DNA of 64,000 nucleotides, from assembly GCA_018268315.1 (NCBI GenBank), contig JAFDWU010000001.1, forward strand, positions 39,280 to 103,279. The letters are read 5' to 3'. The number at the start of each line of letters is the position of its first letter. Positions within the stretch are counted from its first letter, which is position 1. Both the position numbers and the translations under genes were made by a program. Below, in pieces: positions 1-64,000 of the stretch. This DNA comes from Armatimonadota bacterium (GTDB taxonomy: Bacteria; Armatimonadota; Fimbriimonadia; Fimbriimonadales; Fimbriimonadaceae). A model generated the notes under the pieces. It saw only the letters and a program-made list of their open reading frames with translations. It was not told where the DNA came from and searched no databases.

Positions 1-3710
<3,710 letters not shown>

Positions 3711-3741
3711 CCTTCCTCCGGACGTTGTTGGGCGAAATGTC

Positions 3742-3747
3742 ACTATA
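3742..3747 (-). promoter_or_regulatory. candidate -10 box for rpoB
   Basis: TATAGT on the minus strand, about 30 nt upstream of the rpoB ATG. It would give a short leader carrying the AGGAAGG ribosome site. No good -35 hexamer is visible at 16-18 nt. Confidence 0.4.
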
Positions 3748-3920
3748 CCCCGGACACCCCGAAAAAGCTACGGAGTCATAACAATTCTCAGGGTTTTGCG
3801 GCAAGCAATTTGGTACCCGCGTGGCGGGCTCGTTGAATCAAAGCAGTGTGGTTTGGCGTGTTTACAGTGTTAGTCTACGCTAACGCGCGACTTAACGTTG
3901 CTATGGTAGGATTTACAACC

Positions 3921-4112
3921 GTGAGAAAGATTGGCCAACTTGCTCTGCTTGCTGCTCTCGCCGTATCTGCGCTTGGATGTATGCCGCGCTTTATGGGGAT
4001 TGAGAGTTTCCGCTCCGCGAACACCGTAAACGGTGGCGCGACCGGCTTTGCCGATCCGAACACCGCCTCGCATTCGATGCAGGCTACCGGCGGAACGAAG
4101 TCAGAGCGCTAA
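3921..4112 (+). CDS. small predicted lipoprotein (63 aa)
   Basis: A tiny exported protein of unknown function. From the GTG start it has a basic tip (VRKIG), a hydrophobic stretch and a lipobox ending ALGC, so signal peptidase II processing and lipid anchoring are likely. The mature part is only about 43 residues and rich in Ser, Gly, Asn and Thr. I chose GTG 3921 over ATG 3903 because AGGAT sits 8-10 nt before it; the same bases also form a TAGGAT -10-like box 8 nt before the GTG. Its stop overlaps that of the convergent gene by 4 nt. No family was recognised. Confidence 0.6.
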   Translation: MRKIGQLALLAALAVSALGCMPRFMGIESFRSANTVNGGATGFADPNTASHSMQATGGTKSER

Positions 4113-5146
4113 GAGCCGACTTCGAAGCTCCATTTCACACCCGTATTGCCCGCCAAGACCAGGTTCTTGAGCTTGGCGTCCTTCGGCACCGCATAGAAGA
4201 TGCGGTAGGTGTATTCGTCTCCCTTGTGGAATGTCCGTTCAGGATCGTCGTCCGCTTTCGACTTTCGGAAGCCAACGGGCCTGTAGTGCTCGCCATCGGC
4301 ATCGACTAGCTCGTTGTTGTCTCCGCCAACCGCCTCAAAGATTGAGATCTCGCGATCCAGGAGTGCCTTGACGGTGACTGTGGCGACCACGTATCGCTTG
4401 CCATCCTCAGGGGGACTTCCGGCGTACACCGCGCCGTCGGGCGAGGCGATGCTGTCTAACCGCATTCCGAAGTAGGCGGATGGAACGAAGACGCCCATCG
4501 TTCCCTTGCAAAGCTCTAGCCGCTTGGAGCCCCATTGGCCGGTTGGATCGAGGGCTTCCGGTGGAAGCGGAGCGATGAAATTCTTCACCTTGGAATCTGA
4601 AGAGGTTGGCGGTGCGGCCAGCTCAAACCGGATGACCTTCTCATCGTCGTGCCCGAGGCGCGCAGAGTTCACCATGAGCTTGTCGATCTTCGCATCGTAG
4701 GGGACCGAAAACGTGATGATCAGAGGATCGTTCAGCGCGGGCTGGCCAATGCCCTGCGAGGGTCTTAGCGTAAAGCTGCTAGACCGATTACCCTGGCTTG
4801 CAAGCTGGATCGATTTCATCGCGTACTGCTGCTGCTTGTCATCCACCAACGTAAACAAGCTATCCGGGCTGAAGAAGTTGTCGGTGTCGGCGGCATTCTT
4901 GACTCCGATCTTGAAGACCACCAGCTTTTCCCTTTCTGGGACGATCGTGGCTTCGTAAGCATCGACTGGCTCTAGTGAGTACTTGGCAGAATAGATCGTC
5001 AAGTTGAACCTACTCTGGAGGGTGTAGGTGGTCCCAAACGTTCCGTTAATGCCCTTGAGCTGCTCCTGCCCCATGACGTCGTTATCTTGGGCCAGCAGAG
5101 AGGCGGAAAGGGCCAGCGCCGCCAACGCAATAAACTTCTTCAGCAT
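4109..5146 (-). CDS. secreted protein of unknown function, two beta-rich halves
   Basis: 345 aa with a clear Sec signal peptide (MLKKFIALAALALSASLLAQ). The mature protein has two beta-rich, immunoglobulin-like halves. Each contains the kind of strand pattern seen in DUF4352-type extracellular domains: a 'VVFKIGVKNAAD' segment near residue 75 and 'RYVVATVTVKALLDREIS' near residue 250, each followed by a statement-like loop about a displayed property (F-S-P-D-S, D-A-D-G-E). The DUF4352-like assignment is inference from the strand pattern. The gene stands alone. An AATACT box lies 7 nt before the ATG and no Shine-Dalgarno is seen. Confidence 0.75.
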   Translation of the reverse strand: MLKKFIALAALALSASLLAQDNDVMGQEQLKGINGTFGTTYTLQSRFNLTIYSAKYSLEPVDAYEATIVPEREKLVVFKIGVKNAADTDNFFSPDSLFTLVDDKQQQYAMKSIQLASQGNRSSSFTLRPSQGIGQPALNDPLIITFSVPYDAKIDKLMVNSARLGHDDEKVIRFELAAPPTSSDSKVKNFIAPLPPEALDPTGQWGSKRLELCKGTMGVFVPSAYFGMRLDSIASPDGAVYAGSPPEDGKRYVVATVTVKALLDREISIFEAVGGDNNELVDADGEHYRPVGFRKSKADDDPERTFHKGDEYTYRIFYAVPKDAKLKNLVLAGNTGVKWSFEVGS

Positions 5147-5153
5147 GTGCGCC

Positions 5154-5159
5154 AGTATT
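5154..5159 (-). promoter_or_regulatory. candidate -10 box, leaderless start of the 4109-5146 gene
   Basis: AATACT, 7 nt before the ATG. It departs from TANNNT at the first base, so it is one of the weaker examples of the leaderless pattern. Confidence 0.35.
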
Positions 5160-5189
5160 CCCGAGGGCTCCCTGGTTCTGCAAACGCGG

Positions 5190-6131
5190 CTACTTGTTTT
5201 CGAGGTTGATCTGGGCGTTGCGGCGAATCCCGTCAGGTCGCGCTCTTGCCACCGGCGATCCTGCGGCTAGGCGTTTGAATTCGTCGTCACCGATTTGGGC
5301 AAGCTCTTTGAGATTTGGCCATTGCCGACGGCTGAGAAAATCCGGCTCTTGGGTGGACGTCGCGCGATCGGGCTGGGATTCGCGCGGTTGGTTGAACGGA
5401 CAGACTTCCTGGCAAACATCACATCCGAATGTCCAGTCTCCGATAGCCCGCATCAGGGGCTGGTCGATGGCGCCGCGATGCTCGATGGTGAGATAGCTGA
5501 TACATCTTCTTGCATCCACTTGCCAACGACCCTGTGCGTGGACGATGGCGCCGGTTGGGCAGGCATCTATGCAGGCGCTGCACGTTCCACAGCCGCCCAG
5601 AGAGGGCTTTGAAGGCTCAAACTCGATACTGGTCAGCAGGAAGCCAAGCAGAAACCAACTCCCGGTGCGAGAATCGATCAGCATGGTGTTCTTGCCAAAC
5701 CAGCCAAGACCGGCGCGATGGGCTATTTCCCGCTCAAGCAGTGGCGCAGAGTCCACGCAAATGCGGCACTCAGCCCCAGCGTGCTCGCTGGTCAGCCAAG
5801 CCTGCAGCTTCTTTAGCTTGCCGCGCACCACACGGTGATAATCCCGCCCAAGCGCATACCGGGCAATACGGGGCTCTCCACCCTTTGGGGCGGCGTCTTG
5901 ATAGTAGTTAAGGCTGACGGCGATGACCGACCTTGCCGAGGGCAAGAGAGACCGCGGATCGCGCCGAAGCTCAGCATGGCGAGCCATGTAGTCCATGGAG
6001 CCATGAAAGTCCGCTGCAAGCCAATCGTGAAGCTGTGAAAACGATTCAACGGGGCCAGCGGTGCATACACCACAATTTGTAAAGCCGAGGGCTAGCGCCT
6101 GTTCTCGTAGCGATGCCGTGGGCTGGGCCAC
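5190..6131 (-). CDS. queG: epoxyqueuosine reductase QueG
   Basis: QueG reduces epoxyqueuosine to queuosine in the wobble position of GUN-anticodon tRNAs, using cobalamin and two [4Fe-4S] clusters. The clusters are visible as CGTCSACIDACP and CDVCQEVCP in the C-terminal half, and the conserved block GLGWFGKNTMLID precedes them. I chose the GTG at 6131 (VAQPTASLREQ): it lies 4 nt after the stop of the upstream gene and has AAGGGG just before it. An in-frame ATG at 6194 would give a basic extension overlapping that gene by about 60 nt. The length from GTG (313 aa) is normal for the family. It is the last gene of the greA-lipoprotein-queG unit. Confidence 0.93.
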   Translation of the reverse strand: MAQPTASLREQALALGFTNCGVCTAGPVESFSQLHDWLAADFHGSMDYMARHAELRRDPRSLLPSARSVIAVSLNYYQDAAPKGGEPRIARYALGRDYHRVVRGKLKKLQAWLTSEHAGAECRICVDSAPLLEREIAHRAGLGWFGKNTMLIDSRTGSWFLLGFLLTSIEFEPSKPSLGGCGTCSACIDACPTGAIVHAQGRWQVDARRCISYLTIEHRGAIDQPLMRAIGDWTFGCDVCQEVCPFNQPRESQPDRATSTQEPDFLSRRQWPNLKELAQIGDDEFKRLAAGSPVARARPDGIRRNAQINLENK

Positions 6132-6135
6132 TGCC

Positions 6136-6795
6136 TTACCCCTTCGTCTGGGTCGCGAAAAGCTGATCCGCGCTCGCGACGTCTTTCGCGGCATCCGTTA
6201 CGTCCAGCTTCAGCGCGTCCATAAGGCTGTTTTCGCCAATCGCAATGGTTACGCGCATGCTGCGCTTCGGCGGCTTGACGGCAACGATCACGAGCCGCTC
6301 GTGCCCGCGCTCCCAGAACCAATATCGTGCGCTTGTCCCGGGAATGAATTTGAAATATTGACCAAGCGCGTTCTGGTAGTCGCTCATGATGGCAATGAGG
6401 CGCTCATCGTCTGCGCGAGGCTCTTGAACCATTGCCAGCGCCACTTTCCCATCGTACAGCAACGTTCCAAAGCTCATCGTGCTGGTTTCCCAGCCACGCG
6501 CGCGGTAAGAGCTCACCTTGAATTGCGGTGGCAACTCTGAGAATTCAACTGCCTTTGTCGGCTGAGGGAAGACCTCCAGGCAGCGTGTTTCGTTATCCCC
6601 AACCCGTAGGGCATCGTGGGCGTGAATGAGAAAAAGCGAGCCGGTGTTTTGGAAGTCAGGCCGAACAAATGTGACGTCGGATGCGGCTTTTGCGGCAGCC
6701 GTGGAGGCAGGGTCCGTTGTCTCGCCAGCGGGCCCTGACTTTGAGCAGCCGACGGCGGCAACTAGCAGCAAGGCGGCGGGTCGAAGTTTAATCAA
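6136..6795 (-). CDS. predicted lipoprotein of unknown function
   Basis: 219 aa with a lipoprotein signal (LLLVAAVGC, cleavage before Cys17) followed by a Ser/Thr/Ala-rich linker, then a globular domain of about 170 residues with no motif I recognise. The start overlaps the end of greA by 8 nt and queG follows after 4 nt, so it is probably translated from the greA transcript. A YWFWERGHERLVIVAVKPP segment near residue 155 is the most distinctive part. The function is unknown; a link to transcription or queuosine is not implied by the position alone. Confidence 0.78.
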   Translation of the reverse strand: MIKLRPAALLLVAAVGCSKSGPAGETTDPASTAAAKAASDVTFVRPDFQNTGSLFLIHAHDALRVGDNETRCLEVFPQPTKAVEFSELPPQFKVSSYRARGWETSTMSFGTLLYDGKVALAMVQEPRADDERLIAIMSDYQNALGQYFKFIPGTSARYWFWERGHERLVIVAVKPPKRSMRVTIAIGENSLMDALKLDVTDAAKDVASADQLFATQTKG

Positions 6796-7255
6796 CAGAA
6801 ATCACGCGGTAGTTCTGAACGCCGCCGGGAGCGGTCACGCTGATCGTGTCCCCCTGCTTAGCGCCTCGCAAAGCCTGCCCGAGAGGTGAATTGATCGAGA
6901 TAAGGTCCTCCGCTGGATTCGATTCAAAGTCTCCTACCATCTTTACGATGAACTCTTCATCAAAATCCGTATCAAACAACTTGACGACTGAGCCTATGTG
7001 CGCTAGACCGTCGCTCTCCTTTTTTTCAAAAACTTTCGCAAGCTGCAAGGTCTTTTCAAGCTCGGCAATACGCGCATCCAGCCGCGCTTGGTTAAGCTTG
7101 GCCTCGTGATAGGCAGCGTTCTCTCGCAGGTCGCCATGGGATTTAGCCTCGCGGATTGCCTCTGCAACCTTCATCCGCACGGGGCCCTTCAGGTCTTCTA
7201 GCTCTTTCTTGAGCCTATCGAAGCCTTCGCGAGTCAACAAGATTTCGTTTGCCAT
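6788..7255 (-). CDS. greA: transcription elongation factor GreA
   Basis: GreA binds the RNA polymerase secondary channel and stimulates cleavage of backtracked RNA. The 155-aa product is full length: an N-terminal coiled coil with the acidic tip region (SHGDLRENAAYHEAK near residue 40, where the D-x-x-E pair acts at the active site) and a C-terminal FKBP-like domain with SINSPLGQALRGAKQGD. It heads a three-gene unit. Its ATG faces the start of a glycosyltransferase gene only 20 nt away, so both promoters must overlap. No Shine-Dalgarno is visible; a TAAAAT box lies 12 nt before the start. Confidence 0.97.
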   Translation of the reverse strand: MANEILLTREGFDRLKKELEDLKGPVRMKVAEAIREAKSHGDLRENAAYHEAKLNQARLDARIAELEKTLQLAKVFEKKESDGLAHIGSVVKLFDTDFDEEFIVKMVGDFESNPAEDLISINSPLGQALRGAKQGDTISVTAPGGVQNYRVISVD

Positions 7256-7263
7256 CTGGAAGC

Positions 7264-7273
7264 TATCATTTTA
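7264..7273. promoter_or_regulatory. overlapping divergent -10 boxes between greA and a glycosyltransferase
   Basis: Plus strand: TATCAT at 7264-7269, 6 nt before ATG 7276. Minus strand: TAAAAT at 7273-7268, 12 nt before the greA ATG. Both fall in the 20-nt gap, so the two promoters interpenetrate. Confidence 0.5.
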
Positions 7274-7275
7274 GC

Positions 7276-8187
7276 ATGGCATCCAACGGCCCTTCGGGCC
7301 AAGTAACCGTGATTGTCGTGAGTTACAACACGGCGGATAAGTTGGAGCGCTGCCTTGCGGCAGTTGGACAGGATCACCCAGTCATCGTTGTCGATAACGC
7401 ATCCTCTGACGGTTCAGTGGAAATGGCGCGCATGAAATTCCCGTGGGTGCGCCTTATTGCCAACGAAAAGAACTTAGGGTTTGGGGCGGCCAATAACCAG
7501 GGGCTTCGTGAATGCAAGACACCGCTTGCGCTGCTGCTGAATTCGGATGCTTACGCTGACCCCGGCGCGATCGACCGCCTGGCAAGCGTGTTTCAAGATG
7601 AAGGGGTGGTCGCCGCTGGCGGCAGGCTGCTCAACCCGGATCGCACTTTGCAGCAATCGTCGTCGAACCAGCTAACCCTTTGGGCCGTATTCTGCGAGCA
7701 GACCGGCCTGGAAAAGCTGTTCCCAACGTCCAAGTTCTGGTCGCCCTACTGGAACAGTTCCTCGTTCTCGGCCACGGGGGAGAGTTATCAGGTGATGGGC
7801 GCCTGCCTGATGATGCGGCCCGTCGAGTTGTTCGACGAGCGCTTCTTCCTGTACTGCGAAGACACCGAGCTTTGCTACCGCCTGCGAAAGCACGGAAAGA
7901 TTCTTTATGTGCCGGAAGCCACGTTTATCCACGATCTTGGCTCCAGCGGCTCAGGGGCTAGGTGGCGTTCGGTTGCCTGGTACAACCGCGGCAAAGAGTT
8001 GTACTTTTCCATCCATCACGGGGCCATGGCGTCGGGCTGCTGCTGGGTTATGGATAGGTTTGGCGCGCTGTTGCGCGTGCTGATTTCGCTACCCTTGATG
8101 GTAGTTAAGCCGAGCAGCGGTGTCGCTAAGCTGAAGACCTTCCTTGCGGTGCTCTTCGCCCCGATTAGCGGCCCGGCTCGACCCTAG
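7276..8187 (+). CDS. family 2 glycosyltransferase (rhamnosyltransferase-like)
   Basis: A GT-A fold transferase that moves a sugar from a nucleotide donor to a glycan. Visible motifs: VIVVSYNTADKLERCL at the N-terminus, VVDNASSDGS, the DxD-equivalent LLNSDAY, and the acceptor-side MGACLMMRPVELFDERFF and EDTELCYRL. These match the WbbL/rhamnosyltransferase branch of GT2. A hydrophobic C-terminal segment suggests membrane association. I chose ATG 7276: TATCAT lies 6 nt upstream, and an alternative at 7249 would overlap the greA start. The 3' end overlaps the convergent FKBP-like gene by 23 nt. Confidence 0.9.
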   Translation: MASNGPSGQVTVIVVSYNTADKLERCLAAVGQDHPVIVVDNASSDGSVEMARMKFPWVRLIANEKNLGFGAANNQGLRECKTPLALLLNSDAYADPGAIDRLASVFQDEGVVAAGGRLLNPDRTLQQSSSNQLTLWAVFCEQTGLEKLFPTSKFWSPYWNSSSFSATGESYQVMGACLMMRPVELFDERFFLYCEDTELCYRLRKHGKILYVPEATFIHDLGSSGSGARWRSVAWYNRGKELYFSIHHGAMASGCCWVMDRFGALLRVLISLPLMVVKPSSGVAKLKTFLAVLFAPISGPARP

Positions 8188-8509
8188 CTTCTTCGCCCGC
8201 GTGGATAACTTTAACCACGTCAAGCTGTACGGTTTGGTCGATGCCGCCCACCTCCCGATGAGCGATCTTGCGCGAGCGCTTCTGCATGCCAAGCAATAGT
8301 TCAGAAAGGCCGTAATCCTGCTTTGTCACGCCTACTACCAGCGTTAACGGCAGGCCCCGCCGCTTGGTGTTAGCGACTTCCCTGCCGGTTGATCTGAGCA
8401 CCACCACATCCACGACCACTTCATCGCCAGCCACAATCTTCGGCCCAACTCCAGGGGTGTCCTGGCTAGCCGAAGCAAGGCCGATTAGCAGTAGCGTTGG
8501 GAGAAGCAT
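8165..8509 (-). CDS. exported FKBP-like protein, probably degenerate
   Basis: 114 aa from ATG 8509, with a signal peptide (MLLPTLLLIGLASASQ). The rest follows the outline of an FKBP-type prolyl isomerase: GDEVVVDVVVLRSTG, then LPLTLVVGV, then LSELLLGMQKRSRKIAH, then the last strand VQLDVVKV. The FKBP reading is inference; the usual Phe-Asp-S/T start loop and the V-I-P-G-W segment are absent, so catalysis is doubtful. A longer reading from a TTG at 8590 runs 44 nt into phoU and adds a low-complexity Ser tail, so I did not use it. It is the last gene after phoU. Confidence 0.55.
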   Translation of the reverse strand: MLLPTLLLIGLASASQDTPGVGPKIVAGDEVVVDVVVLRSTGREVANTKRRGLPLTLVVGVTKQDYGLSELLLGMQKRSRKIAHREVGGIDQTVQLDVVKVIHAGEEARVEPGR

Positions 8510-8546
8510 CGAAATGACAAGACGAACCAGCAGCGCGGTTTGCCGC

Positions 8547-9203
8547 TTACGGCAGGCTGCCGGTGATGAGGAACTCGACTCGCTCGGCAATATTCACCGC
8601 GTGATCGGCGATCCGCTCGAAATGATGGACCGCAAGCAGCAGCCAACTATCGCTGACAACCAGGTCGGGATGCTTCCTCATGTTGTCGTGAATCTGATCG
8701 CGCAGGTCGCGGTAGAGGGCGTCGACATCGTCATCGTCTCTGACGACTTCCCGCACGAGGCTAAGGTCTCGCTTAACGAACGCCTCAAGGGCCTTTCGGA
8801 ACATATGGCGCGCGACAAGGGAAATCTTGGGAATATCGACGATCTTGGTCTCGCCAAGCTCTCGCTCGATTTTCAGCGTGCAGCGCGCGATGTCCACTGC
8901 CAGATCGCCAACCCTCTCAATGTCGGTGGTCACCTTCAAAACCGTGCCGATGACCCGCAAATCGGGGCCCGTAGGCGATTGGAGGGCAAGCATGCGTAAG
9001 CAGCGAGCCTCTAGGTCCTTATCGCGAGTGTCGACTTCGTCGTCCTGGCTGAACACTTCGCGCACAAGGGTCTCGTCCAACCTCACAAGCGCTTCGGTCG
9101 CCCGCGCAACCATTGCCTCGGCACGACTTCCCATATCCAGCAGGTCGTGCTCTAGCTGGAGGAGTTCGTTATCAAACGCTTGGCGCGCGTGTTGGTGTTC
9201 CAT
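8547..9203 (-). CDS. phoU: phosphate signalling regulator PhoU
   Basis: PhoU is a cytoplasmic helical protein that couples the Pst phosphate transporter to the PhoR-type kinase and limits phosphate uptake. The 218-aa product has the two three-helix repeats, each with the metal-binding E/D-x-x-x-D pattern: TDIERVGDLAVDIAR in the first half and HHFERIADHAVNIAERV in the second. No pst genes are adjacent. It lies 21 nt after the ABC ATPase gene in a unit that also contains nadK and the TPR gene. Confidence 0.95.
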   Translation of the reverse strand: MEHQHARQAFDNELLQLEHDLLDMGSRAEAMVARATEALVRLDETLVREVFSQDDEVDTRDKDLEARCLRMLALQSPTGPDLRVIGTVLKVTTDIERVGDLAVDIARCTLKIERELGETKIVDIPKISLVARHMFRKALEAFVKRDLSLVREVVRDDDDVDALYRDLRDQIHDNMRKHPDLVVSDSWLLLAVHHFERIADHAVNIAERVEFLITGSLP

Positions 9204-9224
9204 GGATGCAAATTGTTAAGACGC

Positions 9225-10154
9225 TTATCGGGCCGAAATGTGAGCGCCCAGCGGAAAATGGCACTCAAAGGTAACTCCATCCTCGGTCCGGGGAGACGGG
9301 TCCTGAGTTCTACAAGTCTCCTGGACAAACCTGCATCTTCCGGCGAAACGACATCCTACCCACTTTGTTCGCGGATCGGGTACTTCACCCTCCTGCGGCT
9401 CAGGGAGCTGCATCAGCCGCTCCAGGGTTGGGGCGGAATCGATAAGCGTTTGAGTGTACGGATGGCGCGGATTCTTGAAGATTGCTTCGGTCGGACCAAT
9501 TTCGACGATGCGACCAAGGTACATCACCGCGACCCTGTCCGCCAGGAACCTTACGGTGGAAAGATCGTGGGATATGTATAAGAACGAGCACTTGAGGTCA
9601 CGCTGAAGATCCTTGATCAGGTTGAGAATCTGGGCACGAACACTGAGGTCGAGCGCCGCCGTCGGCTCGTCGCAAATGACCAGTGGCGGCCGCGGCGCGA
9701 TCGCGCGAGCAATGGCCACGCGCTGACGCTGCCCACCGCTTAGCTGGTGCGGATATCGATCCTCAAAGATCGGATCGAGCCCGACTTCCTTAAACAGTTC
9801 ATCAACTTTGCCCGTCCGCCCCAGTAGGCGCAACGTTTCCATGGCGCATTTGCCAACCTTCCAGCGTGGGTCGAGGCTCGCGTAAGGATCTTGCCACACC
9901 ATTCCCACCCGTCCCGCCTGACCCCGATGGACGCCGGTAACCTTCTCGCCCAGCAACTCGATGGAGCCGCCAGCTAGATGCTGCAACCCGAGAACGCACC
10001 TTGCAAGGGTGGTTTTCCCGCAGCCAGATTCACCGACGATCGCCAGAGTTTCGCTTTGGTGAACCTCAAGCGAGACGCCATCAACCGCTCGAACCGCACC
10101 GCCGGGCCCGGGGAACTCAACGCGGATATCGTTAAGCTTGAGAATGGAATCCAC
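9225..10154 (-). CDS. oligopeptide/dipeptide-type ABC transporter ATPase (OppF/DppF family)
   Basis: The ATPase would power import of peptides or nickel-type substrates. It has Walker A GESGCGKTTLA, Q-loop region, signature LSGGQRQRVAIARA and Walker B LVICDEPTAALD, plus the family-specific C-terminal oligo/dipeptide domain (RHPYTQTLIDSAP and a Cys-containing CRFAGRCRF tail). The length (309 aa) is normal. No permease or binding protein lies nearby, so it is either an orphan ATPase or serves a complex encoded elsewhere. Its GTG shares one base with the nadK stop (TAGTG), so the two are translationally coupled. Confidence 0.92.
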   Translation of the reverse strand: MDSILKLNDIRVEFPGPGGAVRAVDGVSLEVHQSETLAIVGESGCGKTTLARCVLGLQHLAGGSIELLGEKVTGVHRGQAGRVGMVWQDPYASLDPRWKVGKCAMETLRLLGRTGKVDELFKEVGLDPIFEDRYPHQLSGGQRQRVAIARAIAPRPPLVICDEPTAALDLSVRAQILNLIKDLQRDLKCSFLYISHDLSTVRFLADRVAVMYLGRIVEIGPTEAIFKNPRHPYTQTLIDSAPTLERLMQLPEPQEGEVPDPRTKWVGCRFAGRCRFVQETCRTQDPSPRTEDGVTFECHFPLGAHISAR

Positions 10155-11014
10155 TAGGCTTCATCACCCGAATGGCGGCGGCTCCAAAAGAGCCGCTCTC
10201 CAAGCTTGCGCAGAAAGTCTTCCGAATCCACAACGATGAGCCTCGTCGTGCGCGGCGAACGCCGCACAAGGACTTCGTCCTCGTTGAGCAGGTGCAGACG
10301 GTAATGCCCGTCCGCGGAAAGCACGGTTTCGCCGTTGGTGTGAACTTTAACCCGTAGCACCGCCTCTGGCGAAAGGATAAATGGGCGCGAGTTCAGCGTG
10401 TGGGGTGCGAGAGCAGTAATCGTAATGCCCTGCACATGGGGATCAAGGATCGGGCCACCCGCGGATAGGTTGTAGGCAGTAGAACCGGTTGGCGTGCAGA
10501 CAATCAGGCCATCAGCGGGATAGGTGGAAATCTTGCGCGCGCCAACGAAGACATCAAACGTGAGCATGCTGGTGGCAACTGCCCGCTGGAGCACCATCTC
10601 GTTGAGAGAATGGATCACGGCAAGCGTCGAGTTGCCGCGGATAATGTCAGTCTGTAGCATCATCCGGTGTTCAATCACCGATTTGCCATCAAAGAACTCG
10701 CTGAGCGCCGCGCCGACTTCCCCGCCTGAACATTGAGTTACGAAGCCGAAACGCCCGTAATACACACCGAGGATCGGCGTGCCCTGCTCAGAAACGTGAT
10801 TCGCGGCCCGGATGAGGGTGCCGTCTCCGCCGAAGGTCACTACGAGATCGCAGTTGCCCATGTCGAGGTCCGCAAATGGCGGGACGCCAACTAACGGAGC
10901 ACTGATGGCATCGCTGGCAACATCCGCTCCCTTGCCTCTAAGCCATGAGGCAGTTTTCTTGGCCGCTTCGACGGCGTCGGGCCGTCGAGCGTTTACCAGC
11001 AGATGGATGCGCAC
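10154..11014 (-). CDS. nadK: NAD kinase
   Basis: Phosphorylates NAD to NADP in the cytoplasm. Hallmarks visible: FGGDGTLIRA near residue 60, the NE pair in SLNEMVL, and the nucleotide-binding CTPTGSTAYNLSAGG, followed by SADGHYRL. The length (286 aa) is normal. The start is a GTG (GTGCGCATCC). TAAACT, whose TAA is the stop of the TPR gene, lies exactly 6 nt before it and no Shine-Dalgarno is present, so an internal leaderless promoter is likely in addition to read-through. Confidence 0.95.
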   Translation of the reverse strand: MRIHLLVNARRPDAVEAAKKTASWLRGKGADVASDAISAPLVGVPPFADLDMGNCDLVVTFGGDGTLIRAANHVSEQGTPILGVYYGRFGFVTQCSGGEVGAALSEFFDGKSVIEHRMMLQTDIIRGNSTLAVIHSLNEMVLQRAVATSMLTFDVFVGARKISTYPADGLIVCTPTGSTAYNLSAGGPILDPHVQGITITALAPHTLNSRPFILSPEAVLRVKVHTNGETVLSADGHYRLHLLNEDEVLVRRSPRTTRLIVVDSEDFLRKLGERLFWSRRHSGDEA

Positions 11015-11020
11015 GGGAGA

Positions 11021-11026
11021 AGTTTA
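11021..11026 (-). promoter_or_regulatory. candidate leaderless promoter of nadK
   Basis: TAAACT, 6 nt before the nadK GTG. The TAA is also the stop codon of the upstream TPR gene. Confidence 0.55.
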
Positions 11027-12469
11027 ACCTGCTGCCTTAAGGCGTTGCAGATTATTCTTCGCATCGGCGTTATTGGGGTCAATTTTCACCGCCTTTTCCA
11101 GCGTTGCAATCGCTTCGGCGCGCTTGTTCTGGCGCTCAAGACTGATGGCAAGGTTGTTGTAGGCGGGCACAAACTTCGGGTTGAGGCGGATCGACTCCTT
11201 GAACTCCGTATCTGCTTCAGCGAGTTTTGAATCCTGGAGCGCGATGAGACCAAGGCCGTTATGCGCCTCCGCGATCTCCGGGTGGCTCAGGATGACCTGG
11301 CTGTAGTGATATTTCGCGCCTTCGCTATCCTTCGATTGGTACAGAGCGTTCGCAAGCTGCAAGCGAAGGTCGTAACGTTCTGGATACTGGCGGAGCAGTT
11401 CCTTCCAGACTGCAGTCGCCTTGGCGTACTCGCCCATCTTGGCGCAAGCGGCAGCATAGTCCTGCTTGTATTCCTTGCTGGTGGTAACCAGGCCCATCAG
11501 CTTTTCAAAGCAGGTGGCGGCATCCGCATAATTTGCTCGCTTGTAGTACAGGAGACCGAGGTTGTTCAACGTGTCGATGTCGTTCGGAGCAAGGTCGATA
11601 GCTTTCTTGTAAGCGGTCAATGCGCCTTCTTCGTCGCCAGTTTGGTACCGCAGAACGCCGAGGTTGAACCAGAGGCCAGCATTGTCGCCCATGCTCGTCA
11701 TCAAGGCTTCGTAGAACTTACGAGCCTCCGTTCGTCGGCCGAGGCGAGCGTAGGTCTCGCCGAGGCTGAGGGAAAGCGCATTATCGTCGGGGTTCAGCTT
11801 GTGAGCGCGCTCAAGATAGGAAAGGGCGCGATCACTTCGGCGGATGCGAAGGAAAGCGTATCCCGCGTTGCGGGCGAACATCCGGTTCTCGGGCCGGTAG
11901 TCGCTTGCCTTAGCAAACGCGTTCGCAGAATCTGAGTAGTCCCTAGTGGCTTCGCAAGCAACGCCGAGGTTGTTCCATATAAACGGATCGGACGGCTTTA
12001 GCGTGGTCGCCTTCTTAAACTCAGAAGCGGCTTTGGGATATTGGCGCTGCTGCAGGAAAATGGTGCCGATGTTGTAGTGAGCTTCGCCGCGCGTCGGGTC
12101 TAGCTGGGCAACGGTTTGATACTGGTCCAGCGCTTTGTCAAGCTGGTTCAAAGACATGTAGCAGGAGCCAAGATTGTTGCGGACTTCAAGATCCTTCGGA
12201 TGGGCAGCAGCCGCCTTTTCCAGCAGCGGGCACGCATCGGCGGGCCGCTCGCTTCTTAAGTACATGAAACCAAGCCATGCCTGCACGTCGGCGTTCTCTG
12301 GGTCTTCCTTGTAGAGACCTTCAAACAGCTTGATGGCATCCGGCATCTTGCCCTGGTGATACACCTCAATGGCGTCGATCACCCGCTGCTGGAATTTTGG
12401 ATCCGGACCAGCATAAAGGATGGAAGAGGCCACAAGGGCTAAAGACAAAGCTGCAATGAGTCTTTTCAT
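11024..12469 (-). CDS. exported tetratricopeptide repeat protein
   Basis: 481 aa: a signal peptide (MKRLIAALSLALVASSILYA) followed by about twelve TPR units filling the rest. Typical helix-A/helix-B signatures are visible, for example VQAWLGFMYLRSERPADA, FIWNNLGVACEATRDY, LWFNLGVLRYQTGDEE and AYNNLAISLERQNKRAEA. TPR arrays act as protein-binding scaffolds; the partner is unknown. Export suggests a role in the cell envelope. It heads the unit that continues into nadK. Its start has no ribosome site but a TAAACT box 6 nt upstream. Confidence 0.93.
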   Translation of the reverse strand: MKRLIAALSLALVASSILYAGPDPKFQQRVIDAIEVYHQGKMPDAIKLFEGLYKEDPENADVQAWLGFMYLRSERPADACPLLEKAAAAHPKDLEVRNNLGSCYMSLNQLDKALDQYQTVAQLDPTRGEAHYNIGTIFLQQRQYPKAASEFKKATTLKPSDPFIWNNLGVACEATRDYSDSANAFAKASDYRPENRMFARNAGYAFLRIRRSDRALSYLERAHKLNPDDNALSLSLGETYARLGRRTEARKFYEALMTSMGDNAGLWFNLGVLRYQTGDEEGALTAYKKAIDLAPNDIDTLNNLGLLYYKRANYADAATCFEKLMGLVTTSKEYKQDYAAACAKMGEYAKATAVWKELLRQYPERYDLRLQLANALYQSKDSEGAKYHYSQVILSHPEIAEAHNGLGLIALQDSKLAEADTEFKESIRLNPKFVPAYNNLAISLERQNKRAEAIATLEKAVKIDPNNADAKNNLQRLKAAG

Positions 12470-12475
12470 GGTTTG

Positions 12476-12481
12476 AGTTTA
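12476..12481 (-). promoter_or_regulatory. candidate leaderless promoter of the TPR gene
   Basis: TAAACT followed by CAAACC and then ATG: a 6-nt gap, no Shine-Dalgarno. Confidence 0.6.
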
Positions 12482-12510
12482 AGTACTTACGGTTAGAGAC
12501 GGTTCAGATT

Positions 12511-14754
12511 CTAATGAGGCGTCATTATTTTGCTTAAGGCGTTTTCGTAGCTCTCTTTGAGCTCGCTGAGATTCCACTTGAAAGACTTGCCGCCGACGCC
12601 GATGGTGAGGCCGCTTCCGCTTGCTTTTCCGATATGGGAAACCGACAGCCCTTTCGACTTGGCGAGAGTTTCAATTTCTTCTGCGTTGCCGGTAGCGCCG
12701 ATGACCACATCTCCCGGAATTTCGCCGAAAAGCGCGCTCGTCGGGTTATTTCCTGCTAGCTCTGCATTCAGACCGCCGGTCTTCAAGGCAAGTTCCGCTA
12801 GCGCGACGGCAGGGCCGCCCTGGCTGGAATCGTGGGCGGAAACAATGAGCTTTCGCTTGGCGGCTTCGACAAGGAACTCGGCAAGGGCTTTCTCGCCCTT
12901 CAGGCTCGGGTTGGCCGGATAGCCGTCTTCGACTCCGCACACAACCGCGGCGTACGCGGAAGCGCCAAGGCCCAGATGCGGATCAGATTCGCTCGGGACC
13001 TGCACCAAATACAATTCGCTGCCCGCAGGCGGCGCAATCGGTAATCGATCCACAGCATTCTCGATAACACCAAGCATGCCAATCATGGGCGTTGGCGGAA
13101 TTTCGCCAAGATCGCTGTGGTTGTAAAAGCTTACGTTGCCCGAGATGACGGGCGTGCCCATCGCCTCGGCCGCTTCCGCGATGCCGCGCACCGCTTCTGC
13201 GAACTGCCAGAAGGAGACTGGATTTTGGGGGCTGCCGAAGTTCAGGCCATCGGTTACCGCAGTCGGCATTGCGCCGCTGCAAGCCACGTTTCGGGCGGCT
13301 TCCACCACTGCCAATCGGCCACCTCGGCGCGGGTGCTGGGTGGTTAAGCGCTCATTGCCATCGATGGTGACGCTTATTCCTTTCTTCGTTCCGCGGGGGG
13401 CAAGCACAGCAGCATCGCTGTCGCCGGGCAACTCGATGGTTTGGGTTTGGACCTGGGTGTCGTATTGCTCGTAAACCCATCGCTTGTTGGTGATCTCAGG
13501 GGCTCCGAGCAGTTTCAGAAGAGCCTGGTGAGGATCGACGTTTGGCAGGTTTGACGGGTTAAAAGCGGCGGCCTTTCGGAAAGAGTCCGGCTCTTCTTCC
13601 ACGCCCTGATAGACCGGGCAGTGGTCGGTCAGTAGCTTGGGATCAACTTTCGCTTCCACCTTGCCAAATCGGGTGACGGTTACCTGGCCGTCGGCGGTGA
13701 CTTCGCCGATGACCACCGCATTAAGACCCCAACGATGGAACACTTCCAGCACTTCGCCTTCTCGCCCCTTGTGGGCTACCGCCAGCATGCGCTCCTGACT
13801 CTCGCTTAGCATCAGCTCGTAAGCGGCCATGTCGCGCTCGCGCATCGGAACCTTATCGAGGTTGATCGACATGCCGACCGCGCCTTTGCTCGCCATTTCA
13901 ACGGTGGAGCAGGTTAGCCCGGCTGCGCCCATGTCTTGAATCGCGACAATCGCGCCGGTCTCCAGCGCTTCCAGCGTGGCTTCGATAAGCTGCTTCTCGG
14001 CGAAAGGGTCTCCAATCTGAACATTCGGCCGCTTGGCCTGGTTGTTATCGTCAAGAGCGTCGCTGGCAAAGGTCGCGCCGTGGATGCCGTCCTTACCGGT
14101 CGATGATCCGAGGTAGATGACCGGGTTGCCGACACCGGAGGCGGCGGCGGTGGTGATCTTCGAGGTCTCCAAAAGGCCGACGCACATCGCGTTCACCAAC
14201 GGGTTGCCTGAATATTTGGGGTGGAAACCAACTTCCCCGCCAACGGTAGGAACGCCCACGCAGTTGCCGTATCCGCCGATACCCTGCACCACGTGCTCGA
14301 ACAGGAACTTGTTGCGGTCGATGATCACCTGATCGGTTTTGCCGTCCGGCTCAATCGGGCCAAAGCGAAGTGAATTGAGCCCGGCGATCGGGCGGGCCCC
14401 CATCGTCAAAATGTCTCGGATGATGCCCCCGACTCCGGTGGCAGCGCCCTGATACGGCTCGACTGCCGAGGGGTGGTTGTGAGATTCCACCTTCATGGTG
14501 ATGCCGAGGCCATCGCCGATATCCACCACGCCGGCGTTTTCAAGGCCATCGCCTTCCATCGCTTCCTTGTACTTGGCGAAGAGCGAGAGAATTGGGCGGC
14601 TGTACTTGTAGCCGCAGTGCTCGCTCCACATTACGCTGAACATGCCGAGCTCGGTGTAGGTTGGCTCGCGGCCCAGCAATTTCACAATAAGTTCGTACTC
14701 GAATGTGGTCAGCCCCATGGACGTGTAAACTTCAGGCTGAGTGGCAAGGCTCAT
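12511..14754 (-). CDS. purL: phosphoribosylformylglycinamidine synthase subunit PurL (small type)
   Basis: PurL is the ATP-dependent synthetase subunit that converts FGAR to FGAM in purine synthesis. At 747 aa it is the small form that works with separate PurQ and PurS, neither of which is in the window. Signature blocks: MWSEHCGYKYSRP near residue 43, KVESHNHPSAVEPYQGAATG near residue 92, and SAHDSSQGGPAVALAE near residue 640. The ATG is immediately preceded by TATACT-7 nt with no Shine-Dalgarno. Its start codon physically overlaps that of the divergent lipoprotein gene. Confidence 0.97.
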   Translation of the reverse strand: MSLATQPEVYTSMGLTTFEYELIVKLLGREPTYTELGMFSVMWSEHCGYKYSRPILSLFAKYKEAMEGDGLENAGVVDIGDGLGITMKVESHNHPSAVEPYQGAATGVGGIIRDILTMGARPIAGLNSLRFGPIEPDGKTDQVIIDRNKFLFEHVVQGIGGYGNCVGVPTVGGEVGFHPKYSGNPLVNAMCVGLLETSKITTAAASGVGNPVIYLGSSTGKDGIHGATFASDALDDNNQAKRPNVQIGDPFAEKQLIEATLEALETGAIVAIQDMGAAGLTCSTVEMASKGAVGMSINLDKVPMRERDMAAYELMLSESQERMLAVAHKGREGEVLEVFHRWGLNAVVIGEVTADGQVTVTRFGKVEAKVDPKLLTDHCPVYQGVEEEPDSFRKAAAFNPSNLPNVDPHQALLKLLGAPEITNKRWVYEQYDTQVQTQTIELPGDSDAAVLAPRGTKKGISVTIDGNERLTTQHPRRGGRLAVVEAARNVACSGAMPTAVTDGLNFGSPQNPVSFWQFAEAVRGIAEAAEAMGTPVISGNVSFYNHSDLGEIPPTPMIGMLGVIENAVDRLPIAPPAGSELYLVQVPSESDPHLGLGASAYAAVVCGVEDGYPANPSLKGEKALAEFLVEAAKRKLIVSAHDSSQGGPAVALAELALKTGGLNAELAGNNPTSALFGEIPGDVVIGATGNAEEIETLAKSKGLSVSHIGKASGSGLTIGVGGKSFKWNLSELKESYENALSKIMTPH
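14726..14731 (+). promoter_or_regulatory. candidate -10 box for the lipoprotein gene, inside purL
   Basis: TAAACT on the plus strand within the first codons of purL. It would give a leader of about 15 nt containing AAGG before ATG 14753. Confidence 0.45.
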
Positions 14755-15163
14755 GATGCTAAGTATAGCTTCCCTGACCCTGCTGGCACTTGCGGGCTGC
14801 CAACCCTCGGCTACGCCCTATGTTGGGGATTGGAAGGGCTCGCGGGTGTACCAAATCCAACCTGGCGACAATGCGCTTCTTGCCAAACACATCGCGGAAG
14901 TTAAGCTGACGGTGTACTCCAACGGAACTTTCAAACTGTATGACGGCGGCTTAACCGCCGAGGGGCGGTTGGATGTGGATTCCGATGGCAGCGCCAAGCT
15001 TCGCATCCTCACGATGCTGAGCGTACGCTCGGACATGGATGAATCCAAATTTCCGAAAGTGACCAAAGAAGGAGATAAGCTGGTGTACAGGAATGGGCTG
15101 ATCGACTCGAAGGAAGCGGAGCTAACGAAGGTTTCGGCAACCGATTCATCTCTCCGTCCGTAA
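14753..15163 (+). CDS. predicted lipoprotein of unknown function
   Basis: 136 aa, starting MMLSIASLTLLALAGC, a compact lipoprotein signal with the lipobox LAGC. The mature domain of about 120 residues is beta-rich (VGDWKGSRVYQI, VKLTVYSNGTFKLYDGG, AEGRLDVDSDGSAKLRI), a pattern like small lipocalin or META-type barrels, but no family is certain. ATG 14753 and the adjacent ATG 14756 are both possible starts; AAGG lies just upstream. The purL start codon overlaps it on the other strand. The lemA gene follows after 23 nt. Confidence 0.75.
   Translation: MMLSIASLTLLALAGCQPSATPYVGDWKGSRVYQIQPGDNALLAKHIAEVKLTVYSNGTFKLYDGGLTAEGRLDVDSDGSAKLRILTMLSVRSDMDESKFPKVTKEGDKLVYRNGLIDSKEAELTKVSATDSSLRP
14762..14767 (-). 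promoter_or_regulatory. candidate leaderless promoter of purL, inside the lipoprotein gene
   Basis: TATACT on the minus strand, 7 nt before the purL ATG, lying within codons 3-5 of the divergent lipoprotein gene. Confidence 0.55.
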
Positions 15164-15166
15164 ACT
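15161..15166 (+). promoter_or_regulatory. candidate -10 box for lemA using the upstream stop codon
   Basis: TAAACT, in which TAA is the stop of the lipoprotein gene. It lies 20 nt before the lemA ATG and would give a short leader with GAGGAA. Confidence 0.4.
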
Positions 15167-15186
15167 ATTGCAACGAGGAAACCTAA

Positions 15187-15735
15187 ATGACCTGGATCGC
15201 AATTATTGTCGTCGTCGTCCTGTTCTTGCTTTTTATCGGCATGTACAACGGACTCGTCCGCTCACGGGTCGAGGTCGATAACGCCTTTTCCCAGATCGAC
15301 GTGCAGCTCAAGCGCCGATACGATCTCATCCCCAACCTGGTGGAAACCGTGAAAGGGTACATGAACTTCGAGCAGACCACGCTTGAAAAGGTCATCCAGG
15401 CTCGAAACATGGCGCTCGGCGCAAAGTCGGTAAATGAAAAAGCCGCTGCCGACGGACAAGTCACCTCGGCTTTGAACGGCTTCTTTGCAATCGCTGAGAG
15501 CTACCCGGACCTGAAGGCGAATCAGAATATGCTCTCGCTACAGGAAGAGCTAAAGAGTACGGAAAACAAGATCAGCTTTGCGCGCCAGTATTACAACGAC
15601 TCGGTGACTGCCTACAACACGAAGCTACAAGTGTTCCCATCGTCAATCATCGCCTCGATGGGCGGATTCACGCCACGCGATCTGTTCGTGGTTGAAAATG
15701 CTACTGAGCGCGAGAACGTGCAGGTTAAGTTCTAA
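15187..15735 (+). CDS. LemA family membrane protein
   Basis: 182 aa with one N-terminal membrane segment (WIAIIVVVVLFLLFIGMYNG) and a helical cytoplasmic-type domain. Family signatures: VEVDNAFSQIDVQLKRRYDLIPNL in the first helix pair and SLQEELKSTENKISFARQYYNDSV later, then FPSSIIASMGGF. LemA proteins are widespread; their biochemical role is not settled. GAGGAA lies 8 nt before the ATG, making this one of the genes with a normal ribosome site. Its usual TPM/YgcG partner is not adjacent. Confidence 0.93.
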   Translation: MTWIAIIVVVVLFLLFIGMYNGLVRSRVEVDNAFSQIDVQLKRRYDLIPNLVETVKGYMNFEQTTLEKVIQARNMALGAKSVNEKAAADGQVTSALNGFFAIAESYPDLKANQNMLSLQEELKSTENKISFARQYYNDSVTAYNTKLQVFPSSIIASMGGFTPRDLFVVENATERENVQVKF

Positions 15736-15908
15736 GCCGCTTTCCGCACTGCTGCCGACTGTTCGGGGAAAAGCTCGATGACGTTCGAGTCTGGATTAGC
15801 CGTGATGAGGTCAATGTCTTGTTCCACGTACAGCTCGGATCGTCGGCAGATCTGATAGTAAAAGATCACCGACGCTACAACGTAGATGGTGGCAAACATT
15901 GGAACCAT
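15732..15908 (-). CDS. 58-aa single-pass membrane protein, unknown
   Basis: A short frame, MVPMFATIYVVASVIFYYQI then CRRSELYVEQD..., reading one hydrophobic segment followed by a basic stop-transfer pair and an acidic tail ending VRKAA. Three things support it: the membrane/charge layout, coverage of the whole gap between lemA and the next gene, and a stop codon overlapping the lemA stop by exactly the 4 nt seen at other convergent pairs here. No strong ribosome site is visible before ATG 15908. No family was recognised. Confidence 0.5.
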   Translation of the reverse strand: MVPMFATIYVVASVIFYYQICRRSELYVEQDIDLITANPDSNVIELFPEQSAAVRKAA

Positions 15909-15970
15909 AGCTACTATTGGTATGGCGCTGGGGGAAGCAAACTTAAGAGACTGCTCTAGAAATCCGGGCT

Positions 15971-17014
15971 TTATACGGGGAACAGGTGGTCAAGCGGCTC
16001 GGTTGAGAGCCCTTCCAGCGAGAGAATGCCGACTTTGCTGAGATATTTGGCTGAAATGCGGCGCGGCATCAGACTCAGAACCCAACGTTTGTTATCCGTT
16101 ATGCCGTAGCTGTTGGCAGACTTCAGCGCTTTCCTCGCCTGTGCCGACCTTCCGGCCATCAGATAGAGCGCATTCAAATGCAATGCGCACCGGCCAAGGC
16201 GGAACCGGCCGCCCACTTGGTTATGAGTTCTGGACAACAGGGCGTCGGCGTTGGCAAGGATGGTTTCGCGCACGCGGATTTCCTCTGCAAGCTGCTTCTT
16301 TGATCGCGAATAGCTGTTACTGGTGTGCTGACGCCATTGCGTTAGCTGCTCGATTTGAGGGGGTTCAACGTTGTAAAGAACGCCGCGCCCCGTCCACGCG
16401 GGCCCGCTATAATCCTCCTTAGGCGGCAACTCAAAGCAGCAGTTGGCACTTCCATGCAGGGCCAAACCCATCAGCCCAACCCAGTCTCCTGAATACCGCA
16501 ACCGCTCATCAAACCTGATCAGGCCTTTGCGGAATACCAGTGAACTGGCCAAGACCCTGTTCTCCTCAAACAAGTACGGCAGCAGGTCGACGCTCACCTC
16601 GCGTGGCCAATCCCCATGCTGGTTCACGTAACGAACCTCGCCTTCTTCCGTAATCTGCGCGCCGAGCGTAAAACCCCAATCCAGCCCGGTGCTTTCGAGG
16701 CCAAACGCTTGCAGCTCAATCTTATTGGGCGCCCACTTATCGTCGGAGTTGATGACGGCGATCCAATCGCCCTGTGCCATGTCGAGGGCGCGGTTGAGGG
16801 TTCCGTAGGTTCCCAGATTCTCTTCGTTCTGCTGAACGCGAAGGTTAGGGTAGTCGAAGCTTTTCAGCTTCGCGAGGCTGTCATCGGTGCTGCCGTCATC
16901 CACGACGATAAGCTCGTGAACCGGCAAGGTCTGCGCCATCACGCTTTCCACCATCTCGGCGATGTACCGCGAGTGGTTGTAGCTTGGGCAAATGACGGAG
17001 ACCTTGAAATCCAT
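15971..17014 (-). CDS. family 2 glycosyltransferase
   Basis: 347 aa. The N-terminal 110 residues are a GT-A nucleotide-sugar domain: VSVICPSYNHSRYIAEMVES, LIVVDDGSTDDSLAKL and the metal-site VINSDDKWAPNKIE. This matches GT2 enzymes that add sugars to envelope polysaccharide or lipid carriers. The C-terminal 130 residues are helical with 'LGRCALHLNALYLMAGRSAQARKAL', which resembles a TPR-like helix pair. The gene diverges from the four-paralogue operon; the intergenic 175 nt holds operator-like elements. Confidence 0.88.
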   Translation of the reverse strand: MDFKVSVICPSYNHSRYIAEMVESVMAQTLPVHELIVVDDGSTDDSLAKLKSFDYPNLRVQQNEENLGTYGTLNRALDMAQGDWIAVINSDDKWAPNKIELQAFGLESTGLDWGFTLGAQITEEGEVRYVNQHGDWPREVSVDLLPYLFEENRVLASSLVFRKGLIRFDERLRYSGDWVGLMGLALHGSANCCFELPPKEDYSGPAWTGRGVLYNVEPPQIEQLTQWRQHTSNSYSRSKKQLAEEIRVRETILANADALLSRTHNQVGGRFRLGRCALHLNALYLMAGRSAQARKALKSANSYGITDNKRWVLSLMPRRISAKYLSKVGILSLEGLSTEPLDHLFPV

Positions 17015-17065
17015 GGGTTTGTTCTGGCAGTTCGGCTTGCAATTGGAATCTACCGAATACGCGTA

Positions 17066-17087
17066 AACGTTGAATAATATGAACGTT
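17066..17087 (-). promoter_or_regulatory. paired AACGTT palindromes around a TATTAT box
   Basis: Two AACGTT hexamers (17066-17071 and 17082-17087, the second within GAACGTTC) lie 16 bp apart and bracket a minus-strand TATTAT (17079-17074). This is about 60 nt upstream of the glycosyltransferase start. It looks like an operator over that gene's promoter; the role is inferred. Confidence 0.35.
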
Positions 17088-17162
17088 CGTCAACATTCAA
17101 AGGGATCAAAGGCTGAAATCTAAAGAATTCTAATATTGCCTTTAGGACTTTTGACTTTTTGT

Positions 17163-17183
17163 TAAGTCGGAACGACTTATAAT
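17163..17183 (+). promoter_or_regulatory. palindromic operator and leaderless promoter of the four-paralogue operon
   Basis: A perfect 7-3-7 inverted repeat, TAAGTCG-GAA-CGACTTA (17163-17179), runs into a consensus TATAAT at 17178-17183. The ATG follows after 6 nt. A bound dimer would cover the -10 region, so repression is the simple reading. A TTGACT at 17151-17156 would need a 21-nt spacer. Confidence 0.6.
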
Positions 17184-17189
17184 CAAACC

Positions 17190-17456
17190 ATGGTCCAACA
17201 TCTCGCATTTCTCGGTCCCGATCAGATGGCGCTGATGATTCCAATCATCGCACTTCTGATTCCCATTGTGGCGATCTTGGTTAAGCACCAGCAGCATATG
17301 GCGGAATTGATGCACCGCGCGCCTCAGCAGATGACGGCTAATCCGGAAGTTGAGATGATGCGACAGGAGATCGCGGAGCTGCGGCAGCACATGATGCGGC
17401 AAACCATGGCGCTCGATGCCATTCAGGAAGCCCAGCGGAAGGAGTTGCGCCAGTGA
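17190..17456 (+). CDS. tandem paralogue 1: small membrane/coiled-coil protein
   Basis: 88 aa. A short N-terminus is followed by one membrane helix (MALMIPIIALLIPIVAILV), then the shared motif HQQHMAELMH, a short linker, and a heptad-rich coiled coil (QEIAELRQHMMRQTMALDAI) ending QEAQRKELRQ. The layout (single pass, cytoplasmic basic/His motif, coiled coil) recalls PspB-type proteins in size and topology only; I do not claim homology. The start has TATAAT 6 nt upstream and no ribosome site, so a leaderless mRNA is likely. The stop overlaps the next start (GTGA). Confidence 0.8.
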   Translation: MVQHLAFLGPDQMALMIPIIALLIPIVAILVKHQQHMAELMHRAPQQMTANPEVEMMRQEIAELRQHMMRQTMALDAIQEAQRKELRQ

Positions 17457-17743
17457 GCATCTTCCTCGCTGATCTCGCGACCGACCTTCTTTCTCCGCCC
17501 GTACTAAAGCAGCTGGTGGCGCTCATCGCGTTCACCGGTCTGTTCGGAACAATGCTTATTAGGTCACTGCTTCGCCACCAACAGAAAATGGCCGCACTCA
17601 TGATTTCTCAGGTTGGCGCAAATTCAACCAAGGAGAATGAGGACCTTCGGCAAGAGGTAGCGCAACTACGGCAGCAGCTTACGCAGCAGGCCTTGGCCCT
17701 CGATGCACTGCAAGAGGCGCAAAGGAGGGAGCTACATAGATGA
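17453..17743 (+). CDS. tandem paralogue 2: small membrane/coiled-coil protein
   Basis: 96 aa. Membrane helix around residues 21-38 (LVALIAFTGLFGTMLIRSLL), then the shared motif HQQKMAALM, then a coiled coil (LRQEVAQLRQQLTQQALALD) ending QEAQRRELHR. The C-terminus is nearly the same as in paralogue 1 (A-L-D-A-[IL]-Q-E-A-Q-R-[KR]-E-L), so these two are the closest pair. It starts at a GTG overlapping the preceding stop by 4 nt and its own stop overlaps the next ATG by 4 nt, so translation is coupled through the array. Confidence 0.8.
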   Translation: MSIFLADLATDLLSPPVLKQLVALIAFTGLFGTMLIRSLLRHQQKMAALMISQVGANSTKENEDLRQEVAQLRQQLTQQALALDALQEAQRRELHR

Positions 17744-18060
17744 ATATGATGAACACCAACTTCACGGGCCAGCTTCTGACAGCGCCGGTGCTCGATCAAC
17801 TTGCGCCGATGGTGGTGAGCATTGGCTTCTTCGCCGTCATCATCGTGATGGCTCTGCTTCGACATCAGCGCAAGATGGCGGAATTGATGCATAGCCAGAT
17901 CGATAACCAGGCGAACTCAAATATTGAACTGCGGCTTGCCTCGCTTGAGAGCCAGGTAGCGGATTTACGGACCCTGTTGCACCGCGAGATCATTCAGCAG
18001 GACAGCCTCACGCCTCCTCGAATGCCCTCGGAAGCGCTGCAAAACAGGCTGGGACAGTAA
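17740..18060 (+). CDS. tandem paralogue 3: small membrane/coiled-coil protein
   Basis: 106 aa. Membrane helix around residues 24-41 (MVVSIGFFAVIIVMALL), then HQRKMAELMHSQI, then a coiled coil RLASLESQVADLRTLLHREI ending in IIQQDS and a Pro-rich tail. The second half matches paralogue 4 (RL-x-x-[IL]-E-x-Q-[LV]-x-DLR-x-L-[LM]-H), so 3 and 4 form the other close pair. It starts with ATGA overlap and stops 3 nt before paralogue 4. Confidence 0.8.
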   Translation: MNMMNTNFTGQLLTAPVLDQLAPMVVSIGFFAVIIVMALLRHQRKMAELMHSQIDNQANSNIELRLASLESQVADLRTLLHREIIQQDSLTPPRMPSEALQNRLGQ

Positions 18061-18063
18061 TCG

Positions 18064-18369
18064 ATGGACCCGGCAACCGCAAAGCATTTAGCCGACGAGA
18101 TTGCGTTCCTGCTTTTTGTTCTCATCTCCGTGGGATTTGTTACCGTGCTGATGCTGTTGCAGCATCAGCGCCGAACAGCGGAGCTAATTCACAAGCAGAT
18201 CGAAGATCAAGATCAATCGAACATGGGCAAGCGGCTTGAGGCGATTGAAGGACAGTTGCAGGATCTGCGGGCGCTGATGCACTCGCAAATAATCCAGCAG
18301 GACGCGGCGCAGCCGTTGCCGCCGAGCACGGCGGTGGAGAATCTACAGCACCGCGTGAGCCAGAAGTAG
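18064..18369 (+). CDS. tandem paralogue 4: small membrane/coiled-coil protein
   Basis: 101 aa. Membrane helix around residues 14-31 (FLLFVLISVGFVTVLMLL), then HQRRTAELIHKQI, then RLEAIEGQLQDLRALMHSQI and IIQQDA, with a Pro-rich end. It is the last member of the array and begins 3 nt after paralogue 3. All four share the order membrane helix, H-Q-[QR]-x-x-A-x-[LI], variable linker, coiled coil, which suggests they assemble together as a membrane-anchored bundle. That assembly is inference. Confidence 0.8.
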   Translation: MDPATAKHLADEIAFLLFVLISVGFVTVLMLLQHQRRTAELIHKQIEDQDQSNMGKRLEAIEGQLQDLRALMHSQIIQQDAAQPLPPSTAVENLQHRVSQK

Positions 18370-18440
18370 CCTATCGCCTGCGAAGATCGATTCGAAGGGA
18401 CTTAGGCTGCATCCGTGGAACTTTTGATACGCCGAGAACG

Positions 18441-18473
18441 GTAACTGGTTGTAATCGTCGTCAGTCCAGTTAC
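18441..18473. repeat. 8-bp inverted repeat with 17-nt loop
   Basis: GTAACTGG (18441-18448) and CCAGTTAC (18466-18473) can pair. No T-tract follows, so it is not a standard terminator. It lies between the four-gene array and the next gene and just before that gene's ribosome site, so it may be an operator or a leader hairpin. Confidence 0.4.
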
Positions 18474-18490
18474 TTAAGGGAGCTATCTCG

Positions 18491-18829
18491 TTGGAAAAAC
18501 CCGTCCTTCTCGCGACAACTTTCGGAGTTTTATTAAGTTGTTATTGGTTTTCGTTTAGAGCCCTGCTTGCAGCAGGCAGAATGAAACTTAACGTTCCCCG
18601 CTTAATCCTCGGATTCATCCTTGCTTATCCTATCTGCGCCTTCTTTGAGATTCTGTTTGTACCGATGTGCGGCGGCCCCCCAGTTAGCTGGATGTACTCT
18701 CTGCTTGGATGTCTCTATTCAGCCGCAATTTCGCAGATGACGGACGCAAGTTACCGTCGGAGAATGCTCGCCTACGGATTCATCGCCTTCGTGATTTGTG
18801 CCGTGCCTTCTTTTGAGCACTGCGGTTGA
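18491..18829 (+). CDS. small integral membrane protein, unknown
   Basis: 112 aa with about four membrane segments: VLLATTFGVLLSCYWFSFRA, LILGFILAYPICAFFEILFV, SWMYSLLGCLYSAAIS and MLAYGFIAFVICAVPSF. No conserved motif was recognised. The start is a TTG with AAGGGAG 9 nt upstream, a clear ribosome site. It follows the four-paralogue array by 120 nt but has its own upstream inverted repeat, so it is probably a separate transcript. Confidence 0.65.
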   Translation: MEKPVLLATTFGVLLSCYWFSFRALLAAGRMKLNVPRLILGFILAYPICAFFEILFVPMCGGPPVSWMYSLLGCLYSAAISQMTDASYRRRMLAYGFIAFVICAVPSFEHCG

Positions 18830-18845
18830 ACTTAATCGCAACCGT

Positions 18846-19310
18846 CTACTTGCCGTCGAAGCTGGTTGTGATCTTGCTGGTGACCGACTTCTGAAGCTTC
18901 CAGTCTTTGCCGACCTTGATCCAGGTGTCGATGGTCTCCGCCTTGAGCGTGAAGGCGTGCGACTTCTTATCGGGGGACTCAAGGGAGCCGCTCATATTGC
19001 CAACCACGCTTACTTCAGCGCTTGAGCCGGTTTCCTTAACGCTCAGAATCTTCTTCGCCCACTTGATGTTGCTGAAATGGCCGCGCATGCCTTGGAAATC
19101 CTTCACCACATGGTCTCGATTCACGGTCTTGCCCTGGGCGGTGGCGGTGAAATCATCGGTCATGATCGTCTTGAACGTGGCGAAATCCTTCTTGATGAAG
19201 GCTTGCGTCATTCGATCGTATTCAGCCTGAATCGCTTTCTGAGTTGGGGGGTTGTTTGCGAGCGAGGTCGCCGCAACCACGGCGAAGAGCGGATAGGCAA
19301 GCCTTTTCAT
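18846..19310 (-). CDS. secreted NTF2/SnoaL-like protein (DUF4440 type)
   Basis: 154 aa: a signal peptide (MKRLAYPLFAVVAATSLA) and one cone-shaped alpha+beta domain. The opening helix IQAEYDRMTQAFIKKDFATFKTIMTDDFTA is split here as KAIQAEYDRMTQAF and KKDFATFKTIMTDDF, typical of DUF4440/NTF2-like folds, and the closing strand DTWIKVGKDWKLQKSVTS fits too. Members bind small hydrophobic ligands or act as enzymes; no active-site set is evident. The start has TAAGAT 7 nt upstream and no ribosome site. Confidence 0.8.
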   Translation of the reverse strand: MKRLAYPLFAVVAATSLANNPPTQKAIQAEYDRMTQAFIKKDFATFKTIMTDDFTATAQGKTVNRDHVVKDFQGMRGHFSNIKWAKKILSVKETGSSAEVSVVGNMSGSLESPDKKSHAFTLKAETIDTWIKVGKDWKLQKSVTSKITTSFDGK

Positions 19311-19317
19311 CAGAGCT

Positions 19318-19323
19318 ATCTTA
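19318..19323 (-). promoter_or_regulatory. candidate leaderless promoter of the NTF2-like gene
   Basis: TAAGAT, then AGCTCTG, then ATG: a 7-nt gap without a Shine-Dalgarno. Confidence 0.5.
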
Positions 19324-19347
19324 CCAAAGCACTATGTATGGCTCTGG

Positions 19348-20004
19348 CTACATCACCTTCAGGCCAGCGGCGTTCCAGTCATCCAGGAAGCGCTTCAGAC
19401 CGATGTCGGTGAGCGGGTGCTTGAACAGCATCTGCATGATCTTGAATGGCATCGTGGAAACATGCGCGCCTGCCTCGACCGCCTGCACCACGTGCAGCGG
19501 ATGCCGAACGCTTGCCACCAGAATCTCGCTATCAAAACCGTAGTTGTGGATCATCTCCACGCTCGCCGCAACCGCGTTCATGCCGTCATCGGAGATATCG
19601 TCCACGCGCCCCACGAAGTTGCTGATGTAGGTCGCGCCCGCCTTGGCGGCAAGCAGCGCCTGGCTAACCGAGAAGACCAGCGTCACGTTCGTTCGAATGC
19701 CCTTCTCGCTCAGCGTGCGAACTAGGCGGATGCCTGGCTCGATGAGCGGGACCTTGACCACGATATTCTCGCGCCAAGAGCTGATCTCCAGAGCCTCTTT
19801 CAGCATGTCGTCATAGTTCGTGGCGACGACCTCGGCGCTGATATCACCATGAGGAAGGATGTCGCAGATAGCGGTGACGGTTTCCTTAAAACCTTTGCCC
19901 GATTTTGAGATGAGGGTTGGGTTGGTTGTGACTCCATCCACAATGCCCCACTGGGCGGCCTGACGTACTTCTTCGATGTCTCCGGTATCCACGAACAGCT
20001 TCAT
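19348..20004 (-). CDS. transaldolase / fructose-6-phosphate aldolase (small TalC-like type)
   Basis: 218 aa, the short transaldolase class. It transfers or cleaves dihydroxyacetone units between sugar phosphates via a Schiff-base lysine. Visible: MKLFVDTGDIEEVRQA at the N-terminus, DGVTTNPTLISKSG, the catalytic Lys in NIVVKVPLI, then NVTLVFSVSQALLAAKAGA and YISNFVGRVDDI. Sequence alone does not separate transaldolase from fructose-6-phosphate aldolase. A TAGAAT box lies 10 nt before the ATG. It diverges from mnmE, with 57 nt between the starts. Confidence 0.92.
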   Translation of the reverse strand: MKLFVDTGDIEEVRQAAQWGIVDGVTTNPTLISKSGKGFKETVTAICDILPHGDISAEVVATNYDDMLKEALEISSWRENIVVKVPLIEPGIRLVRTLSEKGIRTNVTLVFSVSQALLAAKAGATYISNFVGRVDDISDDGMNAVAASVEMIHNYGFDSEILVASVRHPLHVVQAVEAGAHVSTMPFKIMQMLFKHPLTDIGLKRFLDDWNAAGLKVM

Positions 20005-20061
20005 ACTTCAGGCTATTCTACTTCCCTCCCGGCGACCGCGGACGGCCATAATCGGCGTGGA

Positions 20062-21357
20062 ATGCAGTTTGCCGATACGATTGTTGCCTTGATCACCGGA
20101 GCGCCTCCCGCGCCGGTTGCCTGGGTGCGGCTTTCGGGTCCGGATAGCTTTGCAATTGCCCGCCAGGTGCTGCCAAGTTTTGCCGCCCGGCCGAACTATG
20201 CCGAGTTTGGCAAGTACATCTTTGGCGAGGAAGGGTACGCGATTGCGTTCGAGGAAGGGCGAAGCTACACGGGCGAGGAGTCAGTCGAGCTTTCCATTCA
20301 TGGGGCGCTTGCCTCCGTTCGCGCGCTAGTGGACGCCTGCCTTGCGGCAGGCGCTCGGCTTGCCGAGCCGGGCGAATTCACACGCCGGGCGTTCATGAAT
20401 GGGCGCATCGACTTAAGCGAGGCGGAAGCCGTGCGAGACACCATCGACGCCGCCACCGAACGGCAACTGCGCTCGGCCAACGCCCAGCGCAGCGGCGCGC
20501 TGCGGGCGGAGATTGAGGCTATCGAAGGCTTGGTAATCGACGTGCTCGCGGCGGTGGAGGCTTCGGTGGATTTCAGCGAGGAAACCGGCCCTTTCGATGT
20601 CCCTTCAGCGCTGTCTAAGCTTGGGTTGGCCCAGGTTCGGACGGAGAAGCTGCTTTCGACCGCCAATACGGGACGGATCGTGCGAGAGGGCGCGCGCATC
20701 GCGCTTCTTGGTCGGCCAAACGTGGGGAAATCTTCCCTGTTCAACGCCTTGCTGGGCGCGTCGCGGGCGATCGTGACCGCAGTCCCCGGCACCACCCGCG
20801 ACACGCTTGAGGAAGGGTTGATTCTTGGCGGGCTGAGGGCGGTTCTGACCGACACCGCCGGATTGCGCGACGCCCAAGACGAGGTTGAGAAGATCGGGGT
20901 GGGACTCTCGAAGGAAGCGGGCGAGAACGCCGACCTTATTTGGTTCCTGATCGATGCCGCCGAAGGGCCCTCGTCCGAAGATGAAGAATTCCTGCAGGCG
21001 ATGCAGCGGCCGGTGCTGAAGATCGCCAACAAGACCGACCTCGCCCCTGCTCCGCAGGGCTGGCTGGGGGTCAGTGCGACCACCGGGGTCGGCCTGCCCG
21101 AACTGATCGCCGCCTCGGAGGCGGCGTTTGCGCCGGTTACGGAGACGCTCACGATCTCCTCTCGCCATACGGGCGCCTTGCTGGAAGCGAAAGAGTCTCT
21201 CGAAGCAGCTATCGAGGGGTTGGGGCATGATTCGCCGAGCGATCTCATTACCGTTCACTTGCAAACCTCGCTGCATGCCCTTGGCGAGCTGACCGGCAAG
21301 ACCGCAAGCGTAGATATTCTCGACCAGGTATTCAGCCGATTCTGCGTTGGGAAGTAG
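20062..21357 (+). CDS. mnmE: tRNA modification GTPase MnmE
   Basis: MnmE works with MnmG to place carboxymethylaminomethyl groups on wobble uridine. 431 aa, normal length. The N-terminal folate-binding domain starts FADTIVALITGAPPAPVAWV. The helical domain contains GEFTRRAFMNGRIDLSEAEA. The GTPase domain has GRPNVGKSSLFN, PGTTRDTLEE, DTAGLR and NKTD. The C-terminus ends FCVGK, carrying the essential Cys. A CATAAT box lies 9 nt before the ATG; no ribosome site is evident. Confidence 0.97.
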   Translation: MQFADTIVALITGAPPAPVAWVRLSGPDSFAIARQVLPSFAARPNYAEFGKYIFGEEGYAIAFEEGRSYTGEESVELSIHGALASVRALVDACLAAGARLAEPGEFTRRAFMNGRIDLSEAEAVRDTIDAATERQLRSANAQRSGALRAEIEAIEGLVIDVLAAVEASVDFSEETGPFDVPSALSKLGLAQVRTEKLLSTANTGRIVREGARIALLGRPNVGKSSLFNALLGASRAIVTAVPGTTRDTLEEGLILGGLRAVLTDTAGLRDAQDEVEKIGVGLSKEAGENADLIWFLIDAAEGPSSEDEEFLQAMQRPVLKIANKTDLAPAPQGWLGVSATTGVGLPELIAASEAAFAPVTETLTISSRHTGALLEAKESLEAAIEGLGHDSPSDLITVHLQTSLHALGELTGKTASVDILDQVFSRFCVGK

Positions 21358-21381
21358 CTTTGCGGTACCTTGAGGGTGGCA

Positions 21382-21792
21382 ATGAACGAGGGCCAGCGCG
21401 CATATAACATCATGAGGGGATTTCTCACCAGCGAATGGGATCGGATTCGGCGGATCGAGAGCGAGCTTTTCGGTACCCCGCAGGAAGCGCCGTGGGCCGC
21501 CGAGCAGCAAGCGGAAACGCCAACTGCAACACCACCTGCCGCGCCGCTTTCAAAAGAGGATGCCAACACGACTGCCCGCAAACTGCTGGGAGTAACGGAA
21601 ACCGCGACTTACGATGAGATTCGCGATGCGTTTAAGCGGCTAAATGAGCGTTCGGACCCCGATAAGTTCCCGGAAGGCTCGAAAGAGCGCGAGAATGCCG
21701 CCCAAATCCAGAAGCGCATCCAGTGGGCTTACTCGCTGCTTTCTGCGCCGTTCGATAGCTCTGAAAAAAGATTCAAGTCGCTGGAGATATAG
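21382..21792 (+). CDS. J-domain-like protein lacking the HPD motif
   Basis: 136 aa. After a charged helix and a Pro/Ala/Thr-rich linker (residues 45-65) comes a C-terminal J-like domain: KLLGVTETATYDEIRDAFKR, a loop, then NAAQIQKRIQWAYSLLS. The loop where canonical J-domains carry His-Pro-Asp reads NERSDPDKFPEGS, so the Hsp70-stimulating motif is missing. It could be a J-like scaffold rather than a co-chaperone. I chose ATG 21382, with GAGGGTGG before it, over TTG 21370. The last 11 codons form one copy of a 36-bp direct repeat. Confidence 0.75.
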   Translation: MNEGQRAYNIMRGFLTSEWDRIRRIESELFGTPQEAPWAAEQQAETPTATPPAAPLSKEDANTTARKLLGVTETATYDEIRDAFKRLNERSDPDKFPEGSKERENAAQIQKRIQWAYSLLSAPFDSSEKRFKSLEI

Positions 21793-21793
21793 C
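21758..21793. repeat. 36-bp direct repeat, copy 1
   Basis: Begins GCTCTGAAAAAAGATTC and ends at the stop codon of the J-like gene plus one base. It matches 23755-23790 at 34 of 36 positions, in the same orientation, 1997 bp away. The M61 peptidase gene lies between the copies. Confidence 0.85.
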
Positions 21794-21904
21794 TCGGGCG
21801 GACTGCATATCGCGTATTGAGTGTTCGCGCATAACAGTTTTGGCGTTCCATATGCCTAGGGTGGACCGCTTCTGCGCTAAAACCAGTCCGTAGTACTAAG
21901 GACC

Positions 21905-23719
21905 ATGAATATCCCCATTTTATTGACCTTGTTCGCATTGCAGCCTACCGGTGAAATGATCCAACTCGATGTCGATGCACGAGAGGCTGCTTTTGGGGTG
22001 TTTCATACCCACGAAATAATTCCCGCAAGACCGGGCAAGCTCACACTCTCGTTTCCAAAGTGGACGCCCGGGAACCACGGTCCCACCGGCCCAATAAACG
22101 AGATGATTAACCTGACGTTTAAGGCAGCCGGGCGCACGCTCGAATGGCGCAGGGACGACGTAAACATGCTCCAATTTCACTTGGAGGTGCCTAAGGGCGC
22201 CGATTCGGTGGAGGTGCATTTTGACATTGCCGCGCCCGCCAGGGCTGATTTCACCCCCAACATGGCCCGACTTCACTGGCTGAAATTGCTGCTTTATCCA
22301 ACCGGTTCGAAGTCAGACCAGCTCTTGGTGAACGCAAGCGCTTCACTTCCCGCCGGATGGAAACTCACCTGCCCTCTGCTTGCCGAGCCAACTCCGGTAA
22401 CCGCCAAGTTCCCTACAGTTTCACTTCGTGAACTAGCCGACTCTCAAGCGCTTATGGGCGCAAATCTCCAACGCGAAATGATTGGAGACCAGGAGGAGAT
22501 CGATATCTTCACCGATTTGCCGGAAAGCGGCAAGATGGGAGCCCAGATCAAGGATTGCTGCAAGCACTTGGTTACTGAAAGCCAAAAGCTCTTCGGCAGC
22601 AGCCATTATCGCCGCTACAACTTCCTTCTGACACTTACCGATCAGCTCGATACCAAGGGGGTTGAACACCAAGAGTGCACTGAGGTGGGCATGGGCGCTT
22701 CCACGTTTGAGAATCCTTACGGAGTCATGGCTTTTGGCGAATTAATGTGCCACGAATTCATGCACAGTTGGAACGGCAAATATCGTTGTCCAGCCGGGCT
22801 CGCCACGTCCGACTATGACAGTCCGATGAAGGGTGACCTGTTATGGGTTTACGAAGGGATGACCCAGTATCTCGGCAAAGTCATGGCTACACGCACCGGG
22901 TTTGAAACACCGGATCAGTTCAGGAATGAACTGGCCATCACTGCCGCCAACATGCAATGCCGGTATGGGCGTAGCTGGCGCTCGGTGGAGGATACATCTA
23001 TCGCCGCCCAGATACTTCGGCTTCAGGACGTGCGGTGGCGAGGTGGACGCCGGGGCCAAGACTACTACGAGGAGATGGTGCCGATTTGGCTCGAAGTGGA
23101 CTCAATCATTCGCCTACAGTCTCGCGGCGCTAAATCGCTTAATGACTTCACCAAGGATTTCTTTGGTGGCCCTGGTGGGCAGCGCACGATGAAGACCTAT
23201 ACCTTTGATGACCTTGTCCGAAGCCTGAACGGCGTGACCGCTTATGACTGGGCTTCCTTATTTAGAACCCGCACTCGAAGCCTCCAGCCACAGCTTTCAC
23301 TAGCAGGCATCGAGAACTCGGGATGGAAGTTCATCTACGACGACAAGCCGTGGACTGGCATTCGGCCCGGCGCGCCGCCCAAGAAAGGCGTCGTGGATAA
23401 CGACGCCTTCTACACCATTGGAGCCAGGATTGATAGCGACGGCACGGTAACCGAAGTTCACCTGGACATGGCGGGCGGCTTAGCCGGTCTCCGCCCGGGG
23501 ATGAAGGTGGCGAAAGTGAATGGGATGGCGTTTTCAAATGAGAACTTTCTCAAGGCGCTCGCATCCAGAACCCCTCTTGAATTGGAGGTCTCCTACGGCG
23601 GTTCCACGCGAACCTTGCATGTTGCCTACGCAGAGGGACCCCGATATCCGCACCTGGTCCGGGATGAAACTAAGCCCGACCTGTTGTCGGAGATACTTAA
23701 ACCGCTCGCGAAACCTTGA
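21905..23719 (+). CDS. secreted M61 family metallopeptidase with PDZ domain
   Basis: 604 aa. M61 enzymes (glycyl aminopeptidase type) are zinc peptidases. The catalytic motif is HEFMHSWNGKYR with the downstream acidic ligand in LLWVYEGMTQYLG, near residues 280-320. The N-terminal part is the M61 beta-sandwich (LSFPKWTPGNHGPTGPI). Near the C-terminus is a PDZ-like segment (GGLAGLRPGMKVAKVNGMAF). The N-terminus MNIPILLTLFALQP looks like a short signal peptide. AAGGA lies close to the ATG. The gene is bracketed by two copies of a 36-bp direct repeat, which suggests insertion between the J-like gene and mutY. Confidence 0.9.
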   Translation: MNIPILLTLFALQPTGEMIQLDVDAREAAFGVFHTHEIIPARPGKLTLSFPKWTPGNHGPTGPINEMINLTFKAAGRTLEWRRDDVNMLQFHLEVPKGADSVEVHFDIAAPARADFTPNMARLHWLKLLLYPTGSKSDQLLVNASASLPAGWKLTCPLLAEPTPVTAKFPTVSLRELADSQALMGANLQREMIGDQEEIDIFTDLPESGKMGAQIKDCCKHLVTESQKLFGSSHYRRYNFLLTLTDQLDTKGVEHQECTEVGMGASTFENPYGVMAFGELMCHEFMHSWNGKYRCPAGLATSDYDSPMKGDLLWVYEGMTQYLGKVMATRTGFETPDQFRNELAITAANMQCRYGRSWRSVEDTSIAAQILRLQDVRWRGGRRGQDYYEEMVPIWLEVDSIIRLQSRGAKSLNDFTKDFFGGPGGQRTMKTYTFDDLVRSLNGVTAYDWASLFRTRTRSLQPQLSLAGIENSGWKFIYDDKPWTGIRPGAPPKKGVVDNDAFYTIGARIDSDGTVTEVHLDMAGGLAGLRPGMKVAKVNGMAFSNENFLKALASRTPLELEVSYGGSTRTLHVAYAEGPRYPHLVRDETKPDLLSEILKPLAKP

Positions 23720-23725
23720 GATGCC

Positions 23726-24751
23726 CTAGCTATTGATTTCGGGACCAATTGGTGGCTCTGAAAAGAGATTCAAGTCGCTGGAGATGTAGCGCCGCGCCGC
23801 CTTTCGGTATGGCGCGGGCATCGCAATTGCCTCAAGTTCGTCTTTCCTAACCCACCTTAGGTCTTTTTCACTCCGAGCAGGGCCCTCGTGGACGTGCAGC
23901 ACCACCCGATGATGGGTGACGGTGTAGCGAAGGCTGCCCAGCTTCTCCGCCTTCGGCGGTTGCGCCTGGGTGGGGAATCGCCACATTCCCGCCCACCACT
24001 TGCCGGCTGGAATTTGCTCCAGCCCGTACTCATCTTTGCGCCTTGCGATTAGGCAATGTTCTTCCTGCCTGACAACGGCTTTCTGGGGGCTGGCGGTTGG
24101 TAGTTCTAGCGTTTTGCCTTCCCTCTTTGCCACGCAAAGCTCTTGGAGTGGGCATTCCTCGCAGCGCGGCGCTCTGCCTTTTTGGCCGGGCAGACAAACG
24201 GTGGCCCCAAGTTCCATCAGCGCCTGATTCCAATCCCCGGGCCGTAGCGGGTGAACAGTCTGACAAGCCCAGTCCCAAGCGGCCTTCGACAGCTTCGCGC
24301 CGCTTGAGGCGTCGCCGGTCAAACGGGCGTAAACCCGCTCCACGTTGCCATCCACAAGCGGGGTTGGCTCGCCGAACGCAATCGAGGCGATTGCGCCGGA
24401 GGTGTAGCGCCCCACTCCAGACACCTTGCGCCAGCCTTCAGCGTTCGTGGGCAGCGGCTTGCCCGCAAGCTCGCGGGCGGCTTGATGCAGCATCTTCGCA
24501 CGGCGATAGTAGCCAAGCCCCTGCCACGCGGCGAGCACTTCCTGCTCGTCCGCCCGCGCCAGCGCTTCAACATCGGGAAACTGCGTCATCCAGCGCTGGA
24601 AGTAAGGCAGCACGGTGGCGACCTGCGTCTGCTGCAGCATGATCTCGCTTACCCACACGCGGTAAGGCGAGGGGTCCTGCCGCCACGGCAGATCGCGCCG
24701 GTTGGCGTCGTACCAATCCAGCAGCTTTGAGTGCAGATCGCCAGAGGGCAA
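23726..24751 (-). CDS. mutY: A/G-specific adenine glycosylase MutY
   Basis: MutY removes adenine mispaired with 8-oxoguanine. Visible: LLDWYDANRRDLPWRQDPSP, the catalytic-helix region VWVSEIMLQQTQVATV, the helix-hairpin-helix VSGVGRYTSGAIASIAFG with DGNVERV, an Fe-S cluster set, and a C-terminal NUDIX-like domain (LRYTVTHHRVVLHV). The cluster spacing is Cys-x10-Cys-x2-Cys-x5-Cys; E. coli has x6 in the first gap. I chose TTG 24751, one base after the pgk stop with AGGA upstream; a longer reading overlaps pgk. The last codons carry the second 36-bp repeat and end in a tail (YISSDLNLFSEP) that looks acquired. Confidence 0.93.
   Translation of the reverse strand: MPSGDLHSKLLDWYDANRRDLPWRQDPSPYRVWVSEIMLQQTQVATVLPYFQRWMTQFPDVEALARADEQEVLAAWQGLGYYRRAKMLHQAARELAGKPLPTNAEGWRKVSGVGRYTSGAIASIAFGEPTPLVDGNVERVYARLTGDASSGAKLSKAAWDWACQTVHPLRPGDWNQALMELGATVCLPGQKGRAPRCEECPLQELCVAKREGKTLELPTASPQKAVVRQEEHCLIARRKDEYGLEQIPAGKWWAGMWRFPTQAQPPKAEKLGSLRYTVTHHRVVLHVHEGPARSEKDLRWVRKDELEAIAMPAPYRKAARRYISSDLNLFSEPPIGPEINS
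23755..23790. repeat. 36-bp direct repeat, copy 2 (inside the mutY 3' end)
   Basis: Begins GCTCTGAAAAGAGATTC. It differs from copy 1 at two positions (A/G at offsets 11 and 32). Read on the plus strand it belongs to a 19-codon relic, LLISGPIGGSEKRFKSLEM then stop (23730-23789), which resembles the end of the J-like protein. Confidence 0.85.
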
Positions 24752-24752
24752 G

Positions 24753-25943
24753 CTAGCGGTCCTGAAGGATGGCGATGCCCGGCAGCGCCTTGCCTTCAAG
24801 GAACTCCAGGCTTGCGCCGCCGCCCGTGCTTACGTGGCTCATCTTATCGGCAACTCCGAACTGATCGACCGCCGCCGCCGAGTCTCCGCCACCGACGATT
24901 GTCAGGCCATTGGATTCCGCCATTGCTTCCGCGACGCCCTTGGTGCCCGCCTCGAACGGCTTCATCTCGAACACGCCCATCGGTCCGTTCCAGAGCACAG
25001 TACCGGCAGACTTGATGATTTCCGCAAAGCGGCCGGTGGACGCAGGGCCGATGTCCGCGCCGATCTTGTCGGCGGGGATGGCGGTGTCCGCCACCACCTG
25101 GGTCGAGGCAGTTTCTGTTAGCTCGGAAGTCCCCACGAAATCGGTTGGCAACACGATCTTATCGGGGTTGTTCTTAAGCAGGGTGGCCGCGTAGTCTAGG
25201 TTCGATTCATCGAGGAGGGATTTGCCAATTTCCTTGCCTTGCGCCTTGAGGAAGGTGAACGCCATGCCGCCGCCGATGATGATCTTGTCCACCTTCGGAA
25301 GCATGTTGTCGATGAGCGCGATCTTATCCTTCACCTTCGCGCCGCCCATGATGGCGACGAACGGATGCTTGGGGTTCGCGACCGCTTGGCCCAGGTAGTC
25401 GATTTCCTTCTCAATGAGGAATCCCGCGACTCCCGGCAGGATGTGGGCGATCCCCTCTGTCGAGGCGTGGGCGCGGTGGGCGGTGCCAAAGGCGTCGTTC
25501 ACATAGAGCTCGGCCAGGTTGGCAAGCTGGGCGGCAAATGCGGGGTCGTTCTTCTCTTCTTCGGGGTGGAAGCGCACGTTTTCAAGCAGAAGCACATCGC
25601 CGTCCTTCATCTTGGCGACCAATGCCTCAACCTCTGCGCCGATACAATCCGGTGCCAGCGGTACGAAGTGGTCAAGAAGGTTGGAGAGTCGCTTGGCGAC
25701 TGGCGCTAAAGAGAACTCGGGGGTTACGCCCTTCGGCCTGCCGAGGTGGCTGGCAAGGATGACCCTCGCGCCCTGCTCCATCAGGAACTTGATAGTCGGA
25801 AGAGCCTCGCGGATGCGGCGATCATCGGTAATTCGATCTCCATCCAGGGGCACATTGAAATCGCAACGAACAAATACACGCTTGCCGGACGCGCTGATAT
25901 CGCGCACCGACTTCTTGCTGAGGATAACCGGGGTAGCGGCCAT
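24753..25943 (-). CDS. pgk: phosphoglycerate kinase
   Basis: Glycolytic enzyme that transfers phosphate from 1,3-bisphosphoglycerate to ADP. 396 aa from ATG 25943 ([16 protein letters not shown]). Signatures: [22 protein letters not shown], the substrate-side HRAHAS, and the nucleotide-side [14 protein letters not shown] longer in-frame reading upstream of 25943 runs into the MFS gene and adds non-homologous residues. TAAACT, whose TAA is the MFS stop, lies 8 nt before the ATG. mutY follows after 1 nt. Confidence 0.97.
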
Positions 25944-25951
25944 AATGGCCA

Positions 25952-25957
25952 AGTTTA
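25952..25957 (-). promoter_or_regulatory. candidate leaderless promoter of pgk
   Basis: TAAACT, 8 nt before the pgk ATG; its TAA is also the stop codon of the MFS gene. Confidence 0.45.
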
Positions 25958-27145
25958 CCGGGCGAGCGGGCGCGTAACTGGAATCAGAACCACCGACAGC
26001 ATCGCAACCGCCGCGCTGAAGATGAACGGAGCGGCTTGGCCCTTGGCATCCCAAAGCCAGCCACCGAATGTGCTGGCGGCGAGGGTGCCAAACCCGGTGA
26101 CCATATAGAACAGGCCCATCGCGCGGCCCTTGGCATCCTTGGGCGAAGCATCGGCGATCAGCGCCTTACTCACGCCGTCGGTTAGCGCCATATAGACTCC
26201 GTACAGCGGGAACAGCAGCCAAATCCAATGGTCGTTGGTGAACGCAAGTCCGGCATAGGAAATCGCAAAGACAAACCAACCGATACCGATGAGCCACCAC
26301 CGGCCAATTCGATCGCTGAGTTTAGCGAAGGGGCTGGAGCCGACCATGTAGGTGACGTTGTAACACGCATAGGCGAGGATCACATTCGCGAAGCTGAGAC
26401 CCACTTTGTTCGCCCTGAGCAGGATGAGCGCATCGCTGCTATTCGCCACCGCGAAAAGCGCGCACAGGCTAAGTGCGCGCCAGTATTCAGGCGGCAACTC
26501 AAGCTTGGGGAGGGCGGGCTTACTCTCAGCCTTGGGTGTTCGGGGCCTCTCCTTATCTTTGATGGTCATCACCAGCAGAACGGCAATGAATCCCGGGATC
26601 CCTGAGAGCAGGAAGATGTTTCGGAAGCTGATGTTGGAAAGGGTGATCAGGAAGTACACCAGCAGCACGCCGATGAGCGCGCCGGCAGTATCCATCGCGC
26701 GGTGGAAGCCAAAGGCTCGCCCATATTCCTCCGGCTCGGCGGCGTCGGCAATCATTGCATCGCGAGCGGTAGTGCGAACGCCTTTGCCGAACCGATCAAG
26801 CAGCCTTGCGCCGAGCGCCCCGTACCAAATAGTGCTTAGACCGAGTAGAGGCTTGGCCGAGTTAGAAATCACATAGCCCCAAGCGACGAGACTGGCCCGC
26901 TTGCCGGTGGCGTCGGACCAAAACCCTGAGGCGCCTTTCATGATGCTTACCAGCGATTCCGCCGCGCCTTCGATGATGCCCAGATAGGCAACCGGCGCTT
27001 TGAGCACGCCGGTAACGAAAAGCGGGATGATGGGATACACCATCTCCGAGCAGATGTCGGCCAGCAGGCTAACCCAGCTCAGCTTGACGACCACCGGGCT
27101 CAGCGGCTTGTGCGGCGTCTTTTCCTGCTTCGAAAGGTTTCTCAC
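25955..27145 (-). CDS. major facilitator superfamily transporter
   Basis: 396 aa with about twelve membrane helices. The MFS loop motif appears as RLLDRFGKGVRTTARDAMIAD between helices 2-5 and again as FAKLSDRIGRWWLIG in the second half, split across a helix pair. It opens SWVSLLADICSEMVYPIIPL, typical of the drug or metabolite efflux branch. The substrate is unknown. It starts at a GTG overlapping the DUF1385 stop (GTGA), and its own stop lies just before pgk. Confidence 0.88.
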   Translation of the reverse strand: MRNLSKQEKTPHKPLSPVVVKLSWVSLLADICSEMVYPIIPLFVTGVLKAPVAYLGIIEGAAESLVSIMKGASGFWSDATGKRASLVAWGYVISNSAKPLLGLSTIWYGALGARLLDRFGKGVRTTARDAMIADAAEPEEYGRAFGFHRAMDTAGALIGVLLVYFLITLSNISFRNIFLLSGIPGFIAVLLVMTIKDKERPRTPKAESKPALPKLELPPEYWRALSLCALFAVANSSDALILLRANKVGLSFANVILAYACYNVTYMVGSSPFAKLSDRIGRWWLIGIGWFVFAISYAGLAFTNDHWIWLLFPLYGVYMALTDGVSKALIADASPKDAKGRAMGLFYMVTGFGTLAASTFGGWLWDAKGQAAPFIFSAAVAMLSVVLIPVTRPLAR

Positions 27146-28122
27146 GATGCGCTTGCCGCAAGCTTAGCAGTCTCTTCGGGCATTACTGCCTTCAGCGCGG
27201 CGAGGGCGACTTCGATCTGAGAGTCGTCTGGCTCCTTGGTGGTCAGGTACTGAGTCATGAGGCCGGGCCAGAACAGCGCCATGACGAATTTCTGATTGCG
27301 GAATTTGCCGGCGAAGCGAATTGCCTCGTAAGCAAAGCCGCTGACCAGCGGAAGAATCAGCAGTTCAAGGAAGAAGCGGACGGTGACCGCCGCCAGTTTG
27401 CTGTGCTCAAGCGAAGCAAATGGATAGCGCGGAACGAATGTGAAAAGCAGCAGGCTCGTCAGCAATACGATGATGGCAAAAGAGGTGCCGCAGCGCGGAT
27501 GCAGCCGCGTTTGCTTGCGGCAATTCTCGATGGAGAGCTCTTGCTCCGCCTCGAACGTGTTGATAGCCTTGTGCTCGGCTCCGTGATACTGGAATAGCCG
27601 AGCGATCTCTGGCAGCAGAGAGATAGCGTAGATGTAGCCGACGAAGAAAACTATCTTGAGTATCTCGGTGATCAGGTTCTTCTCCATCCACGAGGTCACT
27701 CCGATACGTGAGCTCTGCTCCGCTATTGCATTCGGCAAGAAGACGAACACGAACAGCCCGAAGAGAATGCCAACAACCATCGCACCCCCCACGGCGGTGT
27801 CTTGAACCTTGGCGGACTGCGTGGCGGTGGTATCTCCGGCAGCAATCTTTTGCTGTTCCTCTCCCTTAATTTGCACCTGAGCGGCAAACCGCATCGCCTT
27901 GGCGCCAAGCGCCATGGAATCTAGGAGCGCTAGAGAGCCGCGAAGGAACGGAAGCTTCAGCCACTTTTGGCGGCCGATCCAGGTTTTCTCAACCTCTTCC
28001 GCCTGCAATTCGATTTCGCCATTTGGGGCGCGGCAGGCGACTGAGAAGTAGCGCGGGGAACGCATCATGACGCCTTCAACCACAGCTTGTCCGCCAAATT
28101 GAAGGTATTCCGGCTTGGCCAT
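27142..28122 (-). CDS. DUF1385 family membrane protein
   Basis: 326 aa. The family signature is clear: GGQAVVEGVMMRSP at the N-terminus, HGAEHKAINTFEAEQELSIE in the middle and RLHPRCGTSFAIIVLL after it. About five membrane helices follow a soluble N-terminal region. The biochemical function of DUF1385 is not established. It heads the run DUF1385, MFS, pgk, mutY. The ATG has TAAACT 7 nt upstream and no ribosome site. Confidence 0.93.
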   Translation of the reverse strand: MAKPEYLQFGGQAVVEGVMMRSPRYFSVACRAPNGEIELQAEEVEKTWIGRQKWLKLPFLRGSLALLDSMALGAKAMRFAAQVQIKGEEQQKIAAGDTTATQSAKVQDTAVGGAMVVGILFGLFVFVFLPNAIAEQSSRIGVTSWMEKNLITEILKIVFFVGYIYAISLLPEIARLFQYHGAEHKAINTFEAEQELSIENCRKQTRLHPRCGTSFAIIVLLTSLLLFTFVPRYPFASLEHSKLAAVTVRFFLELLILPLVSGFAYEAIRFAGKFRNQKFVMALFWPGLMTQYLTTKEPDDSQIEVALAALKAVMPEETAKLAASAS

Positions 28123-28129
28123 TATCGGA

Positions 28130-28135
28130 AGTTTA
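28130..28135 (-). promoter_or_regulatory. candidate leaderless promoter of the DUF1385 gene
   Basis: TAAACT then TCCGATA then ATG: a 7-nt gap with no Shine-Dalgarno. Confidence 0.55.
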
Positions 28136-28281
28136 CTTGTATCGGCTCCGTTTTCATGCGCTCAGAAATTCTTCGTAATTTTAACAGGGACGTTATTCTT
28201 AACTATTTGAACCTAATTTGGCCCAGAACGGCGAAATTCTTAAAAAATCAGGTGAGTTTGATGGGCAAACTGCGAACCAAA

Positions 28282-28310
28282 TTGGCACAGTCTTTGTCAG
28301 AATATATGTG
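28282..28310 (+). promoter_or_regulatory. candidate promoter of the small gene at 28331
   Basis: TTGGCA (28282-28287) and TATGTG (28305-28310) with a 17-nt spacer. The surrounding 28136-28330 is AT-rich, has no gene that I can support, and is unlike its neighbours in base composition. Confidence 0.4.
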
Positions 28311-28330
28311 CACCTTAAAGGAGGTCGCTT

Positions 28331-28537
28331 ATGTCTGCTCATGAAGATGGGGGACTACAGCTATCCGAAGAGGAGGCAATCGCTTTGTTGGGAATGTGTC
28401 TCACAAGTCCACAAAGAATGGATGCCACATCTGAAAGGGCGTTAAGGAAACTCGCGGAGCATTGCTGCAAAAACCGCAATAATAAAAAAGACTATATCGA
28501 TCATTCAAAACCACGAGTTCAACTTAGCGCGAGCTGA
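28331..28537 (+). CDS. 68-aa soluble protein of unknown function with strong ribosome site
   Basis: Sequence features: LSEEEAIALLGMCLTSPQ, then a helix RALRKLAEHCCKNRNNKKDY and a basic tail. It is probably an all-helical, soluble protein. The start has an almost perfect Shine-Dalgarno, AAAGGAGGTCGCTT before ATG, far stronger than any other in the window, and a Rho-independent terminator follows the stop by 3 nt. It is therefore a monocistronic, self-contained unit in an AT-rich pocket. No family was recognised; the two adjacent Cys (residues 49-50) are notable. Confidence 0.72.
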   Translation: MSAHEDGGLQLSEEEAIALLGMCLTSPQRMDATSERALRKLAEHCCKNRNNKKDYIDHSKPRVQLSAS

Positions 28538-28540
28538 GTC

Positions 28541-28573
28541 AGGCGAGACCAAAAGTCTCGCCTTTCCTCCTTT
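28541..28573 (+). terminator. Rho-independent terminator
   Basis: A perfect 9-bp stem, AGGCGAGAC-CAAAA-GTCTCGCCT, is followed by TTCCTCCTTTTT. It ends the 28331 gene and separates it from terC. Confidence 0.85.
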
Positions 28574-28600
28574 TTAGGATCGAATCTCCTGCAAAACCTG

Positions 28601-28606
28601 TATATT
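28601..28606 (+). promoter_or_regulatory. candidate leaderless promoter of terC
   Basis: TATATT then TAGGC then GTG: a 5-nt gap. Confidence 0.45.
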
Positions 28607-28611
28607 TAGGC

Positions 28612-29370
28612 GTGCTTGGCCAAGTCTTCCGGATTGACGACCTTGCCGTAGTGGCGGTGCTGGTCGGGCTGGAGGCGCTGCTTTCGGCCGATAACGCCCT
28701 CGTTCTTGCCATCATGGCGCGGCGTTTGCCCAAGAAGCTCCAGAAGAAAGCGCTTCTTTACGGACTTGGCGGCGCATTCATCTTCCGGCTGATCGCCATT
28801 GTGCTTGCGGGCACGATTCTGCGCCTGTGGTGGCTACAGGGCATCGGCGCGCTCTATCTTGTGCTGCTTGCGGGCAAGCACCTTGCCGGAAGCGAAGACG
28901 AGATCAAAGCCAAGGAGCAGACCGGCGGTTTCTGGAAAACCGTCATCGCCATCGAAATCGCCGATATCGCCTTTGCGATTGATAGCGTGCTGGCAGGCGT
29001 TGCGATGGTGAAGCACACCGAAAAGCTTTGGGTGGTTTACACCGGCGCGATGATCGGCATCATTCTGCTGCGGCTGGCTTCCCTTGCCTTTATCCGCTTG
29101 CTTCACCTGTATCCGTTTCTGGAGAAGGTCGCGTACCTGCTGGTCGGGTGGGTTGGGGTTGAGCTTGGCTTCCTTTGCGCTCACAACTATTCCCTGCTGA
29201 ACCGTCCCGATCAGGTTCTCACTGAGATGTCTCCCTTGGTGTTCTGGGGAGGCATGGGGATCATTGGCATTGGCGGCTCGATTCTCGCCGTCGTGCGGCG
29301 TGAGAAGCCGTCGGCCGAGGAGATGAGAGAGGAAGCCCTGGTTGAGGAAGTTTTCGGTTCGAACGGGTAG
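28612..29370 (+). CDS. TerC family membrane protein
   Basis: 252 aa, about seven membrane helices. TerC-type proteins are linked to metal-ion (Mn) export and tellurite resistance. The conserved acidic membrane residues appear in VGLEALLSADNALVLAIMA and IEIADIAFAIDSVLAGVA. The C-terminus is an acidic tail (SAEEMREEALVEEVFG). It starts at GTG with TATATT 5 nt before it. An oxidoreductase gene follows after 11 nt. Confidence 0.9.
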   Translation: MLGQVFRIDDLAVVAVLVGLEALLSADNALVLAIMARRLPKKLQKKALLYGLGGAFIFRLIAIVLAGTILRLWWLQGIGALYLVLLAGKHLAGSEDEIKAKEQTGGFWKTVIAIEIADIAFAIDSVLAGVAMVKHTEKLWVVYTGAMIGIILLRLASLAFIRLLHLYPFLEKVAYLLVGWVGVELGFLCAHNYSLLNRPDQVLTEMSPLVFWGGMGIIGIGGSILAVVRREKPSAEEMREEALVEEVFGSNG

Positions 29371-29381
29371 CCTTTCCGGCG

Positions 29382-30449
29382 ATGCATCGAAAGGTTCGGT
29401 TCGGAATTATTGGCTGCGGCGGCATTGCAAAGAACAACCACATCCCTGGTTTGCAGGCGATTGGCGATAAAGCGGAAATTACCGCCCTGTGCGACGTAAA
29501 CCTCGACGCCGCCAAGAAGGTCGGCGAAGGCATCCCGGGCGCTGCGGTTTACGATAGCGTTGAGAAAATGCTTGCCGGCACCGGGCTTGACGCGGTTTGC
29601 GTATCGACCCCCAACAAGTATCACGCCGAGCCCACGATCCTTGCTCTTCAAAAGGGGCTACACGTGCTCTGCGAAAAGCCGATGGCCACCACCGGCGCGG
29701 AAGCCAAACGAATGGTGGAAGCAGCAAAGAAAGCCAACAAGGTTCTTCAAATTGGCTTGCAGCTTCGCTTTGGCGGTCCCGCTTCCTTCATGCGCGACTA
29801 TGTGAAGAGCGGAGAGATGGGCGAAATCTATTACGCCCGTGCCTGGGCGCTTCGCAGACGAGGCGTGCCGAACTGGGGCGTGTTCATCGATAAAGGCGAG
29901 CAGGGCGGCGGCGCGCTTATCGATATCGGCGTGCATATTCTCGACCTTACGCTGCATCTGATGGGCTATCCGAAGCCGGTAAGCGCAAGCGCGCTCACCT
30001 TCAGCCATCTTGGAACCAATCCGGATTTGTACAACCACTACGGGCCGTATGATCGCGAGCGGTTCACGGTAGAGGACATGGCGGTCGCGTTGGTGCGGTT
30101 TGAGGACAACCGCGCGATCTCGCTTGAATCCAGCTTCATGGCGAACCTGGAAGGTAATCCTTACCAGACCCAGCTTTTCGGCACCGGCTCCGGCGCGATT
30201 GTCAGCCCGTTTGCCGAGCCAAACATCCAGATTTTCACCGAGCGCAACCAGATGCTGTTTAACCAAGCGCCCGCCAATGTGAGTAAGCCTGCCATGAATG
30301 TGGAGCAGATGAAGGCGTTTCTCGCAAGGATCGAAGGCAAGGAGACTCCGGCTGCCACGATGAAAGACGGCTACACGCTTGCCTCGATTATCGACGCGAT
30401 TTACAAGAGCGCCGACACCGGAAAAGAGGAACCTGTTCTAGGTTTGTAA
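29382..30449 (+). CDS. Gfo/Idh/MocA family NAD(P)-dependent oxidoreductase
   Basis: 355 aa. The N-terminal Rossmann fold opens FGIIGCGGIAKNNHIPGLQA, followed by CDVNLDAAKKVGE and the catalytic-region CEKPMATTGAEAKRM. The C-terminal alpha/beta domain includes GGGALIDIGVHILDLTLHLMG with the usual His. The family oxidises or reduces sugars and inositols; the substrate cannot be read from sequence. It lies 11 nt after terC and probably shares its transcript. A TAGCCT 8 nt upstream could give an additional start. Confidence 0.92.
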   Translation: MHRKVRFGIIGCGGIAKNNHIPGLQAIGDKAEITALCDVNLDAAKKVGEGIPGAAVYDSVEKMLAGTGLDAVCVSTPNKYHAEPTILALQKGLHVLCEKPMATTGAEAKRMVEAAKKANKVLQIGLQLRFGGPASFMRDYVKSGEMGEIYYARAWALRRRGVPNWGVFIDKGEQGGGALIDIGVHILDLTLHLMGYPKPVSASALTFSHLGTNPDLYNHYGPYDRERFTVEDMAVALVRFEDNRAISLESSFMANLEGNPYQTQLFGTGSGAIVSPFAEPNIQIFTERNQMLFNQAPANVSKPAMNVEQMKAFLARIEGKETPAATMKDGYTLASIIDAIYKSADTGKEEPVLGL

Positions 30450-30459
30450 AGGGCCCTTA

Positions 30460-30480
30460 GACCTAAGTTTTTCTTAGGTC
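30460..30480. repeat. 8-bp inverted repeat GACCTAAG / CTTAGGTC
   Basis: A perfect stem with a TTTTT loop just after the oxidoreductase stop. No T-tract follows, so it is weak as a terminator. It shares the AGACCT/AGGTC core with the leader palindrome at 30512-30535, which hints at an operator. Confidence 0.5.
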
Positions 30481-30505
30481 CACTTCATCTTTTCGCATTT
30501 CTTGC

Positions 30506-30535
30506 TACAATAGGTCTCAAGGATTTCAAAGACCT
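30506..30535 (+). promoter_or_regulatory. promoter and palindromic leader of the DUF2089 gene
   Basis: TACAAT at 30506-30511, then AGGTCT (30512-30517) and AGACCT (30530-30535), an inverted repeat with a 12-nt loop that ends exactly at the ATG. The loop holds AAGGA, the only ribosome site, so pairing or protein binding here could control translation or transcription. Confidence 0.5.
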
Positions 30536-30943
30536 ATGAGTCAAAAAGAATTGCATCCAATACCAGCGCGAGACCCGGTTTCCGGCGGCCCGCTTTTCGT
30601 AAGCGAGCTCCGCAACGACGAAAGCGGCGTGAGCATTCGCGGCCGATTCGCGCTCCCGGCATATTGCAACTTGGACACTGAGCAATCGAGGTTCCTCGAA
30701 GTATTCCTCCGCTGTCGGGGAATCTTGAGCTCGGTAGAAAAGGAATTGGGACTGAGCTATCCCACCGTCCGATCACGGCTCGATCAAGTTCTCAGCGCGC
30801 TCAACCTCACCCCAATCCGAGAGGAGGCGCGACCTGAAAAGCCGGATAAGGCGCACAAGGAGATTTTGGACAAGCTGGAACGCGGCGAAATTACCGCGCA
30901 AGAAGCAAAGACACGCATTCGCGAGAGGAGCGAAGTTCGATGA
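30536..30943 (+). CDS. DUF2089 family helix-turn-helix protein
   Basis: 135 aa. An N-terminal region (PIPARDPVSGGPLFVSEL) precedes the DUF2089 core FLEVFLRCRGILSSVEKELG followed by LSYPTVRSRLDQVLSAL, which reads as a helix-turn-helix. The C-terminus is a charged helix (ILDKLERGEITAQEAKTRI), like the SHOCT-type tail that the next gene carries at its N-terminus. It is probably a DNA-binding regulator of its own operon. Its usual N-terminal zinc-ribbon cysteines are absent. The stop overlaps the next ATG by 4 nt (ATGA). Confidence 0.85.
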   Translation: MSQKELHPIPARDPVSGGPLFVSELRNDESGVSIRGRFALPAYCNLDTEQSRFLEVFLRCRGILSSVEKELGLSYPTVRSRLDQVLSALNLTPIREEARPEKPDKAHKEILDKLERGEITAQEAKTRIRERSEVR

Positions 30944-32160
30944 AAGAAGAAGTAAAGAGAATTCTGAAATTGGTACAAGAGGGCAAGCTTTCGGCCGATG
31001 ACGCCGCCGAGCTGATCGAAGCCTTCGAAGAGGGCGAGCACAAGGTTGAAGAGCCGGCGACCGCAGGGGCGGCCACCAGTTCCAACGGCTCAAGCGGCTC
31101 GCAGTCTAGCTCCTCCCAGAGCAGCAGCGATCGCAAGGACCCGTTCAAGGACTTCATTGAGCAGATTGAGCGGCTTGGCCATGAGGCGGCTGGCTCGGTT
31201 AACTGGCAGGAAGTGGCCCGTCAGGCCCGAGAAGGCGCGAAGAAGGGCGCAGAGGCGCTTCGCACAGGAATTGAAGAGATCAGCAAGGGTCGTTTCGTGG
31301 GGTTCTCAACGGGAACCGCGCATGAGGAGAACTTGAATTTCTCGATCACCGACGGCAAGCTACTGAAGGTTCACAACTCCAGCGGCGAGGTGAAGATCAC
31401 CGGCGGAGCCGAAGGCGGCTCGGTGAGGTCCAGAGCCTACGTGCGCGGCCTTATGGCTGTCCCGAAGGAAGACGCTGAGAAGTATTCGCTCATTATCGAA
31501 GAGAGCGAGCACGTTGTCAGTATTCGGCTGCCGGACGTGACCGGCCTTAGCGCGGACCTGGACATCAAAGTCCCGACCGGCACGCCGGTCGAGGTGAAGT
31601 CCCTTAGCGGAACCATCACTTTGGTGGGCACCGATGCAGGGGCGCGCATCAACGGCAAATCGGGCGCGATCAGCGCGAAGGGCTTGAAGGGTCCGGTAGA
31701 GATTTCGCTGACATCCGGCGCGGTGACGGTTGAAGATTGCAACGGCCCATCGCTTTCGGTTGAGAACAAATCGGGCTCGATTAGGCTTTCGAAGATCGAC
31801 GCCTCGACGAACCTGCGAACCGCAAGCGGTTCGATCAAGATCGAGCAGTTCGAGGGCAGAACGCTCTCGGCGGAAGCGGTGGCGGGCGACATTTTGGCCG
31901 ATATCGTGAATCCGGTAACCGGCACCGTGAACCTGCAAACGGTTTCGGGGGAGATCAATGTGGACGTCGCCGATGGAAGCGACTGCCGAGTCAGCCTTGG
32001 CTCGGTGCGCGGCGAGGTCTCGACACAGCTTACGCTGTCTGAGGAGATGAAGAGCGATCGGCGGATCGACGGACGACTGGGCTCGGGAAGCGGCAGCTTA
32101 ACCGCGAGCGCAGTAAGCGGAAACGTCCGGCTGCGATTACGTGATCACTCAAGGGATTAG
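30940..32160 (+). CDS. DUF4097-type beta-strand repeat protein with SHOCT-like N-terminus
   Basis: 406 aa. Residues 1-30 (ILKLVQEGKLSADDAAELIE) form a SHOCT-like helix pair. A low-complexity Ser/Gln linker follows near residue 50. Residues 130-405 are a repetitive right-handed beta structure typical of DUF4097: VKSLSGTITLVGTDAGARI, KSGAISAKGLKGPVEISL, NKSGSIRLSKI and so on at about 20-residue intervals. No signal peptide is present, so it is probably cytoplasmic and may act as the effector or sensor partner of the DUF2089 regulator, with which it is translationally coupled. Confidence 0.85.
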   Translation: MKEEVKRILKLVQEGKLSADDAAELIEAFEEGEHKVEEPATAGAATSSNGSSGSQSSSSQSSSDRKDPFKDFIEQIERLGHEAAGSVNWQEVARQAREGAKKGAEALRTGIEEISKGRFVGFSTGTAHEENLNFSITDGKLLKVHNSSGEVKITGGAEGGSVRSRAYVRGLMAVPKEDAEKYSLIIEESEHVVSIRLPDVTGLSADLDIKVPTGTPVEVKSLSGTITLVGTDAGARINGKSGAISAKGLKGPVEISLTSGAVTVEDCNGPSLSVENKSGSIRLSKIDASTNLRTASGSIKIEQFEGRTLSAEAVAGDILADIVNPVTGTVNLQTVSGEINVDVADGSDCRVSLGSVRGEVSTQLTLSEEMKSDRRIDGRLGSGSGSLTASAVSGNVRLRLRDHSRD

Positions 32161-32177
32161 TCTCTTGGTAGCGTAAA

Positions 32178-32224
32178 CGGGGGGCGGTGTTTTTGGACTA
32201 GGCGCCGCCTTCCCCTAGTTTTTG
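32178..32224 (+). terminator. probable terminator after the DUF4097 gene
   Basis: A GC-rich stem, GGGGGGCGG pairing with CCGCC/CCCC, followed by TAGTTTTTG. The stem is imperfect. The rest of 32225-32356 holds nothing I can support. Confidence 0.4.
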
Positions 32225-32356
32225 TTCGCTTCCCTGCGGATCAAAGGTGGACACCCAATTGGGGACCGGTCAAGATAATGCCGATCAGATCATAGTTGGT
32301 TTGGAACTGCTTGCCAGCCGCGTTCTGCACTTGGATCGCATACCGAGTTCATCGCC

Positions 32357-33220
32357 TCAAAATGGGAAAACCAGATGGCCCGGAGGAGCCAGGGGGAAGT
32401 CGAGTAATGCAAACTGCGGCATTGCCAACGGGAAAATGAGCTCGGCTCCTTTGGTGGAACGGAGCGACAGCGTGCGATCAGTTAACACTCCCTCCCTAAT
32501 CGAGAATTGGTCTGTTGGCTTGTAGCCGCGCAACTCTATTCCTCCCGAAAGCGCCATCAGGAGCCAGCTCCCTTCCGGCATTGGGGACCACTTCTTTGGA
32601 TTCCGAAAAAGCTCAACTATCACTGGTGTTTGTCGGCGGATACCTGCCGCGTCGGCGATTGAGAACGTGTCTGGAAATGAGGAAACGTCGATAAGAGTAT
32701 CGCGCAAGCTCCATCTTAATAGGCGGTCGACCATAAATCCGCTGATAAGGAGACTATGCAGGGGGCCACTAGGATCGTGAGGTTGCAGAAGCAATCCACT
32801 CATCTCTCCCAGAGTCAGTGATGGGATTTTGCCGTCCCGAAGGTCTCCAAGAACGGCTAGGAGTTGCCTGACTTCGAGTTCAATTTGGGCACCTGGCTCG
32901 GCCCTAATTAATACCTTCCCCTTGGCGCAACAAATGTCGCTTATTGCGTAATTGCCAATTTGTTCGCTGTCAATAATGCTGATTGCTTGGATGCAAAAGA
33001 AGGTGAGATAGGCGACCAGCGGCGGGTCCTTTGGTCGCTCTGCCATATTCACTTGGATTGTGATTGATTGCCCTCTTTCAAATTGGCGCTCTTCGCCGCC
33101 GATTTCGGCTCGAATCAGATCTAAGTCAATCCAGCCATCATGAACCAGGCAACCCAGGAAGGAAGCTAATGTGTCCTCGTCTCGGAAGCATATTTGGCTG
33201 CTCGCGTCGGGATTACTCAT
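32357..33220 (-). CDS. protein of unknown function (287 aa)
   Basis: No signal peptide or membrane helix; a soluble mixed alpha/beta protein. Distinctive stretches are CFRDEDTLASFLGCLVHDGW near the N-terminus, ERPKDPPLVAYLTFFCIQAI, and a C-terminal beta-rich part FPLAMPQFALLDFPLAPPGH. I recognise no family. It is a single gene between a terminator and a TPR gene; codon use looks slightly more AT-rich than its neighbours. Neither a clear ribosome site nor a TANNNT box fits the ATG. Confidence 0.65.
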   Translation of the reverse strand: MSNPDASSQICFRDEDTLASFLGCLVHDGWIDLDLIRAEIGGEERQFERGQSITIQVNMAERPKDPPLVAYLTFFCIQAISIIDSEQIGNYAISDICCAKGKVLIRAEPGAQIELEVRQLLAVLGDLRDGKIPSLTLGEMSGLLLQPHDPSGPLHSLLISGFMVDRLLRWSLRDTLIDVSSFPDTFSIADAAGIRRQTPVIVELFRNPKKWSPMPEGSWLLMALSGGIELRGYKPTDQFSIREGVLTDRTLSLRSTKGAELIFPLAMPQFALLDFPLAPPGHLVFPF

Positions 33221-33319
33221 TTAAGATGAATCGTTACAAGGTGTTCTAGACCCGCGCCCTACCAGTACATTGTATGGCTCGCAGCTATAGAAAGTCTATC
33301 GAGTGGATACAGTTGGAGA

Positions 33320-34165
33320 TTACTTCGCCAGCTTGTCCAGCATGCCCGAAAGCACCTTGTCACCTGGGAACCACTTCAGGCCCGCTTCCAGCGTCTGACG
33401 CTCCTCGGACGGCCTGCCGCTCTCGCGATACGCGAGCGCCAACCACCGAATGCCATCCTCAACCGCCGATCCATATTCCTCATCGGCAAGATCGCGCGGC
33501 TGCACGTTCTTCAAGCCTTCCTGCAGAGCTGAAATGCCTTCATCAAAGCGCCGAAGTTTGCCCACCAGCATTCCGCCCAATTCCAGATTCAGAAGCACAT
33601 TGCCAGGGTTCTGGCGAAGACCGTCCTTGAGGAAATCAACCGCCACTTGATTGGCGTTTGGCACGTGATCCAGCGCCATCATTGCCGCGCCGTTGATCCA
33701 CCCGGGGGTGAAATGGGGGTCGACCAGCACCATGAGCCGGAATAGCGGGAGCGTGACGTCTGGGTCGTTGTGCGAGTGATGCTGCATGGTCTTGTACGCG
33801 CTCGTCTCTCGCTCAACATCGCCGAACACGCCTCGAAAATCACTTTCTCTGGCGGGGATAGTGGTCACACGAACCTCTTCCTTCATCGAATCCGATGCAA
33901 GATCGCCACCTTTGCCAACCTTCTTCTCTTGCTCGGTCAGCGGGCGCATCTCAACCCCGTTGTGTAGATACAGATCCGTGTGAAGCCACAGCCAGGAGGT
34001 CACATTGGTTCGAAATTGCCCGACCACGGAAGACGACGCACTGGACTCGTGAATCTCAAGCTGTGACAGGTTCTGTTGCGCGCTAACAACCGGCTCCACG
34101 CGCGGCGATTGGAAGCCAAACGCGAAGACCAGAAGAGCCAGAATCGGAAGAGCGAATCGAGCCAT
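33320..34165 (-). CDS. membrane-anchored TPR-like protein, partner of an ABC-2 exporter
   Basis: 281 aa. One N-terminal hydrophobic segment (ARFALPILALLVFAFGFQ) acts as signal or anchor. The C-terminal half contains TPR-like helices: LLNLELGGMLVGKLRRFDEG and WLALAYRESGRPSEERQTLE. The middle has SWLWLHTDLYLHNGVEMRPL. It begins 2 nt after the ABC permease stop, which in turn overlaps the ATPase gene, so all three form one operon and this protein is likely an accessory of the exporter. Confidence 0.8.
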   Translation of the reverse strand: MARFALPILALLVFAFGFQSPRVEPVVSAQQNLSQLEIHESSASSSVVGQFRTNVTSWLWLHTDLYLHNGVEMRPLTEQEKKVGKGGDLASDSMKEEVRVTTIPARESDFRGVFGDVERETSAYKTMQHHSHNDPDVTLPLFRLMVLVDPHFTPGWINGAAMMALDHVPNANQVAVDFLKDGLRQNPGNVLLNLELGGMLVGKLRRFDEGISALQEGLKNVQPRDLADEEYGSAVEDGIRWLALAYRESGRPSEERQTLEAGLKWFPGDKVLSGMLDKLAK

Positions 34166-34167
34166 CG

Positions 34168-34944
34168 TTATAGCGCCTGCTTACCGAACTTGCGCATTCC
34201 CAGTGCAAGCATGAAGCCCGAATAAACCACCGCGTAGCCGAATAGGAATGCAGCAACCCACATCGGCGCGGGCGACCAGCGTACATTGGCAGCCCTACCG
34301 CCCAGATCGAAAAGGCCGTACTGCGGCAGCACAGCGTTCAGCGCCTTGAAGAACGCCTGCAAGGCAGGCGCCGATTGGCCGTAAGCCATCGTAAGACCGC
34401 GGGAAAGGATCGTGCCGCCAAACGCCAGCACCATCGTTAGCGTTGCCGCCGCGTTGGTAGTGCAGTACAGGCTGAACATCATCCCCACCGAGCAAAGCAG
34501 CGCCAGGCCGAATGCCTTGAACACCAGATACTGGAGCAAGATCGGCTCAAACGAGACCTTGAAGATGGCGAGACCGATGAAGGTCGTAGTCGCCAAAAGC
34601 AGGAAGCCAACCCATGTGGCGAAGACCGCGCCAAGATACTTGCCGAACAAGAGATCGAACCGGCTGATGGGTCGTGCCGCCAGCGGATAGATTGTCTTGC
34701 TCTTCAGCTCATCCGGCAGCAAGCGGGTTGAGATCAGAGCCGCCATGATGGTGGAAAGCACGCTGAGCAGAGTTAAGCCAAGGTCCTTCGCGAACACTTG
34801 CAAGCCTTGAACGCCAAAGAAGCCGAGCGCGCTGGAAAAGAGCAAGATCACCAGCGAAAGGATGGCGATGACCCAAAGGTCTTTGCGCCGAATGGACTCT
34901 TTGATGACGCCGCCCGCAAGCGCGCCCCATGCGTGAAACTTCAT
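34168..34944 (-). CDS. ABC-2 type transporter permease
   Basis: 258 aa with six membrane helices in the ABC-2 pattern: LWVIAILSLVILLFSSALGF, LTLLSVLSTIMAALISTRLL, the coupling segment DELKSKTIYPLAARPISRFD LLFGKYLG, then four more helices. The D-E-[LE]-x-x-[RK]-T-x-x-P-L-x-x-R-P-[IV]-x-R motif is the usual mark of ABC-2 exporters of this type. The start overlaps the ATPase stop by 4 nt. The substrate is unknown. Confidence 0.9.
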   Translation of the reverse strand: MKFHAWGALAGGVIKESIRRKDLWVIAILSLVILLFSSALGFFGVQGLQVFAKDLGLTLLSVLSTIMAALISTRLLPDELKSKTIYPLAARPISRFDLLFGKYLGAVFATWVGFLLLATTTFIGLAIFKVSFEPILLQYLVFKAFGLALLCSVGMMFSLYCTTNAAATLTMVLAFGGTILSRGLTMAYGQSAPALQAFFKALNAVLPQYGLFDLGGRAANVRWSPAPMWVAAFLFGYAVVYSGFMLALGMRKFGKQAL

Positions 34945-35846
34945 GCCGACCTCCGGATGGTGTCCACAAAATAGTCTTCCAGTGAGCCGTCCGAACAGCT
35001 CACGTCCAGCAGCTCAACTTTGTGCTTGAAAGTTTGGTTTAGGGTTTGCATAAACTCGCCTTTATCGGCAAAAGTGTGCCGCCAAATCTGCTTGCTTAGC
35101 TGCTCGCAAACGCCAGGGGCTTCGAACTGCTTGCCGCGATAGGTGAGTGAGTAGCTGCCGAGGTTTTCCTTCAGGGCTTCCACGGCGTTCTCATCAATGA
35201 GCTTGCCGTCCCGGATGAGCAGCACGCGATCGCAAAGCATCTCAACCTCGTCCAGCTCGTGGCTCGAAAAGAAGATGGTGCAGCCGGCATCGCGGCGCTT
35301 CTGAAGAAGGTCTCGCAGCTGGCGGCGGCCGATCGGATCGAGGCCGCTTGTAAATTCGTCGAGGATGAGCAGTTCGGGTTCGCCGAGGAGCGCTTGCGCG
35401 ATGCCAACCCGCTGCAGCATGCCTTTGCTAAGGTTCTTATTCAGTGTTTTGGATGCAGAAGCGAGCCCGACCTGCTCCAGCAATTCAGCGACCTCGCGTC
35501 GCAAAGATTGACCCTGCAAACCCTGGAGGTTGCCGTAGAGGCAAAGCGTCTCGGTGGGGGTGAGGTAGGGATAGTAATTCGCAATTTCCGGCAGGTAGCC
35601 GATTCGCCGCTTGGCTTCAATGCTTCCGGCTTCCAGTCCGAACACGCTTACCGCGCCGGATGCAGGAATGAGGAAACCCATGAGGGCTTTCAGCGTGGAG
35701 CTTTTGCCAGCGCCGTTCGGTCCGAGAAACGCCACCACTTCCCCACGGTCGACCTGGAACGACAGGCCCTTGACCGCGTCTTTGACAACGCCCGACCGGG
35801 AACGATACTGGACAAACAGGTTTTCAACTTCGATTGCCTTCAGCAT
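34941..35846 (-). CDS. ABC transporter ATPase (ABC-2 exporter type)
   Basis: 301 aa from ATG 35846 (MLKAIEVENLFVQY). Walker A GPNGAGKSSTLKALMG, signature NLSKGMLQRVGIAQALLG and Walker B LLILDEFTSGLDP are intact, followed by the H-loop SSHELDEVEML. The C-terminal 80 residues form the extra domain found in this exporter class. A GTG at 35867 in the same frame is possible but adds seven residues without support. The ATPase heads the three-gene exporter operon. Confidence 0.92.
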   Translation of the reverse strand: MLKAIEVENLFVQYRSRSGVVKDAVKGLSFQVDRGEVVAFLGPNGAGKSSTLKALMGFLIPASGAVSVFGLEAGSIEAKRRIGYLPEIANYYPYLTPTETLCLYGNLQGLQGQSLRREVAELLEQVGLASASKTLNKNLSKGMLQRVGIAQALLGEPELLILDEFTSGLDPIGRRQLRDLLQKRRDAGCTIFFSSHELDEVEMLCDRVLLIRDGKLIDENAVEALKENLGSYSLTYRGKQFEAPGVCEQLSKQIWRHTFADKGEFMQTLNQTFKHKVELLDVSCSDGSLEDYFVDTIRRSA

Positions 35847-35924
35847 CTCTGGTAGAAATATCGGCACTTAGTGTCAGGCTTTATAGCCGTCATAGAAGCT
35901 AATTCGGGGTAACGTTACGCAATC

Positions 35925-37424
35925 ATGGCCGCAACCTCGACGAATGTATCGGCAATCACCGATTTGATGAACCGATTCTATGACATCAACGCGCTAAGAA
36001 GCGCCCTTGCCTCTTTTGAGTGGGATCAGCAGGTCCTGATGCCACAGGGTGGCGCAAGCGCTCGCGCGGAACACATCGGCATCCTTTCGCGGATGGAGCA
36101 CGATCTCGTTACCGACGACACCACCCGAACGCTGATCGAGCGAGCCGCTGGCGCGGCTGAAACCGACGACGAGCGAGCACTCGTTCGGATCACCAAGCGC
36201 GAATACGACATCGCCACCAAGATTCCCACTTCGCTCGTGGCCGAAAAGAGCCGCCTTGGCGCAATCGCCCACGAATCTTGGGTGAAGGCGCGAGCAAATA
36301 ACGATTACAAGAGCTTCGCACCTCAGCTGAAGCGCATGTTCGAAATCGTGAAGGAAGAGGCCGACGCTTTGGGCTGGAAGAACCACCCGTACGACGCGCT
36401 GACGGACCAGTACGAGGAAGGCGCGACCCATGCGGATTGGACCCGTATGTTCGAGGGGCTGAAGTCCAAGCAGATTGAACTCGTTCGCAGGATCGCCGAG
36501 AAGCCGACGATTGACGACAGCGCTTTTTACGGCAATTGGGATCTGAACGCCCAGCGCAAATTTGGCAACATGCTGGTTCAGGCGATCGGCTTCGATATGG
36601 ATCGCGGACGGCAGGACGAGGCGGCCCATCCGTTCTGTAGCGGCTGGTCGGTTGGCGACGTCCGTCTGACGACCCGCTACAAGGATTACCTCCCCTCTGG
36701 CATCTTTGGATCGCTGCACGAAGCCGGTCACGGCATGTACGAGCAGGGTTCACCGATGGCTTGGGATCGCAGCCCGCTGGCAGGCGGCGTTTCGCTTGGC
36801 ATTCACGAGAGCCAGAGCCGAACGTGGGAAAACATCGTTGGCCGAAGCCGTGGTTTCTGGAAGTTCTTCGGGCCGAAGCTCCGAGAGACCTTCCCCGGAC
36901 TGAAACTATCCGGCGAGGAGTTCTACCGCGCCATCAACAAGGTTGAGCCGTCGTTCATCCGCGTTGAAGCCGATGAAGTGACCTACAACCTGCACGTTCT
37001 GGTTCGCTTCGAGATCGAGTCGGAAATGCTGACGGGCAAGCTGACGGTTGAGGATCTGCCGGAGGCTTGGAACGCCAAGTACACCGAGTATCTGGGCATC
37101 ACGCCGAAGACTTACTCAGAAGGCTGCTTGCAGGACGTTCACTGGTCGATGGGCAGCATCGGCTACTTCCCCACTTATACGATGGGCAACTTGCTGAGCT
37201 ACCAGATTTGGAACGTGCTTGAGAAGGACCTTGGCGACACCGCTTCGATGATCGAAAGCGGCAACTTCAAGCCAATCCTTAACTGGCTGCAAGAGAAGGT
37301 CTACTCGCAGGGCAAGAAGTATCCGCCGAAGGAGCTCGTTATGCGCGTAACCGGCAAGCCGGTGGGCGCAGAGGATTACCTCGAGGGCCTCACGAAGAAG
37401 TACACCGAAATCTACAGCCTGTAG
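35925..37424 (+). CDS. M32 family metallocarboxypeptidase (carboxypeptidase Taq type)
   Basis: 499 aa, normal for the family. A zinc carboxypeptidase that removes C-terminal residues other than proline. The zinc motif is SLHEAGHGMYEQG near residue 265, with the third ligand Glu in LGIHESQSRTWENI. Other family blocks: LRSALASFEWDQQVLMPQG at the N-terminus and IRVEADEVTYNLHVLVRFE. It has no signal peptide, so it is cytoplasmic. TAACGT lies 9 nt before the ATG. It ends flush against the convergent UDP-glucose dehydrogenase gene. Confidence 0.95.
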   Translation: MAATSTNVSAITDLMNRFYDINALRSALASFEWDQQVLMPQGGASARAEHIGILSRMEHDLVTDDTTRTLIERAAGAAETDDERALVRITKREYDIATKIPTSLVAEKSRLGAIAHESWVKARANNDYKSFAPQLKRMFEIVKEEADALGWKNHPYDALTDQYEEGATHADWTRMFEGLKSKQIELVRRIAEKPTIDDSAFYGNWDLNAQRKFGNMLVQAIGFDMDRGRQDEAAHPFCSGWSVGDVRLTTRYKDYLPSGIFGSLHEAGHGMYEQGSPMAWDRSPLAGGVSLGIHESQSRTWENIVGRSRGFWKFFGPKLRETFPGLKLSGEEFYRAINKVEPSFIRVEADEVTYNLHVLVRFEIESEMLTGKLTVEDLPEAWNAKYTEYLGITPKTYSEGCLQDVHWSMGSIGYFPTYTMGNLLSYQIWNVLEKDLGDTASMIESGNFKPILNWLQEKVYSQGKKYPPKELVMRVTGKPVGAEDYLEGLTKKYTEIYSL

Positions 37425-38738
37425 TTAATCGAACAGGCGAGCGCCGTTGCCTGAGCCGATTGTGTGGTATTCCAAACCCGCTCTCTCGGCTCGGGCAGGG
37501 CCGTAAAGCCGCCGACCATCGAAGAGCACCTTGCTCTTCATCGGCTTTGCCAATTTGGCAAGGTCGAGATTGCGGAATTCAGCCCACTCAGTAACCAGAA
37601 TCACCGCATCCGCGTCTTCCGCCACCGCGTAGGGGTCATCAACGATTTCGATGTCCGGGTGGATAGCCTTCACGTTCTCGGCAGCGATACGATCGCATGC
37701 CTTGATTTTCGCACCGCGAGCCTTCGCGAATTCGATAATCGCCAGAGACTTGGCGTCGCGAATATCATCGGTGTTTGGCTTAAACGCCAGACCGAGGAGA
37801 CCGATGGTCCTGCCCTTCAGACCGCCCAGGCGGTTCTCAAGTCGGCACATAAAGTTGATTGTCTGGTCCTCGTTGATGTTGACGACCTCTTTCAGCAGCT
37901 TAAAATCGTAGCCAAACTGCTCGGAAACCGTGATGAGGCCCGACACATCCTTCGGGAAGCAGCTTCCACCCCAGCCGAGGCCGGCCTGTAGGAACTGGTT
38001 GCCGATGCGGGCATCTGCGCCAAGGCCCTTCGCGACGTCTTGCACATCCGCCCCGCATAGCTCGCAAAGGCGGCTGATGGCGTTGATGAAGCTGATCTTC
38101 ATCGCAAGGAAGCTGTTGCTGGCGTACTTGATAAGCTCCGCGCTGGCAAGGTCGGTAATGAACATTGGGCGCTGCACGGGCCAATAAAGCTCAACGACCT
38201 TTGAGGCGGCGCGACGGCTGTTCGCGCCAATAACAATTCGATCTGGATTCAGCGCATCGTAGCACGCCGAGCCTTCGCGAAGGAATTCGGGGTTGCTGAC
38301 GACCTCCGCCATTTCGTCAGTCAGGCCCTCCTCGCGCAGGATTTGGGTGACGAGTTCACCGGTGCCCACCGGAACCGTCGACTTGTTGACGATGACGGTG
38401 TAGTGAGAAACGTTCTTGGCGATTTCACGTGCAACCGCTTTGACGGCGCGTATATCGGGAGTACCATCTTCCATCGGCGGTGTGCCGACGGCGATGAAGA
38501 CGATGTCTGATTCCTTGGTGGCTTTGGCGACAGAATCGGAGTACCTCAGGCGGCCCTCTTCGACCCCCTGCTTCATCAGGTCTTCGATGCCCGGTTCGTA
38601 AATTGGGGAGATGCCCTCGCGCAGCTTCTTCAGCTTCGCCTTGTCGTTATCGACACAAGTGACGTCTGCGCCAAGCTTGGCAAGCACAACGCCGGTTACA
38701 AGCCCAACATATCCGGTTCCTACAACGGCAACTTTCAC
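37425..38738 (-). CDS. UDP-glucose 6-dehydrogenase
   Basis: 437 aa. Oxidises UDP-glucose to UDP-glucuronate for polysaccharide. NAD-binding VKVAVVGTGYVGLVTGVVLA at the N-terminus, VFIAVGTPP, the catalytic Cys in GLGWGGSCFPKDV near residue 260, and the C-terminal GLAFKPNTDDIRDAKSL are all present. It starts at a GTG. UDP-N-acetyl analogues cannot be excluded. It lies 86 nt after the polysaccharide epimerase gene, in the same direction, and completes the three-gene sugar set. Confidence 0.92.
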   Translation of the reverse strand: MKVAVVGTGYVGLVTGVVLAKLGADVTCVDNDKAKLKKLREGISPIYEPGIEDLMKQGVEEGRLRYSDSVAKATKESDIVFIAVGTPPMEDGTPDIRAVKAVAREIAKNVSHYTVIVNKSTVPVGTGELVTQILREEGLTDEMAEVVSNPEFLREGSACYDALNPDRIVIGANSRRAASKVVELYWPVQRPMFITDLASAELIKYASNSFLAMKISFINAISRLCELCGADVQDVAKGLGADARIGNQFLQAGLGWGGSCFPKDVSGLITVSEQFGYDFKLLKEVVNINEDQTINFMCRLENRLGGLKGRTIGLLGLAFKPNTDDIRDAKSLAIIEFAKARGAKIKACDRIAAENVKAIHPDIEIVDDPYAVAEDADAVILVTEWAEFRNLDLAKLAKPMKSKVLFDGRRLYGPARAERAGLEYHTIGSGNGARLFD

Positions 38739-38824
38739 TTAAACAGCACTCCAAAGCAACTCATACCGCGAGGATACTAGAATCATCGAGGTTCATTTTC
38801 GGCATCCAAATCGCCTTTCCCCAG

Positions 38825-40735
38825 CTAGTGCGCAGCCTGTTCTTCGGGCAGCGGCTTGGTCTTTACAATGTCCATCAGCAAATCAAAGGCGCCCTTCTCA
38901 TCTCCCGCCTTGCACTTCTTCATCAGCTCGCCAACGGCGGCATCAAGCTCGCTGATCGAAAGTTGTTCGCCCGGCACAATGCTGATCTTCGGGTGCTTCG
39001 TCGGGCTTAGCTCTTCCTTGCTGTAAGTCAGTTCCTCGTGGAGCTTTTCACCGGGGCGCATTCCCGTGATGCTCACTTCGATATCCTTTTCGGGCACAAG
39101 GCCGTGGAGCGAGATGAGGTCATAAGCAAGATCCATGATTCGGATGGGTTCGCCCATATCGAGAATGAACACCTCGCCATCCTTGCCCATAGCACCCGCC
39201 TGCAGGATGAGCTGGACTGCCTCAGGAATGGTCATGAAATAGCGCTCCATGTCCGGATGGGTGATGGTTACAGGGCCGCCGCGCCGAATCTGCTCTTTCA
39301 GAACCGGAATCAGGCTTCCGCGCGATCCGAGAACGTTGCCAAACCTCACCGCGCCGAACTGGGTTTTGTACTCGCGAGCATACGCCTGGACCATCAGTTC
39401 GCAGACGCGCTTGGTAGCCCCCATCACGCTGCTTGGGTTCACCGCCTTGTCGGTCGAGACGAGGATGAATTTTCTGAGGTCTGCCTGCAGGGAAAGCTGG
39501 ATAAGATTCCAAGTTCCCAGCACGTTGTTTTCAATTGCCTCAATCGGGTTCGCCTGCATCAAAGGCACGTGCTTATGGGCGGCGGCATGGAAAAGGACGG
39601 TTGGCTGCACCTGACGGAAAACTCGCTCAAGCGCGGGCATGGAACGCACGTCCGCCACGACCGCATCGCACCGTCTGCCGTATGTGCTCGCAAGCTCCAT
39701 CTGGATTTCATAGATGCTGTTTTCGCCTCGACCGAGTAGGCACAAGTTGTGCGGCGGAAGCGAAGCGATTTGGCGCGCAAGCTCGCCACCAATCGAGCCA
39801 CCAGCACCGGTGATGAGCACGGATTCATCCCGCAGATAACCGGCGATATCGTTGACATCTGCGCGAAGCACCTTGCGGCGGAGCAGGTCTTCGATTTCGA
39901 CCGTTCTAAGCTGGGCGGACAGATCGGCGTTTGCGCCGACAAGCAGGTTAGAGACGCCCGGCAAAGTCTTAACGCGAACGTTGCATTGGCGGCAAAGGTC
40001 GAAGATGCGGCGGATATTACGGCCATCAAGTGAAGGGATCGCGATGAGGGCTTCTTCGATACCCAGGGTTCGGGCGATGTGGGGGATATCCTCCGTTGTT
40101 CCGAGCACGCGCGACCCGTAGATACGCAGATTTGTCTTTTGGGGGTCGTCATCAACCAGGCCCACGATGTCGTACCGGTGCTTGCGAGCGCGCATCACTT
40201 CGCGGAGCAGCGTCTCACCGGCATCGCCGGCGCCGATAACAAGCGTTCGAACGGCGGGCTTTGAAACTCGCCGACGGCTTGCCGCCCTATTCCAAGACTG
40301 CACACGCCGGAAAACGCGAGTGCCTGCAATCAAGCTAAAGCTGAAGAACAGGAAGAGCAGAGTGAAATCGAAGTGCGTGTGCCCTTTCAGCGGGCCATAG
40401 CCCAGCGTTAAACCGAAGAGACAGACACTAAAGAACGCGCTGCTGGCAGCCAGTCGAACGAGGTCGTCGATGTTGAAATACCTTTCCGATATCCAATAGA
40501 AGCCAGCCGCGAAAAGGGTCAGCGCCGCCACAAACGCCATCGGGACGGAATAGTAGCCGAGGATCGACACGACAGCAGCCGGGGAGCCCTGGAAGCTGGC
40601 GAGGCCGGAAAAGGCCATCGCGATGATGATAATCAAGAAGTCAACGAGAACTGCGCCTGCGAACGAGAGCCAGCGAGAAGGCGAACGACGGAGGGCGTGA
40701 TCCAGCACCATCAGCGCCTTCCGTTTGGAATTCAT
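38825..40735 (-). CDS. nucleoside-diphosphate sugar epimerase/dehydratase (PglF/CapD type)
   Basis: 636 aa. Four N-terminal membrane helices (for example WLSFAGAVLVDFLIIIIAMA) are followed by a first Rossmann domain (TLVIGAGDAGETLLREV) and a second, catalytic SDR domain (LITGAGGSIGGELARQIASL, VSTDKAVNPSSVMGATKR). This matches the membrane-bound UDP-GlcNAc 4,6-dehydratase class that starts the pathway to aminated or N-acetylated sugars. Its ATG directly follows the aminotransferase stop (TAGATG), so the two are coupled and probably act in sequence: dehydration, then amination of the 4-keto sugar. Confidence 0.9.
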   Translation of the reverse strand: MNSKRKALMVLDHALRRSPSRWLSFAGAVLVDFLIIIIAMAFSGLASFQGSPAAVVSILGYYSVPMAFVAALTLFAAGFYWISERYFNIDDLVRLAASSAFFSVCLFGLTLGYGPLKGHTHFDFTLLFLFFSFSLIAGTRVFRRVQSWNRAASRRRVSKPAVRTLVIGAGDAGETLLREVMRARKHRYDIVGLVDDDPQKTNLRIYGSRVLGTTEDIPHIARTLGIEEALIAIPSLDGRNIRRIFDLCRQCNVRVKTLPGVSNLLVGANADLSAQLRTVEIEDLLRRKVLRADVNDIAGYLRDESVLITGAGGSIGGELARQIASLPPHNLCLLGRGENSIYEIQMELASTYGRRCDAVVADVRSMPALERVFRQVQPTVLFHAAAHKHVPLMQANPIEAIENNVLGTWNLIQLSLQADLRKFILVSTDKAVNPSSVMGATKRVCELMVQAYAREYKTQFGAVRFGNVLGSRGSLIPVLKEQIRRGGPVTITHPDMERYFMTIPEAVQLILQAGAMGKDGEVFILDMGEPIRIMDLAYDLISLHGLVPEKDIEVSITGMRPGEKLHEELTYSKEELSPTKHPKISIVPGEQLSISELDAAVGELMKKCKAGDEKGAFDLLMDIVKTKPLPEEQAAH

Positions 40736-41929
40736 CTACTTCGTCGCCTTGCGGAGAACCTCCGCGATAACGTCAGCCGCCGATTCCATTTCGGCAACGG
40801 TTAGAGTGGGGTGTACGAGCGCCATGACGGACGTCTCGCCAAGTTCCTTGGCGATTGGCAACCGTTCTTTGGGGCCGAGGCCAGCATCCTTGAAGGCCTT
40901 TTCAAGATATATCTCAGAGCAGCTGCCGCTGTAGAACGGAACGCCGAGGTCGACGACCTCCTCCAGAATCCTTTCACGAGTCCAGTCGGGCTTCATCGCG
41001 GAAAGGTTGAGGTAGCCGTACCACTTGTAGTTAGCGTGCTCCATGTAGCTTGGCGCTTCCTCGATGCGCAGAATGTCCAAATTGCGCAGGCGTCGGTTAA
41101 GGATGGCGGCGTTGCGCGCGCGCAGCGCCTTCCAATCATCCAGCTTTCGAAGCTGAATCCTGCCGATAGCACCTTGAATCTCCGTCATGCGCCAGTTGCT
41201 TCCAAACGATTCATGCAGCCAGCGGAAACCGATAGGATGGGGGCGATTGTAGACCGCGTCGTAGCTCTTGCCGTGGTCTTTGAGCGACCAGCACTTGGAC
41301 CAGATTTCTCCGTCGTTTAGAGTGATCATGCCGCCTTCCCCGGCGGTGGTCATGATTTTGTCCTGGCAGAAGCTGAATGACCCGGCATGGCCAATAGAAC
41401 CCACTGGCCGCCCGTGATAGGTCGCTCCATGCGCCTGCGCGCAATCCTCGATGATGTAAAGGCCCTTCTTGGCGGCAAGCGCCATGATCGGATCCATCTC
41501 GACGGGATATCCGCCGAGGTGGACGAGGATGATTGCTCGTGTCCTTGGCGTGAGCACTGCTTCAATCGTCTCGGCGGTTAGGTTGCCGGAATGGCGATCA
41601 ACGTCGGCGAAGACGGGAACCCCGCCCTGTGTTACCACGCAAGAGGCGGATGCCATAAAACTTCGCGGGGACACGATGACCTCGTCGTTTGGCTTAAGGT
41701 CAATGGCGCGAAGGAGGGCTTCAAGGGTCACGGTGCCGTTCATCATCGCTACGGCATGGCGAGTGCCGACGTAGGCGGCAAATTCTGTCTCGAAGTGGCG
41801 GCATTCTTCGCCGGTCCAGTAGTTGACCTTGCCGCTGGAAAGTACGCGCGCAGCCGCTTCAACTTCATCCGGCGCGAACTCCGGCCAGGGATGGGTAATG
41901 GCGACTCTCGTCTCGGCAGCGCTATTCAC
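40736..41929 (-). CDS. DegT/DnrJ/EryC1 sugar aminotransferase
   Basis: 397 aa, PLP-dependent. It would aminate the keto sugar made by the adjacent dehydratase. The PLP lysine sits in SFCQDKIMTTAGEGGMITLN; earlier blocks are RHFETEFAAYVGTRHAVAMM and YIIEDCAQAHGATYHGRPVG. It starts at a GTG with GAGG 11 nt upstream and heads the operon. The promoter is about 110 nt upstream (TATAAT at 42039-42044), leaving a leader with two possible hairpins. Confidence 0.93.
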   Translation of the reverse strand: MNSAAETRVAITHPWPEFAPDEVEAAARVLSSGKVNYWTGEECRHFETEFAAYVGTRHAVAMMNGTVTLEALLRAIDLKPNDEVIVSPRSFMASASCVVTQGGVPVFADVDRHSGNLTAETIEAVLTPRTRAIILVHLGGYPVEMDPIMALAAKKGLYIIEDCAQAHGATYHGRPVGSIGHAGSFSFCQDKIMTTAGEGGMITLNDGEIWSKCWSLKDHGKSYDAVYNRPHPIGFRWLHESFGSNWRMTEIQGAIGRIQLRKLDDWKALRARNAAILNRRLRNLDILRIEEAPSYMEHANYKWYGYLNLSAMKPDWTRERILEEVVDLGVPFYSGSCSEIYLEKAFKDAGLGPKERLPIAKELGETSVMALVHPTLTVAEMESAADVIAEVLRKATK

Positions 41930-42044
41930 AATTCTTCGACCTCAAACAAGCAAAAAGCCATAAGGCTAAATAAAACGCTTCTAGTTTCTCTAAGAATGAA
42001 TTCAAAAAGCAATCTTTTTGAGACATTCGTACTCCGCGATTATA
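41930..42044 (-). promoter_or_regulatory. promoter and structured leader of the sugar operon
   Basis: TATAAT at 42044-42039 is preceded by CCAATTCG (42052-42045), an arrangement also found upstream of glgA. The leader of about 100 nt contains a perfect 8-bp hairpin TCAAAAAG-ATTG-CTTTTTGA (42021-42002) and a shorter AGCC-TTAT-GGCT followed by TTTTTG (about 41967-41951), which could attenuate. No gene is visible in it. Confidence 0.5.
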
Positions 42045-42058
42045 CGAATTGGACGCTT

Positions 42059-42787
42059 TTAGCTCGAAACTGTTTCAGTGGAGACGGTGCAACGATTTCG
42101 TTTGGCATCAACTTCTAGGATCAGGAGTTTGTCGCCCTTAGAGATGGTGCGCGCGGTTGGAAGCTCGGAGGGCGGCAAGAGGGCAAGTAGCTCTCGCCTT
42201 GCGCCGTCAATCTCTACTGAGATAATTCCTTGACCCTTCGCGTCGAATCCCGACTCTGCGGTTGCCAGCGTTGCGACCGCTGCCTCCAAACCCTCGCTTG
42301 GGCGGGTGAAGCCGATCACGAGGTTCATGATCATTGGAAGCAGGGCGAAATCGAAGAGAAGGCCGGCAATGATGGCTAGGCCAATGAGCAATGGACCGGC
42401 TAGGATCGGCTGCAGAATTACGCCAATGAACCCAAAGCCGACGCAGAATCCAAAGATTTGAACCGGCGATAGGAAGCCGATGAGCAGGCTCTTCAGAACC
42501 CCGGAAGCGCCTCCGGCAGGCTTCGAGAACTTGATTCCGTGCGACTGCGGGCCATGCGCGTGACCGTGACCACCATGCGGCGCGGGGGCAGCATGACCGT
42601 GACCACCGTGTGGCACGCTGGCAGCATGGCCGTGACCTGCATGAGGCAAAGCGGAAGTGTGGCCATGACCCGTGTGCAGCGACCCCGAGTGGCCCGAGCC
42701 GTGGTGAGCCCCCGGCATGTGGACAAAGCCAAGAATGCTAAGGAGCACGATCCCCGACGCGCCGAACAGCAGCAATGACAAGAACAT
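42059..42787 (-). CDS. membrane protein with His-rich repeat and NfeD-like C-terminal domain
   Basis: 242 aa. One N-terminal membrane helix, then residues 28-80 made of a His/Gly repeat of 10-11 residues (PHAGHGHAAS, PHGGHGHAAP, PHGGHGHAHG), then two or more membrane helices, then a C-terminal OB-like domain ending ISKGDKLLILEVDAKRNRCTV, similar in pattern to NfeD/YqiJ proteins. The His segment probably binds a metal such as Zn, Ni or Co; this is inference. TAATGT lies 9 nt before the ATG, partly overlapping AAAGGA. Confidence 0.72.
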   Translation of the reverse strand: MFLSLLLFGASGIVLLSILGFVHMPGAHHGSGHSGSLHTGHGHTSALPHAGHGHAASVPHGGHGHAAPAPHGGHGHAHGPQSHGIKFSKPAGGASGVLKSLLIGFLSPVQIFGFCVGFGFIGVILQPILAGPLLIGLAIIAGLLFDFALLPMIMNLVIGFTRPSEGLEAAVATLATAESGFDAKGQGIISVEIDGARRELLALLPPSELPTARTISKGDKLLILEVDAKRNRCTVSTETVSS

Positions 42788-42903
42788 GTCCTTTAGACAT
42801 TACTCGGTTACTGCTTGTCCGGTTGCTTCAATCCACTGCGATGGCAAATTCTTATGTCGACTTCAATAATCCTAAATGCCTAGGCTTCAATATATGAACA
42901 CTC

Positions 42904-42909
42904 TATAAT
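42904..42909 (+). promoter_or_regulatory. leaderless promoter of the 42917 gene
   Basis: Consensus TATAAT, then AGGTGGT, then ATG: a 7-nt gap. It is one of the clearest examples in the window. Confidence 0.65.
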
Positions 42910-42916
42910 AGGTGGT

Positions 42917-43405
42917 ATGGAATCGGCGCGTTACAAGCCAGGCGAGGCAGTGCGATGGCTGCAAGAAGGGGCGGAAGGGGCCAAGAAGAGCCTTCGCGAA
43001 AAGGGGCGCAGCATCACCCAACCAGATATCCATCATACGTTTTCGCAGAATGTCCGCGCCGTCGCAGGCGCTCTCCTGGATATGGGCAAAGGCGCGATGG
43101 CAGAAATTGCCCATCGTCAGGCGATGGCTCGCGAATATTCGCTGGGTGAGACGGCAATGGAGGTCATTCAGCCGGGAAGCGCCAAGGTTGTGCCCTACGA
43201 CACGATTCGACGCCTTGAGCAGCGCGGCGATCGGACGACGGTGATCACCACCACCTCTCGCTTTGTAATTCGGCCTTACGCTTACATCGTGGCGGGCCGC
43301 TTGAAGGTGCCGATTGGGTGGGAACGCAATGGCATGGAAGTTCCTTACGAACTGATCATCGAGGAACTTAGCGCGCGCTGCGGCCTAGACCTTGAGGAGC
43401 ACTAG
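42917..43405 (+). CDS. unknown soluble protein, C-terminal PH-like domain
   Basis: 162 aa. A charged helical N-terminal half (EAVRWLQEGAEGAKKSLREK) precedes a beta-rich segment VVPYDTIRRLEQRGDRTTVI, TTTSRFVIRPYAYIVAGR, and a final helix VPYELIIEELSARCGL. The second half has the layout of short bacterial PH-like domains. No signal peptide. The PH-like assignment is inference from the strand order. Its stop overlaps the convergent ygfZ stop by 4 nt. Confidence 0.7.
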   Translation: MESARYKPGEAVRWLQEGAEGAKKSLREKGRSITQPDIHHTFSQNVRAVAGALLDMGKGAMAEIAHRQAMAREYSLGETAMEVIQPGSAKVVPYDTIRRLEQRGDRTTVITTTSRFVIRPYAYIVAGRLKVPIGWERNGMEVPYELIIEELSARCGLDLEEH

Positions 43406-44190
43406 AGCGGCGGCTCGAAAACGACAGCCTTGACGCCGTCAACTTCGACGGTTGAACCTGCTTCTGCTGAATTCCTTATTAGCCCTGCGGCCAGGAAACC
43501 GTGGACTTCATCGTGCGCTGAGGAAGTGATGCGGCCAACCTCTTGGCCGTCCAGCGTAATAACCGCTCCGGTTGCCAATTCTGTTTCTGCTCGCAAGCCA
43601 GTCCAGCGGCGGTTCGTGTGGCCCCGCGAATGGATGCGCATCAGCACTTCTTGCCCGGTGTAGCAGCCTTTTGCGTAACTGATCGCCTTGCCGTCCCAGT
43701 AGGGGCCAAGCTCCGCGCCGAGCACTTTCTCGTTGTAATCCGCCCCGTAAACGGGCACGGCGTGGGCAATGCGCCATGCCTCGTAACTCGGGTGAATGGG
43801 CTGGGATTCGAGAGGCTGAGGGCTCCAAACCTCCACGTATCCATCCGGCCATGGAAAGCAAATACCTGCCTCAACAGCTTCGTTAACAACTTGGCAACTC
43901 AGTTCGCCAGATAGATCGCGAGCGGCAACATCTTCTAAGATCACCATTTCCTCGACCCTGGCAAGCAGATACTTCTTGGTAGCGGCCTCCAAGCTAATAA
44001 GCAACCGGGATGGCTCGAACAGGATGGAAAGCAGGGCCAGGATTTGCCCAGTTGGGTTGCAGAGCATGGCTTGGCGCACTTCCCCGCTTGCCATGCCGCG
44101 CAAGTCCTGCGTTACTTGGCCCTGAAGCCATACAAGGCGGTCCTCGCCGGTCAGTTCAACAAGGGCTCGTGGCGCTACGGGAAGCTGCAT
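43402..44190 (-). CDS. ygfZ: YgfZ/GcvT-like folate-binding protein
   Basis: 262 aa. YgfZ assists assembly or repair of Fe-S clusters in some enzymes and binds tetrahydrofolate. The family motif KGCYTGQEVLMRI is intact near residue 175. The N-terminus RLVWLQGQVTQDLRGM fits the GcvT fold. Only QueG, MutY and similar Fe-S enzymes elsewhere in the window would be candidate clients. The ATG has TAGGAA 7 nt upstream, readable as a ribosome site. Confidence 0.9.
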   Translation of the reverse strand: MQLPVAPRALVELTGEDRLVWLQGQVTQDLRGMASGEVRQAMLCNPTGQILALLSILFEPSRLLISLEAATKKYLLARVEEMVILEDVAARDLSGELSCQVVNEAVEAGICFPWPDGYVEVWSPQPLESQPIHPSYEAWRIAHAVPVYGADYNEKVLGAELGPYWDGKAISYAKGCYTGQEVLMRIHSRGHTNRRWTGLRAETELATGAVITLDGQEVGRITSSAHDEVHGFLAAGLIRNSAEAGSTVEVDGVKAVVFEPPL

Positions 44191-44205
44191 TGCTTAGTTC
44201 CTACG

Positions 44206-44877
44206 TCAGCCCAGCGGCCGGGCTTTGATTTCCGCCCACTTTCGCGGGTACTTGGCCAGGCTCTTCTGGACTTTGCGATAGATGGGGAATGAGCGCTTGA
44301 TCTCGGTGCCCGGCAGCTCTTTCTGCACAACCTCCTCCAGCTTCAAACCCAGGGGCTCAAGAAAGGCGTCGAAGAACTCTTCGTGAGCGCTTCGCATGGG
44401 CACAATCACCCCGCCCAGCCGCGCCATCGGCGCGGAAAGTTCAAGCTGGATCGCAAGCGGCGCCACCGCGCGGCCGGTGATGAAGTCGGCAGCTTCCCTT
44501 ATTCGGGATTCCTCTGCCCGGATTTGAACGACCTCCATGTTGGCGGGTTTTTGCTTGCGAAGGAACCCCAGCATCTTGCCGGACGAGTCCATCGCAATCA
44601 CCCTGAGGTCCGGACGAGCAACCGCAAGCGGAAAGGCGGGAAAGCCAGGCCCCGTGCCGAGGTCCACCACGATCGCACCCTGCGGGATCAGAGACTCGAT
44701 CAAGAGTGAATCCACGAAATGACGCAGCCAGCATTCTTCCTGCGGCACCCGCGTTAGGTTCATCACCTGGTTGGCGGCATACAGCGCCTCTTCAAACGCT
44801 TCAAACTGCGTCAGTTGCGCGGAAGTCAGGTCGATGCCTAACTCCCCGCAAGCCTTGCCGAATGCCTCGCTATTCAC
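44206..44877 (-). CDS. rsmG: 16S rRNA (guanine-527 N7) methyltransferase RsmG
   Basis: 223 aa. Methylates G527 in the 530 loop using S-adenosylmethionine. The AdoMet motif VVDLGTGPGFPAFPLAVARP and following VIAMDSSGKMLGFLRK are typical; the N-terminus LYAANQVMNLTRVPQEE also matches the family. The GTG start overlaps the stop of the BNR-protein gene (GTGA), and ygfZ follows 15 nt after its stop. Confidence 0.95.
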   Translation of the reverse strand: MNSEAFGKACGELGIDLTSAQLTQFEAFEEALYAANQVMNLTRVPQEECWLRHFVDSLLIESLIPQGAIVVDLGTGPGFPAFPLAVARPDLRVIAMDSSGKMLGFLRKQKPANMEVVQIRAEESRIREAADFITGRAVAPLAIQLELSAPMARLGGVIVPMRSAHEEFFDAFLEPLGLKLEEVVQKELPGTEIKRSFPIYRKVQKSLAKYPRKWAEIKARPLG

Positions 44878-47450
44878 TCGAGGCCATTTAACTCTAGCGC
44901 GCCGACCACATGCACGTTGGTGGTGTAATCCTTACCAGCCAGCGTCAGCTTCACGTTATAGTCGCCCGGATCAAGGTGCGTGCCCATGCTGAACACGTTC
45001 AGACCCGCCTTCGCGGTGGTTTTCTCGCGATAGAACTCGCGCTTTCCTGCCTTATCGTTTACAACAATCGTCGCTTCGCCAAGCCCATCCTTGATCGCAT
45101 AGAAGTAGAAGATTCCGCGCGGCTGCGTGTTGGGAATGAAGAAGTCTCGATCGCCAACACCAAAGCGGTCTCCGATGACCGGCACGTTCAGGATGTCCCG
45201 CGGCGAGAGGAGGACGACATCGCTGGTGCGGGTCGTCTTGTCGAGCTGATCCAGCGCGGTGCCATCCAGTGTCCAAATACTCCGGCCATGGGTGGCCATG
45301 ATAAGGTCGTGCTCCACCGGGTGGAACTTCAGGTCGTGAACCGCCACCGTCGGGAAGTTCCCCTTGTAGCGCGTCCAGTGGTCGCCGCCGTCGATCGATA
45401 TGTATAGGCCAAACTCCGATCCGAGGAAGATCAGGTCGGGATTCTTATCGCCTTCGCTCAGCGCGTACAGGCTATCGCCATCGGGAATACCGTTGGTGAT
45501 CGGGTTCCACGTCTTGCCGAAATCTGCGGTGACGTAACCGTAGGGTTTGAAGTCGTTTGTGCGGTGGCCGTCGAACAATGCGTAGGCTTTCCCTTCCGCA
45601 AACTTGGACGCAACCACGCGGGAGCACCAAGTGTTCTTGGGCAGGCCCTTGACGTTGCCCACCACATTTGTCCAAGTTTTGCCGCCATCAAGGGTTAGCT
45701 GAAGATTGCCGTCGTCAGTGCCCGCCCAGAGCACGCCCTCTTTTAAGGGCGACTCGCTGAGAGCGACGATGGTGCAATGGCTCTCGGCGCCGGTGTTCTC
45801 AGGAAATACGCTTCCCAGGCCGGGCTTCTGCTTATCCTTATTGTCAGTTGTGAGGTCGGGGCTGATTGGATTCCATGTCTCCCCTCGGTCCTCGCTCTTC
45901 ATCAGCCGGTTTGCGCCAAAGAACAGGGTCTGCGGCTTGAACTTGCTTGTAATGTACGGCGTGTTCCAGTTAAACCGCAGTTTCTCACCCTTGATCTTGG
46001 GCTGAACAAACTTGCTATCGCCGGTCTTGAGATCGGTACGGTACAATGCGCCCCCTTGGCTCTCCGAATAAACGATGTTCGGCGCGGTTGCATCGACTTG
46101 GCAGTAGAAGCCATCGCCGCCGCTAATATTCATCGAATGCCAGAAGGTGACCCCGCCGTATTTCGACTGGGTGGGGATGCCCCAGCTGCCGTTATCCTGC
46201 AGTCCTCCGTAGATCCAGTAAGGACGCCGCAAATCAAAAGCCGCTTGGTAGTACTGGCCGATGGGAAGGTTATTGACGAACTCCCATTTCGCGCCTCGAT
46301 CGCGGCTACGGCCAACGCCGCCATCTTCGCCCACCAAGATCGTGTTGTTATTGGTGGGATCAACCCAGATCGCGTGGTAATCCACGTGGACGCTGGGATT
46401 CATTGTGCGGACGGTCTTGCCTTGATCGTCGCTGTAGTGGAAATTCACACCGGCAAAATAGACGCGGTTAGAATCGATTGGGTCGATGAGCGGGCGGCTA
46501 AAGTAGAAGGGCCGGGGGTTGAACTTGCTCATTTGCTCCCACGTGTCGCCGCCATCCTTGCTTCGGAACACGCCGCCGCCCTGCGCTTCAACGGTGGCGA
46601 TCCAGAGTTTGGGATCCTGACGGCTAACGGTGAGGCCGATGCGGCCCATTGGCCCAGTTGGCAAGCCGGCGGTGATCTTCTTCCAGGTTGCGCCGCCATC
46701 GGTGCTCTTGTAGATGCCGCTGCCGGGGCCGCCATTTAGAAACGTCCAAGGCTGGCGGAGCCTTTGCCAAGCCGCGCACAGCATGGTTTTGCTGTTGGAG
46801 GGGTCTTGCACGAGGTCGATGATGCCGGTCTTGTCGTCGATGAACAACGTTCGCTTCCAGGTCTTGCCCCCGTCGGTGGTCTGATAGATTCCCCGCTCCT
46901 TGTTGTAATCCCACAGGTGGCCGAGGGCGGCTACGGTGACGTGATCCGGGTTGCTGGGGTCGATGAGGATGCGGGCGATATGCTGGGTCTCTTTCAAGCC
47001 CAGGTTGGCCCAAGTCTTCCCGCAATCGGTCGTCTTGTAGATACCGTCCCCCCAGGCTACAGAATTGCGGCTGGCGCATTCGCCAGTGCCAACCCAGATG
47101 ATGTTTGGATTATCTTGTTGTACCGAAACGCAACCCATTGAAGCGGAAGGCTGCTGCTCGAAAATCGGGGTGAAAGTGGTTCCCGCGTTATCGGTTCGCC
47201 AGAGGCCGCCGGAGGCGGAGGCGACGAAGAACGTGCGTGGGTCCTTCTCGTACACGGCGATGTCGGCAATTCGCCCGCCCATGGTTGCGGGGCCAAGCTG
47301 GCGCGCGCTAAGGGGAGCGAGCAGGGTTTCCAGGCTTGGAGGCGGACCTGCGGGCGCCGGAGTAGCGGTTGCCGGGGGCGTGGTTGCAGGCGGAGTCTGG
47401 GCGTTGGATGCCGTGGCGGCAAGAAGAAGGATTGGGAAGTAGCCTTTCAT
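44874..47450 (-). CDS. large secreted BNR/sortilin-like beta-propeller protein
   Basis: 858 aa: a signal peptide (MKGYFPILLLAATASNA), a Pro/Ala/Thr linker and then multiple Asp-box (BNR) repeats such as YKTTDCGKTWANLG, YQTTDGGKTWKRTL, YKSTDGGATWKKIT, FRSKDGGDTWEQMS, MKSEDRGETWNPIS and YISIDGGDHWTRYKG. These form one or two beta-propellers of the VPS10/sortilin-like kind, often annotated as glycosyl hydrolases. The last 150 residues form a separate beta domain. The catalytic role is uncertain. No clear promoter or ribosome site could be assigned. Confidence 0.88.
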   Translation of the reverse strand: MKGYFPILLLAATASNAQTPPATTPPATATPAPAGPPPSLETLLAPLSARQLGPATMGGRIADIAVYEKDPRTFFVASASGGLWRTDNAGTTFTPIFEQQPSASMGCVSVQQDNPNIIWVGTGECASRNSVAWGDGIYKTTDCGKTWANLGLKETQHIARILIDPSNPDHVTVAALGHLWDYNKERGIYQTTDGGKTWKRTLFIDDKTGIIDLVQDPSNSKTMLCAAWQRLRQPWTFLNGGPGSGIYKSTDGGATWKKITAGLPTGPMGRIGLTVSRQDPKLWIATVEAQGGGVFRSKDGGDTWEQMSKFNPRPFYFSRPLIDPIDSNRVYFAGVNFHYSDDQGKTVRTMNPSVHVDYHAIWVDPTNNNTILVGEDGGVGRSRDRGAKWEFVNNLPIGQYYQAAFDLRRPYWIYGGLQDNGSWGIPTQSKYGGVTFWHSMNISGGDGFYCQVDATAPNIVYSESQGGALYRTDLKTGDSKFVQPKIKGEKLRFNWNTPYITSKFKPQTLFFGANRLMKSEDRGETWNPISPDLTTDNKDKQKPGLGSVFPENTGAESHCTIVALSESPLKEGVLWAGTDDGNLQLTLDGGKTWTNVVGNVKGLPKNTWCSRVVASKFAEGKAYALFDGHRTNDFKPYGYVTADFGKTWNPITNGIPDGDSLYALSEGDKNPDLIFLGSEFGLYISIDGGDHWTRYKGNFPTVAVHDLKFHPVEHDLIMATHGRSIWTLDGTALDQLDKTTRTSDVVLLSPRDILNVPVIGDRFGVGDRDFFIPNTQPRGIFYFYAIKDGLGEATIVVNDKAGKREFYREKTTAKAGLNVFSMGTHLDPGDYNVKLTLAGKDYTTNVHVVGALELNGLE

Positions 47451-47574
47451 CGGGTTAGGGGAAACGCTACCCCAAAACTTTAGCGGACTTCGCTATTTGG
47501 TCACCCACGTTTTGTGCGGGTTTGGAGGCTTTGCGTAAAAGTGCATCAATACTGCCCGAATCGCAACCCGGTTG

Positions 47575-48951
47575 CTACTTCACAAGATCGTAGGTATCCA
47601 GGAACGCCGGAATCGAAAGCTCCCAGCCGAGTTCCTTCTGAATCAAATCCGCCAGCGCCTGCTGAGCGCGGGGCTCGCCGTGGACGATGAACGTGTGCTT
47701 CGGCGGGGTCTTGAAGTTCCGCAGCCAGGTCATGATCTCATCCTGCCCGGCGTGCGCGGATAGCGCGTTGATCTTCTCGATCTTCGCCCGGACCTCGACT
47801 TCCTGCCCCATAATATGGATCGGCTCCTGCCCTTCAAGCAGCCGACGGCCAAGCGTTCCCTCGGCCTGATAGCCGGTGAACAGCACGGTCGTATCTGGAT
47901 GCGATAACCGGTGCAGCAGGTGATGGACCACGCGCCCGCCGTTTGCCATGCCACTGCCGCTGATAATCATCATCGGCCCGCGCTGGCTGTTCAGCATCTT
48001 GGATTGCTCGGAGTCGCGGATGTAGGTTAGTCCCTGCGGCTCGAAGGTCTCCGCGTGAGCGCAAATCTCCTTCGTGTCGCCATCGTGCTCCTCGTGGCTG
48101 CTCATGTACACCTTGGTGGTGCTCGTGGCCATCGGGCTGTCCACATAAATTGGGAAGCGAGGCAGGCGGCCTTCGCGCTGTAGCTCAGAGATGTAATAAA
48201 GGATTTCTTGAGTACGGCCGATGGCAAAGCTGGGAGTGACAAGTACGCCGCCACTCTTCAGCACATCCGAAATCACGCGGAAAAGCTGCTCCTTGGGGTC
48301 GTCCTTCGGGTGGCTGCGATCACCATAGGTGCTTTCGACCACCAGATACTCGGTGAAATCGATAACAGTCGGATCCTTGATGATCGGCGTGTTGAAGCGG
48401 CCAAGGTCGCCGCTCATCAGGATCTGCTCGCCATTCTCGAAATAGATTTGGGCGAACGCGCTGCCAAGAATATGCCCCGCCGGCACGTACTTCCACTGCG
48501 CGCCACCGGGCAGCGGATGCAAAAGGTCGTAAGGCAACGCCACGAACTGCTTCATCGTGCGGTAGGCGTCCTTTTCCGTGTAAAGCGGAGTTGGACGGCC
48601 GTGGTTGTGCTTTAGGTTGCGGCGGGCTTCTTCTTCCTGCAAACGGCCAGAGTCCGGAAGGCTAATTCTTGCCAACTCGACTGTTGCGCGGGTTGCATAG
48701 ATCGGGCCCTTGTAGCCATCGATGATGAGGCGCGGAAGCCAGCCGATGTGGTCCATGTGGGCATGGGTGATAACGACGGCATCGATATGGCTGGGGTCGA
48801 TCGGGAATGGCTGCCAATTGCGCTCGTTGAGTTCATGGCTGCCTTGGAACAGGCCGCAATCCACCAGCGTGTTCTTGCCGTTGATGGTAAGGAGATGGCG
48901 CGAACCGGTTACGGTTTGGGCGGCGCCCATGAAGGTAATTCGAGCAGGCAT
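47575..48951 (-). CDS. MBL-fold beta-CASP ribonuclease family protein
   Basis: 458 aa, in the CPSF73/YSH1-like branch of metallo-beta-lactamases that act on RNA. The metal motif VVITHAHMDHIGWLPRL is near residue 58, the beta-CASP region includes ISGSGMANGGRVVHHLLHRL, and the C-terminal motif TFIVHGEPRAQQ is present. CATACT lies 6 nt before the ATG with no ribosome site. It stands as a single gene. Confidence 0.92.
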   Translation of the reverse strand: MPARITFMGAAQTVTGSRHLLTINGKNTLVDCGLFQGSHELNERNWQPFPIDPSHIDAVVITHAHMDHIGWLPRLIIDGYKGPIYATRATVELARISLPDSGRLQEEEARRNLKHNHGRPTPLYTEKDAYRTMKQFVALPYDLLHPLPGGAQWKYVPAGHILGSAFAQIYFENGEQILMSGDLGRFNTPIIKDPTVIDFTEYLVVESTYGDRSHPKDDPKEQLFRVISDVLKSGGVLVTPSFAIGRTQEILYYISELQREGRLPRFPIYVDSPMATSTTKVYMSSHEEHDGDTKEICAHAETFEPQGLTYIRDSEQSKMLNSQRGPMMIISGSGMANGGRVVHHLLHRLSHPDTTVLFTGYQAEGTLGRRLLEGQEPIHIMGQEVEVRAKIEKINALSAHAGQDEIMTWLRNFKTPPKHTFIVHGEPRAQQALADLIQKELGWELSIPAFLDTYDLVK

Positions 48952-48957
48952 ACGCCG

Positions 48958-48963
48958 AGTATG
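48958..48963 (-). promoter_or_regulatory. candidate leaderless promoter of the beta-CASP gene
   Basis: CATACT, 6 nt before the ATG. Confidence 0.4.
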
Positions 48964-48980
48964 CCCGATCTAAGCGTAGC

Positions 48981-49445
48981 TTAGAAGTAGGGCGGGAGGA
49001 CCAGATTGTTCTGGTTAAGACGTCCAGAAGCGAGGACCTTATAAGTTTCGGCTTTCCACGATCCGTCTTCGCGCCTAACAAGATCGACGGAGAGAACTGG
49101 ATTCTCGACGCCGCCCCACTCGCTGCCGCGATCATCAACGCCGACAACGAGGGCGTGAGCATGATCGTCGTGGATCGACAGCAGTTTGTAGTACTTCATC
49201 TGCCCGTTGAAATCGGAAGAGGCGTACGCCTTCTTGCAGGCATCGGCCATCTCACGGCCCTTCAGGTTGGTAAGAGCCTCGATGTACATGTACGGGGCGC
49301 TGAACGTAGACAGGACGCAGAAAAAGACAATCCAAGAGGACCGGGCTTCGACTAGCCTTCCCGGCGACCGCATTCCCAGTGCGATCGAAGTGACCAACAC
49401 CGAACAGAACCCTGCGGCAACAACATAAACGAGAATGCTAATCAT
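48981..49445 (-). CDS. small membrane-anchored protein of unknown function
   Basis: 154 aa from ATG 49445 (MISILVYVVAAGFCSVLVTS). It has two N-terminal hydrophobic segments (the second IVFFCVLSTFSAPYMYIEA), then a beta-rich globular domain (GQMKYYKLLSIHDDHAHALV, VLSVDLVRREDGSWKAETYK). An extension to 49532 overlaps the cation-efflux gene by 28 nt and adds non-hydrophobic residues, so I did not use it. No family was recognised. It follows the cation-efflux gene by 59 nt. Confidence 0.6.
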   Translation of the reverse strand: MISILVYVVAAGFCSVLVTSIALGMRSPGRLVEARSSWIVFFCVLSTFSAPYMYIEALTNLKGREMADACKKAYASSDFNGQMKYYKLLSIHDDHAHALVVGVDDRGSEWGGVENPVLSVDLVRREDGSWKAETYKVLASGRLNQNNLVLPPYF

Positions 49446-49504
49446 CCCATTTGAATGATCGCCTTCCGGTGACAAACCAATAGGTTTACGGGTGAAAACT
49501 GGTA

Positions 49505-50359
49505 CTAACGCGGGTCGACGTGGATGACGCACTGGGCGGGATTGAACCGCTCTTCGATAAGCACTTCCAGGTCGTCGGCCACGTCATGCGCCTGAACCAC
49601 GGTCCAACTATTGGGGACCTCGATGTGGAGGTCGATGTAGTTCGTGTTCCCGCTCACACGTGTTCTTAGGCGGTGGTAGCCGAGGATTCGCGGTTCGGCA
49701 TTGAGCAGCGTCTGCAGCTCGAGGTACTCGTGATCGGGCATGCGCCGATCGATGAGTTGATTGATCGATTCCGTAAGCAGGCGATAGGCGCGATGGGCAA
49801 GCCAGGCCGCGAGGATGAGGGCGAAAACGGCGTCCGCCGCGGAAATGCCGGTCAGCTTGGCTACTAGCAGGGCGGCAAGAACGCCCAGCGTGGTCAGCAC
49901 ATCGCTCAGCAAATGGGTGGCATGAGCTTGCAGCGCGGGGGACCTTTCTTTCTTGCCGATAGAGGCCACGAGTTTCGAGATCGTAAAGCCGACGATCGCT
50001 ACCGCGCTAAGGATGAACAGGCCGGTATCGACCTTCACCAGCTCCACCTTCTCGGTCAGGTGCCGAACCGCATGGTAGGAGATGTAAGCAACCATGCCGA
50101 ATAGGACCAGCGACTCCGCAAAGCTTGCGAGACTCTCAGCCTTGCCGTGGCCGTAGGGATGCTCCTCGTCGGGTGGGGCGGCGGCAACTTTGACCGCAAT
50201 CAGCGTCAACGCCGAAGCGAATATGTCGGTCGCGCTGTGCGCCGCCTCGGTGAGCAAGCTAACAGAGCCGGTGAGGTACGCGCCGACGAACTTCGCGGTG
50301 GTTTGAACCACGTTGAAGCCGAGCGAGAGGGTTGCGGCGCGGGTCTTTAGCGAGGCCAT
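49505..50359 (-). CDS. cation diffusion facilitator (metal efflux) protein
   Basis: 284 aa. A proton-coupled exporter of divalent metal ions (Zn, Fe, Co, Mn). Membrane metal-site motifs are visible in TEAAHSATDIFASALTLIAV (H-x-x-x-D type) and AHATHLLSDVLTTLGVLAAL, and the C-terminal cytoplasmic ferredoxin-like domain includes RVSGNTNYIDLHIEVPNSW. The length is normal. It could work with the His-rich membrane protein at 42 kb or the TerC and Nramp genes in metal balance; that is inference. Confidence 0.93.
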   Translation of the reverse strand: MASLKTRAATLSLGFNVVQTTAKFVGAYLTGSVSLLTEAAHSATDIFASALTLIAVKVAAAPPDEEHPYGHGKAESLASFAESLVLFGMVAYISYHAVRHLTEKVELVKVDTGLFILSAVAIVGFTISKLVASIGKKERSPALQAHATHLLSDVLTTLGVLAALLVAKLTGISAADAVFALILAAWLAHRAYRLLTESINQLIDRRMPDHEYLELQTLLNAEPRILGYHRLRTRVSGNTNYIDLHIEVPNSWTVVQAHDVADDLEVLIEERFNPAQCVIHVDPR

Positions 50360-50460
50360 TTAATCCGTAACTTTGCCAGACCTTCGCAGTATGTCGACAA
50401 TTTTAGGTTCATCCGCTAAGGAAGACGTACCTGCAAGCCAATTTTCATGTAGGGAATCCA

Positions 50461-50757
50461 ATGAAGTCGCCTTCCAGAATTAAACGAGCCGTTTCACTTG
50501 AGCATCTAAAGCGATGCCCGCTTTGCCGGGCGGTGAACGCGGCTTCCAACCCGAACTGCTTTGTATGCGGGTGGAAAGGCGAATTCGAGCATGAGGCAGG
50601 CAAGGTCCACGAGGGTCTCATGGAAATCCTTGAAAGCTGCCCGGAACTGCTGGACGTTTTCGATCACGAGGAGCGCAGAATTGGGCTCTTTGAACGCTTT
50701 GCAAACTTCGTCAGAGCCCGCTTCCGCCGCCACCGCTCGCTTGACTTGCGAGCCTAG
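50461..50757 (+). CDS. small zinc-ribbon-like protein
   Basis: 98 aa. The N-terminal 45 residues contain CPLCRAVNAASNPNCFVCGW, a Cys-x2-Cys...Cys-x2-Cys set typical of zinc ribbons; the rest is an acidic helical segment and a basic Arg-rich tail (RARFRRHRSLDLRA). It might bind nucleic acid or a protein partner. AGGGAA lies just before the ATG. Its stop and that of the convergent S41-like gene are both read from the palindrome CTAG (50754-50757). Confidence 0.7.
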   Translation: MKSPSRIKRAVSLEHLKRCPLCRAVNAASNPNCFVCGWKGEFEHEAGKVHEGLMEILESCPELLDVFDHEERRIGLFERFANFVRARFRRHRSLDLRA

Positions 50758-52400
50758 TCCGGCTTGTACGCCAGAATTGCGTCGATAACCGGGTCCTTTC
50801 CGGTTCGGTACGACTCGAACGTGTAAGGCACGTAGATCTTCGGCGAAATCCACACGCGGTGATCCATCGCCACCGAGTTCTGCCAGTACAGGTCCGAAAT
50901 TGTGCCAGACATGTGCGAATAGGGCAAGGAGAACGGAATGCTCTCGCCCGCAAAGTTCGGGCTTGAGCCGGTGGGCTCACCGGCAAAGATCGCGTTCGTG
51001 AACCTCTCCACCTGCGAGACAAAGCACTGCGCCGCCGAGAAGGTGAATTGCCCCGTAATAACAAAGAGCTTTCCATTCTCGTTGACTTTCGACTTAATGA
51101 GGCCGAGCAGCAAGGGCTTGTTCAGGAAGTTGTTGCCACCGCCGTTCCAGCGAGTATCGACAATCAGGCGATCCACGTCGTGGGAATCGATGAACTTGAA
51201 CATTTCTTCAGAGAAGGCTTTTATGCTCGGCCCCTTTTCCTGGTTCTGCACCCCATTGAACTGGAAATAGACCGTCTTGGTATCGGGCAGATACTCGTAC
51301 CAATAGAGCTTCTCGCGTTTCTTGAAAGTTAGCGGTGTTTCGGGCGCCTTGCTGCGAAGGAGAATCCACTCATCCTTGGGCGGGGCGACCGCTTTGCCGT
51401 CCTTATGGGAGTGCGTCGAATCTTGGCCCGACATTGCCGCTTCCAGCGACACGTCTTTCTTTGCGCCATTCTGTTCAATCGTTAGTGTGACCTTATTGCC
51501 CGCGCCGAATCCCATCGCGTTCAGGGTCCACGGTCTTTGGAAATACTCGGGCGCTTGCACTCTCAGCCACTGGCTGTTCTCCCTTCCGACAAGGTCGGCA
51601 ACCTTGGGCCAGATCTCATCCATCGGGTGGCCGTTCATGGCGATAACCTTCGCTCCCAGCAAGTCGGCATGATCTGGCGCAGTTGCGTGAATATAGAGGC
51701 CATCTGGAAAGGCGAAAAAGCGGACGGGTAGGACAGCCGCCGGTCGGCCGGGGCGGATGTGCGTATGGCCGTCGCCAGCCGCCGCTCCGATCTTCATGAA
51801 CTCGAGGGTTATCTGCTCGTCGGTTAGGTTCGGGATATCGGCCTCGAGTCTTGCCGCCATTTCATCAAGTTTCGTGTCGCGAGAGTGGATGTATCGGAAG
51901 TCAAGCCGATGAAGCTCACGCATGAAGAAGCGCAGGTCATAGCGCCAGCCGTCTGCCTTCGAGAGATGGGAAACATCCTCATCGCCAACCAGTTCGTGAT
52001 ACTTCTTCTCGCCTCGCAGGGATTTAAAATCATCGTCGGTTTGCGCCTGATGGAGGTCTCGAAATCCCGCATTGATAGCCTTCTCAAGGTTGGATAGCGC
52101 CAGATCCTTCTTGCCGTCGAGGGCGTAGCAGCAAGCGATGAAATACGGCATGTCCCATGGATAGCTGACGCCTAGTTCATCCGCCTTCTCTAACGCAGGA
52201 ATCGCTTCGGCAAACTTCTTTGCATCGTAGCGGGCTTTCCCAAGCTGTAGCCAGTTGTGCGGATCGGTGGGGTTCTCCTGGGTCCGCTTAAGCCATCGTG
52301 CTTCTGAGCTTTCGGCTTGAGCGTATGAAGCCACCACGGGTGAGGTCGCCAGATGGACAGGGGAAAAGATGAGATGGGCAGCGATAAGAGCCGTCAGCAT
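50754..52400 (-). CDS. exported TPR-S41-like peptidase
   Basis: 548 aa: signal peptide (LTALIAAHLIFSPVHL), a TPR-like region (PHNWLQLGKARYDAKKFAEA), a PDZ-like middle part, and a C-terminal S41-type domain. The catalytic Ser is in GQFTFSAAQCFVSQ; strands such as RLIVDTRWNGGGNNF belong to the same fold. S41 proteins are C-terminal processing or tricorn-like proteases. The Lys partner is not evident to me, so activity is uncertain. TAATAT lies 6 nt before the ATG, suggesting a leaderless mRNA. Confidence 0.82.
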   Translation of the reverse strand: MLTALIAAHLIFSPVHLATSPVVASYAQAESSEARWLKRTQENPTDPHNWLQLGKARYDAKKFAEAIPALEKADELGVSYPWDMPYFIACCYALDGKKDLALSNLEKAINAGFRDLHQAQTDDDFKSLRGEKKYHELVGDEDVSHLSKADGWRYDLRFFMRELHRLDFRYIHSRDTKLDEMAARLEADIPNLTDEQITLEFMKIGAAAGDGHTHIRPGRPAAVLPVRFFAFPDGLYIHATAPDHADLLGAKVIAMNGHPMDEIWPKVADLVGRENSQWLRVQAPEYFQRPWTLNAMGFGAGNKVTLTIEQNGAKKDVSLEAAMSGQDSTHSHKDGKAVAPPKDEWILLRSKAPETPLTFKKREKLYWYEYLPDTKTVYFQFNGVQNQEKGPSIKAFSEEMFKFIDSHDVDRLIVDTRWNGGGNNFLNKPLLLGLIKSKVNENGKLFVITGQFTFSAAQCFVSQVERFTNAIFAGEPTGSSPNFAGESIPFSLPYSHMSGTISDLYWQNSVAMDHRVWISPKIYVPYTFESYRTGKDPVIDAILAYKPD

Positions 52401-52406
52401 GCCCTT

Positions 52407-52412
52407 ATATTA
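52407..52412 (-). promoter_or_regulatory. leaderless promoter of the S41-like gene
   Basis: TAATAT then AAGGGC then ATG: a 6-nt gap. Confidence 0.55.
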
Positions 52413-53228
52413 GTTGGCGGCAAGGCTCTGGCGCTTGGACGATCTGAACCAATTAAGCTCGCTCGGCTTGAGATCAAACTTGCGGCGCACAATGCGCGAA
52501 AGATAAGCCTGATCGCAAAAGCCGCTTTCGATGGCGGCATCGCCAATGGCCATACCCTCCAGAATCAGGCGGTGAGCGTTCGCAACGCGCGCCTGCTGGA
52601 GGTAGTCGGTGAGCGTTATGCCGTAGAACCGGCGAAATGCCCGCGCCAAGTACACCGGATGAACGGCAACCTCTCGGGCTAGCGATGCAAGGGAGATGCT
52701 CTCTTGGAAGCGGGTATCAATCGCTGCTCGAACGGCGCGGAGCCACGTTGGCAACCGTGTTTCTTCTGCACGTGGGCAGAGATAGATCAGGTCGAGGAGT
52801 TCGAGCGCGGAGTCTTCTAACTCTGACGGGCTGCCAGCTTGGATTCGCGCGGTGAGCTTGGTGGAGATTTGCCTTGCGCGAGGGCGTCCGAGGACGAGGC
52901 CATCGCGTGGGGGCGCGCTGAGTTCTAGGCTGCCAAGCCAATCTAGGTCGAAGGCGATATTGAGGCCAATCATGCCTCCCGGACCAACGAATGTCTTATG
53001 CGGTCGCTCCTGCTGGTGATACAGAAGCTGAGAAACTGGCTGTTCCAACTCGCCATGCTCGTTAATCTCGCGGTGGTGACCGGAAACCAGCAGGAAGAAG
53101 CCGGGCAATTCGTGGGTGTGCCGAGGAAGGACCGTGTTGGGCTCATACCGGCAAGCAGTAAGGTACACGCCGCCAGTCTTGCGCTGCTGCAATTGGGAAC
53201 CGAAATAGGTCCCTGGCGACATCCTCAT
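52410..53228 (-). CDS. AraC family transcriptional regulator
   Basis: 272 aa. The N-terminal 160 residues are a cupin-like ligand domain (PRHTHELPGFFLLVSGHHRE). The C-terminal region carries two AraC-type helix-turn-helix motifs: SLASLAREVAVHPVYLARAF and GDAAIESGFCDQAYLSRIVR. The target is unknown; the divergent or neighbouring S41-like gene is an obvious candidate. TTTAAT lies 6 nt before the ATG. Confidence 0.92.
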   Translation of the reverse strand: MRMSPGTYFGSQLQQRKTGGVYLTACRYEPNTVLPRHTHELPGFFLLVSGHHREINEHGELEQPVSQLLYHQQERPHKTFVGPGGMIGLNIAFDLDWLGSLELSAPPRDGLVLGRPRARQISTKLTARIQAGSPSELEDSALELLDLIYLCPRAEETRLPTWLRAVRAAIDTRFQESISLASLAREVAVHPVYLARAFRRFYGITLTDYLQQARVANAHRLILEGMAIGDAAIESGFCDQAYLSRIVRRKFDLKPSELNWFRSSKRQSLAAN

Positions 53229-53234
53229 TCAGTT

Positions 53235-53240
53235 ATTAAA
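53235..53240 (-). promoter_or_regulatory. candidate leaderless promoter of the AraC-family gene
   Basis: TTTAAT, 6 nt before the ATG; no Shine-Dalgarno. Confidence 0.4.
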
Positions 53241-53277
53241 CCGGGTCTCGCCTCGTTCCGTAAGCCATCCGGCCTAG

Positions 53278-53994
53278 TTACATTAAGCTTCTCGTCTCGC
53301 CTGGCTTCATCGGCCAGGTCTCGATGCCCAGTTTGTCGCATTCGGCAAGGAAGTCTTCCACCTTCCCCGGAAGCACCTCAAACGTTCCGTAATGAATCGG
53401 GATCACTACCTTGGCGCCGCATAGCTTTGCCGCTTGCGCGGCGTCTTCCGGACCCATAGTGTAGTGCCCGCCCACCGGCAGAATCGCGACATCCGGCTTG
53501 TATTGCTCAGCGATTTCTGCCATTTCGGGATAAATGAATGTGTCGCCCGCGTGGTAGATCGTGTGCGAGCCGTCCTGAACCACAACGCCGCAAGGCGCGC
53601 CAAGTTCATGGCTCACGCCATCCTTGGTCTTGTAGGAGTTCCGATGGTCTGCCCTCGTGAGGGAGACCTTTAGGCCATTTTTCTCGCTTGCCTTATCGCG
53701 AGCCATCCGCACAAGCTGGGCTTCGGGCACGCCATCGTGGTGGAACAGTTCAGCGAGTTCATCAATGGCGAACACGGTCGAGCCATGCTTGACCGCAAGG
53801 TCGGCAACCTCGCCCGCGTGATCGCCATGACCATGAGTCACTACGATGACATCCATTCGATTGGGATTCTTCATCGCTTCCGGACATTGCGGGTTATCTT
53901 TCAGCCAGGGATCGATGGCAATGGTGTAGTCGCCCGCCCGCAGGAACACAGATGCGTGACCCACGAACTGAATGGCATCGATCGCTAAGCTCAT
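53278..53994 (-). CDS. UPF0173-type metallo-beta-lactamase fold hydrolase
   Basis: 238 aa. The metal motif VVTHGHGDHAGEVADLAVKH is intact, with later ligands in ADHRNSY, YHAGDTFIYPEM and IPIHYGTFEVLP. The protein matches the UPF0173 (YtkL-like) set of MBL proteins; the substrate is not established. TAGAAT lies 6 nt before the ATG. It is 20 nt from the glgA stop in the same direction, so some read-through is possible. Confidence 0.92.
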   Translation of the reverse strand: MSLAIDAIQFVGHASVFLRAGDYTIAIDPWLKDNPQCPEAMKNPNRMDVIVVTHGHGDHAGEVADLAVKHGSTVFAIDELAELFHHDGVPEAQLVRMARDKASEKNGLKVSLTRADHRNSYKTKDGVSHELGAPCGVVVQDGSHTIYHAGDTFIYPEMAEIAEQYKPDVAILPVGGHYTMGPEDAAQAAKLCGAKVVIPIHYGTFEVLPGKVEDFLAECDKLGIETWPMKPGETRSLM

Positions 53995-54000
53995 GCCCTC

Positions 54001-54006
54001 ATTCTA
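54001..54006 (-). promoter_or_regulatory. leaderless promoter of the UPF0173-type gene
   Basis: TAGAAT then GAGGGC then ATG: a 6-nt gap. Confidence 0.5.
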
Positions 54007-54014
54007 GTGGATTC

Positions 54015-55475
54015 TTAAGCGCGGCTGTTGATGACCTGGGCGGCAACGCCGTCGACGGTCAGCGCGTCCAGATACATACGCTCATACAGCTTGGCGCGAT
54101 CGCCCCAGCCGACTTCTTCCTTCATTGCCAACTTGGCAAGCTTCATCCACTGGCGAGGCTTTTGGTATGCCGCTACCGCCCGCTTGACTGCGGCGATCAA
54201 GTCCTCGGATGAGTATTCGGAGAAGACGAAGCCATTGTGCCCTTCCCAAATCGTGTCGCCAAGACCGCCGGTCTTGCGGACAATCGGGATAGTGCCGTAG
54301 CGCAAAGCGATGAGCTGGCCGAGGCCGCACGGCTCGAACAGCGACGGCATCAAGAACATGTCGGCGCCAGCGTAGATGCGCGGGGCGAGGCCCAGGTTAA
54401 AGCCCTCTGAAAACCGGAAGTGGAACGGATACTGCTTTTCAACGAGCCTTAGCTGGTGGCCAAGCTCGACATCTCCCGCGCCAAGGACTACCATTTGAAC
54501 CGGGAGCTCAAACAGCTGGGAGAACGACTCTAACAGCAGATCGAAGCCTTTTTGGATAGCGAGCCGGCTGACCATGGCAATGACCGGCGCGCCTTCAATG
54601 GGCTCCATGCCGATCTCGCGCAGCAAGTCGTCGCGGCAAAGCGCCTTATCGTCGGCCCGGCGGGCCGAGAAATGGTGAAGCAGGAACGGGTCGGTTTCAG
54701 GATCAAATTCGTCGGTGTCGATGCCGTTTAAGATGCCTCGGAAGCGGCCCTGATGGGCCAAATGGGACGAGACGCCCTCAAGCTGGCAACCGAATTGGGC
54801 GAGCTGGATTTCTAAGGCATAGGTGGGGCTGACGGTGTTCACCTGATCCGAAAACGTCATGCCCGCCTTCATGAAATTAACCTGCCCGAATGCCTCCACT
54901 TGGCGGTAATTGAAGATGTGCGACGGGAGGTCCATCCGCTCAAGCACGTCGTATGGGAAATTCCCCTGATAGGCCAGGTTGTGGATGCTGAAGACGCTGG
55001 CGGTGGCGCGCCAAAGCGGGCCAGATTTCTCACGCAGCAGAACCGGAATGAAGCCGGTGTGCCAGTCGTTGCTGTGGATGATATCGGGAATCCAGTGGAA
55101 GTGCTCGCAGACGGCAAAGAGGGCCGCTGAGAAGAAGAGGTAGGCATCGACTGGCTGCGGGTAGATGTCCTCGCTGCGTAGAACGCCTGAGAAATAGGTT
55201 GGCGAGCCAATGAGCCAAACGTGAACGCCGTTGTGATTTAGTTCGTAAACGGTAACCGACTCCGTCCACTTCTTGCTTAGCACGACGGGTAGATCGTCGA
55301 CGATCTTCTTGATCTTCCATCGCGGGTCATCAAGCACCATGCCATAGGCGGGCATGACCACGCGAACTTCGTGTCCTAGCTTAGCTAGGGCCTTCGGAAG
55401 CGAACCGACAACGTCGGCAAGTCCACCGACTTTGGCAAACGGCCCCACTTCCGCGGAGGCGAGCAATATTTCCAT
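54015..55475 (-). CDS. glgA: glycogen synthase GlgA
   Basis: 486 aa, GT5 family. Extends alpha-1,4 glucan from ADP-glucose. The N-terminal ADP-glucose motif KVGGLADVVGSLPKALAKLG, the HSNDWHTGFIPVLL segment, VSRLAIQKGFDLLLES and the C-terminal PSLFEPCGLGQLIALRYGT are all present. No other glycogen genes are in the window. The start has no ribosome site and no close -10; the likely promoter is the CCAATTCGTATAGT element about 180 nt upstream, shared with the sugar operon. Confidence 0.96.
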   Translation of the reverse strand: MEILLASAEVGPFAKVGGLADVVGSLPKALAKLGHEVRVVMPAYGMVLDDPRWKIKKIVDDLPVVLSKKWTESVTVYELNHNGVHVWLIGSPTYFSGVLRSEDIYPQPVDAYLFFSAALFAVCEHFHWIPDIIHSNDWHTGFIPVLLREKSGPLWRATASVFSIHNLAYQGNFPYDVLERMDLPSHIFNYRQVEAFGQVNFMKAGMTFSDQVNTVSPTYALEIQLAQFGCQLEGVSSHLAHQGRFRGILNGIDTDEFDPETDPFLLHHFSARRADDKALCRDDLLREIGMEPIEGAPVIAMVSRLAIQKGFDLLLESFSQLFELPVQMVVLGAGDVELGHQLRLVEKQYPFHFRFSEGFNLGLAPRIYAGADMFLMPSLFEPCGLGQLIALRYGTIPIVRKTGGLGDTIWEGHNGFVFSEYSSEDLIAAVKRAVAAYQKPRQWMKLAKLAMKEEVGWGDRAKLYERMYLDALTVDGVAAQVINSRA

Positions 55476-55654
55476 GTATTACGTTTCGTATAAGTGCAAG
55501 GGCACTAAGCCCAACCGCAAATCATAACATGGATTCAGGTCCTTCTGCCTCTCATGTTGTGACTTGTTGGTTTGATTCCACCATTTTGGCGACGAAGCAC
55601 TGTTAAGGGTTCGATTCTCCCTTTTAATACGTGTCGCAATTTCATCGCACACCA

Positions 55655-55668
55655 ACTATACGAATTGG
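55655..55668 (-). promoter_or_regulatory. CCAATTCG-TATAGT promoter element upstream of glgA
   Basis: Minus-strand CCAATTCGTATAGT. It differs from the sugar-operon element at 42052-42039 by a single base. It would give glgA a leader of about 170 nt. The 238-nt gap 55476-55713 contains no gene; a segment around 55606-55625 resembles a tRNA T-arm only. Confidence 0.45.
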
Positions 55669-55701
55669 CACAAAGACCTGCGGTTTTCAGGTTGACGCGC
55701 G

Positions 55702-55707
55702 TATAAT
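55702..55707 (+). promoter_or_regulatory. leaderless promoter of the Nramp gene
   Basis: Consensus TATAAT then TAGCCT then GTG: a 6-nt gap. Confidence 0.65.
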
Positions 55708-55713
55708 TAGCCT

Positions 55714-57051
55714 GTGCTAAATTTTCTAGCCAAGGCTAAACCTGACCGATGGCATCATGCCCCGCGTCGGCACAGCTTGGCGGAGGTTTATGCTTCTGTT
55801 TCGGTGCCGAAGGCGAGCAGCTGGTTTCGCAGACTGCTTGCGGTAACCGGCCCGGGCTATCTGATCGCGGTCGGGTACATGGACCCCGGCAACTGGGCAA
55901 CCGATATCGCGGGCGGCTCGAAGTACGCCTACGCCCTGCTTTCCGCAGTTTTGCTTTCTAACTTCATCGCGATCTTTCTGCAGGCGCTGTCTTCCAAGCT
56001 TGGCCTAGCTACTGGGCGCGATTTGGCCCAGGCCTGCCGAGACACCTATTCGCGACCGGTCTCACACGTGCTTTGGGTCACCGCGCAGCTTGCGATTGTG
56101 GCTTGCGATATTGCCGAGGTCATTGGCGCGGCGATTGCTTTGAAGCTACTATTTCACTTGCCACTGGTCGCGGGCGTACTGCTGACTTCCTTGGACGTTC
56201 TGGTGATCCTGAGCCTACAGCACCGGGGTTTCCGGTGGATTGAAGCGTTGGTGACCGGTCTCATTCTCGTGATGATGGGGTGCTTCGCCGCGCTGCTGTC
56301 CTATTCCAAGCCCGATTGGGGTCAGGTGGCGCATGGGTTCCTTCCAAGCGCTCAAATTGTCCGCGACCCCGCCATGCTTTACATCGCCTTAGGCATTCTG
56401 GGGGCGACGGTGATGCCGCACAACCTGTACCTTCACAGCTCGATCGTGCTGACACGGGAGCGGACGACCACCGCCGCTGAGCTGAAAGACCGGGTAAGGC
56501 TCGCGATTACCGATTCCACCATCGCCCTGATGCTGGCGCTGTTCGTGAACGCCGCCATTCTGATCCTTGCCGCCGCGACCTTCTATCGGAGCGGCAACTA
56601 CGGGGTGAACGACATCCAGCAGGCATACCACATGCTCACCCCGCTGGTCGGCACCGCTTTGGCAGCGCCGCTGTTTGCGATTGCCCTTCTTGCCAGCGGG
56701 CAGAACTCAACGCTGACGGGCACGCTGGCCGGTCAGGTGATTCTGGAGGGCTTCAGCGATTTGAAAGTTAAGCCGTGGGTCCAGCGGCTGGTTTCCCGCT
56801 CGCTGGCCATCATTCCCGCCGCTTTTGCGGTGGTCCTGTATGGCGAGGGCGGCCTTGCGCGGCTGCTGATCTTCTCTCAGGTGATCCTCTCGCTCCAGCT
56901 TCCCTTCGCGGTGTTTCCGCTGGCGCAGATCACCAGCGACCATCACAAGATGGGCGAGATGGTCAATCGGCCCTGGGTGAAGACGCTGGCTTACACGTTG
57001 GCGGCCATCATCGCCGGGCTGAACCTGTATCTGGTGGCTACGTCCCTTTAG
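55714..57051 (+). CDS. mntH: Nramp family Mn/Fe transporter
   Basis: 445 aa with about eleven membrane helices. Imports divalent metal ions with protons. The metal-site motifs are AVGYMDPGNWATDIAGGSKY in helix 1 and GATVMPHNLYLHSSIVLTRE in helix 6. A basic N-terminal extension (residues 1-35) precedes helix 1. It starts at a GTG with TATAAT 6 nt before it. Its stop overlaps that of the convergent PEP-CTERM gene. No manganese riboswitch can fit if the mRNA is leaderless. Confidence 0.93.
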   Translation: MLNFLAKAKPDRWHHAPRRHSLAEVYASVSVPKASSWFRRLLAVTGPGYLIAVGYMDPGNWATDIAGGSKYAYALLSAVLLSNFIAIFLQALSSKLGLATGRDLAQACRDTYSRPVSHVLWVTAQLAIVACDIAEVIGAAIALKLLFHLPLVAGVLLTSLDVLVILSLQHRGFRWIEALVTGLILVMMGCFAALLSYSKPDWGQVAHGFLPSAQIVRDPAMLYIALGILGATVMPHNLYLHSSIVLTRERTTTAAELKDRVRLAITDSTIALMLALFVNAAILILAAATFYRSGNYGVNDIQQAYHMLTPLVGTALAAPLFAIALLASGQNSTLTGTLAGQVILEGFSDLKVKPWVQRLVSRSLAIIPAAFAVVLYGEGGLARLLIFSQVILSLQLPFAVFPLAQITSDHHKMGEMVNRPWVKTLAYTLAAIIAGLNLYLVATSL

Positions 57052-57761
57052 CGGGGATCCCTTCCCTTTCGGCGCTTTCGCAGGAAGGCAAGCCCAAGGC
57101 CGAACGTAGCAATCGATGCGGGCTCGGGCACTGCGGTAGTCAAGAAACCATTCTGGTCGTCGGGGCTTAATTGAAATGAGTCTATGAAAAAGTGAGGGTC
57201 GCCCTCGATTCTGCCCATGACAACAGCCGTGTCGGATTGCTGTTCGACAACGTGAAATGCGATTCCGAGCGAGTCAAAATTGAGGAAGTCCGCGTCGGCA
57301 TCCGCGTCAATCTCGTAATTGATGGTGCCGATGCTGTTGTAGTGAACTTGCAAAGGATCGACGATCGTGGTGCTTCCATTGGTAAGCGTGATATTTAAGT
57401 TCAAGATGCCACCAAAAATCGTCGTCCTCGGGTCAGTTCCTCCGTTCAGATACTCGATCGTTCCCAGTTCAAATTCTTGTCCTGAGGCAACTGAATCGAA
57501 AGTCGCACCAGTAAACGTTATTCCGCTGTGACTTATAACGGCGGTTCCGGTGCCCCAAGTGATGGCATTCGTTCCAAAGCCGGTGTAAACGGCAGTGTCG
57601 GTATTGTCTTCCCAATAATAGCCGCCACTAATCTGTGAGTTGTAGCCGTAGCCCTTCAGCTCTGGATCAGAAAACGTTCCGGAGACGAAGCCCGTGTAGC
57701 AGGGATCGGCGAACAAGGCGGAGGAAAGGGCGATGATGGCAAGAGACGCGGCGACCTTCAT
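57048..57761 (-). CDS. PEP-CTERM sorted surface protein
   Basis: 237 aa. A signal peptide (MKVAASLAIIALSSALFA) is followed by a beta-rich, low-Cys domain with many Thr, Gly and Asp, and a C-terminal sorting signal: VPEPASIATFGLGLAFLRKR, i.e. PEP, membrane segment and Arg-rich tail. Such proteins are handled by an exosortase, usually linked to exopolysaccharide; none is in this window. GGGAG 8 nt upstream gives a standard ribosome site. Confidence 0.9.
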   Translation of the reverse strand: MKVAASLAIIALSSALFADPCYTGFVSGTFSDPELKGYGYNSQISGGYYWEDNTDTAVYTGFGTNAITWGTGTAVISHSGITFTGATFDSVASGQEFELGTIEYLNGGTDPRTTIFGGILNLNITLTNGSTTIVDPLQVHYNSIGTINYEIDADADADFLNFDSLGIAFHVVEQQSDTAVVMGRIEGDPHFFIDSFQLSPDDQNGFLTTAVPEPASIATFGLGLAFLRKRRKGRDPR

Positions 57762-57854
57762 TATTTAACTCCCAGACTGGACTACCAGTACGGCTCGAAC
57801 TCTACCTGTATTTCTAAAGACGATGTCCTTGTAAAGTTACTAGATTGCAGCAGA

Positions 57855-58730
57855 TCAGATCATAAGAAGCCGAGCTACGAAATCCTTCAGCGAGACATCA
57901 ACGGGCGCCATCGGCTCCATGCCATTGGCAATTGCTTTCTCGGTGCTGAGCACCGAGTAGGCGGGGCGCTTCGCGGGCGTCGGATACTCCGCCGTCGTGA
58001 TCGCCGCGATTTCAATTGGCTGATCCGAACCGATGTGCGCCGCGTACGCCCTCAGCGTTCGCAACGCGAACTCGTGCCAAGTCATTGCCTCCGGTCCGAC
58101 CGCGTGGTAAATCCCGCCCGCGACCCCTCGTTCAGCAAATCCTACGATCGCCTTCGCAAGCTCGGCGGTGTAGGTTGGGCAGCCAATTTGGTCCGCAACC
58201 ACCCGAAGCGGCTTCCCTTCCCGCCAGACCCTGATCATCGTGCGCGGAAAGCTGGGGCCGTTAGGGCCGTAAAGCCAGGCAGTGCGGACTATCACGGCAT
58301 TCGCAGCCGCCGCCAGCACGGCATCCTCACCCGCAGCCTTCGAGCGGGCGTAGGCGCCGAGGGGATTGATGGGGTCGTTCTCTACATACGGCTCGCGCTT
58401 GGTTCCATCGAACACGAAGTCGGTGCTGATGTGCAGGAAGCGCGTCCCCGCCATCTGACAAGACCGGGCCAAATAGCTTGCGCCGAGCGCATTCACCTCA
58501 TGCGCCAGCGCCGGTTCGCTTTCTGCCTTATCGACCGCCGTGTAGGCGGCGCAGTTGATACACCAATCGCACTCGCCAAGCTCTTTGGTGGCGACGCGGG
58601 CAACCGAAACGGGGTCGGTGATGTCCAGTTGCGCTAGATCGGGCGCAATGACTGTGTGGCCCCGAGATTGAAGCAGGCTAACCACGTCCGAGCCGAGCAT
58701 TCCTATCCCGCCGGCAACCAAAAAGCGCAT
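57855..58730 (-). CDS. rmlD: dTDP-4-dehydrorhamnose reductase
   Basis: 291 aa. Reduces dTDP-4-keto-rhamnose to dTDP-L-rhamnose. NAD(P)-binding FLVAGGIGMLGSDVVSLLQS, the SDR catalytic pair in LGAYARSKAAGED (Y-x-x-x-K) and C-terminal TPAKRPAYSVLST match RmlD. It could feed the rhamnosyltransferase-like gene at 7.3 kb. The other rml genes are absent from this window. I chose ATG 58730 over the adjacent GTG 58733 because CATAAT lies exactly 6 nt before it. Confidence 0.93.
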   Translation of the reverse strand: MRFLVAGGIGMLGSDVVSLLQSRGHTVIAPDLAQLDITDPVSVARVATKELGECDWCINCAAYTAVDKAESEPALAHEVNALGASYLARSCQMAGTRFLHISTDFVFDGTKREPYVENDPINPLGAYARSKAAGEDAVLAAAANAVIVRTAWLYGPNGPSFPRTMIRVWREGKPLRVVADQIGCPTYTAELAKAIVGFAERGVAGGIYHAVGPEAMTWHEFALRTLRAYAAHIGSDQPIEIAAITTAEYPTPAKRPAYSVLSTEKAIANGMEPMAPVDVSLKDFVARLLMI

Positions 58731-58736
58731 CACGCA

Positions 58737-58742
58737 ATTATG
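58737..58742 (-). promoter_or_regulatory. candidate leaderless promoter of rmlD
   Basis: CATAAT then TGCGTG then ATG: a 6-nt gap. Confidence 0.5.
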
Positions 58743-58763
58743 GCGTTAAACTGAATCCGGCCC

Positions 58764-58937
58764 ATGCTAGACGACCCCGCGCCGAGGATTGAAACCGTAA
58801 AGCTCGTGATGTGGATATTCGTACCGCTCGTTATCGGCATTACCATTGCCGGCTACATCATGCTTGGCAAACTTTTTAAGAAACCTGACACGCGATTGAA
58901 ACCGAAGGCCCACGAAGACGACGAAATTGGGGGGTAA
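58764..58937 (+). CDS. 57-aa single-pass membrane protein, unknown
   Basis: A short frame: MLDDPAPRIETVKLVMW, one membrane helix (IFVPLVIGITIAGYIMLG) and a charged tail KLFKKPDTRLKPKAHEDDE ending GG. The membrane segment with flanking charges and the clean fit between rmlD and the dipeptidase gene (12 nt) support it. No ribosome site is evident; TAAACT lies 11 nt upstream. It may be co-transcribed with the dipeptidase. No family was recognised. Confidence 0.55.
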   Translation: MLDDPAPRIETVKLVMWIFVPLVIGITIAGYIMLGKLFKKPDTRLKPKAHEDDEIGG

Positions 58938-58949
58938 TCTGGGCTCCTT

Positions 58950-60374
58950 ATGCCGGAAACCGCTGTCGCTAATGACGCCGCCATCGCCAAGGCTCATGCC
59001 TGGCTAAAAGACCACGAGCAAGACCTTCTTCAAGACACGATCAAGATGCTCCAGATTCCGTCGCTTGAGAACGACCCGATCCCAGGAGGTCCTTTCGGCG
59101 CGGAGTGTAAGCGCGCGCTTGAATTCGCCCTCGACCTGACTAGCAAGTACGGGCTTAAGGCAAAGAACTTGGACGGTTATGTGGGCTACGCCGAGCACGG
59201 AAGTGGCGACAAGATGGTGATCTCGCTTGGCCACCTGGACGTGGTGCCGGTGGCCGACGGCTGGAAGCATAAGCCGTTTGGCGCAGAGATCGACGGCGAA
59301 TATCTTTACGCCCGCGGCGCGACCGATGACAAGGGCCCCACGATGGCCAGCTTCTACGCGATCCGCGCAATCAAGGAGTGCTTCCCTAACCTGAACGTCA
59401 CCCTTCGCCAAGTGTTCGGCATCAATGAGGAATCCGGTTTCGGCTGCGTGGAGCACTACGTTGCCAACGAGCCCGCTCCGACCTACGGCATCGCGCCCGA
59501 TGGAAATATGCCGCTGGTCTACGGCGAGAAGTCGATTGGCGACCTGCTGATTCACGCCCCGCTGGTAAGCGAAGGCGGCTTTGAGCTGCTTAATGCTGAA
59601 GGCGGCGCTCGCCCGAACATCGTGATTGAAACGATGGTCGGCAAAGTAAGAATCGCCGGCAGCGCCAGAACTCTCGCCGAGGAAGTTTTGAACACCTACT
59701 TCGATAAGAACGTGACCTGGAAGTGGGAAGGCGATGTGCTGAACATCACCGCCACCGGCAAGGCCGCTCATGGCAGCACCCCTTGGGTAGGCGATTCCGC
59801 CGCGACCCGGTTCTTCCGCTTACTGTTTGAAATCGCCCCGCTGGAGGCTAAGAAGCCTCTAGAGAAGCTTCTGTATGTGACCCACCCGAGCGGGACGGGC
59901 GTTGGAATCCAGGGCGGCGAGGAAGCTACCGGAGACCTCACTGCTAATTTGGGAATCGTGCAAACCGTCGGCAACAAGCTGTCGCTGCTGGTGAATGTGC
60001 GCTACCCCACCAGCTGGAACGGCGAGAAACTGCTGGGAATGGCGAAGAAGAAGCTGGAGCCGGAGTACACGGTTACGCTGGAGCGAGACTCGCCCGGCCT
60101 TTACTTCCCGCTGGATCACCCGATGGTGAAGTCAATTTTCGACGCATACCTGGATGAGCGCCAGCCGCTGCCAGAGCCGACCACGATGGGCGGCGGAACC
60201 TACGCTCGCGCGGTGCCGAACTGCGTTTGCGTCGGCGCAGCCTGGGAAGAGGATGGCGACGGCAAGCCCCACGAGAACGATGAGCGCATTAAGGTGGCCA
60301 ATCTTTTCGCTCTCAGCAGATTTTATGCCGGAATTTTGCTTCGCCTGTGCAGACTGGCGGGAGCTGACGTCTGA
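58950..60374 (+). CDS. M20 family dipeptidase (PepV-like)
   Basis: 474 aa. A di-zinc peptidase. The metal-binding set is visible: ISLGHLDVVPVADGWKHKPF (His), GATDDKGPTMASFYAIRAI (bridging Asp), GINEESGFGCVEHYV (catalytic Glu and a ligand), IAPDGNMPLVYGEKS (Asp) and the C-terminal TMGGGTYARAVPNCVCVG. A lid domain lies between. No signal peptide, so it is cytoplasmic. TAATCT lies 9 nt before the ATG. It is followed by a glutathione peroxidase gene after 21 nt. Confidence 0.93.
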   Translation: MPETAVANDAAIAKAHAWLKDHEQDLLQDTIKMLQIPSLENDPIPGGPFGAECKRALEFALDLTSKYGLKAKNLDGYVGYAEHGSGDKMVISLGHLDVVPVADGWKHKPFGAEIDGEYLYARGATDDKGPTMASFYAIRAIKECFPNLNVTLRQVFGINEESGFGCVEHYVANEPAPTYGIAPDGNMPLVYGEKSIGDLLIHAPLVSEGGFELLNAEGGARPNIVIETMVGKVRIAGSARTLAEEVLNTYFDKNVTWKWEGDVLNITATGKAAHGSTPWVGDSAATRFFRLLFEIAPLEAKKPLEKLLYVTHPSGTGVGIQGGEEATGDLTANLGIVQTVGNKLSLLVNVRYPTSWNGEKLLGMAKKKLEPEYTVTLERDSPGLYFPLDHPMVKSIFDAYLDERQPLPEPTTMGGGTYARAVPNCVCVGAAWEEDGDGKPHENDERIKVANLFALSRFYAGILLRLCRLAGADV

Positions 60375-60395
60375 AAACTTTAGGAGTTTAAAATT

Positions 60396-60935
60396 ATGGT
60401 TACCCTTCTTGCATCCCTCGTTATGCTTCCGAGCATCGCTATGAAAGCCCCTGAGACAATCTACGACTTCCGGATGAACGACATCGATGGCCATCCGGTA
60501 TCGCTTGCCAAGTATCGCGGCAAAGTGCTGCTGGTTGTGAATGTGGCCAGCAAGTGCGGCTTCACACCGCAGTATGCGGGTCTGGAATCTCTTTACACCA
60601 ACTACCGCAAGGCGGGCCTGGTGGTGATGGGCTTCCCTGCCAACGAGTTCCACGCTCAGGAGCCGGGCACGAACCCGGAGATCAAGCAGTTCTGCACGAT
60701 GAACTACGGCGTCACATTCCCGCTGTTCTCCAAGATCGTGGTGAAGGGCGACGGCATCAACCCGCTTTACACGTGGCTGCTGGCGAACGCGGATCGGCAC
60801 AACGACATCGAGTGGAACTTCACGAAGTTCCTCATCGGTCGGGATGGGAAGGTTAAGGCCCGGTTCATGCCGAACACGAAGCCGGATGATCCCGCGCTGA
60901 TGGCGGCGATTCAGAAAGAATTGGCGACGAAGTAG
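60396..60935 (+). CDS. glutathione peroxidase family protein with altered active-site Gln
   Basis: 179 aa. A thiol peroxidase that reduces hydroperoxides. The N-terminus MVTLLASLVMLPSIAMK looks like an export signal. The peroxidatic Cys is in VNVASKCGFTPQYAGL and the Trp-Asn pair in EWNFTKFLI. Where the family has F-P-C-N-Q-F, this protein reads FPANEFHAQEPGT: Cys is Ala and the catalytic-tetrad Gln is Glu. The later Cys in QFCTMNYGVTFP, the likely resolving Cys, is kept. TAGGAG 9 nt upstream is a clear ribosome site. Confidence 0.93.
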   Translation: MVTLLASLVMLPSIAMKAPETIYDFRMNDIDGHPVSLAKYRGKVLLVVNVASKCGFTPQYAGLESLYTNYRKAGLVVMGFPANEFHAQEPGTNPEIKQFCTMNYGVTFPLFSKIVVKGDGINPLYTWLLANADRHNDIEWNFTKFLIGRDGKVKARFMPNTKPDDPALMAAIQKELATK

Positions 60936-60938
60936 CGC

Positions 60939-63080
60939 CTACGAGATAGCAATGAGCGCCTCCTCCGGGTGGCGCTCTTTGATCCTCTTCAACAGCGCCT
61001 GAGACTCCTTCGCCATCAGCTTCGGATCGCGCTTCACGATCTCCACTGCCGCTTCCCGCGCCTCATCAAGCACCGCGACATCCGCGATCAAATCCGCGAT
61101 CTCTAGCCCCAAATTCCCGCTCTGCCGCGTACCGATAAGCTCGCCGGGTCCGCGCAGTCGCAAATCCTCTTCCGCGATCTTGAAGCCGTCGGTGGTCTCC
61201 ACCATGATCTCCATGCGCCGCCGGGCGTCGTCGTTTTGCGCATCTGCAATCAGCACGCAATAGCTTTGATGAGAGCCGCGGCCGACCCTTCCCCGCAACT
61301 GATGCAACTGCGATAGGCCAAATCGGTTCGCGTCCTCGATCACCATCGAACTGGCATTCGGCACGTCCACACCGACCTCGATGACGGTGGAAGCCACCAA
61401 AATGTCCAGCTCGTGGCGGCGGAATTGCTCCATGATCTGGTCCTTTTCCTGCGCCTTCATCTGTCCGTGCAGCAAGCCCACGCGGTAATCGGTGAAGTGG
61501 TAGTGCGAGAGCCGGTAATGGAGGTCTTCTGCCGCCTGGGCAAGCATCTTTTCGCTCTCGCTAACAAGCGGGCAGACGAAGTAGGCCTGCCGCCCATGCA
61601 CCAGCAGCTTCTTAACCGCCTCGTAAACCGCGGGGCGATCGCTGGGCAGCTTCCAATGGGTCTTGATCGGCAGCCGTCCGGCGGGCATTTCGTCGATTCG
61701 CGATTGATCGAGATCGCCGTACAGCGCCATGGTAAGCGTGCGCGGGATGGGGGTCGCCGTCATCACCAGCACATCAGGGTTCTCTTGCCCCTTGGCGCGC
61801 AACGCCGCGCGCTGGACCACGCCAAAGCGATGCTGCTCATCGATGACCACCAGCCCAAGCTTGGCGAACACCACTCCTTCCTGAATGAGCGCCTGGGTTC
61901 CCACCGCAAGATGCGCCCTCCCCGCCGCCACTCGCTCTCGCGCCTGGCGCTTTTGGTTGGGCGTGAGTTTGCCCACCATCAGCGCGACCTCCAACCCCAG
62001 CGATTCGAATAACCGCACGAGGTTGGCGTGATGCTGCTCAGCCAGGATTTCCGTCGGCGCCATCAGCACCGCCTGATAGCCGCTTCTCGCGGCGGCAAGC
62101 ATCGCGCAGGCGGCAACCGCCGTCTTGCCGGAGCCCACGTCGCCCTGCACCAGCCGGTTCATCGGGTGCGGCGTCGCCATGTCCTTGAATATCTCTTTGA
62201 TCACGCGGCGCTGCGCGCCCGTCAGCTCGAACGGGAGCATGGTGTGGATTTGATCCCACAGCGGCGTCTCCTCGCGAACGTCGTCCAGAAGGTTGCCGGG
62301 GGAATCTTGGGTGATGCGCCCGCCACTTTCCAGCAGCGGAATTGGGAAGCTGATGCCCGCTTCGGCTTCCACGTTCTGGCGCTTGATTTGAAGCGTGAGT
62401 TGGAGGTCGAGGAACTCATCAAAGACCAACCGCCGCCGCGCCTTTTGGCCGAGGCCGGATTCGCTGGGCAGGTGAAGCTCCCGCAGGGCGTCGGCAAGGG
62501 GTAGAAGATCGAACTGCTTGCGGAGCCATGCGGGGAGCGGGTCTTGCACGAGGTCGGCATACTCGCTGGCGGCACATGCGCCCGCCTTGCGCATCGTCTT
62601 TTGGCTTAGGCCATCGACGAGGGGATAGACGGGCACGATCTTCAGGAACTCTTCGGGATCGTCGTCCTCGCCCAGCGTTTCGAACTCCGGCGAGTTCATT
62701 TCATAGCCCCACTGCGCTTCCTTCACCATGCCGTAGGCGATGATCTCGCCCTTATAGGCGCCGAGCGCGCGCTTGATCCAGGGCTGGTTGAACCAGGTGA
62801 GCTCGATGAGGCCGGTTCCATCGGAGACCGACGCCTTGAGAATGACCATGCCCCCGCGCGTTGGTCGGCCCTCGAAGTGGGTGATGCGCCCCTTCACGGT
62901 GGCGAACTGGCCTGGCTTGAGGCTGCGGATGGGAGGCAAAGCGCGGCGATCTTCGTAGCGCCGCGGCACACGATATAAGACATCGCGAACCGTACGCAGG
63001 CCGGCTTTGGCCATTGCGTTGGCAAAGCGTGATCCGACACCTTTAAGATATTGCGCTTCGGTATCGAGCGAACGTGCCAT
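60939..63080 (-). CDS. recG: ATP-dependent DNA helicase RecG
   Basis: 713 aa from ATG 63080. Reverses stalled replication forks and branch-migrates Holliday junctions. The wedge domain opens YLKGVGSRFANAMAKAGLRT; the helicase has Walker A VQGDVGSGKTAVAACAML, DEQH box LVVIDEQHRFGVVQR, and late motifs ATPIPRTLTMALYGDLD and QLRGRVGRGSHQSYCVL. A reading from 63116 would overlap the divergent atpZ start. TAGGGT lies 7 nt before the ATG. Confidence 0.97.
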   Translation of the reverse strand: MARSLDTEAQYLKGVGSRFANAMAKAGLRTVRDVLYRVPRRYEDRRALPPIRSLKPGQFATVKGRITHFEGRPTRGGMVILKASVSDGTGLIELTWFNQPWIKRALGAYKGEIIAYGMVKEAQWGYEMNSPEFETLGEDDDPEEFLKIVPVYPLVDGLSQKTMRKAGACAASEYADLVQDPLPAWLRKQFDLLPLADALRELHLPSESGLGQKARRRLVFDEFLDLQLTLQIKRQNVEAEAGISFPIPLLESGGRITQDSPGNLLDDVREETPLWDQIHTMLPFELTGAQRRVIKEIFKDMATPHPMNRLVQGDVGSGKTAVAACAMLAAARSGYQAVLMAPTEILAEQHHANLVRLFESLGLEVALMVGKLTPNQKRQARERVAAGRAHLAVGTQALIQEGVVFAKLGLVVIDEQHRFGVVQRAALRAKGQENPDVLVMTATPIPRTLTMALYGDLDQSRIDEMPAGRLPIKTHWKLPSDRPAVYEAVKKLLVHGRQAYFVCPLVSESEKMLAQAAEDLHYRLSHYHFTDYRVGLLHGQMKAQEKDQIMEQFRRHELDILVASTVIEVGVDVPNASSMVIEDANRFGLSQLHQLRGRVGRGSHQSYCVLIADAQNDDARRRMEIMVETTDGFKIAEEDLRLRGPGELIGTRQSGNLGLEIADLIADVAVLDEAREAAVEIVKRDPKLMAKESQALLKRIKERHPEEALIAIS

Positions 63081-63087
63081 GGCTGGT

Positions 63088-63093
63088 ACCCTA
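63088..63093 (-). promoter_or_regulatory. candidate leaderless promoter of recG
   Basis: TAGGGT, 7 nt before the recG ATG, within the 21-nt gap to the divergent atpZ start. The plus strand of the same site reads TACCCT, 9 nt before atpZ. Confidence 0.4.
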
Positions 63094-63101
63094 ATTATGA
63101 A

Positions 63102-63512
63102 ATGGAAGAGGAGCACGAGCCCACCGCTAAGGAAATCGAAGAGGCCGGGCGCAAGCTCCTTGGCGAGGACGTTCCGCAGCTACCCAAAGCACCGGAAATC
63201 TCGGGCGACTTCGATGATCGACTGAAGGGCATCGAGAAGCGCGCGGAGTCGCTGAAGAAGGTCCAATCGGCCAAGAAAGCGACCGAGCGGGTGAAAGAAT
63301 CCCAAAGCCAGGATGACGCCCAGGGTCTTGCGTTTGGGCTTGCGATCGCTTATTCCATGATCGGCATCGTGCTGGGCGGATTCCTGCTTGGCTTGCTGCT
63401 GGAGAAGCAGTTTCAAATTAAGGGCGCGACCAATATGGCGGTCGGCATTTCGTCCGTCGTCGCCATGCTAAACGTGGTGCTGCTTTTGAACCGACAGAAC
63501 CGTGGGAAGTAA
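63102..63512 (+). CDS. AtpZ-like F-ATPase accessory membrane protein
   Basis: 136 aa from ATG 63102 (MEEEHEPTAKEIEEAGRKL). A charged coiled-coil N-terminal half of about 85 residues precedes two membrane helices (FGLAIAYSMIGIVLGGFLLG and AVGISSVVAMLNVVLLL), the AtpZ/ATPase_gene1 pattern. AtpZ and AtpI genes lead F-type ATPase operons and aid c-ring assembly. The N-terminal extension is longer than usual for the family. The next gene overlaps it by 11 nt. Confidence 0.82.
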   Translation: MEEEHEPTAKEIEEAGRKLLGEDVPQLPKAPEISGDFDDRLKGIEKRAESLKKVQSAKKATERVKESQSQDDAQGLAFGLAIAYSMIGIVLGGFLLGLLLEKQFQIKGATNMAVGISSVVAMLNVVLLLNRQNRGK

Positions 63513-63870
63513 TCTCGCTCTTCTGTTTCGCCCTCTGAGTTTCGCAATCGGGGCTCTCCTTTCGTTAGTCATTGCCTTCGCGGGGTTCGGCGCCAAGGGG
63601 TTGGAAGGAATGGCGCTCGGTCTAATCGCCACTGCATTTTCCGTATTCGGAACGAAAGGCGCGATCAGCGTTGCCGGGCGCAGTATTGTCGCGGGCAAGG
63701 TGTCCAGCGGGAACGCGATGCTGCTCCTTTTCTTCTTGATGAAGCTCCCAGTTTTCGCCTTCGCGGTGGTCATTGTTTATCGCCTCGGACCGCCCGCCAC
63801 CGGGGCTTTCCTTGCCGGAATCTTCCTGGTATACTCCGCTCTAACAGGGTGGGCTACCGTTCAACGCTAG
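63502..63870 (+). CDS. AtpI-like F-ATPase accessory membrane protein
   Basis: 122 aa, four membrane helices (LSFAIGALLSLVIAFAGFGA, GMALGLIATAFSVFGTKGAI, NAMLLLFFLMKLPVFAFAVV, GPPATGAFLAGIFLVYSALT), matching the ATP synthase I family in size and helix pattern. It starts at a GTG inside the atpZ 3' end (11-nt overlap) and precedes what is probably the F0 a-subunit gene. The assignment rests on helix pattern and order. Confidence 0.75.
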   Translation: MGSNLALLFRPLSFAIGALLSLVIAFAGFGAKGLEGMALGLIATAFSVFGTKGAISVAGRSIVAGKVSSGNAMLLLFFLMKLPVFAFAVVIVYRLGPPATGAFLAGIFLVYSALTGWATVQR

Positions 63871-63887
63871 CTCGCCATCTATTTTGT

Positions 63888-64000
63888 ATGGGCAACCTTT
63901 TATTGACGAATACCAGCCTTTTCGCCGCAGCAGAGGCTAAAGAGGTCGTAACCTGGCTCGGAATGATGGTCTACCTTGCTCTGGTAGTCGCCGTCATCTT
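63888..64000 (+). CDS. 5' end of a membrane protein, possibly F0 subunit a
   Basis: The frame opens MGNLLLTNTSLFAAAEAKE, then a membrane helix begins (WLGMMVYLALVVAVIF), and runs off the right edge after 37 codons. In F-type ATPase loci atpB usually follows atpI, so that is the expected identity, but the visible part has no diagnostic residue. No ribosome site is visible, nor a -10 box at the usual distance. Confidence 0.45.
   Translation, partial: MGNLLLTNTSLFAAAEAKEVVTWLGMMVYLALVVAVI

Follow-up and report, generated by a model that had tools for sequence, protein, structure and literature searches.

What do four small membrane proteins encoded in tandem in an Armatimonadota genome do, and does their arrangement as a block of four matter? 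We address this for a window (the whole stretch of DNA analysed, 64,000 nucleotides from a member of the Fimbriimonadaceae) in which a first-pass annotation had described four tandem small ORFs on one strand; the ORFs and their junctions are as described there (Table 1). Of 61 relatives, 52 have homologues, and dN/dS is 0.02-0.18 in those related pairs for which it could be computed. On these comparative grounds we take the four ORFs to be real genes, and by the same measure of substitution the family is under purifying selection. No further family copies were identified in the window's genome (2.8 Mb, 9 contigs, estimated to be 100% complete). Given the TATAAT sequence ahead of the array, a leaderless start of member 1 is possible. 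A regulon of the inverted repeat was rejected, as no second exact copy is present in the genome and a reversed control pattern gave more matches. On the other side, 121 nt past the array, a 112-aa ORF with a TTG start (18491-18829, + strand) has no family match; it could encode a small membrane protein or be no gene.

Table 1. Coordinates of the array, its upstream elements and histidine-pathway proteins. Positions are those of the window unless a locus is named; several of the HisB-family proteins with lost metal-ligand residues lie beside the array.
Feature	Position	Strand	Remarks
Family member 1	17190..17456	+	88 aa; membrane helix, KHQQHMAEL motif, linker, coiled coil
Family member 2	17453..17743	+	96 aa; GTG start overlaps member 1 stop (GTGA)
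Family member 3	17740..18060	+	106 aa; start overlaps member 2 stop (ATGA); C-terminal tail ALQNRLGQ
Family member 4	18064..18369	+	101 aa; 3-nt gap from member 3; C-terminal tail NLQHRVSQK
Inverted repeat TAAGTCG-GAA-CGACTTA	17163-17179	+	perfect, 7-bp arms; operator-like
TATAAT	17178-17183	+	overlaps inverted repeat; ends 6 nt before member 1 ATG
Lone HisB, window's genome	L109:5864-6472 (G000:C4, outside window)	-	active-site histidines intact
HisB-family protein, metal-ligand residues lost	L052:5313-5921
HisB-family protein, metal-ligand residues lost	L110:5061-5657
HisB-family protein, metal-ligand residues lost	L125:3548-4147
HisB-family protein, metal-ligand residues lost	L115:3391-4110
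HisB-family protein, metal-ligand residues lost	L114:5406-5975
Degenerate HisA-family protein	L096:3590-4222		directly upstream of family
Degenerate HisA-family protein	L112:4924-5466		directly upstream of family

Each of the four proteins has a single hydrophobic segment (best 19-residue mean Kyte-Doolittle values of 1.9-3.0), and a strongly hydrophobic segment is present near the N-terminus in 131 of 131 family members. The AlphaFold model of protein 1 (mean pLDDT 88.9) comprises a helix at residues 10-43, a linker of lower confidence and a helix at 52-87. The anatomy proposed from the letters alone, with a single membrane helix and another helix after it, is supported; the coiled-coil prediction is unspecific. 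The proposed motif, H-Q-[QR]-x-x-A-x-[LI], is also present, but the family-wide form is better written HQ[RQ]xMAx[LI] and directly follows the membrane helix. In protein 1 numbering, H33, Q34, A38 and L40 are invariant in all four proteins, which align over most of their length (proteins 1 and 2 with 47% identity), and L30, H33, Q34, M37 and A38 are nearly invariant across 69 members. The HQ motif occurs in 105-112 of the 131.

Positively charged residues mark the cytoplasmic side of a membrane segment (the positive-inside rule). Among the 131 members, K and R exceed D and E past the hydrophobic segment (3.18 vs 1.79 per protein), and the reverse is seen ahead of it (1.18 vs 1.89). We therefore predict an N-out/C-in topology, in which the coiled coil would be cytoplasmic. 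Many members end in a tail of the form [ILVM][QESD]xR[LIV], which was identified in 50 of 117 nearer members vs 2.2 expected from shuffles, a contrast that is inflated because the shuffles (permutations of the last 35 residues) ignore the relatedness of the members. The tail is present in members 3 and 4 of the array, and absent in members 1 and 2 and in distant members.

None of the four proteins has an above-cut-off match in Pfam or NCBIfam, or any match in PADLOC, and no Pfam family is common to the 69 members. Profile searches thus place the proteins in no known family, unrelated or otherwise, as the first-pass annotation had anticipated in recognising no described system. A defence system was rejected for want of a PADLOC match, and a mobile element or phage because no relative was identified in viral contigs or plasmids. 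A fold search with the two-helix model of protein 1 returned no match. A sequence search of the PDB gave a coiled coil of NEMO as the best match (E 0.00037), and otherwise mostly coiled coils and ion-channel helices, all of which we consider unspecific. The literature searched yielded no paper that treats the family or HisB pseudoenzymes. The family was identified in 137 of 255 Armatimonadota genomes. A contig search with the motif yielded 22 confirmed matches, all labelled as Armatimonadota groups (Armatimonadetes, Armatimonadota, Fimbriimonadia, Fimbriimonadaceae, Fimbriimonas, Chthonomonas) apart from one plain 'bacterium'; this search used one narrow motif, which members in other phyla may have escaped. 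With their shared layout of membrane helix, HQxxMA motif and second helix, the four proteins are members, as judged from these searches, of an Armatimonadota family of small membrane proteins that has not been described before.

How did the block of four arise? In a FastTree phylogeny of the 131 members (a short alignment, in which deep branches are weak and the deep orthology of the pairs is below resolution), proteins 1 and 2 group with a support of 0.91 and proteins 3 and 4 with 0.99, consistent with the earlier view that the array grew by duplication and contains two closer pairs. The pairs are not each other's nearest relatives in this tree. Thus, the array probably derives from an old tandem pair of paralogues, each of which was duplicated in the window's lineage. 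Carrier genomes have one to six copies, often in tandem, and runs of two, three and four were seen (other four-gene runs are those of L042/L103 and L098). Tandem arrays therefore do occur in relatives, but copy number and run length vary too much among them for a conserved four-gene block. We conclude that the block in the window is one local expansion, the layout of which is incidental, and no fixed unit.

What is conserved is the location, rather than the four-gene block. By coordinates, 26 of the 52 carriers have the family downstream of hisA or hisB, on the same strand and no more than 2.5 kb away. This address beside the histidine genes and rpoB in relatives was overlooked in the first-pass annotation, as was the retention of the family after the pathway is lost. 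The commonest arrangement in relatives is hisB, hisH, hisA and the family, followed by rpoB in this bacterial order or by sucD in some others. Neighbouring genes were named by recognising their sequences and by BLAST against reference neighbours, and HisB and HisA were confirmed by Pfam profiles. Each of eight distant loci from three distant families, picked by match score and blind to their neighbours, has two family genes in tandem close to a histidine gene; such a pair at the histidine operon is thus the likely ancestral state. The window's own array is away from the histidine genes and about 13.5 kb from rpoB (start near 3710, - strand). It is flanked by a glycosyltransferase gene on one side and a small ORF on the other, with a transaldolase gene (talB) and a trmE-like gene beyond. 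The family is thus widespread in one phylum and has a conserved genomic address.

Lacking from the window's genome are HisA/HisF (the sole match is weak and falls on a different protein) and HisD. The same enzymes (HisA/HisF and an intact HisD) are absent from 13 near-complete genomes among the 61, the window's included, and these are probably histidine auxotrophs, as judged from HisA/HisF and HisD only. The family is kept in 12 of the 13, with four copies in the window's own genome. Because it outlasts the loss of the pathway, it probably does not serve histidine synthesis.

We propose, with even confidence for and against, that the family consists of bitopic inner-membrane anchors that oligomerise by their cytoplasmic coiled coil and recruit a partner, and that an old tandem pair was doubled in this lineage to give the array. 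The N-terminus would be outside and the HQRKMAEL stretch would sit at the cytoplasmic face of the membrane. The cytoplasmic helices of the co-translated paralogues may associate as a coiled coil, giving homo- or hetero-oligomeric membrane anchors, and the flexible linker together with the conserved [ILVM][QESD]xR[LIV] tail would recruit a cytoplasmic partner. The ancestral place of the anchors would probably be the end of the histidine operon, yet without a role in histidine synthesis. Many carrier genomes have one family copy only, so the heteromer envisaged in the first-pass annotation cannot be essential to the family.

Which partner might be recruited? The tail that is conserved in many members could bind one, and a HisB-fold protein is one candidate, suggested by its co-retention with the family. 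A specific version of the membrane-anchor explanation holds that the family anchors a repurposed HisB-fold (IGPD) protein, with HisB, and in one family HisA, as non-catalytic partners outside histidine synthesis. HisB is kept without the pathway in nine of the 13 likely auxotrophs, and in five of these nine its gene immediately precedes the array. At least one metal-ligand or catalytic residue is lost in 14 HisB sequences (e.g., in L052, G005, G015, G024 and G040), which are encoded next to the family or at other sites in genomes of this kind; several genomes have a second, canonical HisB elsewhere. The five altered proteins that were scanned all still match the whole IGPD profile, and dN/dS for one altered pair is 0.29. 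Those with lost metal-ligand residues are candidate pseudoenzymes. A degenerate HisA adjoins the family in G040, G042 and G046. However, three likely auxotrophs have the family and no HisB (G009, G017 and G042), HisB and the array are apart in the window's genome and in G002, G013 and G015, and HisB could have been retained for an independent reason. We therefore regard it as rather unlikely that a HisB-fold (sometimes HisA-fold) protein without its catalytic residues passed from the histidine operon into a membrane assembly with the family and that this assembly outlived histidine synthesis. If HisB and the family do belong together, they would show how a biosynthetic enzyme can become, in nature, a structural or regulatory part. 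The retention of histidine-locus genes, including HisB with an altered active site, where the pathway is apparently lost is in any event a testable oddity.

The general anchor reading must also be weighed against an adaptor for membrane stress that, like PspB, would recruit PspA, which we judge improbable. PspA/IM30 was identified in 31 of 31 genomes, and PspB in none of 41 (no PF06667 match, the window's genome included), and the family has the size, topology and coiled coil of PspB; with PspA universal in the genomes tested, a PspB-like role is functionally conceivable. No PspA gene, however, was recognised among the family's neighbours (histidine genes, rpoB and sucD in relatives; glycosyltransferase and talB/trmE in the window), and in the window's genome (G000) PspA is on contig C2 and the array on C1. 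Nor is there a sequence relation: the four proteins do not match PF06667, and hhalign against E. coli PspB gave a probability of 9.8% over 21 coiled-coil columns. PspB membership was rejected on these profile comparisons.

That the family tethers HisB, HisH and HisA to the membrane would explain its place downstream of hisA/hisB in half of the carriers, and its similar position beside a histidine gene in more remote families within the phylum, but its persistence in genomes without HisA/HisF and intact HisD makes this still more doubtful. A divisome-type protein (FtsL/FtsB/DivIC-like), whose coiled coil would lie on the outer side of the membrane, is very improbable: the match of protein 1 to FtsL_2 (PF19579; E 0.0033, 17.7 bits) is below the Pfam cut-off of 24.6, only two of 69 members match this profile even weakly, and the charge distribution would place the coiled coil inside.

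Compared with known systems, the family of putative anchors resembles PspB (PF06667) in size, in its single N-terminal membrane helix and in its predicted cytoplasmic coiled coil; that this likeness is one of size and topology only, as stated in the first-pass annotation, agrees with our searches. Unlike PspB, the family has other gene neighbours and occurs in tandem copies. With FtsL_2 it shares the succession of membrane helix and coiled coil, as well as the weak match of protein 1, but the match is not family-wide and the predicted topology is the opposite. HisB (IGPD, PF00475) is a neighbour and no homologue: an unrelated soluble enzyme, in contrast to the membrane proteins of the family. 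Many relatives encode the two at one locus, and HisB is often co-kept with the family after loss of the pathway.
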